A stretch of DNA of 64,000 nt, taken from contig JAERTJ010000162.1 in the NCBI GenBank assembly GCA_016844945.1, positions 1 to 64,000 on the forward strand. Direction: 5' to 3'. Each line of letters begins with the position of its first letter. Position 1 is the stretch's first letter. Both the position numbers and the translations under genes were made by a program. Source of the DNA: Fidelibacterota bacterium (GTDB taxonomy: Bacteria; Fidelibacterota; UBA8477; JABMPR01). The notes beneath the pieces were generated by a model. The model was not told the DNA's origin, searched no databases, and saw only the letters and a list, made by a program, of their open reading frames with translations. Shown in pieces: positions 1 to 64,000 of the stretch.

Positions 1-273
1 CACGACCATTTATTCACATTTTCAAAAATCAGGTAGTATCACCTTTGTAAGAGCAATGGGGTGGTACTGTCTCCAAAAAATTACACGGTTGGGAAACGCG
101 CAATATTTTCCTGCCAATTCAACCGTAAAACATAATTCTATAAATGCAGATAACATTATTATTAACAAGCATATAATAAGACCATAATATGCTGGCATGA
201 CCTTTGACATAAATTAAGGAAATGTGTGAGGACTCAATAAATTATGAATGAATTCCCTTCAAGGAGAATCACG

Positions 274-3200
274 ATGACAAACCCATTAAGCAAAATAACC
301 TTATTGATAATCCTTCCAGGATTGTTATTTGCAAAAAGTATTTCTGCCATATCCATGAACAGGCTATCTCCTGATTTGCAAGCGCTGGTGGCTGAGGTCA
401 ATCCAGAAAATGCTCACTTGACGGAAGTTCGATTTTCCAGGGCACAGACTGTAGAAGGTCCACTCCGGGAAACCCTCTATCCAGTGACTATCCGCAGCAC
501 GGATATGGAGCAGGTAAAAGCGGCAGGCATTCGGACCAATTCAGATTATGAGGGTTGGTCGACAGCTCGAGTTACATATGACCAGCTCCTGTTATTATCT
601 GAGATCAGTTCAGTATCAAGCGTTTATCAGGGAGATATTTACTATCCTGCCACTGACATAGCCATTGGAGAATCTGGGGCTGACCTGGTTCACGATGCTT
701 ACTTGAATGATATTGCCTACGATGGGACAGATGTGATTATCCTGATTATTGATACAGGAATTGATTGGTCCCACCTGGATTTCAGAGATCCTGATACCCC
801 AACGACAAGCAGGATTAAGTACCTCTGGGATCAAACATTGACCAAAACTGGGTCAGAAGAGACACCTCAGGATCGGGATGGTACCAATTTTAGTGGTCTA
901 AACTATGGTGTGGAATATACACAGGCACATATCGAAGATGAGATTGATGGAAGTGCAGCCGGATTTGTTCGAGAGACTGACACACATAGCCATGGCACTC
1001 TGGTTGCTGGTGCAGCCGCTGGTAACGGTGCTTCGCTCTCAAACAAAAAGTACAAAGGGATGGCACCTGATGCCGACCTGGTGATTGTCAAATCGGGGAA
1101 TGGAAGTTTCAATGAGACCTATTTGAAGGATGCCCTGACTTACGCTCAAAAAATTGCATCTACAACGGGACAACCAGTTGTAGTCAACATGAGTCTAGGT
1201 AGTCAAAACAATGCCCATGATGGAACCAGCACACTGGAAGAAGCAGTGAATACCTTTACTGCATCTGGAAACGGACGTGTTGCAGTTGTCGCAGCAGGCA
1301 ATGATGGTAATGAAGAAATGCACGTTTCTGGAACTGTGGCAAACTCTGCCACAGAGGATATAACATTTACCGTTCCCTCATTCACAGCGAATTCAGGTTC
1401 TTCAAATGATTACTTCATATTTGAACTCTGGTGGAATGACAATGGGAGCATATCGGCCACTATGGAATCTCCCAATAGCTATACCTATACCAGAGCTGCT
1501 GATGCAGAAGGAACCAGCAACACAGATGACGGAACCATCACCATTATTAACAAAACAGACTCAGATCATAGCAATGGGGATAGACGGACATATATCGAGA
1601 TATTTGACGGTGTTGAAAACGTGGGACCTGAAGCAGGTACCTGGACACTGTCATTAACAAATGGCTCGGGTTCATCCATGACCTACCACGCCTGGTTGGT
1701 CTCCAGTACCATGAGTGCAACCCTGACCGGGGCTGACTCAACCTACACGATTGCGTCGCCGGGAACAGCCAGCTCGGCCATTACCGTTGCGGGGCACACC
1801 TCTAGATGGCGGTGGTATGCAAGCAACAGTAATACATATGGATTCGATTCGCCTTACCTCCTCGATGATATTGCCTATTTCAGTAGTATTGGACCTACAA
1901 GGGATGGATCTCAGAAACCTGATCTCTCTGCCTCGGGACGTGGAGTTTTTGCAGCCACATCAACCAGCTATACCCCAATCACTGGATACGAAATAATTAC
2001 CGATAAATATCATCTGACTCAAGGTACGAGTATTAGCTCTCCTTTGGTTACGGGAGCTGTGGCCCTGATGTTGGATTATGATGCAAGTTTAACGGCTGCT
2101 CAGGCTAAATCACTTCTCACTAGCAATGCAACATCTGATTCGTTTACAGGGTCAGTGCCAAATTCTGTCTGGGGTTATGGGAAACTCAACATCTTTGAGG
2201 CTATGGCTAAGAGCATCGCTTCAGGTGCGACTGTTAATTTAGACCTATATAAATACGATTCGAATGGTAGTCTAGGGTTGGTTGGTGTCGGAGCAAATGT
2301 TTATGAGGCAGTCCAGTTTTCACCTTCAACCGGTGGGGATGTAAGTGGGGCGTGGATTCATCCATATGAAACAATTCCTGCAAGTGGCAACTTAGCATTT
2401 GAGATATGGTCGGATGCAAGTGGATTACCCTCTGCAAAGTTAGGGTCCACAGTGAATGTGGATGTGACTGACCTCGGTAAGTCAACATGGAACTATATCG
2501 GTATGAAAGGCGCAGGAGTCAGTGTTAGTTCTGGAACAGATTATCACCTTGTAGTTGACAACACTTCGGGCGGTACATATCACATACTTAAAGAAACTAG
2601 TAGTGTTGATGGAAAATCTTCTGTCAATACTGGTAGTGGTTGGGTTGCTAGGAGCGATGATCTGTTACTTCGTGTCATGGTCGCGACAGATGAAGAAACT
2701 CTGGATGCATCTTTACCTGTCGTGCTAGCATTTTTCAATGCTTCAACTTATAAAGGTCAACTCGTGCTAAAATGGGCGACAGAAAGTGAGCTGGAAAATC
2801 AGGGTTTTCGCATTGATCGTCGGGAGAGTGGGGAGGAAACCTGGAAGATGATCGGAGATTTTACCAAACATCCTGAGCTCGAAGGACAGGGTAGCACAAG
2901 CTCACGAACCGACTATAAATTCATAGATAAGTACGCGAAACCAGGTGTGACGTATGATTATCGGCTGACTGATATTCCTTACTCACCTACCTACAAATCC
3001 AACGCCATCATCCTGGAAGATGTCCAGCTTCAGATTAAAAAATTCATCCTTCATGAAAATTACCCCAATCCCTTCAATCCCTCCACGCGGATTGCCTATG
3101 AATTGCCTAGCAATACCGATGTCCAGATGAGAATTGTGGATGTCAGGGGTCGTCTGGTGCAATCCTGGACCTTTCAGGAACAGGAAGCCGGGTACCATGA

Positions 3201-3315
3201 AACAGTCTGGGCAGGGACAGATCAGAATGGAAAAAAGGTCAGTGCTGGACTCTATATGCTCACCGTCCAAAGCGGTAGTCATACTGAAAACAGAAAAATG
3301 CTATTCCTGAAATAG
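274..3315 (+). CDS. Secreted S8 (subtilisin-family) serine protease with C-terminal type IX-style sorting domain
   Basis: This is an extracellular endopeptidase of family S8. An AAGGAG at 261-266 lies 7 bases before the ATG at 274, so I prefer this start to the in-frame ATG at 244. A signal peptide (about residues 1-26) is followed by a propeptide-like region. The catalytic triad, numbered from the 274 start, is D160 (IIDTGIDW), H240 (SHGTLVAG) and S586 (GTSISSP). A protease-associated insert lies between His and Ser, and a beta-rich region of about 300 residues follows the peptidase. The last ~85 residues carry the ENYPNPFNPST motif and a GLYMLTV strand typical of the Por/T9SS C-terminal sorting domain in FCB bacteria. 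At 1013 residues it is longer than a minimal subtilase because of the C-terminal modules. It is transcribed alone. The substrate is unknown; general protein scavenging is the likely role. Confidence 0.93.
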   Translation: MTNPLSKITLLIILPGLLFAKSISAISMNRLSPDLQALVAEVNPENAHLTEVRFSRAQTVEGPLRETLYPVTIRSTDMEQVKAAGIRTNSDYEGWSTARVTYDQLLLLSEISSVSSVYQGDIYYPATDIAIGESGADLVHDAYLNDIAYDGTDVIILIIDTGIDWSHLDFRDPDTPTTSRIKYLWDQTLTKTGSEETPQDRDGTNFSGLNYGVEYTQAHIEDEIDGSAAGFVRETDTHSHGTLVAGAAAGNGASLSNKKYKGMAPDADLVIVKSGNGSFNETYLKDALTYAQKIASTTGQPVVVNMSLGSQNNAHDGTSTLEEAVNTFTASGNGRVAVVAAGNDGNEEMHVSGTVANSATEDITFTVPSFTANSGSSNDYFIFELWWNDNGSISATMESPNSYTYTRAADAEGTSNTDDGTITIINKTDSDHSNGDRRTYIEIFDGVENVGPEAGTWTLSLTNGSGSSMTYHAWLVSSTMSATLTGADSTYTIASPGTASSAITVAGHTSRWRWYASNSNTYGFDSPYLLDDIAYFSSIGPTRDGSQKPDLSASGRGVFAATSTSYTPITGYEIITDKYHLTQGTSISSPLVTGAVALMLDYDASLTAAQAKSLLTSNATSDSFTGSVPNSVWGYGKLNIFEAMAKSIASGATVNLDLYKYDSNGSLGLVGVGANVYEAVQFSPSTGGDVSGAWIHPYETIPASGNLAFEIWSDASGLPSAKLGSTVNVDVTDLGKSTWNYIGMKGAGVSVSSGTDYHLVVDNTSGGTYHILKETSSVDGKSSVNTGSGWVARSDDLLLRVMVATDEETLDASLPVVLAFFNASTYKGQLVLKWATESELENQGFRIDRRESGEETWKMIGDFTKHPELEGQGSTSSRTDYKFIDKYAKPGVTYDYRLTDIPYSPTYKSNAIILEDVQLQIKKFILHENYPNPFNPSTRIAYELPSNTDVQMRIVDVRGRLVQSWTFQEQEAGYHETVWAGTDQNGKKVSAGLYMLTVQSGSHTENRKMLFLK

Positions 3316-3374
3316 GATGGGTAAACATTTGGAGCTTATGATCCTCCTGTTTTAAGGGGGAAGGGACTGTGTTA

Positions 3375-4229
3375 CTAAAAGCTCAGGAGTTCTCCAGACC
3401 AGCCGATCTGCAGGTCCCAGTGCATTCCTTCAATTTCACTCTGTTTCCGCACACCAGTTTTATCATTTACTCGGGCGGTAGCAGTTGAAGATCTAATCAG
3501 GTTGATATTCTGTTTGATTTCCAATGAAAATGAAAAATCATTCATCCGAGCAACTGCACCGGCTCCAAATCCACGGAAGGCGGTGGGTAGGTAGGGGTCG
3601 CCAAACATGTTCCTAAAAGATTCCACACTATCATCAAAAATTGTTGTTCGATAGTAAAACAGGCTACCACTCAGACTGTATCGGTTTGCCAGAGGATAAT
3701 ACACCCAGGATGCCTTTGCCCCGATCTGAAAGCTGGTTCCCTCATAGCTCAAATCATTTGATGTAAGAGAATAACTATGGAAAGCAGGTGATTTGGGCAT
3801 GAGATAGTAAGTCTCAAAAAAGGGAGAGATGGTAACTTTCGTTACTCGTTTCGCTACTTCCTTGTCTGTGGTTACAAAGGGGATGGCGAGATGGAGCAGG
3901 TAGGCATCTGTATTCCGCTCTGGAAAGACAATGGTTCTAGTATGAATTGAGCTGGCTAGCGCTCGATTAAATCCGGGGCTTCTCGTATAATTAGCCAGAA
4001 CTAACAGGTGATTGGAAACCTTGAGAGAAAGTGTCAGCTTAATTCCAGGCGTGTAGCCATCCTCACTTGATAATGCCGGGCTCACATAGCCAGAGCCATA
4101 GAGACGAAACCAATCAGTAGATGAGGATGAATCCGGAATGGGTAAAAAGGATTGAGCAAGACCGGAAAGGGGTCCAAGAAGAAAAATCAAAACCAGAACG
4201 AGTTTGAAACTGAGATTTTTTTTCATCAT
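3375..4229 (-). CDS. Exported outer-membrane-type beta-rich protein of unknown function
   Basis: A 284-residue protein that I do not recognise. It begins with a clear signal peptide (MMKKNLSFKLVLVLIFLLG..., cleavage probably after GLAQ). The mature part alternates short hydrophobic and polar stretches with many aromatic residues (for example YYPLANRYSLSGSLFYYRTT), as in outer-membrane beta-barrels of 12-14 strands. The gene starts 2 bases after the stop of the small lipoprotein-like gene at 4232-4642, so the two are probably translationally coupled and may act together at the outer membrane. Two consecutive ATG codons (4229 and 4226) are possible starts. No enzymatic motif is visible. Confidence 0.75.
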   Translation of the reverse strand: MMKKNLSFKLVLVLIFLLGPLSGLAQSFLPIPDSSSSTDWFRLYGSGYVSPALSSEDGYTPGIKLTLSLKVSNHLLVLANYTRSPGFNRALASSIHTRTIVFPERNTDAYLLHLAIPFVTTDKEVAKRVTKVTISPFFETYYLMPKSPAFHSYSLTSNDLSYEGTSFQIGAKASWVYYPLANRYSLSGSLFYYRTTIFDDSVESFRNMFGDPYLPTAFRGFGAGAVARMNDFSFSLEIKQNINLIRSSTATARVNDKTGVRKQSEIEGMHWDLQIGWSGELLSF

Positions 4230-4231
4230 TT

Positions 4232-4642
4232 CTAATCCAAAATGTGGTAGGCTTCAAAACTACCAACATTATAGTCTATGGATGCTTGATCTTCAAAAAT
4301 GGCGTAATCGTATCGTGCTTCCCAGGCAATCACCCCGCCGCAATCCAGAGGGTACAGCATCTCCTCAACACCAGAATACACTTTGGTTTCTGACCCTCCC
4401 ACTGAACTGAGATCATAGGTCAAATACCAGGGTGCCTTAAATGAAAAGTTGCCTGTATTTTCAACCAATCCACTTACAAATAGAGTTGTATCAGTAGCTT
4501 CGATACCGGTTATAGTATACCCGACTTCATCAAAATAGATGATTTCTTTGTAGGAAAATTCACAGGTAAAGAGAATAGAGGCTAAAGCCATAATTAGGAA
4601 AAGGCTGCTGATTTTACCTGGCATATGTGTGTTTTTTGTCAT
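4232..4642 (-). CDS. Small putative lipoprotein of unknown function
   Basis: A 136-residue protein. I place the start at the ATG at 4642, which has a GGGGG tract about 7 bases upstream; a longer in-frame reading from 4726 adds 28 unlikely residues. The N-terminus (MTKNTHMPGKISSLFLIMAL) is a lipoprotein-like signal with a possible lipobox ending in LFTC, so it may be lipid-anchored. The rest is a short beta-rich domain with an FxxGLVENTG motif of the kind seen in small fibronectin/FxLYD-like domains. It overlaps no gene but ends 2 bases before the outer-membrane protein at 3375-4229, implying an operon. Function unknown. Confidence 0.65.
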   Translation of the reverse strand: MTKNTHMPGKISSLFLIMALASILFTCEFSYKEIIYFDEVGYTITGIEATDTTLFVSGLVENTGNFSFKAPWYLTYDLSSVGGSETKVYSGVEEMLYPLDCGGVIAWEARYDYAIFEDQASIDYNVGSFEAYHILD

Positions 4643-4794
4643 GAAACACCCCCGATTCAGATTTATTGTCCTGACTATTCGAATGCTACAAAATAAAACA
4701 GTCATGAAACCGTGCAACACATTCATCTCTCAGGGTTTCTACCCCCTGTCTAGCCTCACCTGCAACGGGAAGGGTGTTGGTAAGTCGGTCTAAA

Positions 4795-6177
4795 TCAGTG
4801 TAGTGGTTTTAACCTTGCTGTAAAATGCCTCAGAACCTGGGCTTGATACTCAATCTCATATCCCCCAATGTTTTCACGATCTTCATACAGCTCGATGATA
4901 TTTTCCGCTACATATTGCATTTGACTATTGGTGTAAACACGACGAGGAATGGCAAGCCTGACCAGCTCTAAATCCGGGTAGGTGGTTTCTCCCGTCTCAG
5001 GATTTTCTTGTGCAAACATAAGGCTGCCAATTTCCACGGCGCGAATACCGGCATGGGTATACATGGCTACAGTCAAGGCAATTCCCGGGAATTTTGATTG
5101 GGGTACATGAGGTAGAAAATTTTTGGCATCCAGATATACAGCATGACCTCCAGTTGGTCTTAAGATGGGTACACCTGCTTCAATCAGACGATCTCCAAGC
5201 TCTTCTACCTGTGAGATGCGATAGGCCAGATAATCCTCCTGCAGAACTTCTTCAAGACCACGGGCTATGGCTTCAAGATCACGACCTGCCAGACCACCAT
5301 AGGTTGGGAATCCCTCAATGAGGATCAATCGGTTAGTGATCTGTTGAGCCAGCTCATCATCATTGGTGGCAAAAAATCCACCCATATTGACCAGTGCATC
5401 TTTCTTGGCACTCATGGTACAGCCATCTGCATATGAAAACATCTCATTGGCAATTTCCAGGATACTCTTCTCCTGATAACCGGTTTCACGCATCTTGATG
5501 AAATATGCATTTTCAGCAAAACGACAGGCATCGATATAGAAGGGAATATTGTGCTTGTGAAGGAGCTCTGATGTTCCACGAATGTTTGCCATGGAAACAG
5601 GCTGACCACCCCCTGAATTGTTAGTAATGGTTAACATGCCAATCGGGATTCTGTCTGGACCGACATCATCAATGAGTTTGGCTAGTTTGTCCAGATCGAT
5701 GTTGCCTTTGAAGTCATCAATCGCCTGAGTGTCTTTTGCCAGGTCGATGACCAGATCTTTTGCATGACCACCGTTGTATTCAACATTGGCACGAGTGGTG
5801 TCAAAGTGATTGTTGTTGGGGATAACCAGGTTCTTCTGATCTTTGAGGATGGTGGAAAACAAGAGGTTCTCAGCTACACGACCCTGATGGGTCGGGATTA
5901 CATGCTTAAAGCCAAAAATTTTGTTAATCATCTGCTCAAAGTGGAAGTAATTTTTACTCCCGGCATATGATTCATCACCCTTCATCATGCCTGCCCACTG
6001 GTTGTCACTCATGGCGCTGGTTCCACTATCAGTCAGCAAGTCGATATAAATTTTATCTGCCGGGATATTGAAAACATTGTATCCAGCATCCTGAATGACA
6101 GCCAGACGCTCCCAATCTGTGGTTCGGGCAATCGGCTCTACTGTTTTAATACGAAATGGTTCTGGTGGATACTTCAT
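4795..6177 (-). CDS. tnaA: Tryptophanase (PLP-dependent beta-eliminating lyase family)
   Basis: A cytosolic PLP enzyme of the tryptophanase/tyrosine phenol-lyase family, 460 residues, the full family length. Family landmarks are DLLTDSGTSAMSD near residue 50, IPTHQGR near 96, GGQPVSMAN and DACRFAENAYF in the middle, and the PLP lysine K259 in MSAKKDAL. The family splits on one residue near the C-terminus: phenol-lyases have Arg in SMERG, whereas this protein has Ile383 in RAVEIGS, as in E. coli TnaA. I therefore call tryptophanase (tryptophan to indole, pyruvate and ammonia), although the N-terminus (KYPPEPFRIKTVEP, MSDNQWAGMM) looks more phenol-lyase-like. The gene follows the TonB-domain lipoprotein gene by 24 bases. 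No tnaC leader or TnaB permease is visible. Confidence 0.8.
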   Translation of the reverse strand: MKYPPEPFRIKTVEPIARTTDWERLAVIQDAGYNVFNIPADKIYIDLLTDSGTSAMSDNQWAGMMKGDESYAGSKNYFHFEQMINKIFGFKHVIPTHQGRVAENLLFSTILKDQKNLVIPNNNHFDTTRANVEYNGGHAKDLVIDLAKDTQAIDDFKGNIDLDKLAKLIDDVGPDRIPIGMLTITNNSGGGQPVSMANIRGTSELLHKHNIPFYIDACRFAENAYFIKMRETGYQEKSILEIANEMFSYADGCTMSAKKDALVNMGGFFATNDDELAQQITNRLILIEGFPTYGGLAGRDLEAIARGLEEVLQEDYLAYRISQVEELGDRLIEAGVPILRPTGGHAVYLDAKNFLPHVPQSKFPGIALTVAMYTHAGIRAVEIGSLMFAQENPETGETTYPDLELVRLAIPRRVYTNSQMQYVAENIIELYEDRENIGGYEIEYQAQVLRHFTARLKPLH

Positions 6178-6201
6178 CTTGTTTCCCTTTAATTGATAAC
6201 T

Positions 6202-6915
6202 TTATAATCTAAACATGATAGGTAAGATCATCTGGAATGGAACAGGTCTACCATCATATTTGGCAGACACCCAGACGGTCTTATTGATAGCAGCCATGGC
6301 TGCTTCATCCAGATCTGGGTAGCTTGATACGAGGAGTGTCAAGTCTGAGATGGAACCATCGGCTTCAACCATGAAAGAAAAGTAGCTGGTACCCGATCGG
6401 TTCATACTGCGAGCCATTTCTGGGTATTCAAGATTGCGATATAAAACCTGATATCCACCAACGGGTTCAACATTAGATTCCAGTAGTTTATAGTCTCGTT
6501 TTTTGAATTCTTCAGGAAGTACGGGATACGATTTTTGCCACGCCTCAAAACGAGTGGATAATTTTGTTTTAAGTGTTTCATCACTCTCCATGTGTTGGCG
6601 TGCTTTCTCGTAAATCCATTTCGAACTATCAGCTATCTCGAGCCGTTTATAACATTCCACAAGAAATGGATAAGCCTCAGGGTACATGATGGTGGGATCA
6701 TTTTTGATCACCAGCTCAAAATCAGCCCTGGCCTGAGGTAATTTGTCGTTTTGTCTGGTGAAGAGTGTTTTTGTTCCTCGAAAAAAGTAGTAGATCGGGT
6801 CAGGATTTTCTGGTTCGGGGATATCAACACCTCTCAGTGGATTTCCAGCACCAGCACACGCCCATATTAAGACCAGGAAAAAAGGGATGGCTAGAAACCT
6901 GATACTTCGTTTCAT
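6202..6915 (-). CDS. Lipoprotein with TPR-like region and TonB C-terminal domain
   Basis: A 237-residue protein with a lipoprotein signal (MKRSIRFLAIPFFLVLIWAC, lipobox ending at Cys20). Residues ~40-130 form helices resembling one or two tetratricopeptide repeats (LPQARADFELVIKNDP, YPFLVECYKRL). The last ~90 residues match the TonB C-terminal domain: PVGGYQVLYRNLEYPEMAR, then MNRSGTSYFSFMVEADGSI, DLDEAAMAAI and PFQMILPIMFRL. True TonB proteins are anchored by an N-terminal transmembrane helix and have a Pro-rich linker; this one has neither. It is the fourth gene of a leftward run, 6 bases after the alpha/beta hydrolase and 24 bases before tryptophanase. Its role is uncertain; an outer-membrane or periplasmic adaptor is more likely than an energy transducer. 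Confidence 0.75.
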   Translation of the reverse strand: MKRSIRFLAIPFFLVLIWACAGAGNPLRGVDIPEPENPDPIYYFFRGTKTLFTRQNDKLPQARADFELVIKNDPTIMYPEAYPFLVECYKRLEIADSSKWIYEKARQHMESDETLKTKLSTRFEAWQKSYPVLPEEFKKRDYKLLESNVEPVGGYQVLYRNLEYPEMARSMNRSGTSYFSFMVEADGSISDLTLLVSSYPDLDEAAMAAINKTVWVSAKYDGRPVPFQMILPIMFRL

Positions 6916-6921
6916 AAATAT

Positions 6922-7791
6922 TTATCCTTTCTTAAGATTGGTCTGAAAAAAGTGATTGACTCTATCCCAGAATTGAGGTTCGTGGTGACAGTTCGAATGA
7001 CCTCGGTCTGGAATATTCCAATACTCACATTTCCCGGGTTTGGCAGCCCTCATCAATTTTTCAGCTTGTTCGGTGAGCACAACTTTATCTAGCGCGCCAT
7101 GGATGATATAAAATGCCGTATCACTTTTGGATATGTTCGTTACAGGAGCAAACGTTTCATATTTTACACCAATCTTCATTTGTACCTGTTTTAGAATGAA
7201 CCAGATCAAAAACATGGGTAGACGGTGTCGTTTGAATTCATGGGTCATGATATCTACAGGGTGAGCAGGGGCTCCTACTGTAACAACCGCACGGATTGCT
7301 TGATTTAAGCCTGAGGCATAGATAGATCCAGCGCCGCCAAGGGATAAACCAATCACTCCAATCCTTTTATGATCTACGGGAAGGGTGAGGACATAATTCA
7401 CGGCAGCGTTGACATCCTGTCCGAATTTATACATGGAAGCATGATCATCCCGATCACTGGAACCATGATGTCGGGCATCAAAAGCGAGCAGGTTATAATT
7501 CAGGGGCAGCAGGTTTTGGATATACCTTAACATGCGACCCAGGTTCCGGTCCCATCCATGTACAAGAACGAGCGTTGGTGCGGACTCAGGGGTGACTGGG
7601 CTGGGAATCCACCAGCCATAAAGGGTTTTATCATTTTCAGTTGGGAAGCGAACCTCCTCAAACTCAATACCAAATTTTTGCGGGGTATCCTCATGGGGGT
7701 GTGGCTTGAGCGCCCACATTTTTTTAGTAAGCAGACGAATGATAATCAGGAATAAAACGAGACCAATTAGAATGTAGATTGAGATCAGCAT
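6922..7791 (-). CDS. Membrane-anchored alpha/beta hydrolase
   Basis: A 289-residue serine hydrolase. One N-terminal membrane helix (residues ~2-22, MLISIYILIGLVLFLIIIRL) anchors it, and the catalytic domain follows. Visible fold landmarks are the oxyanion region HGWDRNLGRM, the HHGSSD segment, the nucleophile elbow GLSLGG, an acid segment IIHGALDKVV and the catalytic His in DRGHSNCHH near the C-terminus. It resembles BAAT/dienelactone-hydrolase-like esterases such as YfhR/YtmA. The substrate cannot be told. It lies 90 bases after the transglutaminase-like gene and 6 bases before the TonB-domain lipoprotein gene, in the same transcription direction. Confidence 0.85.
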   Translation of the reverse strand: MLISIYILIGLVLFLIIIRLLTKKMWALKPHPHEDTPQKFGIEFEEVRFPTENDKTLYGWWIPSPVTPESAPTLVLVHGWDRNLGRMLRYIQNLLPLNYNLLAFDARHHGSSDRDDHASMYKFGQDVNAAVNYVLTLPVDHKRIGVIGLSLGGAGSIYASGLNQAIRAVVTVGAPAHPVDIMTHEFKRHRLPMFLIWFILKQVQMKIGVKYETFAPVTNISKSDTAFYIIHGALDKVVLTEQAEKLMRAAKPGKCEYWNIPDRGHSNCHHEPQFWDRVNHFFQTNLKKG

Positions 7792-7881
7792 AGGCGCTCA
7801 AACTAAAGTGTGAGTCATAGAAAAACTAGCTCAGTGTATCCCTGAAAATTAAATCAGACCAGCTGAGTTGAACACGTCAAA

Positions 7882-9717
7882 CTAATTTTGCTTGAATACC
7901 AGTGGGGCAGTGTGCGCCTGTTTTGCCTTTACACGAAAATCGTAATACTGTTTATACGCTTCAATATCGACTTTTAGTTTCTTCTCACTTTTTACACCAG
8001 TGTAGCGAATATGTTGACCTTCTTCTGTAACGGTCTGCGTTAGAAGCCCGAATTCAGTATCCAGCTTCACATTTGCCGGACGGCTTTCAAGAGTCAAAGA
8101 TGAGGGGATTGAGATATTAATGTCCTGAGAGGTCATAAAGGGTGCCCCAATATAAAAATCTTCTGACCGCCTCGATGGATGCTCTCCATACCATAAGGAT
8201 TTCCAGGGCATGGCTGGATAAACAAAGAGTCGCTTTCCCGTTTTGGTTGCCAAGTGGGGTACATGACCCTCAAAATCAATGAGTAGGGGAGCGTATTTGT
8301 CTTCCAGATTGCTGATTCTAAATGTATCAAGTTCAAGTCCAGGTGCTGATGCCTTGAAAAACTTCACAATAGATTTACGCTTGTCATCCCGGGTGACGCT
8401 CTGAAAACTTGATCGGCTGCGCATGCTTGCCTGCCCTGTGAGTTCAAGTTGACCCCTTATGGTTGCAGAACCGTCACTGGCAAGCTGAATATCGGCTTCA
8501 AAATGGTAGCGGTAGTCTGCTGGTTTTTGAACAGGCGTCCGCCAGAGAACTGGACCATCACTACCCACAACCACTACATTACATCCTTGATTTCCCTCTG
8601 GAATGATATCAATCCGACCATCATCCGCAGTACAGTCTACCCAGAGCGTGTCAGTAGCCAGGGGGACACAAGCAATAGCATGGTTAAAACTATAGTCTGG
8701 GAACTCGGGGTATGTGACCCCTCTATCTCGCGTCCGGATGAGCACAGGATATGCCTTGATTCCGTTCAACCTGAGTATCGAAATAAAGAAAGTTGCCAGA
8801 TCCTTGCAATCCCCATATTTATTATCGCAGACCCATTGACTGCTATGAGGTTTCCAGCCATGAACGCCCAGTTCCATTCCAACATATCGGGTTTTGCGCT
8901 GGACATAATCATAAATTTCGGCAATGCTATCACGCAGGGTGGAAGCATCACTCAGGTTAAGATCATTGACCGATAAGGGATCAAGCGTGTATTGGTCACG
9001 TGCTAAGCTTGCATAAAAGTCAGAGACAGCTTCCCAGGATTCTGAGGATCCAGAATAATCATCCAGCTCAAATGCTTGAGGAGCAAAAAATACACGATGC
9101 CGATCATAAGTCTCTGCTGGGACAGAGGAGTCATCTGCCCAGGGTGCAATGTCAGATTGTTCCCAGACTGTCTGGGTTTCTGAAATCTTTTTGCCTTCTA
9201 AACCGGCTGGACTGAAGCTCCGAAAGGTATATTCGGCAGGGGCGTCCACCGTATAACTGGCATGGACGACATCAATACTTCGTTGTGGGCTCCATGTGGG
9301 CCAAAAAAAGAGGGAATGATAGGTTTTGGTGTATTCAAGTTCTAGCGTGAATGGTGTGGGTAAAACAGTTGAAACATTCAACACAAATGAGAAATCCTCA
9401 TCCCCAATAATGCCTGACCCTGAAAATTTTCGTTCTTCAAAATGTTTCTTCTTATATTTCTTTTTTCTTTTCCCTTTTTTATCAAACAACTTTACGGAAA
9501 CGGACTCAAGATCGATATAATCGTTGGTATGAAGACTGAGTTTTGCAAAATCCTTCCCGGTTTTATCAGCGATATAGATTTTTCGGAAGACTTTGTGTTC
9601 AGCTTCATCAATTGACTTGATGGTGAAAGTCTCTCGGGATTCCAGAATCTGGCTACTTTCGCCTGCAAACTGGAGTGAGACAGACAGCAGACTCAGGATT
9701 AATATTCGTTTGAGCAA
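7882..9717 (-). CDS. DUF3857 and transglutaminase-like domain exported protein (active-site residues present)
   Basis: A 611-residue exported protein with a signal peptide (MLKRILILSLLSVSLQFAGE). An N-terminal DUF3857 beta-domain (about residues 30-220) precedes a transglutaminase-like cysteine protease fold with an intact triad: C304 in KYGDCKDLA, H346 in FNHAIACVP and D361 in WVDCTADD. The C-terminal ~200 residues are a beta-rich DUF3858-like region. Such proteins are common in Bacteroidota and other FCB phyla; their substrates are unknown, and peptide or isopeptide cleavage in the periplasm is a reasonable guess. It starts 4 bases after the stop of its paralogue at 9722-11665, so the two are almost certainly co-translated and may work as a pair. 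Confidence 0.85.
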   Translation of the reverse strand: MLKRILILSLLSVSLQFAGESSQILESRETFTIKSIDEAEHKVFRKIYIADKTGKDFAKLSLHTNDYIDLESVSVKLFDKKGKRKKKYKKKHFEERKFSGSGIIGDEDFSFVLNVSTVLPTPFTLELEYTKTYHSLFFWPTWSPQRSIDVVHASYTVDAPAEYTFRSFSPAGLEGKKISETQTVWEQSDIAPWADDSSVPAETYDRHRVFFAPQAFELDDYSGSSESWEAVSDFYASLARDQYTLDPLSVNDLNLSDASTLRDSIAEIYDYVQRKTRYVGMELGVHGWKPHSSQWVCDNKYGDCKDLATFFISILRLNGIKAYPVLIRTRDRGVTYPEFPDYSFNHAIACVPLATDTLWVDCTADDGRIDIIPEGNQGCNVVVVGSDGPVLWRTPVQKPADYRYHFEADIQLASDGSATIRGQLELTGQASMRSRSSFQSVTRDDKRKSIVKFFKASAPGLELDTFRISNLEDKYAPLLIDFEGHVPHLATKTGKRLFVYPAMPWKSLWYGEHPSRRSEDFYIGAPFMTSQDINISIPSSLTLESRPANVKLDTEFGLLTQTVTEEGQHIRYTGVKSEKKLKVDIEAYKQYYDFRVKAKQAHTAPLVFKQN

Positions 9718-9721
9718 GCGA

Positions 9722-11665
9722 CTATTCTTTCGGTTTGATGACCAGAACTGCCTGATCGACGGCTACTGCATCTGTATAAAAATCCCGTAATTTTTTGTAT
9801 TCACTCGGTGGATGTACAAGTTTGTTAAGCTGCTGAGTCCATGCAATCTGTACCATATTGTCTATGGGTTGAATCCTTTTCTGGAAAGCGATTCCTGGTC
9901 CGCGAATATTTGCATTATCAGGTGTTTCTACCACTTCGTAGCCTGGAGGAAGTTCCAAATTCACAACTTCTTTGATGTTGAATGTTTTGTAGAATTCAAT
10001 GTCGTGATTTCGTTCATCTTTCACCAGACTATTGCTTCGGAAACCGTGGAAAAAAGTTGTGGGTAGGTAACTCAAGTCTGAACCAGGTACAAAATATTCA
10101 GGAATCTGGAAATGGACCAGGGTAACCACGGGTTTGCGGAAATCATCGGCGTTCGTTTCAACGGTTACACTATCCACAATAACCCCAGGGAGATGGTCTA
10201 CAATGTTGTCATAGGCAAAGGTCTCATCATCCTTTGCATCTGCATAAGATGACCGACTACTTGAAGCATAATACCCGGTGGAACTGATCTGGAAACTGCC
10301 AGTGAGAGTTCCCGTTTCATCCAGTTTACAAGTTGTAACCACATTTCTTCTGCTTACCTGAGTGTCTGTTGGAAAGAGGACAAAGTCTGATTCACCTTCC
10401 GTAAGGACAAGTCCTGCCCCAGAGTAATTGCTTGCGGGCATGAGATCGAAGGTTGAATAGGTGTATCCCGCATCATGAAGTGTCAGTTTCTTGTTTTGGT
10501 CGAGACGTACAATTACGTGATTAAAATCGCCTATAGAGGGACTTCTGGGATTGACTCTGCCATTGAAACGTTGACTGATCAGAACAGGATCCGCATTATA
10601 CCCAGCCAGGCGCATGAGAGCGGTCATGAGAAGATTCTTTTCTACAGGGCTACCCTGGCGTCTTTTTATGACCTCTTTCATGGGATCAGGGTATTTACTA
10701 TTAGCAGATGATCTTGTTAATCTATCACGAACAAATACAAAGATATCTCTGGGTTGAAGCCCTGCTGTTGGATCTTCAGGTTGAATCTCAGCAAGGAGCT
10801 TTTTTAAAGCACCACTGGAATGCATGTAGGAATCGTAGTGCTCATCAAGCAAATATTTGGTCAAATCTTCCCATTCTTTGATAAAGGTGATATCATTATA
10901 TGGATCTCTATAGCGAACCATCTGCATACTGATTGAGAACAGATGATCCTCACGGTTATACATATAAGGTTCATCTTTAACGGGGGGCAGATCATAGAAT
11001 TCCCAGGTATATTTACTCAGGTTCTTTTCGTAGGGTGTGTCGAAATCCAATCTTTCGGGTTCTCTGTAAGAGGGCGGCAAATTTCTGGTTAAAGCCGTAT
11101 ACTCAAATCCCTGGGTAAGCGTCATTGAGAATAGCGAATATTCCGTTCTCAAGTAACTCTGAAAATACTTTGGTTGAACCGCAGCAATGTTTGTAGATCT
11201 GTATTTATACTGATATTCAATGATACACTGCTCTTCCACACCGGGGAGCGCAAAAACCTTATACATCCACCTTTTTTCATTGCCCTCCTCAAAAATATCA
11301 TCCTTATTGAGTTTAATTCGACTGCCATCAGGGAGAATGGTATGTGCCTTTATTTCAGTCACCCTGTGTGTGTGCCAGTAGGGAATACTCACATCTGCAT
11401 ATTCTTTGCCTGCTTCAGTGAATATCTGGATACGCACGTGGCGTTCTCTTATGATATCCCACTCTTGTGAATCGATGTACATCTTTTCCCTGTCAAAGAC
11501 CACCACTGCATCAGGGCTGTCCGTATAGGGGGATTCCGTTCGTTCAAATTCCTGTGGACCAATTTTATTCCAGTGATCCGAAAATAGTGAAGCTGGTGCG
11601 CAGTTGTAGACAACTGTGCATGCTAATACAATAAGTATTATGTTTACTTGGCGCATGTTAATCAT
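9722..11665 (-). CDS. DUF3857/transglutaminase-like lipoprotein lacking the catalytic cysteine
   Basis: A 647-residue putative lipoprotein (signal MINMRQVNIILIVLACTVVYNC, lipobox ending YNC). GGGG lies 6 bases before the ATG at 11665 and decides that start. It has the same layout as its neighbour at 7882-9717: DUF3857 domain, transglutaminase-like core and C-terminal beta-region. In the core, the GDC segment that holds the nucleophile elsewhere reads GSP here (Pro340 in place of Cys). The His (H383 in FNHVIVRL) and Asp (D398 in LHDAGYTY) positions are kept. I infer a non-catalytic homologue with a binding or scaffolding role alongside the intact enzyme encoded 4 bases downstream. First gene of the leftward run that ends with tryptophanase. 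Confidence 0.83.
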   Translation of the reverse strand: MINMRQVNIILIVLACTVVYNCAPASLFSDHWNKIGPQEFERTESPYTDSPDAVVVFDREKMYIDSQEWDIIRERHVRIQIFTEAGKEYADVSIPYWHTHRVTEIKAHTILPDGSRIKLNKDDIFEEGNEKRWMYKVFALPGVEEQCIIEYQYKYRSTNIAAVQPKYFQSYLRTEYSLFSMTLTQGFEYTALTRNLPPSYREPERLDFDTPYEKNLSKYTWEFYDLPPVKDEPYMYNREDHLFSISMQMVRYRDPYNDITFIKEWEDLTKYLLDEHYDSYMHSSGALKKLLAEIQPEDPTAGLQPRDIFVFVRDRLTRSSANSKYPDPMKEVIKRRQGSPVEKNLLMTALMRLAGYNADPVLISQRFNGRVNPRSPSIGDFNHVIVRLDQNKKLTLHDAGYTYSTFDLMPASNYSGAGLVLTEGESDFVLFPTDTQVSRRNVVTTCKLDETGTLTGSFQISSTGYYASSSRSSYADAKDDETFAYDNIVDHLPGVIVDSVTVETNADDFRKPVVTLVHFQIPEYFVPGSDLSYLPTTFFHGFRSNSLVKDERNHDIEFYKTFNIKEVVNLELPPGYEVVETPDNANIRGPGIAFQKRIQPIDNMVQIAWTQQLNKLVHPPSEYKKLRDFYTDAVAVDQAVLVIKPKE

Positions 11666-11804
11666 TGATTTCCCCTCAAACGAATTGCAGTAATTGAAAA
11701 GGTCAGTTTAATTGATATAGGGATCACAACAAGCTTTAAGTGACTGGAAGCTCTCCATCCTTAAAAAAATGTGTGATAAATGGAAACAAAATACATTTTA
11801 AGGC

Positions 11805-12722
11805 ATGTATACTTCTGTCATGAGATTCAAAACACGCACCCTGGCAATTAGCTTCCTGTTCCTTATAGGGACTTGTTTGGCAGAAACACCATCCTATCAG
11901 TTGCTGACCTATCCTTTTAGCAATCGGGCGGCAGCTATGGGGGGCACTCGAGCGGTGGATCCTTCAGGCAATCTTGATATACAGGGTAACCCGGCAGGTG
12001 CAAGCTTTATTCAGGGCATGCAGGCGCAGCTTGGATTTGTCAATCATCTCGTGGGGATAAGAGGCTATAATGTCGCTGGAGTTATTCCCCTGGAGCGTCA
12101 TCGAATCATCGGTGAGCTCATATACTTTGACTATGGTCAGTTTGATAAAACTGATGTGGTGGGTACGACCCTGGGAACCTTTGGCTATCATGAACTGGCT
12201 AGCTCACTGGGTTATGCTTTTAAGTTCTCCGAAAGAATCCGCTTGGGTGGTCGTGTAGGACTGTATCAAAGGGTTGCTGATGGTATTAGTTCAGGTGATT
12301 TTTTTTATGACCTGGGTGGGGTATATCACAAGGAGCAGGATTCCCTCACTGTGGGCATCTACCTGAGCTCAAACTCGTTAGGTGAAGGAGAGGAGACATT
12401 CCCGACTCAACTTCATATTGGCACATCGAAAATTTTATCCCATCTACCCTTGCGCCTCAATCTTGAAGGTGTCCTGGGTCGTGATGAAGCCCTGCGTTTT
12501 GTGGTGGGTGGAGAAATCTTCGTCCATCCAAATTTTAAGGTGCGGCTTGGGATGAATACCAATCGATTTGATCTGCAAACAGGTGTCACAGAATCTGACT
12601 TCATCGCAGGTGGATCTGCCGGATTTGCTATCAATTGGAAAGGTATGGTTATCGAATCCGCGACTCAAAGTTTTGGTGCTGCTGGATGGATCAGTCAGAT
12701 GTCCCTGGGCTATCGCCTATAG
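11805..12722 (+). CDS. PorV/PorQ-like outer-membrane beta-barrel protein
   Basis: A 305-residue outer-membrane protein. After a signal peptide (…RTLAISFLFLIGTCLAE) comes the hallmark PorV/PorQ (UPF0164) opening: PFSNRAAAMGGTRAV then LDIQGNPAGAS. The remainder consists of alternating strands that end in a terminal aromatic-rich strand (MSLGYRL), as expected for a 14-strand barrel. In Bacteroidota, PorV is the T9SS shuttle and PorQ works at the attachment step; FCB genomes encode several family members and I cannot say which this is. It fits the presence of a T9SS-type sorting domain in the subtilase at 274-3315. ATG at 11805 and at 11820 are both possible starts; neither has a strong ribosome-binding site. 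Confidence 0.75.
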   Translation: MYTSVMRFKTRTLAISFLFLIGTCLAETPSYQLLTYPFSNRAAAMGGTRAVDPSGNLDIQGNPAGASFIQGMQAQLGFVNHLVGIRGYNVAGVIPLERHRIIGELIYFDYGQFDKTDVVGTTLGTFGYHELASSLGYAFKFSERIRLGGRVGLYQRVADGISSGDFFYDLGGVYHKEQDSLTVGIYLSSNSLGEGEETFPTQLHIGTSKILSHLPLRLNLEGVLGRDEALRFVVGGEIFVHPNFKVRLGMNTNRFDLQTGVTESDFIAGGSAGFAINWKGMVIESATQSFGAAGWISQMSLGYRL

Positions 12723-12840
12723 ATTTTGCGTCAATATTTTCCTGACATTCAGGATTAAAAAACCTCCCTTTCCTGGAGCGACCGGTTTTGATCCGGTTGA
12801 TCAAACTCCCCAAAAAAAGATGAGTGATTTAGGTTCTATA

Positions 12841-12900
12841 AGGATTATACTAATCCTCTTAAGGAAATTGGGGTGTGTGATGTGTCACCCACTTAAAAGA
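12841..12900 (+). other. Two small hairpins upstream of the dockerin subtilase
   Basis: The 5' leader of the subtilase gene holds two adjacent inverted repeats: AGGATTA-TAC-TAATCCT (12841-12857) and GGGTG...CACCC (about 12871-12890). Neither is followed by a T-tract. They may be leader structures; no known riboswitch family is recognised. Confidence 0.3.
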
Positions 12901-12930
12901 TTAAAAGGGTTAGGTTCATTCCATAGGCAG

Positions 12931-14517
12931 ATGATGAAGCGCACGTATAAAATATTACTTCTCTCCATACTTATACTCAACCTGAGCTATGCTGGAGCCA
13001 GCCTGTTTGTTGAAAATGACTTGATTGTGCGCTTTGAGGAGGGTGTGACAGAGGCAGATATCGAGATCATTCTCCTAGATGAACCCATCCAGATTGTCAG
13101 ACAGATTAGCCGACCTTTGAATCTCTGGTTGCTAAGGGTAGACCTGGATAAAAAACAATTGTTTCGAGCACAGCGATTCATGCAGGCAGTCCCGGAAGTC
13201 CGCTATGCTCAAAAAGATCATTTTGTGAGCTTGAGAATGGAACCAGATGATCCGTTGTACCCCCAGCAATGGAATTTTCACAACACGGGTATGGATATTA
13301 ACGGCAACCCTTCTGGTGTAGAGGATGCAGATATCGATGCACCCGAAGCCTGGGAGATTTCGACTGGCGGTGTAAACGCTTTAGGTCACAGGATTGTTGC
13401 TGGGGTAGTTGATGGCGGTTGCGATATGCTACACCCAGATTTGATTGATAATCTCTGGATGAACCCTGCTGATACTGCTGGAAACGGGATTGATGATGAT
13501 GGAAATGGCTATATCGACGATTTCCAGGGCTGGAATGCCTATGGTCACAATGGTGACATTCCCATGACAAATTTTGATGCCAATCATGGAACCCATGTGA
13601 GTGGAACTGTAGGTGCCCGAACCAATAATGAGAATCAGGTTGCTGGTGTCAATTGGGAAGTTGAACTTATGATTGTTGCTGGCGCCAGTACGACAACTTC
13701 AATTGCCATGGAGGGTTACAGCTATATACTCGAAAGCAAGTTAGCCTGGTTGGATTCTGGAGGCAATGAGGGTGCGTTTGTGGTAGCTGTCAACTCCAGC
13801 TTCGGGGTTAATTACGGGAATTGTGATTCTTTGAACTACCCGGTCTGGAACGACATGTACAATACCATGGGAGAAGCAGGGATTCTTTCAATTGCTGCCA
13901 CGACAAATAGTCATGTCAATGTTGATGAGGATGGTGATATCCCCACAACCTGTACCAGCCCTTACCTGATCTCAGTAACAAATACCAACAAAAATGATGA
14001 AAAAGTTCATAACGCTGGTTTCGGTGTTGAATCAATTGACCTTGGCGCTCCTGGACTCTCGGTTTTATCAACCTTTTATAATCAGGGTACGGGATTAAAA
14101 TCTGGCACATCTATGTCAGCACCCCATGTGACAGGCGCTGTGGCACTCATGCATGCTGCAGCCAGTTCTGAATTGGCTCAGTATTACGACACGAACCCGG
14201 GTCTTGCTGCACAAATATTCAGATCAATGATTTTAACCACCGTTGATTCGTTGCCGACACTCCAGGGTATTACTGCAACAGGGGGGCGATTAAATCTGCA
14301 TCAGGCTGTTCTTAAGGCCTCCACATGGATGTCTGCAGGGAATGGCGATATGAATCAAGATGGATTTATCAATATCCAGGATGTAGTTATACTGGTGAAT
14401 TTGATCTTGGGAAACATTGAGTCTACACCTGAATTATTGGCAGCTGGTGATCTCAATTACGATGCGGCGATTACTGTGCAGGATCTCGTCAATCTCATTG
14501 CTATCATACTCGACTAA
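12931..14517 (+). CDS. Secreted S8 serine protease with C-terminal type I dockerin repeats
   Basis: A 528-residue subtilase. I start it at the ATG at 12931 (double ATG, weak AGGCAG site) because a signal peptide follows directly (MMKRTYKILLLSILILNLSYAGA); the in-frame extension to 12568 is not credible. An inhibitor_I9/fervidolysin-like propeptide covers ~25-110. The triad is D161 (GVVDGGCD), H219 (NHGTHVSG) and S394 (GTSMSAPHV). A Ca-rich insert DDDGNGYIDDF lies between Asp and His. The C-terminus carries two dockerin-type Ca-binding repeats (GDMNQDGFINIQD at ~472 and GDLNYDAAITVQD at ~506). It therefore differs from the 274-3315 subtilase, which has a T9SS sorting domain. No cohesin is encoded in the window. 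A strong bidirectional terminator follows. Confidence 0.9.
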   Translation: MMKRTYKILLLSILILNLSYAGASLFVENDLIVRFEEGVTEADIEIILLDEPIQIVRQISRPLNLWLLRVDLDKKQLFRAQRFMQAVPEVRYAQKDHFVSLRMEPDDPLYPQQWNFHNTGMDINGNPSGVEDADIDAPEAWEISTGGVNALGHRIVAGVVDGGCDMLHPDLIDNLWMNPADTAGNGIDDDGNGYIDDFQGWNAYGHNGDIPMTNFDANHGTHVSGTVGARTNNENQVAGVNWEVELMIVAGASTTTSIAMEGYSYILESKLAWLDSGGNEGAFVVAVNSSFGVNYGNCDSLNYPVWNDMYNTMGEAGILSIAATTNSHVNVDEDGDIPTTCTSPYLISVTNTNKNDEKVHNAGFGVESIDLGAPGLSVLSTFYNQGTGLKSGTSMSAPHVTGAVALMHAAASSELAQYYDTNPGLAAQIFRSMILTTVDSLPTLQGITATGGRLNLHQAVLKASTWMSAGNGDMNQDGFINIQDVVILVNLILGNIESTPELLAAGDLNYDAAITVQDLVNLIAIILD

Positions 14518-14610
14518 GTTCCCCTCTAAAAAAAATCTGGATGAAACCTGAGCAGAAGCGCTACTTACTAATATTTAGCTATCTTCAGATTGTTTGCTAC
14601 AAAAATAAAA

Positions 14611-14640
14611 AACCCACCGCGTGTGCGGTGGGTTTTTATC
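14611..14640. terminator. Bidirectional intrinsic terminator
   Basis: A perfect 10-bp stem (AACCCACCGC / GCGGTGGGTT, 14611-14620 and 14625-14634) encloses a GTGT loop. T-rich runs follow on both strands (TTTTT on plus, TTTTTATTTT on minus). It sits between the convergent genes at 12931-14517 and 14657-17905 and can stop both. Confidence 0.9.
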
Positions 14641-14656
14641 CTGTTTGGATGTAGGA

Positions 14657-17600
14657 TCAGTACAGGAATTTCATTATGAACATGGCACCTATTCCAGCCA
14701 GTGTGATAAGAAAAGCACCCATCTGTCTGATTGGTGCTTTTGGATCTTGGAAAACATTCACCTCAAACTCATGAAAACTTGAGGAACCTCGAGAATCGAT
14801 GAGCTCAATGATGAATTTATTGGCTCCATCATTGGATCCATCAGGAACCCAGGTGATGAGACCTTCTTCTTCATTCATCTCAGCGCCATTGGGCAATACA
14901 ATTTTTGCATACCTGATTTTATCTTCATTTAAATCACGAGATGATAATTGGTATCGGTATTCGCGATCCATGAGAACAACTGGTGAGGGAGTAGAGGTGA
15001 TTTCGGGTAAGGCGTTTACAAATAGCTCCACCTTTTGAACATTGGTGATAAAACCATCTGTTACACTGACCTTAAACTGAGCCTGGTTAATTTGATCAAT
15101 TTCGGGTGTCCAGCGAATGATGGATCCATCTGTTAACTCAACACCAGCAGGTGCATCATATACCTTATAGATCAATTCCTGATCCGTGTTAAGGTCCAGT
15201 GCTTTCAGTTCATAGACATACTCTTGACCTGCGATGGCCATCGTGTCCGCCTCCGATACAATTAAGGGAGGTGCATTGGCGTATACTGCAAATTTGTAGG
15301 TGTCAGAGCTGTATTTATCTGAGACTTTTACAAACACTTCATTCCAACCCTTTTGACCCTTGGTTGGCGTCCACTTCACCTGACCAGCTGGTGAGATGGT
15401 CATCCCCTTGGGAGCTGTAAGAAATGCGTAACTCAATTTTTGATCTTTATTGAGATCAGTGACGGGAATAGTTGTGGTATATGGCCGGGCAACCGTACCC
15501 AGGGTATCAGTCACACTTCCCAGCACTGGTGCACTATTTACATAAACTGTCACCTTCTGAAGATCATCACGTAATCCGTCTGTCACTGATATAGTAAAGG
15601 TTTGGCGACCTAATTCTGCTTCAGTTGGTGTCCAGGTGATATGGCCACGGCGACTGATGGTCAGATTGGGAATACTGCTTTCTGAAAGCAAAAAGCTGAT
15701 GTCCTGATTGTTGTTCGGGTCATTGACTTCAACATTATAGTTCCAGGGTTTTCCAACTGGGACATGCTCTTCATATTTTGATATGATGACGGGAGGTGTG
15801 TTGGCGAAAAGTGTAAATGAATCCAGCACAGTTGACATATCATCCGTCAGTTCAAACAAAATATCATGGAAACCCGTCTGTTGGGATTCAGGAACCCAGG
15901 TAATCCGACCTGAAGATTCAAGAATTAAATTTTGCGGGGTGCGTAATGGAATCAGTCGGGCTGTATTATTGCTGTTTTTATCCTGAATTTTAACCTGACC
16001 GATATAGGGTTCATTAATAAATGCCACAGGACCCGGTTTTTCCAGAATAAGCGGCAGGATGTTGACATACAGAGTGAACTTTTGCAGAACACGTTCGAAG
16101 CCATCACTCACACCCAAGGTGACATACTGAGAGTCCAGTTGTGTGTCACTGGGAAGCCACCTGATGAGTCCATCTTCATCAACTGCCATTCCGGCGGGTG
16201 CTGAAATGAGCTCATATTCAAAATATTGTTCTTCGTTTAAATCCTCAAGCTGTACCTGATAAAGATACTGCTGCCCTGTTTCGGCCAGTGGAGGCGGATT
16301 AGAAAAAATTTCAGGGACATGATTTACATAAAGGGTAAAGGCAGTGTCCAGACTTTGACCAAATGAATAGGCAATCTGATGGTACCCTAATTGATCGGGT
16401 CCCGGGTTCCAGCGCAGGATAAAATCTTTGCCCAGCCGCATGCCTTCCGGGTATGTTTTAAATTTGACATATGCCTGACCGGGGTCCATTTCCTCTTGAC
16501 GGGGAATGCTGTGTACAAAGCTATCGCCTGCATGAAGAATAACATCTGGCGTTTTGGGTTTTCTGCGGATTTCAGGAACGATGGGTGTTTCCTCTTCCAC
16601 AGGTTCAGCGCTTAACTTTTCCAGTAGCGGAGGAGTCTCCGTTTCTTCATCGGCGACTTCTTCCTCAAGGGGCATTTCATCTTCTGTTTCAACTGCAACG
16701 GCTTCTACGACTTCTGGTTCATTGGCTGCGACTGCCATGAATTGATAGCGTTTTTGTTTCTCAATCAATAAACCGTCCTGGAAGGGAATAGCGCTGGTCG
16801 CAGATATGCTTTCATCGCTGAGTGAGCTAAAGCTGGCATAGCCTGGTTCACGGGATTCTTGTTCCAGATAAGTAACCCTGTCACCAATTCTGAACATGCC
16901 CTCTACCAGATCATCGCCATCCAGTTCAGTGAAATAGAGTTGGTCTACACTGCCAGGCAGGACTTTCCAGATAGAACCACCGCGGTTGATGTCATAGGTA
17001 TAAATGTTGCCCTTGGAGCTACCCAAATAGATTTTTTCACTGCCCGAACCCGCCAGATCAGCAGTCGCCATTGATGAAGAAGTAATTATTTCAGATGCGC
17101 CTGATTTAAGATTCACAGGTGCAAAGGATCGGGTGGTGTATCGATTTTCACCGATTGAAACGATACCTGAGGCAAGCAGCCTACTACCACGTTTCTGAAA
17201 AAGTAAAATGTCATCTTTTTGATTGTTATCCAGATCATTGACCACCAGCATCACAGATGCAGGAATTTTGCTCATTTCTGTTGGTAGTCCAGCATATTCA
17301 ATTTGAATATTTGAAGAGCTTAAATCTCCCTTGACCTCAACAATAAGGAGATTTGCCTGAGGGGCACTAAGAGAAAAAATTAACTCGCTGAGACCATCAT
17401 CATCAATATCGCCAGCTAAAACCTGGGCTGGTCTGGCATAAAGGCCGTTATCTGGTGCCCAGCCCCACTGAAAGGTGGGGACATAGTCAAATTCAGACCC
17501 GGACCATTCAAAACCATATACCCACGGTGCACTGTTTCCATCGGCAGCAGAAATCAGCTTTGAGATAGCAACCAGCTCTGGTCTGCCATTTAAATTTAGG

Positions 17601-17905
17601 TCTGTCAACGTGAACCCAGCCCATTCACCAACCAGGTTTTCCGGTAAGGCGAATCGCCAGGTAACATCAAAGCTACCATCTGGGGTCACTTCGAAAGTGA
17701 TGAGTTCAGAGCTGGATCCGGCGGATTTGCGGATGGCTCCAAAATCGTTATTTCCATTATGATCAAGATCTCCTAGATCCATCAAATGGCTGATGTCACG
17801 TAAGCCGTCAGCCCCCCATAGGTTTGTCATCGATAGAATGATCAGTAGTGGGACTAGCAAGATATGACGTACTACAACATGGCTAAAAAAATGTTTGCTC
17901 ATCAT
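14657..17905 (-). CDS. Large exported Ig-like repeat protein with FG-GAP/VCBS-type N-terminal region and C-terminal membrane anchor
   Basis: A 1082-residue envelope protein. A signal peptide (MMSKHFFSHVVVRHILLVPLLIILSMTNLWG) is followed by ~370 residues with FG-GAP/VCBS-like Ca-binding repeats (MDLGDLDHNGNNDFG, DLNLNGRPELVA, GDIDDDGLSELIF), which suggest a beta-propeller. A strongly acidic linker (residues ~390-450, Glu-rich) precedes seven tandem Ig-like (He_PIG/cadherin-like) repeats of about 85 residues. Each has a WxP motif: RWNPGPD, RWLPSD, TWVPES, TWTPTEA, KWTPTKG, RWTPEID and TWVPDGS. The last ~20 residues (FLITLAGIGAMFIMKFLY) form a hydrophobic C-terminal anchor. This layout suggests a surface stalk or adhesin-like scaffold. 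No catalytic domain is seen. Transcribed alone. Confidence 0.8.
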   Translation of the reverse strand: MMSKHFFSHVVVRHILLVPLLIILSMTNLWGADGLRDISHLMDLGDLDHNGNNDFGAIRKSAGSSSELITFEVTPDGSFDVTWRFALPENLVGEWAGFTLTDLNLNGRPELVAISKLISAADGNSAPWVYGFEWSGSEFDYVPTFQWGWAPDNGLYARPAQVLAGDIDDDGLSELIFSLSAPQANLLIVEVKGDLSSSNIQIEYAGLPTEMSKIPASVMLVVNDLDNNQKDDILLFQKRGSRLLASGIVSIGENRYTTRSFAPVNLKSGASEIITSSSMATADLAGSGSEKIYLGSSKGNIYTYDINRGGSIWKVLPGSVDQLYFTELDGDDLVEGMFRIGDRVTYLEQESREPGYASFSSLSDESISATSAIPFQDGLLIEKQKRYQFMAVAANEPEVVEAVAVETEDEMPLEEEVADEETETPPLLEKLSAEPVEEETPIVPEIRRKPKTPDVILHAGDSFVHSIPRQEEMDPGQAYVKFKTYPEGMRLGKDFILRWNPGPDQLGYHQIAYSFGQSLDTAFTLYVNHVPEIFSNPPPLAETGQQYLYQVQLEDLNEEQYFEYELISAPAGMAVDEDGLIRWLPSDTQLDSQYVTLGVSDGFERVLQKFTLYVNILPLILEKPGPVAFINEPYIGQVKIQDKNSNNTARLIPLRTPQNLILESSGRITWVPESQQTGFHDILFELTDDMSTVLDSFTLFANTPPVIISKYEEHVPVGKPWNYNVEVNDPNNNQDISFLLSESSIPNLTISRRGHITWTPTEAELGRQTFTISVTDGLRDDLQKVTVYVNSAPVLGSVTDTLGTVARPYTTTIPVTDLNKDQKLSYAFLTAPKGMTISPAGQVKWTPTKGQKGWNEVFVKVSDKYSSDTYKFAVYANAPPLIVSEADTMAIAGQEYVYELKALDLNTDQELIYKVYDAPAGVELTDGSIIRWTPEIDQINQAQFKVSVTDGFITNVQKVELFVNALPEITSTPSPVVLMDREYRYQLSSRDLNEDKIRYAKIVLPNGAEMNEEEGLITWVPDGSNDGANKFIIELIDSRGSSSFHEFEVNVFQDPKAPIRQMGAFLITLAGIGAMFIMKFLY

Positions 17906-18091
17906 GGGAACCCATTTCTTTACGATTAAAACTTTTGAATCCTACTCCAAACTTTTAATCAATTTATGGGGCTAAGCCACTGTATGCAATATAAATTTAG
18001 CCTGACACTTAAAGTAAATTCTTAAAAGACTTGTGTAAAAAAATGAGCGTAAGTATATTGTGTCAACTACTTGTTTTAGATTGAAACAAAG

Positions 18092-18127
18092 CACAAGTTA
18101 TCAGGCAAGACTTTGAGATAACTTGTG
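18092..18127. promoter_or_regulatory. 11-bp perfect inverted repeat in the divergent intergenic region 17906-18178
   Basis: CACAAGTTATC (18092-18102) and GATAACTTGTG (18117-18127) form a perfect inverted repeat with a 14-base spacer. It lies between the divergent genes starting at 17905 (minus) and 18179 (plus). It is followed by an A-rich run, not a T-tract, so it is not a terminator for the plus strand. Further ACTTGT words occur near 18030 and 18068. An operator or a leader hairpin are both possible. Apart from this the 270-base spacer holds nothing recognisable. Confidence 0.45.
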
Positions 18128-18178
18128 AATAAAAAAGCATTCGTATAGGTGTCGTAGATTCAGGGAGGTATTTTGAGA

Positions 18179-18919
18179 ATGAAACCATGGTTAAGTATTT
18201 TCATGTCTACGGTTTTGATGACTGGTTCAATTCAAGCACAGTTTTCTGAAGGGCAAGACGTTCTTCGCGGAGCGATTGGTCCTGCTTTTTCTTATATGGT
18301 CTCCTTCGAGTTAGATGAAGCTGCTTTTGCGGACCTGGGCAACTTCACCCTGGATTTTGATATTACAGACGCAGCCAACACAAATAGTATTAACGGTAGC
18401 GGTATGGTTGTTACTGGATTTGAAGGTTTTGGAGAGGTAACACCCCATTGGACGATTGGTATGTACGCCGGACAAGGGGAGTATGCAGCTACTGGAAATG
18501 ATGCTGCAGGTATTGATTATACTGTTAATTTTGTTTTGAGTAGTGTGGGAATTACGGCTGAATTCAATACTCACTCTCGTTCCCGTCTCAAACTTCTGGG
18601 GGGCTCAATGTTTGGAATAGGGCAGGCCTCCATGGTTGCCAGCTCCTCCCCGGCAAATGAAAGTTGGACAGATATTGTATCTGGAACAACGGCACGCAAA
18701 TCATTTGAATTGTCAGCCTGGACGCCGGTCATCCAACCTTACCTGGGCTTACGATTTGACATCTCACGGTCCATGGGTATCAAGACTATTGCAGGTTGGA
18801 ATGAACAGGTTGCTTCAGCGGGTAGCTGGAAATTGTATCATAATAAGGTGATAACTGACTCACCGGAAGTCCCTCTGCGCGCTCTGTTTTTCCGATTTCA
18901 ACTCTATGTAATCCTTTAA
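18179..18919 (+). CDS. Exported protein of unknown function, probably an outer-membrane barrel
   Basis: A 246-residue protein from ATG 18179; GGGAGG at 18163-18168 is 10 bases upstream (an in-frame TTG at 18173 is closer, at 4 bases). A signal peptide (MKPWLSIFMSTVLMTGSIQAQ) is followed by Gly-, Asn- and Thr-rich beta-strands with aromatic ends, finishing in RALFFRFQLYVIL, a terminal strand typical of outer-membrane barrels. No catalytic motif and no family I can name. It is separated from the downstream ctpA-like gene by ~190 bases that include two small hairpins (19009-19022 and 19040-19060), so it is probably a single-gene unit. Confidence 0.7.
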   Translation: MKPWLSIFMSTVLMTGSIQAQFSEGQDVLRGAIGPAFSYMVSFELDEAAFADLGNFTLDFDITDAANTNSINGSGMVVTGFEGFGEVTPHWTIGMYAGQGEYAATGNDAAGIDYTVNFVLSSVGITAEFNTHSRSRLKLLGGSMFGIGQASMVASSSPANESWTDIVSGTTARKSFELSAWTPVIQPYLGLRFDISRSMGIKTIAGWNEQVASAGSWKLYHNKVITDSPEVPLRALFFRFQLYVIL

Positions 18920-19106
18920 ACGAAACCTGAGTACGCTTAACCTCCTATTCACCTCGTTACAGATCAATCCCCATATTCGTTATGGAATTGTGTATAATTA
19001 TCATGTAACACCCAAATGGGTGCTTTCATCAAATCAATGTGGCTTCTATTTTACAAGCCATGAATAAATTGGAACCTTGGGTTTAAACAAGGATTAGAAG
19101 AGAGTT

Positions 19107-20702
19107 ATGAAAACCTTAAAATATATGACAGTTGTTTCCCTGGTTTTACTGGGTGTTTTTGCCCTGAGCCCATCTGGCCAGGCAATTTTTGCACAGGGAA
19201 GTGATTTCTACGATAAGTGGCGTGATTTTCAGGATATGGTGAAAATCATCAATACCAACTATGTTGAAGATGTTGACTGGGACAAGACCATGATTGGTGC
19301 CCAGAATGGTCTCATGGATGCATTAGATCCCCATTCCACCTACATTGGTGCAGATCGCATGGACCAGATCAATGAAAGCTTTCGAGGGAATTTTGAGGGC
19401 ATTGGGATTGAGTTTGATATTATTGATGACTATATCACAGTCATTACGCCCATTGTTGGCTCACCCTCTGATGGTCTTCTTCACCCTGGAGATCAGATTG
19501 TAAAGATCGACAATGAATCCGCTTATAAGATTACCAGAGATGGTGTCTTTGATAAACTCCGTGGTCCCAAGGGCTCAAGAGTAGATCTTGAGATTGCCAG
19601 GTTAGGTGAAAATGAGCTGATTCCAGTTACCATTTTCAGGGATAAGATCCCTATTTATAGTGTGCTGGCAAAATTCGTTATGGAAGACGGCACCGGATAT
19701 ATCCTCTTGAATAGATTTTCATCTACCACATCCAAAGAAGTGATCACAGCGATTTCTGAACTACAGGCACAGGGTATGGAACGCTTGATCATTGATCTGC
19801 GTAACAACAGTGGTGGTTACATGGATGAAGTCATCAAGATGGTTGACTATATCCTCCCCGGTGGTGAAAAAATCCTTTCTACCAAGGGTCGTCTTAAAAA
19901 CGCCAATGAGGAAATGTACTCCAAACACAAAGCAACCTTCTTTAAGCTACCTATCATTGCGTTGATAAACAGGGGCTCGGCCTCAGCCAGTGAGATTTTT
20001 GCTGGAGCGCTTCAGGATTTGGACCGAGGTATTGTGGCCGGTGAGACAAGTTTTGGCAAAGGACTTGTACAAAGACAATATCCGCTACGGGATGGTTCGG
20101 CAGTACGAGTTACTGTCGCCCGTTACTACACACCCAGCGGTCGTTTGATCCAGCGTGAGTATGAGAATGGTGAATCACAGGATTATTATTCCGAGCTCTA
20201 TGACAAAGATTATGGCAAAGATACAACAAGTCTGGAGGATCGACCAACTTTCAAGACCAAGATGGGACGCATGGTATATGGCGGTGGTGGTATCACGCCA
20301 GATGTCACGCTTGCAGACCCTGCAACAATTTCCAAAGATCTGGCAAAGGTTAGGCGTCATGACATCAGATTCTTTTTCAAGATTGCATCAGACTATGCTG
20401 CTGAACATCCGGAATTGGCAGAGGATTGGTCTGGGTTTTTCAAGGGGTTTGTTGTCGAAGATGCACTCATGGATGAAGTCTATGAAAAAATCTTTGCCAT
20501 TGAAGACTTGGAGCTGGATGAGGAAAACATCCGCGAAGATGAAGCAACAATACGCTATTATATTAAGAGTGAACTTGCGGCAAAACTCTGGGGACGGAAC
20601 GAGCAATATCAAGTGAGGACAGAGATGGATAATCAGATCCAAGAAGCCCGTCAACACTTCAAAAAAGCTCGAGAAATTGCAGAGGCTGCAGATTATTTAT
20701 AA
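19107..20702 (+). CDS. ctpA: C-terminal processing peptidase (S41 family, CtpA/Prc-type)
   Basis: A 531-residue periplasmic serine protease. The N-terminus is a signal peptide or signal anchor (MKTLKYMTVVSLVLLGVFALSPSGQA). A PDZ domain spans about residues 95-180 (FEGIGIEFDIIDDYITVITP, GLLHPGDQIVKIDNES). The S41 core follows with the Ser-Lys dyad: S293 in RGSASASEI and K318 in SFGKGLVQ, spaced by 25 residues exactly as S430/K455 in E. coli Prc. The C-terminal ~150 residues are helical and charged. The family trims C-termini of envelope proteins. The gene lies 130 bases upstream of exbB, in the same direction, and may be part of the same envelope locus, but the gap argues for a separate promoter. 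Confidence 0.93.
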   Translation: MKTLKYMTVVSLVLLGVFALSPSGQAIFAQGSDFYDKWRDFQDMVKIINTNYVEDVDWDKTMIGAQNGLMDALDPHSTYIGADRMDQINESFRGNFEGIGIEFDIIDDYITVITPIVGSPSDGLLHPGDQIVKIDNESAYKITRDGVFDKLRGPKGSRVDLEIARLGENELIPVTIFRDKIPIYSVLAKFVMEDGTGYILLNRFSSTTSKEVITAISELQAQGMERLIIDLRNNSGGYMDEVIKMVDYILPGGEKILSTKGRLKNANEEMYSKHKATFFKLPIIALINRGSASASEIFAGALQDLDRGIVAGETSFGKGLVQRQYPLRDGSAVRVTVARYYTPSGRLIQREYENGESQDYYSELYDKDYGKDTTSLEDRPTFKTKMGRMVYGGGGITPDVTLADPATISKDLAKVRRHDIRFFFKIASDYAAEHPELAEDWSGFFKGFVVEDALMDEVYEKIFAIEDLELDEENIREDEATIRYYIKSELAAKLWGRNEQYQVRTEMDNQIQEARQHFKKAREIAEAADYL

Positions 20703-20833
20703 AACAGGTTCAGATCGCTTATAAACTCAGGGATTGGACTGGAATTTGATTGACTTTAGATACGTATCAAACTATGATTATGCGCTTGGTCAGATCAAGT
20801 TGAAATTTATATAGGATTAGGAGGTAATACCGG

Positions 20834-21445
20834 ATGGTTCAGTGGTTTTATAACGGTGGTCCCTTTATGTGGCCAATTCTTGGGGTTTTTATTTTTGGAC
20901 TGGTTTTTGTCGTTGAACGTTTTATTAGTTTGCTAAAAACTACAGTACAGACCAAATCATTCTTAAAACAGATTGATGTTACTTTAAAGGAACAGGGTGT
21001 TGAGGCAGCGATGGAAGTTTGTCGAAGTACACCTGGATCAGTTCCTCAGATTTATCTTGCTGGACTTTCCAGAGCAGATCGTGGTACACTCGCAGTAGAG
21101 AAGGCAATTGAAAGTGCCGGTTCCATTGAAATGTCATTCCTTGAGAATAACATGATCTGGTTATCAACTGTTGTTTCTTTGGCTCCAATGCTTGGGTTTA
21201 CAGGAACTGTTTTCGGTATGGTTCAGGCTTTTGATTCTATTGCTGCTGCCAATGATATCCAGCCAGCTCTCGTTGCTGTGGGTATCTCAATGGCTCTGTT
21301 GACAACCCTCTTCGGTTTAGTTGTGGCTATGATCATCCAGTTTGCTCAGAATGTTTTCACATTCATGATCGACAAATTGATCATTAAAATGGAAGAATCT
21401 TCATTAGATCTTATCGACACTATTGAGACTCTGGAGAAGAAATAA
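20834..21445 (+). CDS. exbB: ExbB/TolQ/MotA-family proton channel subunit
   Basis: A 203-residue inner-membrane protein with three membrane helices: ~10-35 (WPILGVFIFGLVFVVERFI), ~110-135 (IWLSTVVSLAPMLGFTGTVFG) and ~145-170 (ALVAVGISMALLTTLFGLVV). The LAPMLGFTGTVFGM stretch is the family signature. AGGAGG lies shortly upstream. With the two ExbD proteins and TonB that follow it forms the motor that uses proton motive force to energise outer-membrane receptors. First gene of a tight four-gene operon. Confidence 0.95.
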   Translation: MVQWFYNGGPFMWPILGVFIFGLVFVVERFISLLKTTVQTKSFLKQIDVTLKEQGVEAAMEVCRSTPGSVPQIYLAGLSRADRGTLAVEKAIESAGSIEMSFLENNMIWLSTVVSLAPMLGFTGTVFGMVQAFDSIAAANDIQPALVAVGISMALLTTLFGLVVAMIIQFAQNVFTFMIDKLIIKMEESSLDLIDTIETLEKK

Positions 21446-21474
21446 AAACACCATAACCGGGGTTAGCAGATACT

Positions 21475-21891
21475 ATGTTGGTAAAGAAAAAAAGAAAAAA
21501 TAGCGGTGGAGAAATACCTACAGCATCCCTTCCGGATATTGTGTTTATGCTGCTGCTCTTCTTCCTGGTGACCACAACCATTGATATGGATAAGGGTCTG
21601 GGTATGGTTCTGCCTGATAAGGGCGAGTCAGTCGAAGTTCACAAAAAGAATATCACCAATATCTTGGTGAGTGCTTCGGGGAAAGTGGCTATTGGGAGTG
21701 GTGGGGACATCCGAATTGTGGATGTTCGCGAATTGAAACAAATCGCGAAACAACTCCTGGCAACCAATGACAAAATGATCTTTTCTGTCAAGACAGCTTC
21801 CCAGACAATGTACAAAGTTTACGTTGAGGTGATTGACCAACTGAAACAGGCCAACGCGACTCGTATATCCATTGCCGACCCGGAGAGCTAG
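21475..21891 (+). CDS. exbD: ExbD/TolR-family biopolymer transport protein (first copy)
   Basis: A 138-residue single-pass protein. The basic cytoplasmic N-terminus (MLVKKKRKNSGGEIPTASLP) leads into a membrane helix holding the proton-relay Asp (LPDIVFMLLLFFLVTT); a periplasmic ExbD domain follows. It lies 29 bases after exbB and 3 bases before a second exbD copy. Two ExbD paralogues with one ExbB is common in FCB bacteria and suggests a heteromeric ExbD dimer in the motor. Confidence 0.93.
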   Translation: MLVKKKRKNSGGEIPTASLPDIVFMLLLFFLVTTTIDMDKGLGMVLPDKGESVEVHKKNITNILVSASGKVAIGSGGDIRIVDVRELKQIAKQLLATNDKMIFSVKTASQTMYKVYVEVIDQLKQANATRISIADPES

Positions 21892-21894
21892 ATC

Positions 21895-22302
21895 ATGCGT
21901 CTAAAACGAAAAATGAAAATTGAAGCCGGGATTCCTACATCCTCGCTTCCTGATATCATCTTCATGTTGCTGATCTTCTTCATGGTTGTAACCGTTCTGC
22001 GTGAGTTTCAGGGCTTGAAACTGATCCTTCCCGAAGCAAAGAAAATTGCCAAGCTGGAAGGTAACAAGCACGTCTCTCACATCTGGGCTACAGCTGAAGG
22101 AACGATCTCTATTGATGATCAGATTGTGGATATTGGCAAAGTTCGTACAATCATGTATGACAAGGTTGTTGCAGATCCACAGTTGACAGTTTCCCTGAAA
22201 GCCGACCGGCAAACAGAGATGGAAATTATTACAGATATTCACCAGGAGCTGCGAGAAGCTTCTGCGTTGAAACTTAACTATTCAGCTAAACCGAGGGAGT
22301 AG
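21895..22302 (+). CDS. exbD: ExbD/TolR-family biopolymer transport protein (second copy)
   Basis: A 135-residue paralogue of the preceding ExbD. Basic N-terminus, then the helix with proton-relay Asp (LPDIIFMLLIFFMVVT) and a periplasmic domain. It starts 3 bases after the stop of the first copy with GGAG upstream and ends 4 bases before tonB, so all four genes are probably translationally linked. The two copies differ clearly in the periplasmic part, so they are not a recent duplication. Confidence 0.93.
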   Translation: MRLKRKMKIEAGIPTSSLPDIIFMLLIFFMVVTVLREFQGLKLILPEAKKIAKLEGNKHVSHIWATAEGTISIDDQIVDIGKVRTIMYDKVVADPQLTVSLKADRQTEMEIITDIHQELREASALKLNYSAKPRE

Positions 22303-22306
22303 AGTT

Positions 22307-22954
22307 ATGATTGAAAAACAACATCCTCATATCTCGGTAAAGCTGCAACATCGTAAGTATCTCGAAATCGGTGCAATGATTGTGCTGCTGGTCTTTACGA
22401 TTGTTCTGAAAGCGAAACCAAAGTTTGTAACTGAGGAAATCGAAGCACAAGCTTATGTAGCGCCCATTGAGAATATTGAGATTCCACCGGAAACCCAGCA
22501 ATTTGATAAACCACCACCACCGGCCCGTCCATCCATTCCAATCGAATCAGAAGATGAAGAGATTGATGAGGACTTCACCATTGAAGAAACGGATCTGGAG
22601 GATTTTGAGATCCTGGATGAGCCACCACCGCCACCAGAAAGCAATGTTATCTTCATTGCTTATGATGAGCCACCAGAGCCCATGGGTGGATACGCAGCGA
22701 TTCAGAAGGCTGTTGTATATCCTGAGATCGCCAGGGAGGCTGGTATTGAAGGAACTGTGATTGTTCAGGCGACTATTGGTAAAGACGGTCGTGTGAAGGA
22801 AACTATCATTCTGAAGGGTATTCCTAAAACAGGTCTTGACGAAGCAGCCATGGACGCGATTAAAACCATCAAATGGAAACCTGCTTATCAACGTGATAAA
22901 CCGGTAACTGTAAGAATATCCGTACCCGTGGTCTTTCGACTTAAGAACGGATAA
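22307..22954 (+). CDS. tonB: TonB energy transducer
   Basis: A 215-residue protein. A short cytoplasmic tail and one membrane helix (YLEIGAMIVLLVFTIVLKAK, ~20-40) are followed by a Pro/Glu-rich linker (PPETQQFDKPPPPARPS, then a very acidic DEEIDEDFTIEETDLEDFE) and a C-terminal TonB domain from ~125 (EPMGGYAAIQKAVVYPEIAR, GIEGTVIVQATIGKDG, KPVTVRISVPVVFRL). It couples the ExbB/ExbD motor to TonB-dependent receptors. GAGGGAG lies 7 bases before the start. A hairpin terminator follows at 22981. Confidence 0.95.
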   Translation: MIEKQHPHISVKLQHRKYLEIGAMIVLLVFTIVLKAKPKFVTEEIEAQAYVAPIENIEIPPETQQFDKPPPPARPSIPIESEDEEIDEDFTIEETDLEDFEILDEPPPPPESNVIFIAYDEPPEPMGGYAAIQKAVVYPEIAREAGIEGTVIVQATIGKDGRVKETIILKGIPKTGLDEAAMDAIKTIKWKPAYQRDKPVTVRISVPVVFRLKNG

Positions 22955-22980
22955 TACACCAAATTCTATGTAAGATGAAA

Positions 22981-23006
22981 AGGCTGGATTTATTCCAGCC
23001 TTTTTT
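22981..23006 (+). terminator. Intrinsic terminator after the exbB-exbD-exbD-tonB operon
   Basis: AGGCTGGA (22981-22988), loop TTTAT, TCCAGCCT (22994-23001), then a run of six T. It follows the tonB stop by 26 bases and separates this operon from the second tonB gene. The rest of the 22955-23254 spacer shows no gene. Confidence 0.9.
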
Positions 23007-23254
23007 ATTTCTGCTATGTTTATTTGTGATACTCCTGGCTTAGATGTAGGTATATCTAGCTCCTAACTCCCTGAAAAACATAAATAAAAATTTAAATAAA
23101 CTCCCTTGCATACCGGCATGTGTGTGCTTTACATTACTCATGGGTCGAAAAATCGAACCATGAGTCGAAAAAGATATAAAGAAGGAAAACATTGGGGTGA
23201 TGGGAGGACCTGAGAATACAGAGAAGTGACAACTTGAAAATCTGGAGGTGAAAA

Positions 23255-23902
23255 ATGATTACACAGTACCCATGGGCATCAGTAAAAAAGCAAGAAAGAA
23301 AACACATAGAAATCGGATTTATGATTACCCTTCTGGTTGCTATTATTTCATTCTATAGCGTTCCTCAGTTCAATGATTCAGTCACATTTGAAGAGCCGTT
23401 CGTGCTACCTCCGGTTGAAGTTGTTTCTATTCCTGTCACTGTGCAGCCACCTGAAAAGGTTATTCCCAAAACTCCATCACTTCCAGTTGAATCTGAAAAC
23501 GAAGATATGGATTTGGATTTACCTGTCGAGCTCTCCTTTGACCCTATCGATTTTGATAAACTGGTTCCACCTGACACACCCGTACCTCGTGGAGGTTATC
23601 TGGACTCATGGATGGTGAGTGACAAACCTGAACCAATTGGTGGTTATAATGCTATCATGAGAAAGGTAATCTACCCTGAAATCGCCAGAGAAGCAGGTAT
23701 TGAAGGTACTGTAACAATTGAAGCTTTAATAGGGAGAAGAGGTTTGGTAGAAGACGCTCGGGTCATTAGTGGGATTCCTAACACTGGTCTTGATCAGGCG
23801 GCACTTGATGCAATCCTACAAACAACATTCTCCCCTGCTCTACAAATGGGTAAACCTGTACCAGTCCGAATAGCCATTCCCATTAAATTCAGACTTAAAT
23901 AA
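23255..23902 (+). CDS. Second TonB-family energy transducer
   Basis: A 215-residue TonB paralogue, the same length as the one at 22307-22954. N-terminal helix (HIEIGFMITLLVAIISFY), a Pro-rich linker (PPVEVVSIPVTVQPPEKVIP), an acidic stretch (ESENEDMDLDLPVEL) and a TonB C-terminal domain (EPIGGYNAIMRKVIYPEIAR, PVRIAIPIKFRLK). GGAGG precedes the ATG by about 6 bases. The preceding terminator means it has its own promoter, so it may replace the first TonB under other conditions or serve other receptors. A long hairpin terminator follows. Confidence 0.93.
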   Translation: MITQYPWASVKKQERKHIEIGFMITLLVAIISFYSVPQFNDSVTFEEPFVLPPVEVVSIPVTVQPPEKVIPKTPSLPVESENEDMDLDLPVELSFDPIDFDKLVPPDTPVPRGGYLDSWMVSDKPEPIGGYNAIMRKVIYPEIAREAGIEGTVTIEALIGRRGLVEDARVISGIPNTGLDQAALDAILQTTFSPALQMGKPVPVRIAIPIKFRLK

Positions 23903-23922
23903 TTCCAAGCTCCATGTTGACA

Positions 23923-23952
23923 AAGACAGCCGGTTTAACCGGCTGTCTTGTT
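23923..23952. terminator. Intrinsic terminator between convergent genes
   Basis: AAGACAGCCGGTT and AACCGGCTGTCTT (23923-23935 and 23937-23949) form an almost perfect palindrome ending GTTT. It sits between tonB (plus) and the MBL hydrolase (minus) and can serve both. Confidence 0.85.
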
Positions 23953-23964
23953 TAGTATTAAGCA

Positions 23965-24738
23965 TCAGAAGTTTAAAACCTCTCCATCAGCAGGAATAGA
24001 TACCTTGTGCAACAGATTTTCCTGCTCAAGGATTCGCTGGAGTTGCAATCTTGTGATGGGACAGTGGTTTAATGCCTCAAGATGATTTGCCACCACCCAT
24101 TTGGGGGCAGCCTTGGTGAAATGAATAAGTTCATCCATTGACATAAGGATGGAGTGACCAGCATCCAGTCTGGCATTTCCGGCAGCCACAACTGCAATAT
24201 CAGGTTTTAATTCAACCAGGGCTCGATCCACCTCTGGCGTATAAACGGTATCACCACTGATGTATACACCAGGTTCAGCAGGAAGCTGTATATACACACC
24301 CATCCCATTAGCCATAAAGTGACGAATCCACCCATGCCCATGTTGGGCTGGAATTGATGTGAAGTAACCTCCAAGTATCGGGGTGTCCTGCCAGTGAGTT
24401 AGACCCGCTTCTACCCTTATACCCCTATCCTGGAGAAAGGTTACATCCTGCTGATGACAGAATACAGGAATATTGTAATCCCTTAGAAAAGTCTTCCCTC
24501 TCCCATCCAGGTGGTCGAAATGTCCCTTCTGACAATGAGTTATCAGGCAGTGAGTGACTTTTTGAAGGAGCTCATGAGCATGGTCCGGGAGCGAGAGCGT
24601 GGGGTTTCGTTTTGGTTTATAACGCAGAAATGAAAGCGGAGGTAGCTCGCCCTTCCCGCTCAACATGGGATCAATCAATAGAAAAATCGAGTGGGACTCA
24701 ATGATACAAGTGGCATTCCTCAGGTGGTGAATTTTCAA
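23965..24738 (-). CDS. MBL-fold metallo-hydrolase
   Basis: A 257-residue metallo-beta-lactamase-fold protein without a signal peptide. The metal motif reads THCQKGHFDHLDG (THxxxxHxDH variant, near residue 68). Other ligands probably come from PAQHGHG (~125) and the YISGDTVY strand (~160), with a late His in ANHLEALNHCP. It resembles the UlaG/ROMP-like MBL hydrolases of unknown substrate. It follows the NmrA-like gene by 6 bases and the SDR gene beyond that, so the three genes form a leftward operon. Confidence 0.82.
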   Translation of the reverse strand: MKIHHLRNATCIIESHSIFLLIDPMLSGKGELPPLSFLRYKPKRNPTLSLPDHAHELLQKVTHCLITHCQKGHFDHLDGRGKTFLRDYNIPVFCHQQDVTFLQDRGIRVEAGLTHWQDTPILGGYFTSIPAQHGHGWIRHFMANGMGVYIQLPAEPGVYISGDTVYTPEVDRALVELKPDIAVVAAGNARLDAGHSILMSMDELIHFTKAAPKWVVANHLEALNHCPITRLQLQRILEQENLLHKVSIPADGEVLNF

Positions 24739-24744
24739 CCTGGA

Positions 24745-25431
24745 TTAGACCTCACCATGTTCCAGTGCTGAATCGCTCTGACAACCTACAATAGCAGGCG
24801 CTTCATGTACCAGTTCATCGTTCTCAAGTGCTTCCACCATAAACAGAGCAAAATCAATACGACGGGTCATATTGCTTTTCAGGATGGGGTCACCGATATG
24901 CTCACTCCATACAGGGAGTCCCTGGCTCTCGCCTTCTTCAAGATCACTGCCTCTGACAACGGTCCAGCGGGTAGAACTGTCAAAGATTCGTCGACATGCC
25001 TCAACTTGATCATCGATCTCAATTGCCCGAAAAATCCGACCAATCCAGCTGACAACTCTAAGTATGATCTGGAACAATTTGGTATACTCATCTTTGCCAT
25101 CTCTGGTGATATGCCACCCGCAGGAAAAGACAAGACGAGCATCGGATGAAGCGTAATCCATGACAGCTTGAGCAGTCCCTGAAGAATATTGGTGGACTCC
25201 CCAGGGCACAAGGACCGTGAGTACACCATCACACCCGGTAACAGCTTTTCTGATAACATCCTGATCATTGGTAGCACCTGGAATAATGGTGATTCTGCTT
25301 TTAAATGAATCCAGCTTGTTAACACTCTTTTCGCGGCAGACACCAACCACCTCATAGCCTCTATCAAGTGCATGCTGAACCATGTATCGGCCTAATTTCC
25401 CTGAAGCTCCTACAATACAGATTTTATTCAT
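24745..25431 (-). CDS. NmrA/SDR-like NAD(P)-binding protein
   Basis: A 228-residue atypical short-chain dehydrogenase. The Rossmann motif is at the N-terminus (CIVGASGKLGRYM, matching GxxGxxG), and later parts (CDGVLTVLVPWG, WTVVRGSDLEEG) match NmrA/flavin-reductase-like proteins such as YwnB. No YxxxK catalytic pair is obvious, so it may bind NAD(P) without the classic chemistry. Its ATG overlaps the stop of the SDR gene by one base (TAATG), implying translational coupling. Confidence 0.82.
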   Translation of the reverse strand: MNKICIVGASGKLGRYMVQHALDRGYEVVGVCREKSVNKLDSFKSRITIIPGATNDQDVIRKAVTGCDGVLTVLVPWGVHQYSSGTAQAVMDYASSDARLVFSCGWHITRDGKDEYTKLFQIILRVVSWIGRIFRAIEIDDQVEACRRIFDSSTRWTVVRGSDLEEGESQGLPVWSEHIGDPILKSNMTRRIDFALFMVEALENDELVHEAPAIVGCQSDSALEHGEV

Positions 25432-26132
25432 TATTGACCTTCTTTGAAATTCTGAGCATTGTACAATACACCACTTCCTCCATCCTTATCCAACAATACA
25501 GGAACGAGTGCCCCGGGAATGACTGAATCGGGATGGTTGGGGGCCTGATCGCCGCCCATATCGGTTCTAAGCCAGCCTGGGTCCAAAAGATTCATCAACA
25601 CATTGGTATCCTTCAAAGTTGGAACCATGTCACGTACATACCTGTCCAATGCCGCTTTTGAGCAACTATATGCCATGAGTTGGGGTTGATCTGCGATACC
25701 AGATGTGACGTTAACAATACGCCCCCAATTGTTTTCAAGCATAGCCGGTATGAAGGCATCACACAGCTTGGCAGGGGCGATTGTGTTTACCATAAAACTG
25801 AGCTGGTATTCATCGTATGTGGGAGCGAATACAGGTTGATACCTGGTCATGATAGCCGCATTGTTATACAAAATATCGAGCTGATTGTCGGTGATATCTT
25901 TAACCTGTCTGATCAATCCATCAATTGCATCGGCGGACCCTAATTCAGCAGCGACAGCGTGTGCTTCTGCACCTGATGCTCGGAACTCACTCAGAAATTC
26001 ACGGGTGGCTTCAAGGGTACGCGCGTGAATGATTAACTTGCACCCCTTTTCTGCCAGCGCCATGGAAACCCGACGACCAACACCGCGACTTGAGCCGGTT
26101 ACCAGTGCCCATTTGTTTTTTATATCAATCAT
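25431..26132 (-). CDS. Short-chain dehydrogenase/reductase
   Basis: A 233-residue classical SDR. I start it at the ATG at 26132, which has GGAG 6 bases upstream; an extension to 26207 has no such site and lies before the Rossmann strand. Motifs are TGSSRGVGRR (cofactor), NNAA (structural) and the catalytic YSCSK. The Arg after the glycine motif suggests NADPH preference. The substrate is unknown. First gene of a three-gene leftward operon with the NmrA-like and MBL genes. Confidence 0.88.
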   Translation of the reverse strand: MIDIKNKWALVTGSSRGVGRRVSMALAEKGCKLIIHARTLEATREFLSEFRASGAEAHAVAAELGSADAIDGLIRQVKDITDNQLDILYNNAAIMTRYQPVFAPTYDEYQLSFMVNTIAPAKLCDAFIPAMLENNWGRIVNVTSGIADQPQLMAYSCSKAALDRYVRDMVPTLKDTNVLMNLLDPGWLRTDMGGDQAPNHPDSVIPGALVPVLLDKDGGSGVLYNAQNFKEGQ

Positions 26133-26292
26133 TGTGTTCTCCTGAGATAAATTTAAAGGTTGAATTATTGAACAACTATCATGTACCAGGACGAAATCAG
26201 TAATCACCTGCTACAAAAACGCTCTAATATCTGGAGGACAAATTGCTCCCATCATTTTCAATGCGAATTTTAACAGGGATAAATGCAATGTG

Positions 26293-27375
26293 CTATTGAC
26301 CAGGAGGTAAAAGGATATCTAAAAGCTCCCTTATAGGTTCTTTTGATTCAGCATCTACAAGCGGGAAATCATTTTTCCAGTTCCAATGAGCCCAGGCAAT
26401 ATCATGGGCATTAAATATTGAGATCATATCCTGATACCACAACTGCCGCATATCCATGGCAGTGGTAGGAAAACATCCAAACTCTCCACAATAGAGGGGT
26501 AGTCCAAGTTCCTTGGCGCGTTTTACAGCAATCATAATCTCATTTTCCAATACGGATCGATCATAATCTTTGATATAGTGACTAATTCCATCAATGGTTT
26601 GCTGATCATACCCTACTAGATCTGTTGTGTCGAGGATAGTTCCAGGGTATTGAACTGGACCGTCGTATTGATAAAAATTAACCCAGGGTGCTTTCCAGTG
26701 AGTCAGAGGCATGGGGGTGTAGATATGGAAGCTCAGGATAATATTTTTGTCATTTTCCGGAACGCTTAAGTCTGGAAAAGTCCAGGACTGCTGCCAGTTG
26801 TTGGATCCCATGATTATGGTTCGGTTGGGCTCCAGTTTTCGAATTTCTGAAATTACCCAATTAATCAATTTGTTCCAGTCTTCAGGGTTATCCGAAACAG
26901 CCTCGTTCATGGGCTCATACGCAAGCATATCTGTTGGATACTTGCTCAATTTTGCTGAGAGGTCCTTCCAGAAACTGATAAACTGCAGTTGAGCAGAGTC
27001 CTCTTCCCACAGCGTTCTACTTTCAGCAACATTAAAGTGATGGGAACGTAAAACATGCAGATCAACCACAACTTTTAAATCATGTTTCATACTCCACTTG
27101 ATTGCTTTATCCAGGAGTTTAAAAGCCGCTCTTTCCTGTTTCCCGTCCTCTCTCCAAAATTGTTCTTCATCAATAGGCAATCTGACGTGATCAAAACCTA
27201 ATTCTTTGATTTGCTTAAAATCAGCCTCAGTCACGTATTTTTTTCGCTCTCTGCCCCGGATATCAGTCTGTGATAGCCAATGACTCACATTGACACCACG
27301 TTTTATAGCAAAATCTCCTGCATGCATATCAACTCCAATTGTCATAATAAGCATGACTAAAAGTATTTTCTTCAA
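26293..27375 (-). CDS. Exported glycoside hydrolase family 5 enzyme
   Basis: A 360-residue secreted glycosidase. After the signal peptide (MKKILLVMLIMTIGVDMHAG) comes the (beta/alpha)8 barrel of GH5: RGVNVSHWL, FDHVRLPID, LKVVVDLH, then the acid/base E158 in YEPMNEAV and the nucleophile E298 in YCGEFGCFP. Length is normal for GH5. Beta-1,4-glucan, mannan or xyloglucan are candidate substrates; the subfamily cannot be told by eye. No carbohydrate-binding module or sorting domain is present, so it probably stays in the periplasm. Transcribed alone. Confidence 0.92.
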   Translation of the reverse strand: MKKILLVMLIMTIGVDMHAGDFAIKRGVNVSHWLSQTDIRGRERKKYVTEADFKQIKELGFDHVRLPIDEEQFWREDGKQERAAFKLLDKAIKWSMKHDLKVVVDLHVLRSHHFNVAESRTLWEEDSAQLQFISFWKDLSAKLSKYPTDMLAYEPMNEAVSDNPEDWNKLINWVISEIRKLEPNRTIIMGSNNWQQSWTFPDLSVPENDKNIILSFHIYTPMPLTHWKAPWVNFYQYDGPVQYPGTILDTTDLVGYDQQTIDGISHYIKDYDRSVLENEIMIAVKRAKELGLPLYCGEFGCFPTTAMDMRQLWYQDMISIFNAHDIAWAHWNWKNDFPLVDAESKEPIRELLDILLPPGQ

Positions 27376-27766
27376 GTTGTCCCCTTTAATGGCTTGGTTG
27401 TCCTAATTAATGAGCATATACCGCTCTGTTGATTTGGCAAAACTTAGCTGATTTATAGGCTTATTCAAGTGCTCAATGGATCAATCCTGGATGTACTTCA
27501 TTTATAAAAGAATGTTGGAATTATTAATACATCAGCCCACTATGATAGGGCACAATAATTGTAATGAAAATTGTGTACCGTGAACACCCTGATCTACCCA
27601 GACAGGATTATTAACCGGTATTAATTTGCAAAAATCCTCAGGGGGAAAGCACAATCGAACAAATAGAGCTAAAGTCCATCAATACTTCTTTTCAAACAAC
27701 CCGATCTCTGGGTGATGGACCAATCAAACATCGAGGGATCAACGACATTCCTAACGGTATGATTCT
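27376..27766. other. Divergent intergenic region, 391 bases
   Basis: The spacer between the GH5 gene (minus) and the first GWxTD gene (plus) must hold two promoters. I see no gene, no strong hairpin and no repeat in it; the sequence is A/T-rich. Confidence 0.5.
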
Positions 27767-28414
27767 TTGAAGAAAAACTCATTCGCAAAACTGCTGGTAA
27801 TTGGGCTACTTATTGTCTTGTGCATTGGATGCTCTACCCAGTCATCATCAGGTGAAACATCATTCCTGGCTGATCGAATATTTAGACCCTTAAAGGAAAA
27901 AACTTTAAAAGAAAAAATTCTTTCAGAAATTGGATATTATGCAAACGGGAGACAGGTGAGATTTTTAATGTCCCTGAGTAATCCAGACGAAATTTATACA
28001 TTCAGAGAAAAGTTCTGGAAAGAGTTTGACCCAACTCCTCGGACAGCAGTGAATGAATTTCGCATAGAGCATTATCTACGCCTCGAGTATGTGAATAAAT
28101 ATTATCCGGAAATCAGGGGGTGGGGGAAGTCAGATAGAGGGCGCGTATATATTCTTTATGGACCACCAGATGAGATTGTCACAAATCTGTGGTTCAACTC
28201 TGAAGATTACAAGTCCTATGAAATCTGGTTATACAATAAACCAGCAGGTAACAATTTACTCGCAATGAGCCCGGATATACCAAACTCAAGTCAAATGCAA
28301 TTCATGTTTGCCAATAAGCAATTCCTGGAAAAATATACGCAAGTATTCTCTACTGAAGATGGAGAATTGTGTGATCCAAGATTGATCGAAAAGATGACAG
28401 TGGGGTTTGATTAG
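27767..28414 (+). CDS. GWxTD-domain lipoprotein (first of a pair)
   Basis: A 215-residue lipoprotein (LKKNSFAKLLVIGLLIVLCIGC, lipobox ending CIGC). The start codon appears to be TTG at 27767, since no in-frame ATG precedes the signal. The core is a GWxTD domain: IRGWGKSDRGRVYILYGPPDEI, with the next strand KSYEIWLYNKPAGN and a final FSTEDGELCDPR segment. The family is widespread in FCB and Acidobacteria envelopes, and its function is unknown. It is followed after 102 bases by a second GWxTD gene in the same orientation. Confidence 0.8.
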   Translation: MKKNSFAKLLVIGLLIVLCIGCSTQSSSGETSFLADRIFRPLKEKTLKEKILSEIGYYANGRQVRFLMSLSNPDEIYTFREKFWKEFDPTPRTAVNEFRIEHYLRLEYVNKYYPEIRGWGKSDRGRVYILYGPPDEIVTNLWFNSEDYKSYEIWLYNKPAGNNLLAMSPDIPNSSQMQFMFANKQFLEKYTQVFSTEDGELCDPRLIEKMTVGFD

Positions 28415-28516
28415 AAGCTTCGCAGATAGAATCGCAGATTAAATCCTTTATAGCTCCCAGAATCTACATATTTAACAATGAACACTAATGAACGGCACAA
28501 ATAGTCAGGTTGATTA

Positions 28517-29146
28517 ATGGAAAAAATGATTGTCTGTATAGTGGCTCTACTCGGTTTACTCCAATTCGGATACAAGCAAAGAATTAGCCCTCGCGAAGAT
28601 GCACCCAAACCAGTCCTTACAATCAATGATTCAACCTTTAATGCCATCTCCTATTTGTTCGATAATGATCAGCTTGTAGCCTATGAATCACTAGATAACA
28701 TGAAGGAAAGGATGGACTATATAAATTCATTCTGGAATACCTATTCGTCTAAAAGTAATTCGGCAAAACTGAGGTCTACATTTTCTACAAGAACGTCGTA
28801 TGCAGATAGTGCATACAGCGAGGTAAGTAAGAAAGGTTGGCAAACAGATAGAGGTAGGATTCACATCTTATATGGACAGCCAATGGAGGTTGTCCGTGAG
28901 CTACACTATGAAAATACATTTAATCAAAGTGTAATACCCGGGTATTCTGATTTTGAAGTCTGGCAATATTCATGGACTGCAGGTAAAAATCCCATCCCTC
29001 ATGGGTTGAAGCATCACAATCGAGGGAAGGTGTTTTTTGTATTCTCATACGTCCACTCCCAGCGGGAAAATATCCAGATATTCTCAACTGAAACAGGTGA
29101 GAAACTTGATATGAGTCTGTACAATTACTGGAAGACTACAAAATGA
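28517..29146 (+). CDS. GWxTD-domain exported protein (second of a pair)
   Basis: A 209-residue protein with an N-terminal hydrophobic segment (MEKMIVCIVALLGLLQFGY), then a GWxTD domain (SKKGWQTDRGRIHILYGQP, FEVWQYSWTAGKNPIPHG, FSTETGEKLDMSLY). It is diverged from the copy at 27767-28414 but has the same architecture and length, so this is an old tandem duplication. It ends 27 bases from the convergent SPL-like gene. Function unknown. Confidence 0.78.
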   Translation: MEKMIVCIVALLGLLQFGYKQRISPREDAPKPVLTINDSTFNAISYLFDNDQLVAYESLDNMKERMDYINSFWNTYSSKSNSAKLRSTFSTRTSYADSAYSEVSKKGWQTDRGRIHILYGQPMEVVRELHYENTFNQSVIPGYSDFEVWQYSWTAGKNPIPHGLKHHNRGKVFFVFSYVHSQRENIQIFSTETGEKLDMSLYNYWKTTK

Positions 29147-29173
29147 TGGGTGTATCCTGAAAGTAGCTTCGCC

Positions 29174-30370
29174 CTAGCTGTTAAACCCTGGGATGTCAGC
29201 TTTCTCATGATGGAGTGGAATCCCATTGTCATAGTGAATCCGCTTGGGTTCTGATTCCATGAGACCAGGAAATTGATGGTAGAGACTTGAGGCGAATAGA
29301 AAATCCAGATGCTCATTGCTTTCAGGACTCCAACCCATAGTGCGCTCCCAGATTTCAGCCGATTCCATACAGAAATAGATAAATAAATCCTCACTTCCAA
29401 ATTTACGCAGGGCGTCATACACAGTTCGATACATGTCCAGGCGAAGGGGCTTGGGATAGCGCATCTTGCCGTCCATCCCACGAATCAATTCAGCAAACAT
29501 AATTTTAGATTTAGGAAACTTCTCCAGCACCTTGTCCTTCATCTCTGGCGGGAAACGCAAGGATCCAATAGATATCCACGCGACATTTTTTGGATCTACA
29601 ACCTCAAACAATTGTCTGATCAAATCCGGGTAAGTCGTTTTCCAGTCCTCATGAAACAGGAGGGGGTCAAAATGAAAGCCAATCTTATACCCCTTTTCCT
29701 GGACTTGTTTCATGGCTGCCAGACGTTCATTGAAAGAGGCGGCCTTGTGTTCCTCTGCATCAATGATGACCTGGGGGTTCACTGACCAGGAAATAACCGT
29801 GTGACCCTTATGATCAAGGTCCAGAAGGTTCTCAATTCGATTCGATTTGGTTTTGAGTTCCAGGAGGACATTGTCCAGACCTGCAAAATACTTCACCACA
29901 TCCTTTGAATATTCTGACGAGCTGTCAAATGCCAGACTGTCTGACAATTCACCCGTACCAATTCGGAAAAACCGATTGGGTTGAGTGGCGATCTTGTCTT
30001 TGACTTCTGTAAGCAATTTTTCCGTGTTGGCATAAACGGTAGTTACTGGATTATTCAAATAAAACTGGAGTATACAGTAAGTACAATCAATAGGACAATT
30101 GGATGTCTGGTTGATCACGTGATAATTACAGCACCGATAGGTGCGGTCAGTTCCAGGACACTGTTTAACCGTATGTCCCTGTTTCTCAGTGAGCAGAATG
30201 TCACGCTTGGCAGGGGTCGACTCCTGACGGAACATGGCTTCTTTATCTGCTTCGGTGATTTCCTGTTGAACGACTTTTGCCTGTGGATTGTTCTCTATAT
30301 AGCGATTGACCAAATCTTGATCAGCAACTTTCTGATCAACAATGATCCTCGTAATTTTAGGTTCTTTCAT
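29174..30370 (-). CDS. Radical-SAM protein of the spore photoproduct lyase (SPL) family
   Basis: A 398-residue cytosolic radical-SAM enzyme. The 4Fe-4S motif is C92-x3-C96-x2-C99 in NCPIDCTYCILQ, the SPL-type spacing. Other family segments are TDRTYRCCNYHVINQTS before it and RIGTGELSDSLA, WSVNPQ and KIGFHFDPLL after it. In Bacillus, SplB repairs the spore photoproduct in UV-damaged DNA; many non-sporulating bacteria carry homologues of unknown function, and nothing here suggests sporulation. It starts 6 bases after the stop of the ParB-like gene, so the two form an operon. Confidence 0.88.
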   Translation of the reverse strand: MKEPKITRIIVDQKVADQDLVNRYIENNPQAKVVQQEITEADKEAMFRQESTPAKRDILLTEKQGHTVKQCPGTDRTYRCCNYHVINQTSNCPIDCTYCILQFYLNNPVTTVYANTEKLLTEVKDKIATQPNRFFRIGTGELSDSLAFDSSSEYSKDVVKYFAGLDNVLLELKTKSNRIENLLDLDHKGHTVISWSVNPQVIIDAEEHKAASFNERLAAMKQVQEKGYKIGFHFDPLLFHEDWKTTYPDLIRQLFEVVDPKNVAWISIGSLRFPPEMKDKVLEKFPKSKIMFAELIRGMDGKMRYPKPLRLDMYRTVYDALRKFGSEDLFIYFCMESAEIWERTMGWSPESNEHLDFLFASSLYHQFPGLMESEPKRIHYDNGIPLHHEKADIPGFNS

Positions 30371-30376
30371 AGCTTT

Positions 30377-31306
30377 CTATATATGTTTGAAGATGTTCTT
30401 GAATTTGGATGACGCCAGTTTTTCCAGCGAGGAGTTTAATTCGGCTGTATCTTTTGCATGCAAGGAAATCTGGACACCCTGTTGCTCAAAATAAGGATCC
30501 CATTTGAGTTTGATTGTATCAGGAAGATCAGCTTCAGTGATTGTGTTTGTTAGTTCCTGATTGGCCTGACTCAGGGAAGGAAATCGAGCAGTATTAATTT
30601 TTTCCCGAATCTCCACCACTGCCATTCGATTGTCTTCGTAATGTGTGTCAGCCATTTCCCATAAACCCATTTCCCGGGCTTTGGTTTTAAAGTCGACATC
30701 ATCCCGTTTTGCCATTTCCCAGACATTCTGAATGATTTCGGCAGACATGTTGATACCGATTTTCAGGTTGGATATAAACCGTTCCACCCAATCCAAATGT
30801 CCTTCTGCTCTCTGAAAAACCATGGCGCGTTTGAGACTTAAATCCTTATTGACGATGAATGCTTGTAGTGCTTCCGGGAGTTTCAGAAGAAAGAGCACCT
30901 GATCTATAAGTTTTTCCCGGGGAGCCAGTTCCAATGCTGGGTAGATTTGTTCTGCCAGTTGATTGCGGGGAACACCGAGATCCAATGCTGCTCGAGTGAG
31001 TAGCGCTTTGTCCATGAGATTCATGGGACTGTAATACTCAATGACAAGCCTGATCAGATCCATGGTGCTTTCTGAGTCCTGGATCAAATAAACTGGGATC
31101 GTCGAACGACCAGCTTCTTGAGCTTCCACAAACCGATGAATATCCCCGATTATTTTAATACAAGAGGGTGATTGATATGCCAGAATGGGGCGAGAGAGTT
31201 GAGTCTTACTGGAATTACCTCGATTATAGGGTAAACTCGCAAAGCTTGAATGGATGGTGGGGCCAGCTGTGGTCAGCTCTTTAACTGTGATCTTCATCGT
31301 CATCAA
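30377..31306 (-). CDS. ParB-like N-terminal-domain protein paired with the SPL-like enzyme
   Basis: A 309-residue soluble protein. Residues ~45-80 (IKIIGDIHRFVEAQEAGRST then IPVYLIQD) match the ParB/sulfiredoxin-like domain (IIxGxxRxxAxxxxG...IPV). The middle is helical and could hold an HTH (ALDLGVPRNQLAEQI). The C-terminus is charged. No centromere-type parS or ParA gene is nearby, so a chromosome-partition role is unlikely. The tight pairing with the SPL-like gene (6 bases) suggests a joint job, perhaps DNA targeting for repair. Several ATG codons at the N-terminus (31306, 31303, 31297) are possible starts. Confidence 0.7.
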   Translation of the reverse strand: MMTMKITVKELTTAGPTIHSSFASLPYNRGNSSKTQLSRPILAYQSPSCIKIIGDIHRFVEAQEAGRSTIPVYLIQDSESTMDLIRLVIEYYSPMNLMDKALLTRAALDLGVPRNQLAEQIYPALELAPREKLIDQVLFLLKLPEALQAFIVNKDLSLKRAMVFQRAEGHLDWVERFISNLKIGINMSAEIIQNVWEMAKRDDVDFKTKAREMGLWEMADTHYEDNRMAVVEIREKINTARFPSLSQANQELTNTITEADLPDTIKLKWDPYFEQQGVQISLHAKDTAELNSSLEKLASSKFKNIFKHI

Positions 31307-31385
31307 TATGTCTTGATTTTAGGGAAATCAAAAAGCTTTCATTGATTGGAGACGACGAATAGCAGAGAAATCCTCAAATTAAAGT

Positions 31386-31679
31386 CTAATCGTCTCGGTT
31401 TTTACGCGCCAGAGATAGGCCACCAAAACCACTGATTACAGCCATATAAAAACCAAAATCATACCACCAACCCGTGTTATTGGGTTCATATACACGGGTG
31501 CTGTCATTAAAAAAGCCTACGATTAATGAAATGGGTGCGATCCAGCCATGCCAGACTCCTTTGAAAAAACCAGCAGGGCTTGCCGTCGCATTTTGCTCCG
31601 GATTGGGTATACATGCTGTAAAAGCAAGAAGTGTTAACACGATGAGCATCGTCATAAATATGGATTTGTATATTTTCAT
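31386..31679 (-). CDS. Small membrane lipoprotein of unknown function
   Basis: A 97-residue protein with a lipoprotein signal (MKIYKSIFMTMLIVLTLLAF, lipobox ending FTAC) followed by GVWHGWIAPISLIVGFF and a second hydrophobic segment (DFGFYMAVISGFGGLSLA). The pattern of a short lipoprotein with GxWHG-IAP and NNTGWWYDFGFY segments recurs in diverse bacteria as an uncharacterised family. It lies 12 bases after the asparaginase-like gene in the same direction. Confidence 0.72.
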   Translation of the reverse strand: MKIYKSIFMTMLIVLTLLAFTACIPNPEQNATASPAGFFKGVWHGWIAPISLIVGFFNDSTRVYEPNNTGWWYDFGFYMAVISGFGGLSLARKNRDD

Positions 31680-31691
31680 GAGTTCTCCTTC

Positions 31692-32177
31692 TTAAATAGT
31701 CTCAAATAGACCCTTGGATTTGTTTTTACGCACACTGTCATGATTGAAGTATTGTCCATTCATGGCGATATAAACACCTTTGTCAAGGGTTTGAACATAT
31801 GCCATCGCAGCGCCCATATTGAACAACCCATCCGAACTGCCAAAGACGATGGGTATCATAGCGCCCGTTAACACAACAGTTTTGTCCTTAATATGCTTTG
31901 CCAGGTAATTGGCAGTTTCAACCATGGTATCCGTTCCATGGGTGATCACAATTTTATCAGAATCTGATTTCCTGCAATGCGTGAGGATCAATTCTCTGTC
32001 ATCAGCAGTCATTTCAAGACTATCGATCATCATAAGGCTTCGAATATTCACATTGAGTTGGGAACGTCCCTGATCCAACATCTTTTTTAGATGCGTATCG
32101 CGGAAATACAATTCGCCGGTAAGCTCATTATATTCCTTATCAAATGTACCCCCGGTAATAAAGACCTGTATCTGCAT
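31692..32177 (-). CDS. Short asparaginase-domain protein
   Basis: A 161-residue protein matching only the N-terminal domain of type I/II L-asparaginases, which are normally ~330 residues. Visible motifs are TGGTFDKEYN (first catalytic Thr, T11), ITHGTDTMVETA (second Thr with Asp) and KTVVLTGAMIP. The C-terminal domain is absent, and the sequence stops cleanly after GLFETI without a frameshift remnant that I can see. Such single-domain forms are known in many genomes, so it may be a real family rather than a truncation. Activity is unproven. Confidence 0.82.
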   Translation of the reverse strand: MQIQVFITGGTFDKEYNELTGELYFRDTHLKKMLDQGRSQLNVNIRSLMMIDSLEMTADDRELILTHCRKSDSDKIVITHGTDTMVETANYLAKHIKDKTVVLTGAMIPIVFGSSDGLFNMGAAMAYVQTLDKGVYIAMNGQYFNHDSVRKNKSKGLFETI

Positions 32178-32305
32178 ATCATCTCCTGAATTGCCTGCTG
32201 TTGCTGGAAGGAAAATACATCAGGAGTACGCTCTTTTAGCAAAAAAAGAACAGGATTAAGGCAGAAAAATGCTTAGAATAAGTATCGGGAATAAAAGGAG
32301 TAGAA

Positions 32306-33190
32306 ATGCTTACAAAAACGGGACGTCGGTGGTTGCGAGTCATTCATATTGTATTTGTTGCAGGTCTTCTAGGCGGGCTTGCATCAATTCTAATTGTTAA
32401 TGGATTAACCAATCTGAATACCCGAGAAATATTTGTCGCAAACTATTCCATTTATACGCTCTTCAACCTGGTGGTTACCCTTGCCTTTTTTGGAGTCGTC
32501 ACTACCGGTGTGGTTTATTCAGTTTTCACCCATTGGGGGCTGACAAAACATTGGTGGGTCATAGGTAAATGGCTGGGAACAGTGAGTCTCTTTATCCTGG
32601 TGTGGATCTGGTTGGGTCCTGCCATCAATGGTATGGTTGCCCTATCAGATATTGCCAGAGACTCTAATAGGGTTCCAGATGTCTACTACGACCTTAAAGG
32701 TTCACTCGCTCTCGTTATATGGTTATCCCTGCTTATTATGTGTTTTTTGATAGCAATTACAATTTTTAGACCCTGGGGCCAAAGAACTCAGAAATATGAA
32801 ATGAAAAGAAGCATGGTGCTGGTTCTGGTGAGTATTGCCATCGTATTAGGTGGCGGGCTGGGTATTCTGGGATACCTGGATCTTGAATCTTATCGTAACA
32901 TGAAAATTAGCAGTCCAGATCTCACGCGTATTTCAGATGGGATGTACACAGGCACCTTAACACATACAGGTTTTGAATATGCAGTAGCTGTCCGCGTGAA
33001 ATCTCACAGGATTACCGGTGTGGGAATGGTTAAAAATAGAGAGAGTAAATTTGCTCAATGGGCTGAGGGTGTTTTACCGCGCATAGTGGATCACCAAAGT
33101 CCCAATGTTGATGGAATTACGGGAGCAACCACAACCAGCAAAGTTTTGATGAAAGCTGTGGAGACGACCCTGGAAGGAGCAATAAAGTGA
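32306..33190 (+). CDS. Membrane protein with FMN-binding (flavinylated) C-terminal domain
   Basis: A 294-residue inner-membrane protein. Four membrane helices occupy residues ~10-200 (VIHIVFVAGLLGGLASIL, LFNLVVTLAFFGVVTTG, WLGTVSLFILVWIWLGP, LALVIWLSLLIMCFLIAI), and another is at ~165-190. An extracytoplasmic FMN-binding domain ends the protein with the flavinylation motif DGITGATTTS, in which T275 is the expected covalent FMN site (ApbE-type, as in NqrC/RnfG). A role in transmembrane electron transfer to an extracytoplasmic acceptor is likely. It shares 4 bases with the next gene. Confidence 0.85.
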   Translation: MLTKTGRRWLRVIHIVFVAGLLGGLASILIVNGLTNLNTREIFVANYSIYTLFNLVVTLAFFGVVTTGVVYSVFTHWGLTKHWWVIGKWLGTVSLFILVWIWLGPAINGMVALSDIARDSNRVPDVYYDLKGSLALVIWLSLLIMCFLIAITIFRPWGQRTQKYEMKRSMVLVLVSIAIVLGGGLGILGYLDLESYRNMKISSPDLTRISDGMYTGTLTHTGFEYAVAVRVKSHRITGVGMVKNRESKFAQWAEGVLPRIVDHQSPNVDGITGATTTSKVLMKAVETTLEGAIK

Positions 33191-33897
33191 ATGTAGATAA
33201 ACGTGTGATCCGAAAATTTGAAAAAAAGACCTGGAGTGAGGTGAAATCAAAGAATTCCTGGCAGGTATTTCGCATTATGGCGGAATTTGTAGAAGGATTT
33301 GACGCATTAACGCAGGTTGGCCCCTCAGTTACGGTCTTTGGGTCTGCGCGAACGAAGATTGATGATCCTTATTATGAGATTGCTTATGATCTGGGGAAAC
33401 TCCTGGCCCACGAAGGCCTCAGTGTAATAACTGGAGGAGGTCCAGGTATAATGGAAGCAACCAATAAGGGGGCTATGGAAGCAGGCGGTGCCTCAGCTGG
33501 TGTAGGTATTGAGCTACCCTTTGAAGCATCAAACAATGCATTTATTGATTCAGATAAAAACATCACGTTTCGCTATTTTTTTGTGAGGAAGCTCATGTTC
33601 CTTAAATACTCACAGGCTTTCGTGGCTTTTCCGGGGGGACTTGGGACTCTGGACGAATTGTTTGAGTCACTCACGCTATCCCAAACTGGTAAAACCCCCA
33701 AATTTCCAATTTTGTTAGTGGGTCGTGAGTACTGGTCTGGCCTGGTTCAATGGCTTAATGATCAAGCTATGGATAAAGGATACATCAATGCCGATGATTT
33801 TGAATTGTTTCGTGTTGTTGATACTGCAGATGAAGTGATGGATTCCATCACTGGTTTCTTTGCTAAATTTCGTAAAGAGATGGTCCCGAACTTCTAA
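33187..33897 (+). CDS. LOG-family (TIGR00730) Rossmann-fold protein
   Basis: A 236-residue soluble protein of the LOG/lysine-decarboxylase-like family. Signatures are GGGPGIMEATNKGA and PGGLGTLDELFE. Members hydrolyse nucleoside 5'-monophosphates to base and ribose 5-phosphate. The start is GTG at 33187, supported by GGAAGGAG 7 bases upstream; it overlaps the stop of the FMN-binding gene by 4 bases, so the two are coupled. An N-terminal extension of ~40 residues (RKFEKKTWSEVKSKNSW) precedes the fold. Confidence 0.9.
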   Translation: MNVDKRVIRKFEKKTWSEVKSKNSWQVFRIMAEFVEGFDALTQVGPSVTVFGSARTKIDDPYYEIAYDLGKLLAHEGLSVITGGGPGIMEATNKGAMEAGGASAGVGIELPFEASNNAFIDSDKNITFRYFFVRKLMFLKYSQAFVAFPGGLGTLDELFESLTLSQTGKTPKFPILLVGREYWSGLVQWLNDQAMDKGYINADDFELFRVVDTADEVMDSITGFFAKFRKEMVPNF

Positions 33898-33899
33898 CA

Positions 33900-34481
33900 A
33901 TGAACAGCAACCTTGATCATTTAATTGACCTGATCTACCCATCCTTGCATGTTAAATCCAGGGTGATGTTATCGAAATTATGCCAGGAAGAAGCGCTTAA
34001 AGCAGGCACTCGCTTTATTAACGTAGGTGATGGAGATTCCTGGGAGTATTTCATCATCGAAGGGGTAGTCAGAAGCCATATTAATGACGAGAATGGAGAA
34101 ACGGTAACCATCTCTTTCTTTGATGAAAATAGTGTGATTACTCCCAACCTCATCAGAACCAGATTTGATCGGTCAACATTGAATTATGAAACAATCACAG
34201 ACTGTATCCTTTTAAAGTTAAGTGCCTCTGATTTCGGTGAGCTGATTCGAGAGAATCAAGATATCCAGGAGTTCGCTAACTTGATATTAAAGAATGAGCT
34301 TTCCCTGAAAATTAACAAAGAAATACAGCTAATCTCCTACCCCTCAAAGGATAGACTCATCCAGTTTCGTAAAGACTTCAAAATGCTTGAGAATAGAGTG
34401 CCCCACGCGATGATCGCCTCTTATCTGGGCATCACCCCCGTCTCTCTGAGTCGTTTACGGAACACCTTCAACATTTCTTAA
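33900..34481 (+). CDS. Crp/Fnr-family transcriptional regulator
   Basis: A 193-residue regulator. The cyclic-nucleotide-binding-type beta-roll occupies ~25-115 (FINVGDGDSWEYFIIEGVVR, TVTISFFDENSVI), and a dimerisation helix and C-terminal winged helix follow, with the recognition part ASYLGITPVSLSRLRN. It lacks the cysteines of FNR-type oxygen sensors and the CRP cAMP-contact residues are not obvious, so the signal is unknown. It begins 2 bases after the LOG gene, making a three-gene run with the FMN-binding protein. Confidence 0.88.
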   Translation: MNSNLDHLIDLIYPSLHVKSRVMLSKLCQEEALKAGTRFINVGDGDSWEYFIIEGVVRSHINDENGETVTISFFDENSVITPNLIRTRFDRSTLNYETITDCILLKLSASDFGELIRENQDIQEFANLILKNELSLKINKEIQLISYPSKDRLIQFRKDFKMLENRVPHAMIASYLGITPVSLSRLRNTFNIS

Positions 34482-34574
34482 CATTTGATAACAAGATTAC
34501 CCTTTCACCCACATAGCTTTTCCATGAGTGACACCAGAAAGCTGTTATGACATTTTTAGAAAGGTAATTTTGAA

Positions 34575-35111
34575 ATGAGATATATACTTATGCAGCGAAC
34601 ACTACTCGTATTGATGATCCTTGTGTCTACCCAGCTAATGGCTACGGGAATGAAATATGGGATCGATGAGGACACTATGGAGCGTGATGAAGCCGTTTAC
34701 TTTTTCATCCCGGGACCGCTTTTGGGTTTTTACTATTTCGAGTACCAAAAAGCATTATCAACTACTCACTCAGTGAACGCGGCTATCGAGTATGCAAACT
34801 TCAAGTATGAAGGAAAGGACCTGGTACGCTTATGGGGTATCTATCGATATAAACTTAACGCAAATGAGAAGGAACCTTTAGAAGGGTTTTTCCTCACACC
34901 GGCAATTCAACTTGCACGTTCTCTGGATGGTCAAGCGACCATCATCAATTCTTTGTTCTATTTATCCTGGCAGTATGCCTTACATAGTGGTGTATCTGTT
35001 CAGAGTTTTGCTGGTGTTGGCTATGGTATTTCCTCAACAGAATCAGAGCATTATAAAATGTACACAGGCTTCTCTCCATCAATTGGCGTGAGCCTGGGCT
35101 ATACATTTTAA
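34575..35111 (+). CDS. Exported beta-rich protein of unknown function
   Basis: A 178-residue protein with a signal peptide (MQRTLLVLMILVSTQLMATG) and a mature part of repeated amphipathic strands with aromatic ends (FFIPGPLLGFYYFEYQKA, finishing SIGVSLGYTF). This is typical of a small 8-strand outer-membrane barrel. Two ATG starts (34575 and 34590) are possible. It lies 18 bases upstream of the serine hydrolase gene and is probably cotranscribed with it. Function unknown. Confidence 0.72.
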   Translation: MRYILMQRTLLVLMILVSTQLMATGMKYGIDEDTMERDEAVYFFIPGPLLGFYYFEYQKALSTTHSVNAAIEYANFKYEGKDLVRLWGIYRYKLNANEKEPLEGFFLTPAIQLARSLDGQATIINSLFYLSWQYALHSGVSVQSFAGVGYGISSTESEHYKMYTGFSPSIGVSLGYTF

Positions 35112-35129
35112 GCCTCAGGGATATGTATT

Positions 35130-36248
35130 ATGAAACTAACGAAATACATCATGGCATGGATCATGTTATTACTCAATAGTCAGGGATATGCAGAAATGAA
35201 GCCCCCAAAGATAATTCAGAACAGCCCCTCTTATCATTACATCCTTTTCGATATGGATACGGTATTGGAGAGAAAATACCAGGGTTTTCAAGACATTGAA
35301 AATGAAGTACCTGTGAATCCTCAAACGACCTACCATGCCTTTTCCATCACAAAAACATTCACCGCTGTCGCCGTCATGCAGCTCGTTGAAAAAGAGCTCA
35401 TCCATCTCGATGACCCAATTGATTCACATATCCACTCCTATCACTTCTCAAAGCCAATCACGATCAGGCAGCTTTTATGTCATCAGTCAGGTCTGGCCAA
35501 TCCAATTCCAATGAAGTGGATCCATCTTAAGGAGGACGGGCAAGATTTTAACTTTTCATCCTTTGCTGACTCTGTGATCATGCACTATCTGTCGAATACA
35601 ACTGAACCGGGTTCAAAATACAAGTATTCTAATTTGAACTATCTCGTTCTCGGACGCTTGATTGAATACATAACTGGAGCTGAATACACGGAGTATATCG
35701 ATCAACACATCATACGCAAATTGGAATTAGAAAACATCATGGGATTTGAGGCCGCGGAAGGGACCTATGCCGTGGGCTATCACAAAAATAACTATTTGCA
35801 GAAAATGATTCTAAGCCTGGTTCTTGATAAGCCTAAATATCTGTACACTGTAAATGATGAATTCCTCGGGTTCAAACCATTTAAAGTCAATGGAAGCTCA
35901 TACGGTGGTCTTGTTTGTACCCCAGATGGGCTAATGGAATATGCCAGATCCTTGATGAAGAAGGATAGCCCACTATTAAAACCTGAAACATTAACAGCGA
36001 TGTTTACTGAGCAGAAGACCAGTCATGGTAAGGCATCCAGTATGAGTTTGGGATGGTTTACTGGTTCACTGCAGGATATCGATTATTTACATCATTCAGG
36101 GGGAGGTGGAGGATATTACGCTGAACTCAGAATCTATCCAGATCTGGGGTTGGGAAGTGTGGTGATGCTCAATCATTCAGGTATGATGGATTTGCGTATT
36201 CTAGATTCTATGGATGAGAGCTTGTTGGCTTCGCTGAAGAACAGGTAG
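35130..36248 (+). CDS. Beta-lactamase-family (class C-like) serine hydrolase
   Basis: A 372-residue exported serine hydrolase (signal MKLTKYIMAWIMLLLNSQGYA). Active-site motifs of the penicillin-binding-protein/class C fold are SITK (S72, K75), the YSN triplet in KYKYSNLNY and the HSGGGGG loop near the C-terminus in place of KTG. Such proteins act as esterases, D-aminopeptidases or peptidoglycan-modifying enzymes more often than as beta-lactamases. It follows the small barrel protein by 18 bases. Confidence 0.9.
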   Translation: MKLTKYIMAWIMLLLNSQGYAEMKPPKIIQNSPSYHYILFDMDTVLERKYQGFQDIENEVPVNPQTTYHAFSITKTFTAVAVMQLVEKELIHLDDPIDSHIHSYHFSKPITIRQLLCHQSGLANPIPMKWIHLKEDGQDFNFSSFADSVIMHYLSNTTEPGSKYKYSNLNYLVLGRLIEYITGAEYTEYIDQHIIRKLELENIMGFEAAEGTYAVGYHKNNYLQKMILSLVLDKPKYLYTVNDEFLGFKPFKVNGSSYGGLVCTPDGLMEYARSLMKKDSPLLKPETLTAMFTEQKTSHGKASSMSLGWFTGSLQDIDYLHHSGGGGGYYAELRIYPDLGLGSVVMLNHSGMMDLRILDSMDESLLASLKNR

Positions 36249-36309
36249 ATCTAACAAATTTGGGTTGAACGGATTTTGTTAAAATGTATTCTTATCTACA
36301 CTATATAGC

Positions 36310-37035
36310 TTAGCTGAGTTTATGCTTCAACTTGGTGACATACCGTCGGCTCATCACATAGGGCTCTTCAATGCCCTTCATATACACCCGGTATGAATTG
36401 TTGAACCATTCTTCCAATCGATCTACGTATTCCATATTCACGATAGTCGTACGGTGAATTCGGTTGAAATAGGCAGCAGGAAGGCGGGATTCCCACTCAG
36501 CCATAGATTTGTGAACGAGAACCTTCTTTTTATTGGTGCACAAGACCTCAGAATAATCACCAGCTGAAGTGATACAGATAATGGTACTTATTTTTAGAAA
36601 TCCCAGGCTGGTATCCAGTTTTAGTAGAAGTCTATCATGGTATTCAAGCTCTCGTAATTGCTCGGGCTCATCATCTGGAATTTGTTCAAGACGTTCAATG
36701 GATTGTAGCAGGCGCTCATCACTTACTGGTTTGAGCAGATAGTCCAGAGCGTTCACTTCGAAGGCACGTAGGGCATATTCATCAAAAGCAGTCACAAAAA
36801 TGACTCTAACATTGGAGGAAATCTGTTCCAGCACATCAAAACCGTTCATACCAGGCATTTGAATGTCAAGAAATACCAGATCTGGATCAACTTCCTTAAT
36901 TAAATCGAGACCTTCTTGCCCACTGGAGGCTTCTCCCAAAACTTCAATATTTGCATGGTTCTTGAGGATTAGCCGTAAATCATTTCGAGCAAGTCGTTCA
37001 TCATCGACGATGATTGCTCTGTACTTTTTAGCCAT
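36310..37035 (-). CDS. LytTR-family response regulator
   Basis: A 241-residue DNA-binding response regulator. The receiver domain has the acidic pair VDDE and phospho-acceptor D57 in VFLDIQMPG; the LytTR domain occupies the C-terminal ~100 residues (ISTIICITSAGDYSEVL, YFNRIHRTTIVNMEYVDRLE, YVTKLKHKL). I start it at ATG 37035 (GAGAG just upstream); the in-frame codon at 37047 is TTG. It overlaps the end of the sensor kinase gene by 8 bases, so they form a classic two-component pair. Target genes are unknown. Confidence 0.92.
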   Translation of the reverse strand: MAKKYRAIIVDDERLARNDLRLILKNHANIEVLGEASSGQEGLDLIKEVDPDLVFLDIQMPGMNGFDVLEQISSNVRVIFVTAFDEYALRAFEVNALDYLLKPVSDERLLQSIERLEQIPDDEPEQLRELEYHDRLLLKLDTSLGFLKISTIICITSAGDYSEVLCTNKKKVLVHKSMAEWESRLPAAYFNRIHRTTIVNMEYVDRLEEWFNNSYRVYMKGIEEPYVMSRRYVTKLKHKLS

Positions 37036-38191
37036 GATTGCTCTCAACTGTTCTTGAAATGGAAATGCTTACGATGACACAACCATCATCTTCAGTGGTG
37101 GTCAGGGAGTAATTATCTGGGAAGCGATTTTCCAGTCTTTCCCTGACATTTTTTAGCCCTGTACCTGTACCTGCTGGACGGGTGCGCTCTTCATCATCAT
37201 CCTTTAACCAGGATCCGCTGTTCCGGACGTTGATGATGAGTTCATTCGATATCACTTTTGCCTGGATACCAATTTTTAGTGGCATTTCTGACGTCTTCAT
37301 CCCGTACTTGACAGCATTTTCAACCAGGGGGTGTACAAGAAAGCTAGGGATAGGATATTCCTCAGCCAGAGGATCTATCTCAAACTCGACCTGTAAATTC
37401 TCTTCATAGCGCTTTTTCTCTATGGCGAAGTAATGTTTAATCGCGGTGATTTCCTCACTGAAAACCACATCACCATTGTTTTTGCTTACCAGGGAATAAC
37501 GCAGGAGTTCAGCCAGCTCAGTGACCATGTCCCTGGCCTTGTCCTTGTCTTCGAGAATCAAGGCACGAATGGAGTTTAGGGAGTTAAATAGAAAATGGGG
37601 GTTAAGCTGATATCGGAGCATCTGCAGCTGAGCACTGTGAGCCAGTAATTCAGCTTTCTCCGTCCGCTGGATTTGTTCATTCCATTGACGCCAGAAATTG
37701 ATCAGGAAATAGAGCGTGGACCAGGTAAAGAGGATAAAGGCATTCCAGTAAATCTGACCAATGTTGCCACGGGTGGTAATTTTATCCAGGGCTTTTTGAA
37801 ATTTTTCAATGCCATAAATGGGATAGGAAACAAAACGATCCACATATAACCAAATCACAGCAAAAGTCACTGAAGTCAGAATGACGATTGCAGAAACATT
37901 CAGGATTGACCGATGCTGATAATCCAATTTCTGGTAAATCTTACGCATGACAATGGTCACCAGGAACGCCACCATATATGTAACTGAGAAACCAAATATG
38001 TTTGCGGCATCCAGATCTTTATATGAATAATAGATCAGATAGTAAATAACCCCATATAAAGCCCATCCGGATATCTGAAGCACCCAGAACAGTGAAAGTT
38101 TGCTTGGTTGGGTATTAATCTTCATATCAGTTGATAGTTTCTGTCTGGTTTTTGAGGAGATCGTATCGCGAGGTTTGGTTTCGAGATTCAT
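37028..38191 (-). CDS. LytS/YehU-type sensor histidine kinase
   Basis: A 387-residue membrane kinase. Four membrane helices fill residues ~30-175 (ISGWALYGVIYYLIYY, FSVTYMVAFLVTIVMRK, SILNVSAIVILTSVTFAVIW, WNAFILFTWSTLYFLINFW). The His_kinase motif follows (YQLNPHFLFNSLNSIRAL), then the ATPase domain (HPLVENAVKYG, GTGLKNVRERL). There is no separate periplasmic sensor domain. The start is uncertain between ATG 38191 and ATG 38125; neither has a clear ribosome-binding site. Upstream partner of the LytTR regulator. Confidence 0.92.
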   Translation of the reverse strand: MNLETKPRDTISSKTRQKLSTDMKINTQPSKLSLFWVLQISGWALYGVIYYLIYYSYKDLDAANIFGFSVTYMVAFLVTIVMRKIYQKLDYQHRSILNVSAIVILTSVTFAVIWLYVDRFVSYPIYGIEKFQKALDKITTRGNIGQIYWNAFILFTWSTLYFLINFWRQWNEQIQRTEKAELLAHSAQLQMLRYQLNPHFLFNSLNSIRALILEDKDKARDMVTELAELLRYSLVSKNNGDVVFSEEITAIKHYFAIEKKRYEENLQVEFEIDPLAEEYPIPSFLVHPLVENAVKYGMKTSEMPLKIGIQAKVISNELIINVRNSGSWLKDDDEERTRPAGTGTGLKNVRERLENRFPDNYSLTTTEDDGCVIVSISISRTVESNHG

Positions 38192-38520
38192 ATTCTACAA
38201 TTTCAACGTCAAAAAGGTGACCTGCCAGTTTTTTCTTCTCCAACCTACCATTAATTCCAGTATCAGTTCTGGCTAAGCAAGGGTCATCAGGTCGGACCAT
38301 CCAATCCTCCTGGATTGGACTATTACTGGGCTGGTAGCTTTTTTGTGAAATACTCATTTCATGTACACTCAAGCGTTTGTTGTCCTGCCTTCGATTTTCC
38401 TTTTCACACGAATATCCTCAATAAGTGATGGTTCCGTCTCTTAATTCTGTGGCTAATCTAGGTGATGAAGGGGTATAAATATTGGGATTTAGACCAACGG
38501 TACTTTATCCCGCCGAGCGG
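38192..38520. other. Intergenic region, 329 bases
   Basis: Spacer between the GT39-like gene and the sensor kinase gene, both leftward. It must hold the kinase promoter. One open frame of about 80 codons crosses it on the minus strand but has no ribosome-binding site or recognisable domain. I see no hairpin terminator or repeat. Confidence 0.4.
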
Positions 38521-39768
38521 TTAGAACAAGATACCAATTAATTGCTTCAAATTAGCCATCAGGGGAATGGCGTGCTGGGTAGGGTTGCTCCAGGGATTAA
38601 TCTGGCCGATAAGAGCGATAAGTATAGCCAGGGTTGATACACCCCAAACAAGTCTTTGATTTACTTTGAATCCCTGTGAGGGAGCCAACATGAAAACGAA
38701 AAACCCGAGCAGAGGAATAAAGGAGACAAACCAGCGTATACTGTAACTCCAACCGCCATAGTTGGAGCTAAACAAAAAGTAATAAAGCATGATGATCAGA
38801 GTTCCTGTAAGAGTCACCATAAGTTCCAGCTTCAGTGGGTTCTCCTTGAGAAGGTAATTCACTGCTGTTGGAATGAGAAGTATCAGAATTGGATGGTACC
38901 AGATAAAACCCTTCAAACCCAATAGACTCAAAAAACCATATTTGATCGTAAAAATAAATGAATTGATACTTACACCGGAGAGTTCAGGATTATTGGTCCA
39001 CGTCGAGCCTTCAAACTGGAAAAATTCAGGCACGATTTGAAGGGGAAGTAAGGTGCCCCCGATCGCGTAGTTTATGAGAGCATGAATTCCCAATGGTACG
39101 CAGGCTGCACCAGCAAAAACCAGAATCATCTGGCTCCACCCAAATCTCTTGATAACCAATCCAGAAAAACCGACCAGGAAAATGGTAACAGGGATATCCA
39201 TACTGGCTGCCAGACCAAAAAAGAATCCGGACCAGATCAAGGTCATTAGGTTTGGGCTCTCTTTGGATTTTAGAAAAAACATCAGGGCTATCATGAGCGC
39301 AGATCCAGCCAGACTATGATTATTAAAGGTTGCCGACCAGGTAAATGACAGAGAAGCAAAGGCATAAATAGCCACGAGTTGAGGGATCTCATTTTGGTTG
39401 ACCGAAGTAAAGGAGATGGCTCGATGAAAGGCGAGAACGCTAGCTATCCAGAAGAACTTTACAGTAAGCAGGATGATGAGGTAGTAGCTGAGATTCCATC
39501 CAAAATCAAGTTTAAATCCGAGAAGATTCAGGGGGGCGTAAACCATGGCAGCCAGCAGGGAAGGCAGGGGAGGTTTATCCGAATAAAAGTGCCCATCAAT
39601 AAAGACTTTATCTCCACCCTCGACAAAGACACTCCTGTCAATTTTAAAACTACCATTCTCGACGATGGACTGAGTGAGAGCCATTCGACTCGCTTCATTC
39701 CAGCCATTGATTCTGGGATTGATTGTGATAAGACTGACCAGGATCAGGAGGAGTGTTAAACGCCGCAA
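38521..39768 (-). CDS. GT39/PMT-like integral membrane glycosyltransferase-type protein
   Basis: A 415-residue polytopic membrane protein with about ten helices. Near the N-terminus is DGHFYSDKPPLPSLLAA, the SDKPP-type loop typical of ArnT/GT39-like transferases, preceded by NEASRMALTQSIVENGSF. These enzymes use polyprenyl-phosphate sugars to glycosylate lipids or proteins outside the membrane. It is at the short end for the family and lacks a large C-terminal domain. Neighbours give no hint of the acceptor. The exact activity is unproven. Confidence 0.72.
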   Translation of the reverse strand: MRRLTLLLILVSLITINPRINGWNEASRMALTQSIVENGSFKIDRSVFVEGGDKVFIDGHFYSDKPPLPSLLAAMVYAPLNLLGFKLDFGWNLSYYLIILLTVKFFWIASVLAFHRAISFTSVNQNEIPQLVAIYAFASLSFTWSATFNNHSLAGSALMIALMFFLKSKESPNLMTLIWSGFFFGLAASMDIPVTIFLVGFSGLVIKRFGWSQMILVFAGAACVPLGIHALINYAIGGTLLPLQIVPEFFQFEGSTWTNNPELSGVSINSFIFTIKYGFLSLLGLKGFIWYHPILILLIPTAVNYLLKENPLKLELMVTLTGTLIIMLYYFLFSSNYGGWSYSIRWFVSFIPLLGFFVFMLAPSQGFKVNQRLVWGVSTLAILIALIGQINPWSNPTQHAIPLMANLKQLIGILF

Positions 39769-39929
39769 ATAAATATCATATTCTCCGTCATAATTTTTTA
39801 CTCTTAACTGACCAACATCCCAACCTATTACTCCATGTCCTTAATGCCTAGATTTTTTCAAGTGAGTCAATTCAAACAGTGAAAATTTTCCGCTTCCACA
39901 GGCAACGCAATGTGGCTAGACTGGTGAGC

Positions 39930-40643
39930 ATGAATCTGATTTTGCTAAAACATGACGATTTTATTGCTGAAGATCGAGTTCGTCTCAGTGGACGCAGGAT
40001 GGAACACATCCGTACAATCCACCGTGCTGAAGTTGACACTACACTGCGTGTTGGACGAATAAATGGCAAGATGGGTCTTGGAATGATCACCCGGATTGAT
40101 TCCGATTTTGTTGAACTGGATGTTGACCTCACCCAGCCACCCCCGGAGAGACTCCCCGTTACACTTTTACTGGCACTTCCACGTCCCAAGATGCTGAGAC
40201 GAGTGTTGCAGAGTGTTACCTCATTGGGTGTCAAACAGATCTATCTGATCAGCACCCATCGAGTGGAAAAGAGTTTTTGGCTCAGTCCCCTCCTGGATTC
40301 TGAGAATCTCCATGAACAGCTGTTGTTTGGGCTGGAACAGGCACGTGATACATTCTTGCCGGAAGTCCATCTCCGCAAGCTTTTCAAGCCTTTTGTTGAA
40401 GATGAATTGCCAGAACTAATCAAAGGAACAAAAGCACTGGTCGCCCATCCAGGCAGTGAAGAATCTCCACGATTAGAGCCTGGTCTGGCCACCACCCTTG
40501 CCGTCGGTCCAGAAGGCGGCTTTATTCCCTACGAAGTTGATAAGTTGGTCGATTGTGGTTTTACTGCTTTCAGTCTGGGCGAAAGAATTTTGAGAGTAGA
40601 GACAGCCGTCCCGGTCTTGCTAGCTAAAGTTTATTCTATTTGA
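39930..40643 (+). CDS. rsmE: 16S rRNA (uracil-1498-N3)-methyltransferase
   Basis: A 237-residue SPOUT-class methyltransferase that methylates U1498 of 16S rRNA. I place the start at ATG 39930 (GGTGAG just upstream) because homologues of this subgroup begin MNLIL-; an in-frame GTG at 39879 would add 17 unlikely residues. The N-terminal PUA-like domain is followed by the knotted SAM-binding core: LLALPRPKMLRRVL, the GPEGGF motif and the C-terminal FSLGERILRVETAVP signature, all typical of RsmE. It is a single gene convergent with recQ. Confidence 0.95.
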   Translation: MNLILLKHDDFIAEDRVRLSGRRMEHIRTIHRAEVDTTLRVGRINGKMGLGMITRIDSDFVELDVDLTQPPPERLPVTLLLALPRPKMLRRVLQSVTSLGVKQIYLISTHRVEKSFWLSPLLDSENLHEQLLFGLEQARDTFLPEVHLRKLFKPFVEDELPELIKGTKALVAHPGSEESPRLEPGLATTLAVGPEGGFIPYEVDKLVDCGFTAFSLGERILRVETAVPVLLAKVYSI

Positions 40644-40687
40644 TTCTCGCGCTTATTTTTAGTTATATCTGTTCCCACCTGAATTGA

Positions 40688-42874
40688 TCATTCTGAACTC
40701 GATGCTTTAGAAATCAAATGGAGACGAATTATCTGGAGCTCATCATAACTGACTTTCCCACTGAGTGATTTGAAAATTGGTCGCAAGACAGAGGTGCCAT
40801 GCTCTTGAAAAGCAACCATTGCAGCTTCTAATGATGCATCAGATAGTGATAACATTTTTAGGAACTCATCACCATCCCGTAGTGGGTTCCCTTCTGTGGA
40901 ATAAATGAATAAATGGTTTATTACTGTTCCCGTTTGGATATTGAATTCACTGATAAGGTCGTTCACAGAAACCCCATCATTGTATTTTTCTCCAATAACC
41001 TGATGCCGGGGTTTACCGATTCGTTTGGATTTCTTCGCAGAAATGGTTCGGGTCGTTTGTTTAGATTTTTCCTCGAATTGATGCTCCTGAGCATACCGTG
41101 TGATTTCATCGATAAAGGGTTGACCATATTTGCTACATTTAACGGAACCCACACCATGCAACTGCAGCAAAGCATTTTCAGACTGAGGATAGTAAGTGGA
41201 CATTTCAATCAATGTTTTATCAGGGAATATCACATAAGGTGGAACATTTGATTCGTCTGCCACACTTTTGCGTAGCTGTCTCAAACTTTCAAACAGTGAA
41301 GAGTCATAATCCTGTTTTACTTCTGTTCGAGTCGTCTTTTTCTGCTGTACTTCCATTTTGGCTGAGAATGATTGGTCTCCCCGCAGAACATCCCATGCTC
41401 TGGAGGTCAGTTTGAGGCTGCCATGGTTCATATCCTGTTCAAGCAATCCTTTCTGGAGCAACTGTCTGGAAAGATAAAACCACTGCTGCTTTGAAAGAGC
41501 CATTCCAATACCGTATGTAGACAGATTGTTGTGGGAAAATTTGAGGATTTTTTGGGACTTGGAACCACGCAAAATATCTATGATATGACCGGCTCCAAAA
41601 ATTTCCCCAGAGTGCTTCATGCAGGAAAGAAATTGCTGGGCTGGAATAGTAAGGTCAATCGTTTCGCTGCTTTCTTCCAAACAATTATCGCACATACCAC
41701 AGTTTTTTGTCTGAACTTTCTCACCAAAATATTGCAAGAGGGGAATGCGCCTGCAGTCATCGTTTTCAGCATATCCAATCAGAGCGTTTAATTGAGAGCT
41801 GGCAATGACTTGCTCATTTTGGGTCTTCTGGCGGATAAAATATTTAATCCTTTGAATATCCCCGTAACTAAAGAGGAACAGGCAATCCGCTCTTAACCCA
41901 TCTCGACCTGCGCGACCAATCTGCTGATAATAACTCTCAATGTTATTGGGTAAATCAAAATGCAAAATGAATCTGACATTGGGTTTATTGATCCCCATTC
42001 CGAATGCAATTGTTGCTACCATGATCTGGGTGTCATCTTTAATAAAACTTGCCTGGTTTTGTTGCCGCTCTTCAGCGGAAAGGCCAGCATGGTATGGTTT
42101 GACTGAATAACCTTCTTCTTCCAGAAAGATAGTCATTTCATCCACTTGCTTTCTCGATAGACAATAAATGATTCCAGATTGCCTGGGAAATTTATCCAGA
42201 AACTGAAGGGTTTGCTCAGCGGCTTGCTTTTTTTGTTTTATCTCAAGGTATAGATTTTCCCGGTTGAAACTGGCAATAAAACTGGCAGATTCCTCAAACT
42301 GAAGCGATGTCCGAATATCCTGCTGAACTCGTTGGGTAGCTGTGGCTGTCAGCGCAAGACACACTGATTGCGGAAATCGGTTTCTTAGAGCAACAAGCTG
42401 ACGGTATTCTGGACGAAAATCATGACCCCATTCGCTGATGCAATGCGCTTCATCAATGGTAAAGTAGTCAACATTCTGGGTGGCGAGGAGGGAAAGCGTC
42501 CGCTCCATCAACAATGTTTCTGGTGCCAGATAGAGGAGGCTGATTTTGTTTTCCTTGATGCGTTTCACATTGTTTTTGTATTTTTCAGGAGATAGTGAGC
42601 TGTTGAGCATGAGCGCTTCTATCCCGAGAGCTTCTAACTGTCTGACCTGGTCTTCCATCAAAGAAATAAGGGGAGAAACGACAATAGTGAGTCCTTCAAA
42701 CAGCAAGGCGGGAATCTGATAGCAAATTGACTTGCCCCCACCTGTAGGCATTATTACCAGTGTATCTTTTTTTTTGAGTACGTTCTCAATGACATCCATT
42801 TGGAGGGGGCGGAATTCATCGTAACCAAAAGTTGTTTTGAGGATTAGTTTCGCTTTTTGAATCTTATCTATCAT
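40688..42874 (-). CDS. recQ: ATP-dependent DNA helicase RecQ
   Basis: A 728-residue 3'-5' DNA helicase. Motif I is PTGGGKSICYQ, motif II is the DEAH box in TIDEAHCISEWGHDFRPEY, and motif VI is QIGRAGRDG. The RecQ C-terminal zinc site (CRRIPLLQYF then CGMCDNCLE) and winged helix follow, and an HRDC domain (residues ~545-620) lies near the end with an extra ~100-residue tail that includes an HTH-like segment (VSVNDLISEFNIQTGTVINH). It acts in recombination repair. Transcribed alone. Confidence 0.97.
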   Translation of the reverse strand: MIDKIQKAKLILKTTFGYDEFRPLQMDVIENVLKKKDTLVIMPTGGGKSICYQIPALLFEGLTIVVSPLISLMEDQVRQLEALGIEALMLNSSLSPEKYKNNVKRIKENKISLLYLAPETLLMERTLSLLATQNVDYFTIDEAHCISEWGHDFRPEYRQLVALRNRFPQSVCLALTATATQRVQQDIRTSLQFEESASFIASFNRENLYLEIKQKKQAAEQTLQFLDKFPRQSGIIYCLSRKQVDEMTIFLEEEGYSVKPYHAGLSAEERQQNQASFIKDDTQIMVATIAFGMGINKPNVRFILHFDLPNNIESYYQQIGRAGRDGLRADCLFLFSYGDIQRIKYFIRQKTQNEQVIASSQLNALIGYAENDDCRRIPLLQYFGEKVQTKNCGMCDNCLEESSETIDLTIPAQQFLSCMKHSGEIFGAGHIIDILRGSKSQKILKFSHNNLSTYGIGMALSKQQWFYLSRQLLQKGLLEQDMNHGSLKLTSRAWDVLRGDQSFSAKMEVQQKKTTRTEVKQDYDSSLFESLRQLRKSVADESNVPPYVIFPDKTLIEMSTYYPQSENALLQLHGVGSVKCSKYGQPFIDEITRYAQEHQFEEKSKQTTRTISAKKSKRIGKPRHQVIGEKYNDGVSVNDLISEFNIQTGTVINHLFIYSTEGNPLRDGDEFLKMLSLSDASLEAAMVAFQEHGTSVLRPIFKSLSGKVSYDELQIIRLHLISKASSSE

Positions 42875-43123
42875 AGAATCTCACACTATGCTGAACCTTA
42901 CATTAATAACACGCATTAATCAATGCCATGTCTGTTTCAGTCCAATTGTTACGGGTTGGCAAGTAAAGTATTTCAGGAGACAGAAGATTCACAGATTAAA
43001 AATGGAGAAGGACTTAAAAATTGAACCATTTGGCGAAAGAGAGTGCCATTTATAGATAAATTCGTTCTGAAATCGATCTACCGTTTAACATCGAGCACAA
43101 GAAGCAAAGGGAAGGACAGATCG

Positions 43124-44230
43124 ATGCAATCTGGACAAACAAAAATTTTAAAAGTGGCAATGCTTGTCGTATTGGGATCAATCCTGATGAATTGCAGGGG
43201 CTTGCAAGCCGGGAAAGAATTGGTTTTCGAAAAAATCGAACGTGGACCACTCATCAAAAAAGCCACACGAGCCTATCAGGATGGACATTTTTCAGAAGCT
43301 GGTAAGTATTATGAGAAAGTACTCATGTCAAACCAGGACGATGCCATCGTGGCATATAATCTAGCCTGTTGCTATGCCCTCCAGGGAGATGCGGAAAAGG
43401 CAGCTAGGTTCATCACACATGCCTTTGCAAATGGATTTAGAGACATTGGATTATTTTTTGAGGACAAGGACTTTGACCCGGTTCGTAAAGCGCCTGAATT
43501 CAAGAAAGTTGAGCAGGATATACGGGAGCGGTTCAAAGCTGTAGGTACATTGGATTATGTCGCAGCTTCTTCGATGTTACCGTATCGAATTCGTTTCCCC
43601 CAGGATTATGATGCCAGTAAAAGCTATCCCTTACTCATAGGTATGTATGGTAATGGAGGTAGTTCGGAGGGATTTATTACTCATTACAACAAGTTGAACA
43701 ACCCCCAGGTCATATATGTAACACCAGAAGGACAGTACCCCAGATCCATTAATGTGGGTCCCCAATGGCACTCCCGTACCTGGTCAATCAACCGGGTGGG
43801 TAAGCAAGCCTGGCGCACTGGAGATGAGCTGGTTTCGGATTACATATTGAAGACAATTAAAAAGGTCTCTTCTGAATACAAGGTGTCCGATGTCTATCTC
43901 ATGGGATTCTCACAGGGTGCCGTTTACGCCTATACCATTGGATTGCAGAATCCTGAGCAAATTAAGGGTGTCATCGGATTTAGTGGGTATATGATGGATG
44001 TTGAAGCTGGTAAATCCATCTTAAGCAAGAAAGATGTTGAGCAAGCCAAAGATTTAAGATTGTTTATTGCCCATGGTGTTGATGATGCCGCTATCAGTGT
44101 AGAAACAGCCAGAGAATTAAAAACATTTTTTGAGTCTCAGGGATTTGATCTGACCTACTCAGAGTTTGAGGGTCGGCATGGTGTTAAAGCAGATGTATTC
44201 AATGAAGCTGTGAACTGGATGCAACTATAG
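43124..44230 (+). CDS. TPR-containing lipoprotein with alpha/beta-hydrolase (esterase/PHB-depolymerase-like) domain
   Basis: A 368-residue protein. ATG 43124 has GGA/AAGGA 7 bases upstream and starts a lipoprotein signal (ILKVAMLVVLGSILMNC, lipobox ending Cys), so I prefer it to an in-frame GTG at 43043. Residues ~35-115 look like one or two TPR units (AYQDGHFSEAGKYYEKVL, IVAYNLACCYALQGDAEKAA). The hydrolase domain follows with a nucleophile elbow GFSQGA, an Asp in HGVDDAAIS and the catalytic His in GRHGVKAD. It resembles PHB-depolymerase/feruloyl-esterase-like enzymes. A hairpin terminator follows. Confidence 0.85.
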   Translation: MQSGQTKILKVAMLVVLGSILMNCRGLQAGKELVFEKIERGPLIKKATRAYQDGHFSEAGKYYEKVLMSNQDDAIVAYNLACCYALQGDAEKAARFITHAFANGFRDIGLFFEDKDFDPVRKAPEFKKVEQDIRERFKAVGTLDYVAASSMLPYRIRFPQDYDASKSYPLLIGMYGNGGSSEGFITHYNKLNNPQVIYVTPEGQYPRSINVGPQWHSRTWSINRVGKQAWRTGDELVSDYILKTIKKVSSEYKVSDVYLMGFSQGAVYAYTIGLQNPEQIKGVIGFSGYMMDVEAGKSILSKKDVEQAKDLRLFIAHGVDDAAISVETARELKTFFESQGFDLTYSEFEGRHGVKADVFNEAVNWMQL

Positions 44231-44267
44231 CATTTTTCGGGGTTCATTCTTGGTCGAATGAATAGGG

Positions 44268-44295
44268 GAAGCCACCTTTTGGGGTGGCTTCTTTC
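44268..44295 (+). terminator. Intrinsic terminator
   Basis: GAAGCCACC (44268-44276), loop TTTTGG, GGTGGCTTC (44283-44291), then TTTC. It lies 38 bases after the esterase lipoprotein gene and just before the palindromic repeat cluster. Confidence 0.85.
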
Positions 44296-44310
44296 GTTTA
44301 AAGACCTCTG

Positions 44311-44463
44311 TTGGGCTAAAGCCCTTTTAGATAAAGGTCGCAAAAACCCCGCCCTAAAGGACTGGGTAACAAAGATCCCCGGTTGAAATTAGGGTTTGAT
44401 AACAATCGCCCCGCCCTTTAGGGCGGGGATTGCATATCTAAAAGAAGAGGACTTTAGTCCAAC
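44311..44463. repeat. Palindromic intergenic repeat cluster, two half-elements head to head
   Basis: Two partial copies of the element at 60095-60225. The first, on the minus strand, is 44311-44370: GGGCTTTAGCCC and CCCCGCCCTAAAGGACTGGG with a GTTAC end. The second, on the plus strand, is 44408-44463: CCCCGCCCTTTAGGGCGGGG then GGACTTTAGTCC and AAC. They lie between convergent genes. The GGACTTTAGTCC hairpin overlaps the last codons and stop of aconitase (44454-44456). See the findings for the family description. Confidence 0.85.
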
Positions 44464-47132
44464 AAGGACCGCATCACATACTGGAGGATACCCCCATGAC
44501 GATAATATTCCAGTTCATTGGGTGTATCTATTCTGGTCGTAGCGTCGAAGGAGAACGTTGAACCATCCATGCGACTGCACTTGACTTCAAGCTCTTTTCC
44601 TGGAGCCAGACCATCAGCAATACCAGCGATTGAAAATGTTTCTTCACCCGTGAGTCCCAATCCTTCACGTCCCTCTCCTGCTTTGAACTGCAGGGGTAGA
44701 ACACCCATACCGATCAGGTTGCTTCGATGGATGCGCTCAAAACTCTCAGCAACTACTGCTTTTACTCCCAATAAATAGGTTCCTTTTGCAGCCCAGTCAC
44801 GACTGGAGCCAGTTCCGTACTCTTTGCCTGCGATGACCACAAGAGGTGTCCCTTCTGCTTTGTAAGCCATAGCACCATCAAAAATGGTCGTTACCTCTCC
44901 TTCAGGCAGTTTTTTTGTAAAACCACCCTCAGTCCCAGGGGCTAGCAGGTTGCGAAGACGAATATTAGCAAAGGTACCACGCATCATGACTTCGTGATTT
45001 CCACGACGACTTCCATATGAGTTGAAGTCTTTGACATCGGTTCCCTTTTCAATAAGATATTTTCCTGCAGGCGTGTCAGCTTTGAAAGCACCTGCTGGTG
45101 AAATGTGGTCGGTGGTGACAGAATCTCCAAGGAGTGCCAGGGCGCGGGCATCTTTAATATCGCTTAAAACACCATGTTCTCTGGTCATACCATCAAAAAA
45201 GGATGGCTTGCGGATATAGGTTGAATCTGCTTCCCAGGCGAATGTGTTGCCTTCCGGAACGCTAAGGTTTTGCCAGGCTTGGTCACCACTGAATACATCG
45301 GCGTATTTACTGATAAACTGTTCAGGTTTAACTGCCAGGGCGACAGCATCTGCAATTTCGCTGGACGTTGGCCAGACATCTTTCAAATAGACATCTTTGC
45401 CATCCTTCCCCTGACCCAGTGGCTCATTTGCCAGATCAATATTCATGGTACCAGCCAGGGCATAGGCAACGACCAGTGGGGGAGAAGCCAGATAATTGGC
45501 TTTAACATGGGGATTCACACGACCTTCAAAGTTTCTGTTTCCAGATAGGACCGAGGTGACAACAAGATCACCTGCTTCCACTGCGCTGGCAACGGATGCC
45601 GGGAGAGGACCACTATTACCTATACAGGTTGTACATCCATATCCAACGAGATTGAATTTTAATTGATCCAGGTAGGAAGTAAGACCTGCAGCTTCGAGAT
45701 AGTCTGTAACCACTTTGGATCCAGGGGCAAGACTGGGTTTGACCCATGGTTTTATATCCAGACCCAGATCGATTGCCTTCTTGGCGACGAGACCAGCACC
45801 TACTAGAACGCTGGGGTTGGATGTGTTGGTACAGGAGGTGATAGCTGCAATGACAACATCACCATCTTTAAGGTCATAATCACTGCCTTCAACAGGGGCA
45901 GAACCCTGGCTATCCCCTTTAAGGACTTCAAGGTCTTTGGTCCAGGTGGTTTTGGATTTGCTTAGTTCGATTCTATCCTGGGGACGTTTAGGTCCAGAGA
46001 TTGATGGGACAACTGTGCTCATATCCAGAGACAAATTGGCAGAATATTCTGCTGTGTCTACACCGGCTTCATAATACATACCCTGTGCTTTGGTGTAGGC
46101 TTCTACAAGAGCAACCTGGTTTTCATCTCGTCCACTAAAGCGAAGATATTTAAGTGTGGCAGCATTTACCGGAAAGTAACCCATGGTAGCGCCATATTCA
46201 GGAGCCATGTTGGCAATGGTTGCCTGATCTTCAAGACTGAGGTTGGCAATGCCTTCACCGTAAAACTCCACAAATTTGCCTACAACACCCTGTTCACGCA
46301 GCATTTGAACCACAGTCAGAACCAGATCTGTGGCTGTGGTGCCTTCAGCCATTTCACCTGTGAGTTTGAAACCAACGACTTGTGGAATCAACATGGAGAT
46401 TGGCTGCCCCAACATGGCGGCTTCCGCTTCAATGCCGCCGACACCCCATCCAAGAACACCAAGACCATTGATCATGGTTGTATGGGAGTCTGTACCCACC
46501 AGTGAATCAGGATATATCTGGAATCCGTCATCAGTTTCCCTGTTGAATACAACCTGAGCCAGATATTCAAGATTAATCTGATGGATGATGCCTGTATCTG
46601 GCGGGACAACACGAAAATTTTCAAAAGCACCCTGACCCCAACGCAGGAACCCATAGCGTTCACGATTCCTCTCCATCTCGATTTCTGCGTTGACTGCAAA
46701 GGCTGCTGCGCTACCAAACTTGTCCACCTGGACGGAGTGGTCAATAACCAGGTCGGCTGGCTGAAGTGGATTGATTTTTTCAGGATTTCCACCTAGATCA
46801 GCCATGGTATCTCGCATTACAGCCAGGTCAACCACAGCAGGTACACCCGTAAAATCCTGGAGTAGGACTCGGCTGGGTCTTAGCTGAATTTCATGCGAGG
46901 GTGTTGCCATAGCATCCCAATTAAGAATTGCAGAGACATCATCCGCTGAAACTGTAACATCGTCCTCAAAGCGGAGCATGTTTTCCAGTAGGATTTTATG
47001 TGCAATAGGTAACTTGCTTAATTTGTTATCATTATTAAGTTTGGGGAGCGAAAAATACTCATATTCTTTTCCGTTGAGTTTTAATGTTGATCGTGTTTTG
47101 AAGCTATTCAAGGATTTTGGTTTTCTGGCCAT
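44454..47132 (-). CDS. acnA: Aconitate hydratase A
   Basis: An 892-residue TCA-cycle enzyme (citrate to isocitrate through cis-aconitate) with a 4Fe-4S cluster. I start it at ATG 47132, which has AGGAG 5 bases upstream; an in-frame extension to 47240 has no support. Signatures are [21 protein letters not shown], the cluster cysteine in [12 protein letters not shown], the pair [11 protein letters not shown], and the C-terminal swivel domain ([33 protein letters not shown]). Length matches AcnA/IRP-type enzymes. Its stop codon lies inside a palindromic repeat. It is divergent from the arsR-like gene. Confidence 0.97.
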
Positions 47133-47276
47133 GGGGGCTCCTGAAAATTTTAAACAATTCATATATATCTGGCGTGGAAACAAGCAATTTCTTGCCTTGC
47201 CAGTCACCGCAGAAACTAAACTTTTGGCAATCAAAATCAATCGCCTTAAGTACGTGCATTTCGCATTGGTTTACTA

Positions 47277-47319
47277 AAGCACATAATATGCTTGACCTAC
47301 ATAGCGAAATTACTATATT
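47277..47319 (+). promoter_or_regulatory. Candidate promoter and operator of the sulfur cluster
   Basis: An imperfect 17-base palindrome, AAGCACATAATATGCTT (47277-47293), overlaps a TTGACC (47292-47297) that is 16 bases from TATATT (47314-47319). This fits a sigma-70-type promoter with an ArsR-type operator at the -35 box, 42 bases before the arsR start. No other strong signal is visible in the 228-base divergent spacer. Confidence 0.35.
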
Positions 47320-47360
47320 GATGACAGATATTATCACATACGATTGACATTATTAGATTT

Positions 47361-47711
47361 ATGACTGACCTGAATAACATATCATTTTTCGAGGTTGCCT
47401 CAAAAGTTCTCAAGGCTTTGGGACATCCCGAACGTTTACGAATAATTGAATTCCTACACACTGGAGAACAGACGGTGGGACAAATCCAGGAAGAAATTGG
47501 ATTATCCCAACCCATTACATCACAGCATCTACGGTATATGCAGAGACGTAATATCCTGGCTTCCCGTCGGGAGGGGAACCGCTTCTACTATTCTCTGGCA
47601 AGCGAATTTATCCACAAACTTTTGGAATGTATGCGCACCTGTAAATTAAGTCTGGAAACAGGCGATGCACAGGTGGGGGACATCTTTCCCGAGACGAAAA
47701 GGAGTAAATGA
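47361..47711 (+). CDS. ArsR-family transcriptional regulator
   Basis: A 116-residue winged-helix regulator (KALGHPERLRIIEFL, then recognition region LSQPITSQHLRYM). It has cysteines only near the C-terminus (LECMRTCK). The classic ArsR CxC metal site is missing. Sulfur-responsive ArsR proteins such as SqrR/BigR use two cysteines for persulfide sensing; the spacing here (C-x3-C, C-terminal) differs, so persulfide or metal sensing is open. Its stop overlaps the tusA start (ATGA), so it is the first gene of the sulfur cluster and probably controls it. Confidence 0.9.
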   Translation: MTDLNNISFFEVASKVLKALGHPERLRIIEFLHTGEQTVGQIQEEIGLSQPITSQHLRYMQRRNILASRREGNRFYYSLASEFIHKLLECMRTCKLSLETGDAQVGDIFPETKRSK

Positions 47712-47950
47712 AAATGACAGATTATAACGCAGATCAGGTATTGGATTGCAAAGGATTGAATTGCCCCTTGCCCGTTATCAAGACCAAGAAGGCTATAGAT
47801 GCCATGGATAGCGGTCAGATCTTAAAAATGGTGGCAACCGATCCTGGATCAACAAATGACATTTCAGCCTGGGCATCTCGCACCGGACACGAACTCTTAT
47901 CTGGAGAGAAAACAGATGAAGGTTTTGTATACTTCATAAAAAAGAAGTAA
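47708..47950 (+). CDS. tusA: TusA-family sulfur carrier protein
   Basis: An 80-residue sulfur carrier. The catalytic Cys is C19 in LDCKGLNCPLPVIK, the CPxP motif of TusA/SirA; the second half has the usual TDPGSTNDISAW and GHELLSGE segments. It takes persulfide sulfur from a rhodanese or desulfurase and passes it on. It overlaps the arsR stop by 4 bases. With the DsrE2-like gene next to it, it matches the rhd-tusA-dsrE2 arrangement known from sulfur-oxidising bacteria. Confidence 0.93.
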   Translation: MKMTDYNADQVLDCKGLNCPLPVIKTKKAIDAMDSGQILKMVATDPGSTNDISAWASRTGHELLSGEKTDEGFVYFIKKK

Positions 47951-47968
47951 AACCACACAGGAGGATGT

Positions 47969-48484
47969 ATGACCGAAGCTAGACCTAAACGACTGGCAAT
48001 GATCGCTTCACAAGGCACTCTGGATTGGGCTTATCCCCCCTTTCTCCTTGCTTCAACAGCAGCGGCCATGGATATGGAGGTAGCAGTCTTTTTTACTTTC
48101 TATGGATTACCACTTCTAAATAAAAAAATTGAAGCACAAGTAGCACCCCAGACCAATCCCGCAATGCCCATGAAGATGCCTTTTGGTCCTGAAGGTTTTC
48201 AGAGTATTAGTTGGCCGATACCAAACATTCTCGCCAATAATATTCCTGGCTACGAAACCATGGCAACCTCCTTCATGAAAAAGACCTTCGCCAAAAAAGG
48301 CGTGGCCAGCGTAGAAGAGTTGCGTGAAATCTGTGTGGATCTGGGGGTTCGTTTGATCGGATGCCAGATGACTATGGATGTGTTCGGTTTCGAGACCAAG
48401 GACTTTATTGATGGTGTTGAACTTGGTGGTGCAGCTACATTTTTAGAATTCGCTGCTGATGCAGACATTTCACTTTTTATTTAA
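47969..48484 (+). CDS. dsrE2: DsrE2-like (DrsE_2 family) sulfur-trafficking protein
   Basis: A 171-residue protein of the DsrE/F/H-like DrsE_2 family. Signatures are MIASQGTLDWAYPPFLLAST, AVFFTFYGLPLL and a C-terminal pair of cysteines, C122 (REICVDLG) and C132 (IGCQMTMD), ten apart, as usual in this family. These proteins are thought to exchange persulfide sulfur with TusA. A strong AGGAGG precedes the ATG by 6 bases. It lies 19 bases after tusA and just before the broken TusA-like gene. Confidence 0.87.
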   Translation: MTEARPKRLAMIASQGTLDWAYPPFLLASTAAAMDMEVAVFFTFYGLPLLNKKIEAQVAPQTNPAMPMKMPFGPEGFQSISWPIPNILANNIPGYETMATSFMKKTFAKKGVASVEELREICVDLGVRLIGCQMTMDVFGFETKDFIDGVELGGAATFLEFAADADISLFI

Positions 48485-48503
48485 AATAAGGGCTGGCATC
48501 AAT

Positions 48504-48734
48504 TTGCACGCAGATGATTTTATTGAATTAGGTGACTGTGGGATGGGTATGCCAGTAATCCGGTCGAACCAGAGATTGAGAACCATGGAAATTGGTACCG
48601 TCTTACAGATTTCCAGCGCACATCCTTGAAGCGAATCTGATATCAAGGCCTGGTGCAGAGCCTCTGGACACAAACTTATAGATGTAAGCAAGATTGGGCA
48701 AAGTAACCATTTCTTTGTTCAACGAATGAAATAA
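48504..48734 (+). pseudogene. TusA-like protein gene interrupted by one in-frame TGA
   Basis: Reading from a TTG at 48504 gives 41 codons of a TusA-like protein (DDFIELGDCGMGMPVIRSNQ...), then TGA at 48627-48629, then 34 further codons in the same frame (SESDIKAWCRASGHKLIDVS...) to TAA at 48732. The two halves join into one domain, and the intact neighbour has Gly in the equivalent position (TDPGSTNDISAW against AHP-TGA-SESDIKAW), so a GGA-to-TGA change explains it. The CPxP carrier Cys is also missing. No good start with a ribosome-binding site is visible. It is most simply a pseudogene; readthrough or a sequence error are alternatives. Confidence 0.65.
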
Positions 48735-48749
48735 TGACGAGGAGGGGAC

Positions 48750-49907
48750 ATGTTAAACCCATATACAGCAAATGAGCTATTTGACTGGCTAAGACAACGA
48801 GAGAACTTCCTGATTCTTGATGTCAGGAATGAAGAAGATTTTGGCCGCTTTCAGGTCGAGAGTCCATATGAAGTGGATATGATTAATGTCCCCTATTTTG
48901 ACTTTATGGAGGAAGAGGAAGCATCTGTAGCGAAAGTACCGCGTGACAAAAAGGTCAGGGTGGTATGCGCAAAAGAAGGTTCTGCTCAATATGTGGGGGA
49001 AATTCTCGAGAGTCATGGATTTGAAGATGTTGGCTATTTGAAAGACGGGATTGTCTCCTGGGGCAATATGTTGGCACCTGTACGTGTCAATGACGAACTG
49101 GACAAATATGAGATCTGGCAATTTGTCAGACCGGGAAAGGCTTCGCTGAGTTGGGGGCTCATATCCAACGGTGAACTCTCCATTTTTGACCCATCCCGCA
49201 ATATTGAATTCTACCAGGCATTTGCAGATGAGCATGGCAGCAAAATTACCCAGACATTTGAAACACATCTCCAGGCTGATTATATCAGTGGCAGTCGATT
49301 TATTGCCGCAGCTGAAGGTTCAAAAGTTTTTGGTCATTCAGGTGATTTTATGGGAGCCAGTTTCGACTATACCGCCGTTGAGGATGGTCAAAAGTATCCC
49401 TCCTCTGAAGGGGGTCCTGTAATTGAAGTTATACATACACCGGGGCATACACCGGGGAGCACCTGTTACAAAATTGGTGGGAAATATATCGTTACTGGAG
49501 ATACCATCTTTCTGGTTTCCCTGGGAAGACCGGACCTGGGTGGTAAGGCAGTTGAATGGGCTGGAATGCTGTATGAAACCATGACTCAAAAGATCAAAAA
49601 GATGGATTCAGAGCTTAAGGTATTACCCGGGCACTATATCGAATGGGCAGAAGCAGACGACAATCTAATATTTACTGACACGCTGGGAAACATCCTAGCT
49701 ACCAATGCAGGCATCTATGGCATTGATTCAGAGGAAGCGTTTGTTCAATTCATCAAAGACAATATCCGTAAACAACCCGATGTATATGCTGAGATTCGTA
49801 AGGTAAATGCCGGTTGGCTGGATCCAGAAAGTGATGAACAGAGTTCTATGGATCTTGGAAAAAATGAATGTGCCGCATCTGCCTATGCAGCACAACAAGC
49901 ATCCTGA
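48750..49907 (+). CDS. Rhodanese / MBL-fold (persulfide-dioxygenase-like) fusion protein
   Basis: A 385-residue soluble fusion. The N-terminal rhodanese domain (1-115) has its catalytic Cys at C73 (VVCAKEGSAQ). An MBL-fold domain (~120-385) follows. Its first motif reads THLQADY, with H173 and D177 kept but the second and last His of HxHxDH replaced by Gln175 and Tyr178; H233 (HTPGHTPGS) and D251 (VTGDTIF) are present, and a later H295 (PGHYIEW). In ETHE1-type persulfide dioxygenases iron is held by just the equivalents of H173, H233 and D251. I infer oxidation of a carrier-bound or low-molecular-weight persulfide to sulfite. GAGGAGGGG precedes the start. Confidence 0.85.
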   Translation: MLNPYTANELFDWLRQRENFLILDVRNEEDFGRFQVESPYEVDMINVPYFDFMEEEEASVAKVPRDKKVRVVCAKEGSAQYVGEILESHGFEDVGYLKDGIVSWGNMLAPVRVNDELDKYEIWQFVRPGKASLSWGLISNGELSIFDPSRNIEFYQAFADEHGSKITQTFETHLQADYISGSRFIAAAEGSKVFGHSGDFMGASFDYTAVEDGQKYPSSEGGPVIEVIHTPGHTPGSTCYKIGGKYIVTGDTIFLVSLGRPDLGGKAVEWAGMLYETMTQKIKKMDSELKVLPGHYIEWAEADDNLIFTDTLGNILATNAGIYGIDSEEAFVQFIKDNIRKQPDVYAEIRKVNAGWLDPESDEQSSMDLGKNECAASAYAAQQAS

Positions 49908-49955
49908 TCAAAAAAAATTAATTGAACCCAATTATTTAAGGGGGAGACATAACTA

Positions 49956-51566
49956 ATGAATTATGGCTTTGTCATAGACAATCGCAAATGTATTGGTTGC
50001 CATGCCTGTACCGTTGCGTGCAAGTCGGAACACGATGTTGCCATCGGGGTCAATCGCACCCATGTCAAGTACATCGAAAAGGGCGTTTTCCCAGACGCCA
50101 GTCGCTCGTTTTCTGTCCATCGATGCAATCATTGTGAAGATGCTCCCTGTACGACGATCTGTCCTACCTCGGCGCTATACACCAGAATGGACGGTATCGT
50201 TGATTTTGACAATGATCGTTGTATCGGTTGTAAATCGTGTATGCAAGCCTGTCCTTATGATGCTCTGTATATCGATCCCAATACAAATACTGCAGCTAAG
50301 TGTAACTACTGCGCACACCGTGTTGATGGTGGTTATGAGCCCGCTTGCGTGGTGATCTGTCCCACTGAAGCAATCATATCTGGCGACCTGGATGATGCTC
50401 ATTCCAATATTTCATCGTTTGTTGCCATGGAAAATGTGGTAACACGAAAAGCTGAAAAAGGTACCAACCCCAATCTTTTCTATGTTGAAGGTGATTCGGA
50501 TATGCTCACGCCTACAAATGCAGAAAGAAGGGACAACTATCTGTGGAGTGAACAGGCATCGGGTGTTGGGCATCATGCTCCCGCAGCTGCTGGTCTGGAA
50601 AGAACAGAAAACCAAGCTGACCTTCTGGTCCAAATGGCTATCGAATCTCACGCTCAAAACGGTACCCAACCCGATCAACGCGCCATTGATAAGGTGCTGG
50701 AAGAGATCAAGGAAGAAGAAAAGAAGGCTACCCGCCGGGTTTACGATTCACCTGCCAAAGGCGTCTTGTGGGGATGGGAGGTCCCAGCATACATCTGGAC
50801 GAAATCTGTAGCTACTGGTCTTCTACTCGTATTGGCTCTGGCATCCTGGTTAGGCGCTGCTGCTGATACTGCTGTAGAGTTCAATGGCTTTATTGCCGCC
50901 ATCGTTTTCATGCTCTTCACTGGAGGCCTCCTGGTTAAAGATCTTGACCGACCCGACAGATTCCTCTACGTTTTGCTTAGACCAAATTGGTCCTCATGGC
51001 TGGTTCGTGGCGGTTATCTCATATCTGTATTTGGTGCCGCAATAACAGCGATGTTGGTAGATAACTATTTTGACCTCGGTTTACGCCAACTGATTCTGAA
51101 TATCAGTGCACCGATAGCACTCCTGACAGCCATTTATACGGCATTTCTACTGGCACAAGCCAAGGGTCGGGACTTATGGGGCAGTCATCTCGCTCCCGTT
51201 CACATGCTGGTACATGCATTGATAGCTGGTTCAGCAGCCTGGATGTTCCTTGATCCGAATAGCCCTGCAATCATAACTCTTATCTTGAAGATTGCCATTC
51301 TGGCTAATCTCACATTAATAACATTAGAATTTGTGACACCTCATGCAACTTCTGATACGCAGCGAGCACATCACTTGATGATCTCAGGCTACTATTCCAG
51401 ACATTTTTATCTGGGCATCATCATGGGCAACCTGGTACCTATCATCATGCTATACACGCTGGACACTTATTTTATGGTTCTGGTCGCAGCAGGTCTGGCA
51501 GCAATCGGTATCTTCTTGACGGAATTTGTTAGGGTACGAGTTCCTCAACTGATTCCACTGAGCTAA
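49956..51566 (+). CDS. Fused four-cluster ferredoxin / NrfD-DmsC-type membrane anchor (SoeB-SoeC-like)
   Basis: A 536-residue protein joining two subunits that are usually separate. Residues 1-~190 carry four 4Fe-4S sites (CIGCHACTVAC, CNHCEDAPCTTIC, CIGCKSCMQAC, CNYCAHRVDGGYEPACVVIC). A linker of ~80 residues follows, then about eight membrane helices (from ~275: SVATGLLLVLALASWLGAA, FIAAIVFMLFTGGLLV and onward) of the NrfD/PsrC/DmsC type with WSSWLVRGGY. No Tat or Sec signal precedes the ferredoxin part, so it faces the cytoplasm. Electrons from the molybdenum subunit encoded next would pass to quinone. Start ATG 49956 has GGGGGAG upstream. Confidence 0.88.
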   Translation: MNYGFVIDNRKCIGCHACTVACKSEHDVAIGVNRTHVKYIEKGVFPDASRSFSVHRCNHCEDAPCTTICPTSALYTRMDGIVDFDNDRCIGCKSCMQACPYDALYIDPNTNTAAKCNYCAHRVDGGYEPACVVICPTEAIISGDLDDAHSNISSFVAMENVVTRKAEKGTNPNLFYVEGDSDMLTPTNAERRDNYLWSEQASGVGHHAPAAAGLERTENQADLLVQMAIESHAQNGTQPDQRAIDKVLEEIKEEEKKATRRVYDSPAKGVLWGWEVPAYIWTKSVATGLLLVLALASWLGAAADTAVEFNGFIAAIVFMLFTGGLLVKDLDRPDRFLYVLLRPNWSSWLVRGGYLISVFGAAITAMLVDNYFDLGLRQLILNISAPIALLTAIYTAFLLAQAKGRDLWGSHLAPVHMLVHALIAGSAAWMFLDPNSPAIITLILKIAILANLTLITLEFVTPHATSDTQRAHHLMISGYYSRHFYLGIIMGNLVPIIMLYTLDTYFMVLVAAGLAAIGIFLTEFVRVRVPQLIPLS

Positions 51567-51606
51567 TGATGATTGTTATGAAGAAAATGAATCGGGGACT
51601 ATAGAT

Positions 51607-54465
51607 ATGAAAAGATCATGGATTGAAAAACTCGCTGAAGGTGTGGGAGTGATTCCCAAAATCTCCCAGCATGACGATACCTCCGAGAAATACGTACTGG
51701 AGGGACCACGTCCACTCTACAAATATCCACAACCAGAGCAATGGGACAATTTTGTTGAGTTGGATCCTCAGAGCTGGCCGGTTAAAAAAGAACGCCATTA
51801 CAGCATCGTCCCAACCACATGCTTTAACTGTGAATCAGCCTGTGGTTTGTTGGCATATATAGATAAGGAAGATGGGAAAATTCGAAAATTTGAGGGGAAT
51901 CCTCACCATCCTGGCTCTAGAGGACGAAACTGTGCCAAGGGTCCTGCTACCATTAATCAGGTAAAAGATACCGAACGGATTCTCTACCCTCTGAAACGCG
52001 TGGGAGAGCGTGGTGCCGGAGACTGGGAGCAGATCTCCTGGGATCAAGCCCTGGATGAAATTGCTGCAAAGATTCAGAAATCACTCAAGGCAAATCGTCG
52101 GGACAAGGTGGTCTACCATGTGGGCCGACCCGGTCATGAGGGCTATGCAGAACGCGTGTTGAAAGCCTGGGGTGTGGATGGTCATAATTCCCATACAAAC
52201 ATATGTTCAGCCGGAGCCCGTGCTGGATACGCCATGTGGCATAAATATGATCGTCCTTCACCAGATCATACCAATGCAAAAGTGATCCTCCTGGCGAGTT
52301 CACATCTGGAAACCGGTCATTATTTTAACCCACACGCCCAGCGTATCATGGAAGGCAAAATGAAGGGTGCTAAACTTATTGTTATGGATCCACGTCTATC
52401 CAATACAGCCTCCCATGCAGATTATTGGATGCCTACTTATCCAGGGTCAGAAGCGGCTGTTTTCCTGGCGATGGCTAAGATCATCCTGGAAGAAGGACTC
52501 TATGATCGTGAATACATTGAGACCTGGGTCAATTGGGATGAGTACCTGAAGGCAGAGCACCCTGATGTGGATGTTACCTTTGAAAATTTCATAGCAAAAA
52601 CCATTGAAGCATATGATGAATTCACGCCTGAATATGCAGCAACGGAAGCAGGGATTGAAGCTGAGCAAATTGTAGAAGTTGCCCATGTAGTGGCCTCAGC
52701 AGGCTCTCAACTTTCTACCCATGTCTGGCGCGGTGCTTCTATTGGTAATCTGGGGGGCTGGCAAGTGTCACGAACCCTCCATTTCCTGAATGTCCTAACT
52801 GGCTCTGTTGGAACACCTGGTGGAACATCACCCAGCGCCTGGAATAAATTTCACCCCGAGTTTTTTGATGTACCTCCTGGTCCACCCGCCTGGAATGAGC
52901 TGCATTTTCCACCGGAGTACACACTGAACCACTTTGAGATGAGTCAGATCCTACCGCACCTCGTAAAAGACGGCCGAGGAACCATGGATATGTACTTCAC
53001 CCGTGTCTTCAATCCTGTCTGGACCTATCCAGATGGATTCTCCTGGATTGAGATGCTCTCCAATCATGACTCCGTAGGCTGTCATGTGGCACTTACCCCT
53101 ACGTGGAATGAAACAGCGTTTTTCGCAGACTACGTGTTACCCATGGGACATGGACCTGAACGTCATGACCTCAATTCTTATGAAACCCATTCCGGTATGT
53201 GGATTGCCTTTCGTCAACCTGTGCTCCGTGAAAAGGCACGCCGCGATGGCAAAGAGGTGGAGTTCACCTACGAGGTCAATCCAGGTGAGGTCTGGGAAGA
53301 GGATGAGTTCTGGATTGAGCTCTCCTGGCGGATTGATAAGGATGATGATCTGGGGATACGTAAACACTTCATGAGCCCTTATCGTGAAGGTCAGAAAATC
53401 ACAATTGATGAATATTACCAATACATCTTTGAACATACTGAAGGCTTAAAAGAAACTGCTGAAAAAGAGGGTCTAACAGAGCTTGGCTACATGCGTAAAT
53501 ATGGTGCTTATAATGTGGTTCCAAGTCTTTATGAGAAGAATAAAACTGAGATGTCGGCCGATGCTCAGGCAGGTACAACCGTCAATGAAAGTGGTAACGT
53601 CATTAAAGACGGCGAAATTGTAGGTGTAGAGGACAAGGGCATAAAGTACAGTGGTTTCCCAACACCTTCAAAGAAGCAGGAGTTCTATTCGAAGACCACT
53701 GCAGATTTTGGATATCCAGATGAAGCCATTCCTGGCTATATCAAATCTCATGTGCATAGAGATCACATGGATGAGAGCCGTCATGAATGTGTCTTGCTAC
53801 CCAACTTCAGGTTGCCAACCCATATTCACTCAAGATCTGCTAACGCCAAATGGCTGACTGAGATCGCACACAGAAATCCTATCTGGATCAACACGTTGGA
53901 TGCAGAAAAACTAGGTGTGAAGACGGGTGAACTCTTAAAGATTGAAACTGAAATAGGTTGGTTTGTAGATAAGGTCTGGGTCACGGAGGCCATCAAACCA
54001 AGTGTTGTGGCTTGTTCGCATCACATTGGCCGCTGGCGCCGGAAACAGGATCAAGGCAATAAATTCATGACCAATACTGTTAAAATCAGAAATGAGGGCA
54101 ACGGCAAATGGCGTATGGAAACAGTAACCGGTGTCGAACCCTGGAAAACCGATGATCCTGATACCCAACGAGTCTGGTGGCGAGATGGGGGAGTTCATCA
54201 GAACATTACTCATGCCGTCCAGCCCGATCCAGTATCAGGTGCCCATTGTTGGCTCCAAAAGGTTGCCATATCAAAACCTGCAGCTGGTGAAAAGTATGGT
54301 GATGTCTTTGTGGATACTGAAAAGTCTTTTGCCCATTTCAAAAAATGGAATGGATGGGCAAAAGAAAGAGAAACACATCCTGATGGATTGAGACGTCCAC
54401 TATGGATGGGTAGACCCCTGGCACCAAGCAAAGAGTTATTTTATATAGACCAGAAAAAGGATTGA
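51607..54465 (+). CDS. Molybdopterin oxidoreductase, SoeA-like (putative sulfite dehydrogenase)
   Basis: A 952-residue catalytic subunit of the DMSO-reductase superfamily. The N-terminal 4Fe-4S site uses C72, C75, C79 and C109 (TCFNCESACG, NCAKG). The probable Mo ligand is C200 in NICSAGARAGY. The bis-MGD dinucleotide-binding domain is at the C-terminus. There is no twin-Arg signal, and 952 residues is close to SoeA and much longer than PsrA/PhsA (~760), which are exported. With the fused Fe-S/anchor subunit upstream and TusA, DsrE2 and persulfide-dioxygenase genes before it, oxidation of sulfite to sulfate in the cytoplasm is the best guess. Polysulfide or tetrathionate reductase-type activity remains possible. 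Confidence 0.8.
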   Translation: MKRSWIEKLAEGVGVIPKISQHDDTSEKYVLEGPRPLYKYPQPEQWDNFVELDPQSWPVKKERHYSIVPTTCFNCESACGLLAYIDKEDGKIRKFEGNPHHPGSRGRNCAKGPATINQVKDTERILYPLKRVGERGAGDWEQISWDQALDEIAAKIQKSLKANRRDKVVYHVGRPGHEGYAERVLKAWGVDGHNSHTNICSAGARAGYAMWHKYDRPSPDHTNAKVILLASSHLETGHYFNPHAQRIMEGKMKGAKLIVMDPRLSNTASHADYWMPTYPGSEAAVFLAMAKIILEEGLYDREYIETWVNWDEYLKAEHPDVDVTFENFIAKTIEAYDEFTPEYAATEAGIEAEQIVEVAHVVASAGSQLSTHVWRGASIGNLGGWQVSRTLHFLNVLTGSVGTPGGTSPSAWNKFHPEFFDVPPGPPAWNELHFPPEYTLNHFEMSQILPHLVKDGRGTMDMYFTRVFNPVWTYPDGFSWIEMLSNHDSVGCHVALTPTWNETAFFADYVLPMGHGPERHDLNSYETHSGMWIAFRQPVLREKARRDGKEVEFTYEVNPGEVWEEDEFWIELSWRIDKDDDLGIRKHFMSPYREGQKITIDEYYQYIFEHTEGLKETAEKEGLTELGYMRKYGAYNVVPSLYEKNKTEMSADAQAGTTVNESGNVIKDGEIVGVEDKGIKYSGFPTPSKKQEFYSKTTADFGYPDEAIPGYIKSHVHRDHMDESRHECVLLPNFRLPTHIHSRSANAKWLTEIAHRNPIWINTLDAEKLGVKTGELLKIETEIGWFVDKVWVTEAIKPSVVACSHHIGRWRRKQDQGNKFMTNTVKIRNEGNGKWRMETVTGVEPWKTDDPDTQRVWWRDGGVHQNITHAVQPDPVSGAHCWLQKVAISKPAAGEKYGDVFVDTEKSFAHFKKWNGWAKERETHPDGLRRPLWMGRPLAPSKELFYIDQKKD

Positions 54466-54562
54466 GATTTTGGGGTGTGATGGAACTGCCTTGTTTCATT
54501 ATACATGAATGTAACGCATATTGATATCCAGGTGAAGTAAACCTGATAGACAAAGGCGACAA

Positions 54563-55963
54563 GTGAATTTATATATCGATATCCTGTTTTGGATGCGTCA
54601 GAAGAAGTGGTTCCTTATCGCTTTGTTCTACGGTATGGCGATGCATCATTGGGTTACCCCCCCTCCTGAACTAAATCCTGCAGCCTTTGACGCATTGATT
54701 ATCATATCAATGGCGCTCATCCTGATCATTACAGAACCCCTCCCACTCCCTGCAATAGCTATGTTTATGCTGTTTATGCAGGTCGTGTTGGGGATAGATA
54801 CGGCCAATAATGTGGCTTCCTCCTTTATGAATGATGCTGTGTTTTTTATCATGGGCTCGCTGATGTTGGCGGTGGCAATTGTAAGTCAGGGGCTCGATAA
54901 ACGACTGGCTCTGGGTATTATAACACTCACGGGTCATAAGACCTGGCGCATTATCGCTGGTTTTACGGCAATTTCAGCCATCCTATCCTCTTTTATTGGT
55001 GAGCACACCGTAGCAGCCATGATGATGCCAGTTGGCTTGACGCTGGTGAGGTATGCACACAAAGATCCCAAGAAAGTTGCTGGTCTGACTGCAGCCTTGT
55101 TGTTTTCCATCGCTTATGGTGCGACGATTGGGTCAATTGGCACACCTTCTGGAGGTGGACGCAATGTGATTATGATGAACTACTGGGCTGAATTTGGAGC
55201 TGGAACCGTATCATATCTACAATGGATGAAATATGTCTACCCTATGGTCCTGGTACAGATCCCCATTACCGTTCTGATTCTGCTATGGACATTCAAACCT
55301 GAACAAAACAATCTGGATAGCGCTGTGCGCAAGTTAGTGATAGATGTGGCTCGCTCGGGCAAAGTGAAGGGACGTGAATGGCTCGCCATCATTCTTTTCA
55401 TTCTGGTATTTCTGGGATGGGTGTTTCTTAGTGAAGACTTTGGCCTGGGGATTATTGCCCTCCTTGGGGTTTTCCTGTATCTGGCTTTTGGGCTGGTGGA
55501 GTGGCGAGATTTAAACCGTAAGACCAACTGGGGCGTAATTCTACTTTTTGGCTCAGCCATTTCGATTGGAATCCAGATGAACGAGACGGGAGCAGCTGAA
55601 TGGGTTGCCCATGTCATCATTACGAATTTGGGGAAAGTGATTAGTAGTCCAGAAGTACTCCAGGGGAGTGTATCAGTGCTACTGACAGGAATCATGTCAA
55701 ACATACTGAGTAGTTCTGCAACCGTGGCTGTCGTAGGACCCATTGTTCTCGATCTGGGAGGTGACAAAATCCTCATTGGTTTTGCCACAGCTATTGCCTC
55801 GGCGTTTGGATATTTTACAGCAGTGGCAGCTCCTGCCTGCACTATTATCTATTCCAGCGGATTGGTTAAATCGAAAGATTTTCTACGAGCCGGTTGGAAA
55901 ATGGGGGTTTTATCTGTTGTTAGCCTGTTGGGTTTAGCTTTATTATGGTGGCCATTATTATGA
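54563..55963 (+). CDS. SLC13/DASS-family anion transporter (first copy)
   Basis: A 466-residue polytopic membrane protein of the divalent-anion:Na+ symporter family. The start is GTG at 54563, with AAAGG upstream. Family features are the paired hairpin regions TIGSIGTPSGGGRNVIMMNYW and SSATVAVVGPIVLDLGG, and the MNDAVFFIMGSLMLAVAI helix. Family members carry sulfate, dicarboxylates or citrate. Placed directly after the sulfite-dehydrogenase-like genes, sulfate or sulfite movement is plausible. It ends in an ATGA overlap with the stress-protein gene. Confidence 0.88.
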   Translation: MNLYIDILFWMRQKKWFLIALFYGMAMHHWVTPPPELNPAAFDALIIISMALILIITEPLPLPAIAMFMLFMQVVLGIDTANNVASSFMNDAVFFIMGSLMLAVAIVSQGLDKRLALGIITLTGHKTWRIIAGFTAISAILSSFIGEHTVAAMMMPVGLTLVRYAHKDPKKVAGLTAALLFSIAYGATIGSIGTPSGGGRNVIMMNYWAEFGAGTVSYLQWMKYVYPMVLVQIPITVLILLWTFKPEQNNLDSAVRKLVIDVARSGKVKGREWLAIILFILVFLGWVFLSEDFGLGIIALLGVFLYLAFGLVEWRDLNRKTNWGVILLFGSAISIGIQMNETGAAEWVAHVIITNLGKVISSPEVLQGSVSVLLTGIMSNILSSSATVAVVGPIVLDLGGDKILIGFATAIASAFGYFTAVAAPACTIIYSSGLVKSKDFLRAGWKMGVLSVVSLLGLALLWWPLL

Positions 55964-56880
55964 CAAATAAGCAAAAGCATATCGATCCCAAAAAACTCAA
56001 GTTTTTAACCGCAGTGAGTAGTTCTGAATATTCAAAACCAACACTCAAGTTAGGTTCTCTGATTGCCTCAGTTTTTGATGCCAATCTGGGTGTCGTGTAT
56101 GTTGGTGAAAGAGCCAGTGAGTTCCATGGAAGTTCAGTAAATCTAACCCGTCAAAACCTGGATAACTGGAATATCATCCACCCTGGTCTGGAGGTTTTGG
56201 AGTGGGCACTTAAGGAACTTAAGAAACTGAATCCTGAAGATGAGAATTTAGCAAAAATTCGATTCAATGCAGACCATGTCTATGAAGAGGATGGTCGCGT
56301 CAGAGTTTTCCTGCCAGGCGATGAGGTTTGTCGCATTGAACTGATTCTGCGTGAAGGCGAGCTTGTGAATCAGTTGAGAAAAGAAATTCAGCTGGAAAAT
56401 TATGATCTTGCCATTATTGGGGGAAGTCAGAACAAACGCCATCTGGCACATTCATTGATCCAGTACCTGCCCTCATCCATATTTGTACTACAGAAGTTTA
56501 ATCCACGCAAGAAGTACAAATTGCTGCTCCTGGTTGATGATTCCAACGCGACTCGGAAGTCTGTTGAATGGGGTGCCATGATAGCAGAAAAATTGGGCTG
56601 GCCAGTCCGAACACTTACTGTCTCAAAAACAAAACGCTTTGGCGCTGGATATCAAGGTGCTGCAGATCTGGCGAAATCATATTTTGATTCCAAAGGCATT
56701 GAAGTAGAACAATTTTTTCTTACTGGCGATCCTGTACGGACTTTTGTTGAATTTGCTGGTGATAATCATTTCGTCATCATGGGTGCCTCAAGCTTGAACC
56801 CAGTAAAGCAATTTCTATTTGGTAGTAAACCCATCAAGACACTTGAACAGACTGACGTACCCATTCTAATCGTACGTTAA
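55960..56880 (+). CDS. Tandem universal-stress-protein (UspA) domain protein
   Basis: A 306-residue cytosolic protein. ATG 55960 overlaps the stop of the transporter gene (ATGA), so I prefer it to the ATG at 55945. Two USP-like halves are visible: N-terminal (LKFLTAVSSSEYSKPTLKLG, YDLAIIGGSQNKR) and C-terminal (KLLLLVDDSNATRKSVEWG, FVIMGASSLNPVKQFLFG, TDVPILIVR); the second keeps the G-2x-G-9x-GS ATP-binding pattern loosely. It may regulate the two transporters that flank it. Tight coupling to both supports this. Confidence 0.85.
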   Translation: MTNKQKHIDPKKLKFLTAVSSSEYSKPTLKLGSLIASVFDANLGVVYVGERASEFHGSSVNLTRQNLDNWNIIHPGLEVLEWALKELKKLNPEDENLAKIRFNADHVYEEDGRVRVFLPGDEVCRIELILREGELVNQLRKEIQLENYDLAIIGGSQNKRHLAHSLIQYLPSSIFVLQKFNPRKKYKLLLLVDDSNATRKSVEWGAMIAEKLGWPVRTLTVSKTKRFGAGYQGAADLAKSYFDSKGIEVEQFFLTGDPVRTFVEFAGDNHFVIMGASSLNPVKQFLFGSKPIKTLEQTDVPILIVR

Positions 56881-56893
56881 AAAAGGTCTCTCA

Positions 56894-58300
56894 ATGTTAC
56901 ACATTTCCGCTGATGTTCTGTTTTGGTTTCAGCGGTCACGTTGGCTCCTCATTTCATACACTTTGGGCGCAATTCTCTATTTCTTTGTGCCTCAACCTGA
57001 AGGCCTCAGTCTGGAAGGTTACCGTATCCTGATCATCATTTTGATGACCCTGATCCTCATCTTGAAAGAACCACTCCCCCTGCCTGCAATTGCGCTACAA
57101 CTCCTTTTCTGGCAGGTGATCATGGGAGGGAGCACTTCCAACGAAGTCGGGGGTTATTTCATGAATGATGCAGTCTTTTTTATCATGGGATCCCTCATGT
57201 TGGCAGTAGCCATTGTCAGTCAGGGTCTGGATAAACGATTAGCCTTGGGTATCATCAAAATTACCGGGAATAAAACCTGGCGGATTGTAGCAGGGCTTAC
57301 CGCGATTTCAGCCGTTCTTTCCAGCTTTGTTGGCCCTCATATGGTGACCGCAATGATGCTCCCCGTGGCACTCACCCTGATTCGATTTACATCCAAGAAA
57401 GGTCAGACTAATAAACAAATGGTAGCCGCACTACTTTTCTCAATCGCCTATGGAGCAACTATCGGATCAATCGGAACTCCCAGTGGTGGGGGTCGGAATG
57501 TGATCATGATGAATTACTGGGAAGAATTTGGATCAGGCAGCCTGAGCTACATTGCATGGATCAAAAGGGTCTACCCCATGGTCCTGATTCAGATTCCAAT
57601 TACTACCCTGATTATTTTGAAAACATTTCCTCCAGAGATACAGGTGCTGGACACCGCTGTGCGTCGTCTGACAGCTGAGGTGGGACGTGCTGGTAAGCCA
57701 ACATACAAAGAACTGCTTTCAGTGGGATTGTTTGCCGGGGTTTTGTTTGGGTGGATAGCTCTCAGTGAAACGTATGGTTTGGGTGCCATTGCCCTGTTTG
57801 GTGTATTTGTATATCTGGCATTTGGGCTGGTTACCTGGAAAGATTTGAATTCAGGTGTCAACTGGGGTGTCATTCTACTTTTTGGTGCAACTATTTCAAT
57901 CGGTGTGCAAATGAAAAATACCGGTGGTGCAGCCTGGCTGGCAGGCCTGAGTGTTCAGTTTCTGGAGGGAATCATTCCCAACATTGATGTGCTTAGGGCA
58001 GTGGTTTCAGTGGCTCTGAGTGGTGTGATGTCCAATCTGTTGAGTAGCTCAGCCACAGTCGCAGTTGTGGGTCCAGTTGTCCTGAATCTGGGGGGTGATC
58101 CAATACTTCTCGGTCTCGCTTCGGTGATCTCTTCGGCGTTCGGCTATTTTACTGCAGTTGCGGCACCGGCTTGTACGATTATCTACTCCAGTGGTCTCGT
58201 GAAAGCTACAGACTTCCTAAGGGCTGGCTGGAAAATGGCAATTATGTCCATTGTGTCCCTGAGTCTCCTGGCTTTCCTCTGGTGGCCGCTTTTCCAGTAG
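56894..58300 (+). CDS. SLC13/DASS-family anion transporter (second copy)
   Basis: A 468-residue paralogue of the transporter at 54563-55963, with long identical stretches (MNDAVFFIMGSLMLAVAI, TIGSIGTPSGGGRNVIMMNY, CTIIYSSGLVK). AAGG lies 8 bases upstream of the ATG. The two differ in the loop residues near the N-terminus and around the central linker, so they may form a heterodimer or differ in substrate. Last gene of the sulfur cluster; repeat-rich DNA follows without a clear terminator. Confidence 0.88.
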   Translation: MLHISADVLFWFQRSRWLLISYTLGAILYFFVPQPEGLSLEGYRILIIILMTLILILKEPLPLPAIALQLLFWQVIMGGSTSNEVGGYFMNDAVFFIMGSLMLAVAIVSQGLDKRLALGIIKITGNKTWRIVAGLTAISAVLSSFVGPHMVTAMMLPVALTLIRFTSKKGQTNKQMVAALLFSIAYGATIGSIGTPSGGGRNVIMMNYWEEFGSGSLSYIAWIKRVYPMVLIQIPITTLIILKTFPPEIQVLDTAVRRLTAEVGRAGKPTYKELLSVGLFAGVLFGWIALSETYGLGAIALFGVFVYLAFGLVTWKDLNSGVNWGVILLFGATISIGVQMKNTGGAAWLAGLSVQFLEGIIPNIDVLRAVVSVALSGVMSNLLSSSATVAVVGPVVLNLGGDPILLGLASVISSAFGYFTAVAAPACTIIYSSGLVKATDFLRAGWKMAIMSIVSLSLLAFLWWPLFQ

Positions 58301-58316
58301 ACCCCCTTCTCCCAAA

Positions 58317-58457
58317 GTCATTCTGAGCATAGTGAAGAATCTTGATCCAGGTCAAAGGTGTAAGCTGTTTGGTCTAAGGGTCTTTGGCTATGTCTTGCTG
58401 AGCCTGTCCGCCGTAGCATACTACTTGCGGAAGGCGGGGCTCTCGAAGCATAATGGG
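58317..58457. repeat. Mosaic of short dispersed repeats in the spacer before the GlpD-like gene
   Basis: The 58301-58777 spacer has no convincing gene. It begins with GTCATTCTGAGCATAGTGAA (58317 onward), very like a dispersed repeat common in FCB metagenome assemblies. At 58392-58457 is a second type (CTTGCTGAGCCTGTCCGCC ... GCGGAAGGCGGGGC ... CTCGAAGCAT). Further on, TTCGTATCCAC occurs twice (near 58525 and 58673) within A/T-rich sequence, pointing to a third degenerate repeat. Confidence 0.6.
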
Positions 58458-58777
58458 ATTATTGTCACCATATTTGTGAGGTTCACAATACGTTGGTGTA
58501 CGTCCATTCGTGGAATTCGTATCCACACGCTTCGAGGTTCATTCTACATTCAAGACCCAATTGTTTATAAAACGAACACAATGATTCAAACAAACAATGC
58601 ACTCTATGCCTATCACAGTCAATTCGATAATTTCCACAACTCGTAAACAACTACTTAGTGAAAATCAGCGCAATTCGTATCCACTTTCCACGAACTTCAA
58701 ATTTCATCTCAAGCCAAATTTGCTACGCCTTCTATTCTAGCTTCGTTTCTCGCCTACAAATGAATTATCTTTTAGCC

Positions 58778-59896
58778 ATGCAAAACTATGATGTGATTGT
58801 CCTCGGTGCGGGTATTAATGGCTGCGGGATTGCAGAAAACCTGGCTGGACTCGGAAAAAGAGTCCTCTTAGTGGACAAAGGGGGCGTGGGGCAGGGAACA
58901 TCTTCTAAATCTTCAAGACTCATTCACGGTGGTCTACGATATCTGGAAACCGGTAAGATTCACCTCGTTCATGAATCTCTTCGGGATCGTCAAAGACTGG
59001 TTCAGAAATACCCGAATCTGGTAGCATACAAACGATTCTTTTTACCCATTTATAAATCGAGTCCAAGACCCGCATGGATGATCCGCATGGGTCTGATGAT
59101 GTATGATGTCTTGTCAGGTTCCCGTTCAGCAGGAAAATCAAGAACTGAGGATGTAAAACTGTTCAAAATTAGCTTTCCGGCATTTTCAGAAACAGATTTG
59201 AGGTCAGTGCTTTCCTTTGTTGATGCGAAAACCCACGACAGAGAATTGACACGCAGGGTTGCTGATGACTTTCAAGAGCTCGGTGGCACTGTAATCGTAC
59301 ATTGTGATATCGATAGTATCACCTGGGATGACAAAGGGTTTGAAATTCGATCAAAATCTGGAGCTTTTTCCGCACCTATTTTGGTCAATGCTACAGGTCC
59401 CTGGTTGGATGAAGTGAATCAGAAATACACGTTGCCAGCGCGGTATAGAATTCGAAAGGTGAGTGGGATTCATCTCATCTTTGAGGGACTGGTTGTCCCT
59501 GAACTCATGTTTATGCAAACCAGACAAAAACGTATCTTTTTCATTATCCCTGAACCAGAGAACAATCAGACCCTCATCGGGACTACTGAACGAGAAGAAG
59601 ACTGTGGGATGGATGACTTACAGGCTCAAGAATCAGACATACAATATCTACTGGATCAGGTCAATGCTTATTTGAAACCTGATCATCAGTTTCAACGCAA
59701 GGATGTTCGCGATATCTATATCGGTGTTAGACCACTGGTCCGTAAAAAAGGTGACCTTTCTGATATGAGTCGCGAGTATAAACTTGATCATCACAGGAAG
59801 GGGGAGTCACAACTCCTCCATGTCTTCGGCGGAAAACTAACTACCTACCTGTCTCTTGCTGAAAAAGTAGCTAGAGTGTTAGGAGTTAGGAGTTAG
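58778..59896 (+). CDS. FAD-dependent glycerol-3-phosphate dehydrogenase-like oxidoreductase (short form)
   Basis: A 372-residue FAD protein. The dinucleotide motif VLGAGINGCGIAENLAG and the SSKSSRLIHGGLRYLE segment are GlpD/GlpA signatures, and GGKLTTYLSLAE is the C-terminal end of the FAD fold. GlpD proteins are usually over 500 residues because of an added C-terminal domain, which is missing here; the gene stops inside a 7-bp tandem repeat (TTAGGAG). I choose ATG 58778 since the Rossmann strand follows at once; ATG 58760 is an alternative, and the frame upstream lies in repeat sequence. Glycerol-3-phosphate or a related hydroxy acid could be the substrate. Confidence 0.8.
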   Translation: MQNYDVIVLGAGINGCGIAENLAGLGKRVLLVDKGGVGQGTSSKSSRLIHGGLRYLETGKIHLVHESLRDRQRLVQKYPNLVAYKRFFLPIYKSSPRPAWMIRMGLMMYDVLSGSRSAGKSRTEDVKLFKISFPAFSETDLRSVLSFVDAKTHDRELTRRVADDFQELGGTVIVHCDIDSITWDDKGFEIRSKSGAFSAPILVNATGPWLDEVNQKYTLPARYRIRKVSGIHLIFEGLVVPELMFMQTRQKRIFFIIPEPENNQTLIGTTEREEDCGMDDLQAQESDIQYLLDQVNAYLKPDHQFQRKDVRDIYIGVRPLVRKKGDLSDMSREYKLDHHRKGESQLLHVFGGKLTTYLSLAEKVARVLGVRS

Positions 59897-59966
59897 CTGC
59901 AACCCGTCTTTGCGCCTGCCAGGTCGAAAGCTACTAGAGTGTAAGCTGGAGGAGTGCAATGACGAA

Positions 59967-60090
59967 GCCTGCCTATGCCGAAGCGGCTCTGCGCAGGCAG
60001 GCAATCTCTCTTTTCGATGCTGGGGAAAGAGCTTCGACCTGTCTATACTCCCCTGAGCCACGACAAGGCAGGCAAGCTCAGGCTTCGGTG
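59967..60090. repeat. Short dispersed repeats with hairpin potential
   Basis: GCCTGCC (59967-59973) and GGCAGGC (59996-60002) form a hairpin around GCCGAAGCGGC. GAGCTTCGACCTGTC and GGCAGGCAAGCTCAGGC follow to ~60085. They are related to the second repeat type at 58392-58457 and sit directly before the 131-bp palindromic element. Confidence 0.55.
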
Positions 60091-60094
60091 ACCG

Positions 60095-60225
60095 TTACCC
60101 CGTCCTTTAGGGCGGGGTCTAAATCATCTCAAACAGAAAAGGGCTTTAGCCCAACCAATGGCGATTGGGGTTAAAACCCCTTTATCTTCAGTATGCAACA
60201 ATCCCTGGCTTAAAAGCCAGGGTAA
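60095..60225 (+). repeat. 131-bp palindromic intergenic element, TTACCCC...GGGTAA ends
   Basis: Complete copy. It opens TTACCCCGTCCTTTAGGGC and closes AAAAGCCAGGGTAA. Hairpins in order are CCCCGTCCTTTAGGGCGGGG, GGGCTTTAGCCC, GGGGTTAAAACCCC and CCCTGGCTTAAAAGCCAGGG. Its two inner hairpins run in the opposite order and orientation to those in the 63.4-kb copies. It lies 139 bases before the penicillin-acylase-family gene. The remainder of the 59897-60364 spacer shows no gene. Confidence 0.85.
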
Positions 60226-60364
60226 TTGATGCAATACCAGTTCTCAGTTAAGCAATAATGAGTCTATCAGGTTGAACCGTGACAACCCAGAAAAACTATT
60301 TTTATCCCCATCCATTACTCCTAATCTATTACCATAAACTTTTGATAAACACCAAGGGGAAGGT

Positions 60365-62725
60365 ATGACTAAGAAAATTATCATTGGCTTGGCTATTGTA
60401 TTACTGTTCGGGGGGTTCTATCTAAATCATTATCTAAAGCTCGGCATTCCAGATCATGAAGGGATGATTACTGTCAAAGGTGTTGATGCAGATGTTTCCA
60501 TTTTGAGGGACGCAGCAGGTATCCCGCACATCTTTGCACAATCAGAAACCGATGCCTTTTTTGCTCTGGGGTATGCCATGGCTCAGGATCGACTCTTTCA
60601 GATGGAGTTTCTTAGAGCAGCAGGGAATGGTAGCCTGAGTGAGATTCTTGGTGAGAGTATGTTAAAATCGGACAAGTTCCTTAGACGTATCATGTTACGT
60701 CCACGAAATGCCAATGAGTTATTTAATGGTTTCCCCAAAAAGGTTCAGGACATGCTCATATATTTTAATGATGGTATCAACACCTTCATCAAGGCTGATC
60801 CAGACCTTCCCATCGAGTTTAGACTTTTGGGTCATAGTCCCATGCTCTGGACAATAGACGATATGATGGCTATTGTAAAACTCCAAAGTTGGCAACTCTC
60901 CTATAATTATGATATGGAGCTCATCTATCGACAACTCAATGATAAGCTGGGTGTGGAAAAAGCCGCTGAGTTATTCCCTTATTATTCTGACGATCACCTG
61001 AAGATTCTGGATGCCTTTGGCAACACTGATGCAGCTGATTCTGAATTGATTTCACAGGCATCCCATCTAAGAGAATTGCTAGGCACAAATGGAGGGAGCA
61101 ATAATTGGGTCATTTCAGGTGAAAGATCACGCTCAGGTAAACCCTTGCTGGCCTCTGATCCACATCTCCATGGATCAAGATTACCGGGCCCCTGGTATTT
61201 TGCTCATTTGAATGCTCCCGGTCTAAATGTCGCTGGAGGCTTCTTCCCAGGATTGCCAACAGCCCTCATTGGCCATAATGAAAATATCGCCTGGGGCATT
61301 ACCAATATGGGTCCCGATGTACAGGATCTTTTTATCGAGGATGAAAATCCCGAAAACCCCAACCAATATTTATATCAAGAGGAATGGATTGACTTTGAGA
61401 TCATCCCTCAATCCATTCGCATCAAAGATGATTCTGACGAAGATGGCTTCAGAATTGAAGATCTTGAGATTCGGAAATCCATTCACGGACCCATCATCAA
61501 GGAGGATGATGAACTGTTGGCTCTCTCATGGACAGGACATCAATTCAACGAAGAAATGGAAGCTTTTTATCGCTTGAATCATGCATCTGACTGGGGTGAA
61601 TTTACCCTGGCACTTTCACATTTCGCCACAGCACCTCAGAATTTTGTGTATGCAGATGCATCTGGAAATATAGGCTATTATGGTGCTGGTAAAGTTCCCA
61701 TCAGGAAAAGTGGCTCAGGGATATTCCCAGTACCCGGTTGGACAGGTGAATTTGATTGGGAAGGATATATCCCCTTTGAGGATATGCCTCATTTATACAA
61801 TCCTGAGGGAGGCATAATCGTAACGGCCAACGCTGAACCTTACAACTCAGATTATGACTATCCAATGCCAGGTGTATATGCACCGGATTATCGCACACGA
61901 CGCATAAAGGATCTCATCGAGTCAAAAGAAAAACTCGATCTAGACGATATGGCAGACTTTCAGTTTGACAGAAAGTCCTATTTAGCCCCGGTATTTCTTC
62001 AGCATCTCCTGCCTGTGATCCCTGAAGGGTATGAAGAGATCAGGAGTACGCTTGAAAATTGGGACTATGTCCTGGACGAAAATGGGATCGAAGGCTCAAT
62101 CTACCATGAAGTGATGGAGACGTTTCTACGTTTAATCTGGACCGATGACATGGGGGAAGAACTGTCTGAGAAATATATAGATACCTGGTACATTTCACTC
62201 AATCGTTGGGTCAGTATGTTGGATGACAATAACTATCACTGGTTTGACAAGCTAGACTCTGATGAGATTGAAACACGTGATGACTTGTTGACGGAAGCTT
62301 TTAACACAGCCATGCAGAGTCTGAAACAAAAGTTTGGATCTGATGATATAGATTCATGGAAATGGGGGGTGATACACAATATCGCCTTTCATCATCCCTT
62401 TGAAGCCAAGGGTGGACTCATCGAAAAGTTCTTCAATTATGGACCCTTTCCATTTGGCGGTGATGGGGAAACTGTGAATCGTGGTACCCATACATTTAGT
62501 AAACCCTATATGGCAGAGATGACAGCATCAATGCGCTTGATAACAGATATGGCGCACCCCTCATCCAGCCGCATGGCAAATGCATCGGGTCAGGTTGGCA
62601 TGCCTCTGCAGGATCATTATACTGACCTTGTGGATATCTGGTTGGCAGGTGAATACGTGGATATGCATTTGAACAAGGCGGATCTGGGCGAAGTCCAGGA
62701 ATTGATACTCACACCGAAAAAATAA
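60365..62725 (+). CDS. Penicillin-acylase-family N-terminal nucleophile hydrolase
   Basis: A 786-residue exported hydrolase. An N-terminal signal anchor (KKIIIGLAIVLLFGGFYL) is followed by the alpha chain (VSILRDAAGIPHIFAQSETD, GYAMAQDRLFQMEF), a spacer, and the beta chain starting at the autocatalytic Ser S245 in TNGGSNNWVISG. Further family motifs are SDPHLHGSRLPGPWY and IGHNENIAWGITN. Members deacylate beta-lactams, acyl-homoserine lactones or other amides; quorum quenching or amide scavenging are possible. GGGGAAGG lies just upstream. A terminator hairpin follows. Confidence 0.93.
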   Translation: MTKKIIIGLAIVLLFGGFYLNHYLKLGIPDHEGMITVKGVDADVSILRDAAGIPHIFAQSETDAFFALGYAMAQDRLFQMEFLRAAGNGSLSEILGESMLKSDKFLRRIMLRPRNANELFNGFPKKVQDMLIYFNDGINTFIKADPDLPIEFRLLGHSPMLWTIDDMMAIVKLQSWQLSYNYDMELIYRQLNDKLGVEKAAELFPYYSDDHLKILDAFGNTDAADSELISQASHLRELLGTNGGSNNWVISGERSRSGKPLLASDPHLHGSRLPGPWYFAHLNAPGLNVAGGFFPGLPTALIGHNENIAWGITNMGPDVQDLFIEDENPENPNQYLYQEEWIDFEIIPQSIRIKDDSDEDGFRIEDLEIRKSIHGPIIKEDDELLALSWTGHQFNEEMEAFYRLNHASDWGEFTLALSHFATAPQNFVYADASGNIGYYGAGKVPIRKSGSGIFPVPGWTGEFDWEGYIPFEDMPHLYNPEGGIIVTANAEPYNSDYDYPMPGVYAPDYRTRRIKDLIESKEKLDLDDMADFQFDRKSYLAPVFLQHLLPVIPEGYEEIRSTLENWDYVLDENGIEGSIYHEVMETFLRLIWTDDMGEELSEKYIDTWYISLNRWVSMLDDNNYHWFDKLDSDEIETRDDLLTEAFNTAMQSLKQKFGSDDIDSWKWGVIHNIAFHHPFEAKGGLIEKFFNYGPFPFGGDGETVNRGTHTFSKPYMAEMTASMRLITDMAHPSSSRMANASGQVGMPLQDHYTDLVDIWLAGEYVDMHLNKADLGEVQELILTPKK

Positions 62726-62741
62726 TAATACATATGTTTTG

Positions 62742-62769
62742 CCAGGCGTGGATTTGAATCCGCGCCTGG
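62742..62769 (+). terminator. Hairpin terminator after the penicillin-acylase-family gene
   Basis: CCAGGCGTGGA (62742-62752), loop TTTGAA, TCCGCGCCTGG (62759-62769): an 11-bp stem with one G-U pair. The trailing T-tract is weak (ATTGTCC). Confidence 0.7.
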
Positions 62770-62843
62770 ATTGTCCCTATCATCAAAATTTTACTCAGGT
62801 CCATTTCCAATATGATTCCAGGGAAAAAACTCTACTTTAAATC

Positions 62844-63395
62844 ATGGCATCCATGAAAGGACATATACTCATCGCTATGCCCCATATGACTGACCCCTAC
62901 TTTGGTCGGTCTCTGGTTTTCATCTGTGAACATGATGAAGAGGGAGCTATGGGGGTTATTATTAATAAATCTTTCGAAGATGAATCGGTGAAAGAGATCT
63001 TCCCCACGCTCATTATTAACGATGAAGCGATAAATGAAGTGATTTCACCCATGTATTTTGGGGGTCCTGTCTCTCTGGAACGAGGATTTCTGCTCCACAG
63101 CCCTGACTATTTGACAGACGAGACCTTACAGGTAACCCAAGAGTTTTCTCTGACCAGCAATTCGGCTATCATCGAGGATATCAAGGAGGGTGATGGACCA
63201 CAGCGATTCAAAATGATGCTGGGGTATGCCGGGTGGGGAGAAGGTCAATTGGAACGTGAGATCGAAAATGGTGACTGGCTTTTCCAGGAAGTTACACCTG
63301 ACTTCATCTTCGGGGGGAATGAATCTGAGAAGTGGCTCTCTGCCACCCACAGCTTTGGGATCGAGATCGCACCAAGCAGCAGCGGCCTGGCGTAA
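62844..63395 (+). CDS. YqgE/AlgH-family (UPF0301) protein
   Basis: A 183-residue soluble protein. It opens with the family pattern KGHILIAMPHMTDPYFGRSL, then VFICEHDEEGAMGVIINK, the GGPV loop (YFGGPVSLERGFLLH) and a C-terminal GYAGWGEGQLEREI segment. Length matches the family. AlgH/YqgE proteins are widely conserved and were linked to alginate regulation in Pseudomonas; the molecular role is not settled. The gene ends 36 bases before the tandem palindromic repeats. Confidence 0.95.
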   Translation: MASMKGHILIAMPHMTDPYFGRSLVFICEHDEEGAMGVIINKSFEDESVKEIFPTLIINDEAINEVISPMYFGGPVSLERGFLLHSPDYLTDETLQVTQEFSLTSNSAIIEDIKEGDGPQRFKMMLGYAGWGEGQLEREIENGDWLFQEVTPDFIFGGNESEKWLSATHSFGIEIAPSSSGLA

Positions 63396-63431
63396 AACGC
63401 TCATTTTAACAACGAATAGATGAATGCTATA

Positions 63432-63902
63432 TTACCCCGTCCTTCAGGGCGGGGGTGGGGAGCTTACAAAATCAGAGGGGTTTTAACCCCAAACCCCACT
63501 GACCCTAGTTGGGCTAAAGCCCGCACTTTTCAAGGTCTGCAAGCCTCCCGGCTTAAAAGCCGGGGTAATAGTTTTTTAAAAGGAAACGGGGCAATTCAAC
63601 GGACAACTTCTGACTCTGTGTATACACTTACCCCGTCCTTCAGGCCGGGGGTAGGGAGCTCACAAAATCAGAGGGGTTTTAACCCCAAACTCCACTGACC
63701 CTAGTTGGGCTAAAGCCCGCACTTTTAAGGGTCTACAAGCCTCCCGGCTTAAAAAGCCGGGGTAATAGTTTTTAAAATCGAAACGGGGAGAGTTCAAGGG
63801 ACAACTTCTGACTCTGTGGGTACACTTACCCCGTCCTTCAGGGCGGGGGGTGAAGCCTTCAAAACATAAAGCGGGGTTTTAACCCCAAGACCCCAGTCCC
63901 TA
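63432..63902 (+). repeat. Tandem array of three palindromic elements (units 63432, 63628, 63826)
   Basis: Three direct copies starting TTACCCCGTCCTTCAGG at 63432, 63628 and 63826, a period of 196 and 198 bases. Units 1 and 2 contain an element of 137-138 bp ending GGGGTAA (63568, 63765), with hairpins CCCCGTCCTTCAGGGCGGGG, GGGGTTTTAACCCC, GGGCTAAAGCCC and CCCGGCTTAAAAGCCGGG, and then a ~60-bp spacer also repeated (ACAACTTCTGACTCTGTG). Unit 3 is cut after the second hairpin, where the LD-carboxypeptidase-like gene ends. Confidence 0.92.
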
Positions 63903-64000
63903 GCTAACCGAAGGCTCCAGCAGGGTGATACTGCCTTTAGTGGCATCAATCTCTGCTTTTACACCAAGAGGCATGGTGAATTTATCACCGATATGACCAA
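63900..64000 (-). CDS. LD-carboxypeptidase-like protein, C-terminal fragment (cut by window edge)
   Basis: The minus strand reads about 32 codons, GHIGDKFTMPLGVKAEID... LLEPSVS, then TAG at 63902-63900. The GHIxxxxTMPLGVKAEID pattern is the C-terminal end of S66-family muramoyltetrapeptide (LD-) carboxypeptidases, which trim peptidoglycan peptides in the cytosol. The rest lies outside the window. The stop codon falls at the truncated end of the third palindromic unit. Confidence 0.6.
   Translation of the reverse strand, partial: GHIGDKFTMPLGVKAEIDATKGSITLLEPSVS

Follow-up and report, generated by a model that had tools for sequence, protein, structure and literature searches.

Among the closest described relatives of the gene island analysed here are the sHdr-LbpA clusters, which share with it TusA and DsrE carriers and an ArsR-type regulator (PMC6067878, PMC10332631, PMC12423496). 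The available part of PMC6067878 reports sHdr from dissimilatory oxidisers. SoeABC of A. vinosum and A. aeolicus, as set out in the available part of PMC8076601, resembles another portion of the island and combines a Mo/[4Fe-4S] subunit lacking a Tat-like motif, a four-cluster subunit and an NrfD anchor. PDO-rhodanese fusions (BpPRF, 5ve3; 3r2u; 3tp9) join a rhodanese to a PDO-type MBL domain with the iron-ligand positions kept, as in the island protein. Unlike the sHdr-LbpA clusters, the island has rhodanese-PDO in place of sHdr-LbpA, a built-in SoeBC-SoeA and a UGA-bearing TusA2. We consider it likely that the island serves to oxidise sulfane sulfur in the cytoplasm, and that it is built on a frame with two exchangeable sulfite-forming cassettes which bacteria of SAR406 and archaea of Marine Group II (MGII) have come to share by transfer.

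Gene content of the island

The window, a stretch of 64,000 nucleotides, belongs to a Ca. Neomarinimicrobiota (SAR406) MAG (G000). The initial annotation had described ten closely spaced genes on one strand, and all were recovered on the + strand between 47361 and 58300, with intergenic gaps of -19 to +97 nt (tusA2, earlier called tusA', included). Pfam and NCBIfam concurred with its gene labels (ArsR, TusA, DsrE2, rhodanese/MBL, 4Fe-4S/NrfD, molybdopterin, DASS and Usp). The first gene (47361..47711) encodes an ArsR-family repressor of 116 aa with an HTH_5 match, in which Cys90, present in 22 of the 23 sequences aligned, is the only widely conserved Cys. The second SqrR/sHdrR-type Cys is not conserved and the BigR model was reached at only 55 of 155 bits. 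A dithiol sensor of the SqrR/BigR/sHdrR type was rejected because the Cys pair is absent. An ATGA overlap links arsR to tusA (47708..47950; Pfam/NCBIfam), which has an intact CPxP sulfur-carrier motif, and the DsrE2 sulfur carrier follows (47969..48484; NF047629, at 210.5 bits barely above its cut-off of 210).

Downstream of tusA2 lies a fusion of a rhodanese and a PDO-like MBL domain (48750..49907; Rhodanese and Lactamase_B), with Cys73 in the rhodanese domain, His173, His233 and Asp251 in the MBL domain, and a conserved Cys374 at the C-terminal end. When aligned with 4ysb, whose ligands we take to be those of a mononuclear Fe (His, His, Asp), the rhodanese Cys and the three PDO metal-ligand positions were kept in 22 of 22 homologues. 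The PDO motif HxHxDH nevertheless reads HxQxDY in 20 of the 22, which together with the additional C-terminal Cys sets the protein apart from BpPRF, 3r2u and 3tp9. Its rhodanese domain is N-terminal, whereas that of 3tp9, and presumably that of BpPRF, is C-terminal. The predicted fold was closest to the MBL-rhodanese proteins 3r2u (which we take to be CstB) and 3tp9, the BpPRF PDO-rhodanese fusion, ETHE1 and PDOs. The curated Blh model NF040641 scored 21.8 of 625 bits.

The SoeB-SoeC-like fusion (49956..51566; 4Fe-4S and NrfD) contains 16 Cys, fitting four [4Fe-4S] clusters, followed by an NrfD-type membrane anchor, and precedes the SoeA-like molybdopterin/[4Fe-4S] catalytic subunit (51607..54465; molybdopterin oxidoreductase match). 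The latter has no Tat-like motif, and a regular expression found the motif in 0 of 79 SoeA homologues; the subunit probably faces the cytoplasm. The island thus differs from SoeABC as given in the available part of PMC8076601 in that B and C are fused and placed before A. A place of SoeA among known reductases, which the initial annotation had named as counting against its reading, was addressed in part. The protein fell far below the NCBIfam cut-offs for PhsA (198 of 694 bits), TtrA (100 of 1750), ArrA (130 of 1600) and DmsA (183 of 778), and very long branches set it well apart from annotated PhsA and DmsA in a tree that includes no characterised SoeA, PsrA, TtrA or ArrA. The island ends with two DASS anion transporters (54563..55963, with a GTG start, and 56894..58300; 231.6 and 226 bits, cut-off 198.6). 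Between them lies a universal stress protein gene (Usp match; 55945..56880) that overlaps the first by 19 nt and adjoins DASS in other SAR406 soe loci. Ten other window proteins were scanned and comprised peptidases, a beta-eliminating lyase, hydrolases, oxidoreductases and similar.

We also checked markers of other sulfur oxidation routes. There was no dsrA match anywhere in the G000 genome, window included, SoxB was below cut-off in 19 of 19 genomes of the genus, and a search of G000 for sHdrB1 at E 1e-50 found nothing. We rejected a dsr or sox pathway on dsrA and SoxB, one marker each, although absence from a MAG that is 90.7% complete with 6% contamination is not proof. By one marker each and over the whole of G000, these results agree with the initial annotation, which had seen no dsrAB, sox or shdr in the window. 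The other version of the frame does have sHdr-LbpA, also within the genus (G231).

A putative selenoprotein of the TusA type

The frame of tusA2 (48504..48734) comprises 76 codons and a TAA stop, its sole interruption being a TGA at 48627-48629. The CPxP of TusA is replaced by CGMGMP. All 17 full TusA2 copies (17 of 17) and a further two partial copies have UGA at this codon, and they come from five families. These 19 copies, used for alignment and hairpin work, were chosen for having the stop; the lone copy spanning the site without it (G147) has clearly decayed and shows TCA (Ser) there. No Cys homologue at the codon occurred among the 20 copies. Past the UGA, dN/dS was 0.04-0.37 across ten pairs, indicating purifying selection.

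A SECIS-like hairpin (48646..48663) starts 16 nt past the UGA, and its GUG apical loop agrees with the bacterial SECIS rule of a G in a small apical loop, as stated in the available part of PMC1088965. Since the bulge is not alike in all subgroups, RNAalifold recovered no more than a weak stem (-1.1) from the raw columns. Explicit scoring against a structure derived from these same tusA2 sequences gave the hairpin 6.05 pairs, versus 2.59 ± 0.41 for the recoded controls. Its covariation comes from a single pair, and the value of one slid control was close (0.087 against 0.112). Rfam had no match at the hairpin and a known Rfam element was rejected. Both tRNA-Sec and SelB are present in G000, and SelB exceeded its cut-off in 16 of the 17 genomes with a full tusA2. 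TGA is the ordinary stop of 4 of the 10 island genes; the code is thus not reassigned, and genome-wide TGA reassignment was rejected.

These observations suggest that tusA2 is most likely a selenoprotein gene and not a decayed copy. It is highly improbable that the TGA is a true stop, leaving a pseudogene or two short peptides. Such a reading fits the mechanical meaning of the codon, the TTG start and lack of a clear ribosome site in the window copy, and the decay of the G147 copy. Against it stand the conserved position of the TGA, the selection acting downstream, the hairpin, the Sec machinery and the use of TGA as a stop elsewhere in the island. The pseudogene reading was rejected.

The predicted TusA2 structure matched the fold of the TusA/TsuB carriers (3lvj, 8j4c) but differs from them in having CGMGMP for CPxP and the putative Sec right before helix 2. 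TusA2 probably represents a new selenoprotein family with a TusA fold, in which Sec at the start of helix 2 takes the place of the CPxP Cys. Its role would be that of a carrier, of sulfur or in redox reactions, within an oxidation frame in which two unrelated sulfite-forming machines (sHdr-LbpA and rhodanese-PDO) replace one another and which has been passed between SAR406 and MGII. If so, a selenium-containing TusA places selenocysteine at the sulfur-carrier step. Intact TusA2 was not found in 10 of 17 rhodanese-PDO genomes, and is thus not essential to the unit, nor was it found in the two MGII sHdr loci read. A plasmid tblastn search with TusA2 returned 29 records, all below 60% identity, with a maximum of 33.9% among the 20 listed.

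A shared frame with two cassettes

The order arsR-tusA-dsrE2-rhodanese/PDO-soeBC-soeA also occurs in other SAR406 and in MGII genomes. Of 277 related loci the 80 best were retained, and among these 7 SAR406 and 7 MGII loci had all six core genes in this order. Its recurrence indicates that the order is not due to chance, and the possibility raised at the outset that it is unique to this contig is excluded. In SoeA trees (49 and 34 of 88 rows, those shorter than 850 aa left out beforehand), MGII SoeA was nested among SAR406 SoeA (AU p 1e-5). SAR406 formed one clade (99/99) in the rhodanese-PDO tree, which does not settle the direction of transfer of that gene. Judged by these patterns, the arsR-tusA-dsrE2 ... 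soeBC-soeA frame has probably crossed between SAR406 bacteria and MGII archaea. TauE/SafE was found within 2.5 kb downstream of soeA in 22 of the 42 MGII loci with room for it and in 0 of 31 SAR406 loci. A related unit, dsrE2-tusA-soeBC-soeA with a PDO-like fusion at 32%, is carried by pRHL3 of Rhodococcus jostii RHA1, and parts of the island are testable in cultured hosts.

In relatives, a full sHdr-LbpA cassette takes the place of rhodanese/PDO, in one case (G231) in the same genus and at the same site. The block lies within the same frame in SAR406 (G195, G106, G127, G199, G193 and G231) and in MGII (G246 and G362). This version contains LbpA-like, LplA-like, radical-SAM, sHdr-like and EtfBA genes, and resembles the gene set of the published EtfBA-linked group III. 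Judged by gene order, there is a wider frame that comes in two versions, and the island in the window represents one of them. Rhodanese-PDO and sHdr occurred together in 0 of 245 SAR406 and 0 of 292 MGII genomes (E 1e-50), an exclusion that is statistically weak (P of zero overlap 0.028 with 58 genomes and 0.41 with 245, relatedness ignored). Neither cassette was found in 32 of 58 SoeA-positive SAR406 genomes, indicating that the SoeABC-like pair also exists apart from the cassettes. Many relatives likewise have soeBC-soeA without either cassette within the locus stretch examined. Taken together, the cassette swap and the lack of co-occurrence make a route that oxidises sulfane sulfur by way of sulfite more likely than the polysulfide reduction (psrABC) published for Marinimicrobia. 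SAR406 and MGII are abundant uncultured ocean heterotrophs. If this reading is true, the Marinimicrobia 'polysulfide reductase' would instead stand at the end of an oxidative pathway, and some MGII become candidate sulfur oxidisers.

Proposed pathway and alternatives

Our results agree with the initial annotation that one unit joins a sulfane-sulfur relay, a PDO-like fusion and a probably cytoplasm-facing Mo/Fe-S/quinone complex, with the oxidative reading favoured. Gene order, cassette exchange, conserved metal-ligand positions, the missing Tat-like motif and the UGA with its hairpin, tRNA-Sec and SelB were read from sequence; we infer which reactions take place and in which direction, where the sulfur comes from, which ion is transported and what signal the regulator senses. 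Bound sulfur would be gathered and relayed by TusA, DsrE2 and the Sec-containing TusA2, then loaded as persulfide by the rhodanese domain. The fused PDO domain would convert persulfide and O2 to sulfite, which the SoeABC-like complex may oxidise to sulfate at the cytoplasmic face, passing electrons to quinone. The DASS carriers may transport an anion such as sulfate, and ArsR would keep the unit repressed as long as sulfur is absent. Either sulfite-forming cassette would fit into the frame, rhodanese-PDO in the window or sHdr-LbpA-Etf in relatives.

Relatives L035, L036 and L099 come from isolates SI053 and SI036, which we take to be from Saanich Inlet. Judged by phylum and isolate names, the psrABC complex of Marinimicrobia in the available part of PMC5688066 is probably the same molybdoenzyme; it is read there as polysulfide reductase, whereas the island context points to sulfite oxidation. 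The complex might be a polysulfide or sulfur reductase (PsrABC) in anaerobic respiration, with rhodanese, TusA and DsrE2 feeding it polysulfide, which we regard as improbable. In addition to the Marinimicrobia naming, that source reports elevated psrABC expression of the SHBH1141 clade in anoxic to sulfidic water, and an Arctic96B-7 peak where no H2S was detected. According to the available part of PMC8359478, Phs, Psr and Sre are not distinguishable by sequence, and the best PDB matches of the SoeA-like protein include ArrA and a T. thermophilus Psr-type enzyme. A reductase is however at odds with the lack of Tat-like motifs, the PhsA, TtrA and ArrA cut-offs missed by far, the position of the complex genes next to a sulfite-forming cassette in many loci, bacterial as well as archaeal, and TauE/SafE near soeA in MGII. 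It also sits poorly with a relative at 55% in Rhodococcus, which is an aerobe.

The same oxidative chemistry could serve to detoxify sulfide, persulfide and sulfite from cysteine or organosulfur breakdown instead of yielding energy from environmental sulfur. This purpose is the less probable one but deserves weight, given the kinds of other proteins scanned in the window, SoxB and DsrA never over cut-off where tested, and the many relatives with soeBC-soeA and neither cassette in the stretch examined. Quinone coupling via the NrfD anchor and the alternative sHdr cassette, known from dissimilatory oxidisers in the available part of PMC6067878, suggest instead that the electrons are used. For the dioxygenase step itself, it is rather unlikely that the MBL domain is a thioesterase or hydrolase freeing sulfur from a carrier. 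Glyoxalase-II models match the domain, with GSH_gloB at 46.5 bits, far below its cut-off of 200.8, and its second-site residues are altered. That second site is the one used by dinuclear hydrolases, and its change in 20 of 22 homologues argues against hydrolysis, as do the three invariant PDO ligand positions and the nearest folds, which are MBL-rhodanese proteins and PDOs.

Gene order of the island in related genomes

The ten genes assigned by the initial annotation to 47361-58300 (forward strand), arsR-tusA-dsrE2-tusA2-rhodanese/PDO (persulfide dioxygenase)-soeBC-soeA-dass1-usp-dass2, were all found there, and domain searches concurred with their labels. The source MAG (G000; 4.73 Mb, 90.7% completeness, 6% contamination; the window is its contig C162) has Candidatus Neomarinimicrobiota (SAR406, Marinisomatota) as its closest named relatives by SoeA (93% identity). 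The initial annotation did not recognise the arrangement as a described system. In the best 80 of 277 related loci (31 SAR406, 44 archaeal and 5 other, assigned by record title or SoeA similarity), arsR-tusA-dsrE2-rhodanese-PDO-soeBC-soeA occurred in order in seven SAR406 and seven archaeal loci. Others were cut by contig ends, missed a gene, or had soeBC-soeA alone within the available stretch; one of the 80, the 176-kb contig L072, has Poseidoniales in its record title. The island unit is common to SAR406 and archaea, and is modular.

Flanking content differed, with TauE/SafE found 3' of soeA in 22 of 42 Marine Group II (MGII) loci with room compared to 0 of 31 SAR406 loci. Halomicrococcus carries a rhodanese-TauE-soeBC-soeA run, and on Rhodococcus jostii RHA1 pRHL3 a full-length homologue (32%) of the rhodanese-PDO fusion lies divergent from dsrE2-tusA-soeBC-soeA. 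The source genome has two more DsrE2 genes, on contigs C168 (L001) and C44 (L003); on the former, it is accompanied by a TusA gene and by what looks by eye like a cysteine-synthase gene. At the site of the first SNT substrate motif, both DASS anion carriers (54563-55963 and 56894-58300) read GEHT/GPHM by eye and the motif is absent, leaving the ion uncertain.

Cassette exchange and SoeA phylogeny

Within the same frame (arsR-tusA-dsrE2 to soeBC-soeA), six SAR406 genomes (G195, G106, G127, G199, G193 and G231) carry an sHdr-type block in place of rhodanese-PDO. It encodes DsrE3-like, GcvH-like (LbpA) and thioredoxin-like proteins, Fe-S and CCG proteins, an FAD subunit, EtfBA and a 720-aa CCG/Fe-S protein, with lipoate-ligase and radical-SAM genes in most of the six. 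The sHdr names were assigned by domain and gene order after hdr-lbpA clusters from the literature; among these, EtfBA is found in group III (PMC6067878). In G231, of the same genus as the source genome, the block sits at the same site, with acnA on one side and the dass genes on the other (loci L173 and L035 of a single contig). MGII genomes G246 and G362 share this sHdr order from arsR through soeA, without tusA2. Among MGII loci, L185, L186 and L109 show the order without tusA2 (arsR to soeA in the first two). SAR406 loci L160-L170 and L173 hold the sHdr-LbpA-Etf sulfur-oxidation cluster with lipoate genes, for which no open paper on the phylum was found; SAR406 locus L040 has only partial matches to the 720-aa protein between arsR-tusA-dsrE2 and soeBC-soeA.

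At E 1e-50, sHdrB1 and rhodanese-PDO were found in 12 and 17 of 245 SAR406 genomes and in 3 and 19 of 292 genomes sampled from the MGII order, with both in none, counts that rest on incomplete MAGs. The probability of no overlap was 0.028 among 58 SoeA genomes (two with just a 32-35% paralogue) and 0.41 among all 245. Cassette exclusion, taken alone, is weak evidence; the exchange of the two cassettes at a single site carries more weight. Full TusA2 accompanied either cassette (7/17 rhodanese-PDO and 9/12 sHdr genomes).

MGII SoeA formed one clade (100/100) and a single SAR406 clade was rejected (p-AU 1e-5; 34 rows, LG+G4), suggesting from sequence that SoeA was transferred from SAR406 to MGII. 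The tree contains no characterised SoeA, PsrA, TtrA or ArrA sequence, and the forks placing MGII's closest SAR406 kin are weak (46-47% bootstrap). A second tree agreed, with a Holophagae SoeA (L085) joining MGII by a long branch. The rhodanese-PDO tree did not decide the direction of transfer.

Proposed sulfur route and earlier readings

Rhodanese Cys73 and metallo-β-lactamase (MBL) His173, His233, Asp251 and His295 were conserved in 22/22 aligned rows, HxHxDH became HxQxDY in 20/22, and C-terminal Cys374 was invariant. The predicted structure (pLDDT 86) was closest to two MBL-rhodanese proteins, BpPRF, ETHE1 and PDOs. No Tat-like motif was found in 79 SoeA homologues; SoeAB is thought to face the N-side (PMC8076601, in part). 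Persulfide would be oxidised to sulfite and sulfite to sulfate, with electrons passed to quinone. The island ArsR differs from sHdrR, as described in the available text of PMC12423496, in lacking its two sensing cysteines.

Excerpts of PMC5688066 take Marinimicrobia 'psrABC' for polysulfide reductase, and those of PMC8359478 leave the direction open. Judging from phylum, isolate names and the few other PsrA-like matches at E 1e-60, a threshold true PsrA could escape, the published psrABC is probably the island's gene. Two papers covering soeA and Marinimicrobia ascribe soeA to other bacteria in the portions available, and the main text of Rinke 2018 (MGII) has no word starting 'sulf'. Searches of the open literature yielded no paper that ties sHdr or SoeA to Marinimicrobia or Poseidoniales in the present sense; subscription papers lay outside the scope.

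The in-frame UGA of tusA2

The TusA-like frame tusA2 (48504-48734, between dsrE2 and the rhodanese gene) contains a single TGA at 48627-48629; this apparently interrupted gene is probably not broken. The first five relatives compared had TGA at the same codon. Across 245 phylum genomes we found, besides ordinary TusA, 20 TusA2-type copies spanning the site, in five families (f1, f17, f19, f26 and f27): TGA was present in 17/17 full copies and two partial ones (G189 and G139), and the degenerate G147 copy had TCA. Over 60 nt, 17 of the 19 TGA-bearing copies were distinct; those of G082 and G131 are near-identical, so one may be contamination. Downstream of the TGA, dN/dS was 0.04-0.37 (ten pairs).

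Both tRNA-Sec (anticodon TCA) and SelB were found in the source genome. Each exceeded the cut-off in 17/19 genus genomes, compared to 5 (tRNA-Sec) and 2 (SelB) of 14 controls. SelB exceeded it in 16/17 genomes with full tusA2 versus 150/228 others (p = 0.010, ignoring relatedness and genome completeness). DsrE and rhodanese families are among those listed in the accessible parts of two marine selenoproteome papers; there, "SirA" appears in neither main text and COG0425 is absent from the first. PMC2432076, as far as available, ties SirA-like proteins to selenium use without presenting them as Sec proteins. No TusA selenoprotein was among the matches listed in the accompanying searches.

Codons +7 to +10 past the TGA were almost invariant (Ala GCC in 19/19) and form a predicted hairpin whose loop is GUG in most copies, counted over 19 copies chosen because they have the stop. 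It averaged 6.05 pairs, against 2.59 ± 0.41 after synonymous recoding (maximum 3.89 of 1000). Covariation scored 0.112 versus 0.036 when shuffled (0/500 as high), with slid versions reaching 0.087, two-sided change in only one of six pairs, and a pair-type number that did not stand out from shuffles (100/500).

TusA2 has CGMGMP in place of CPxP. Its predicted fold (pLDDT 76, six sequences) best matched TsuB and TusA, with the UGA residue modelled directly before helix 2. The partial copies, on contigs C42 of G139 and C178 of G189, have otherwise poor reading frames and keep the UGA.
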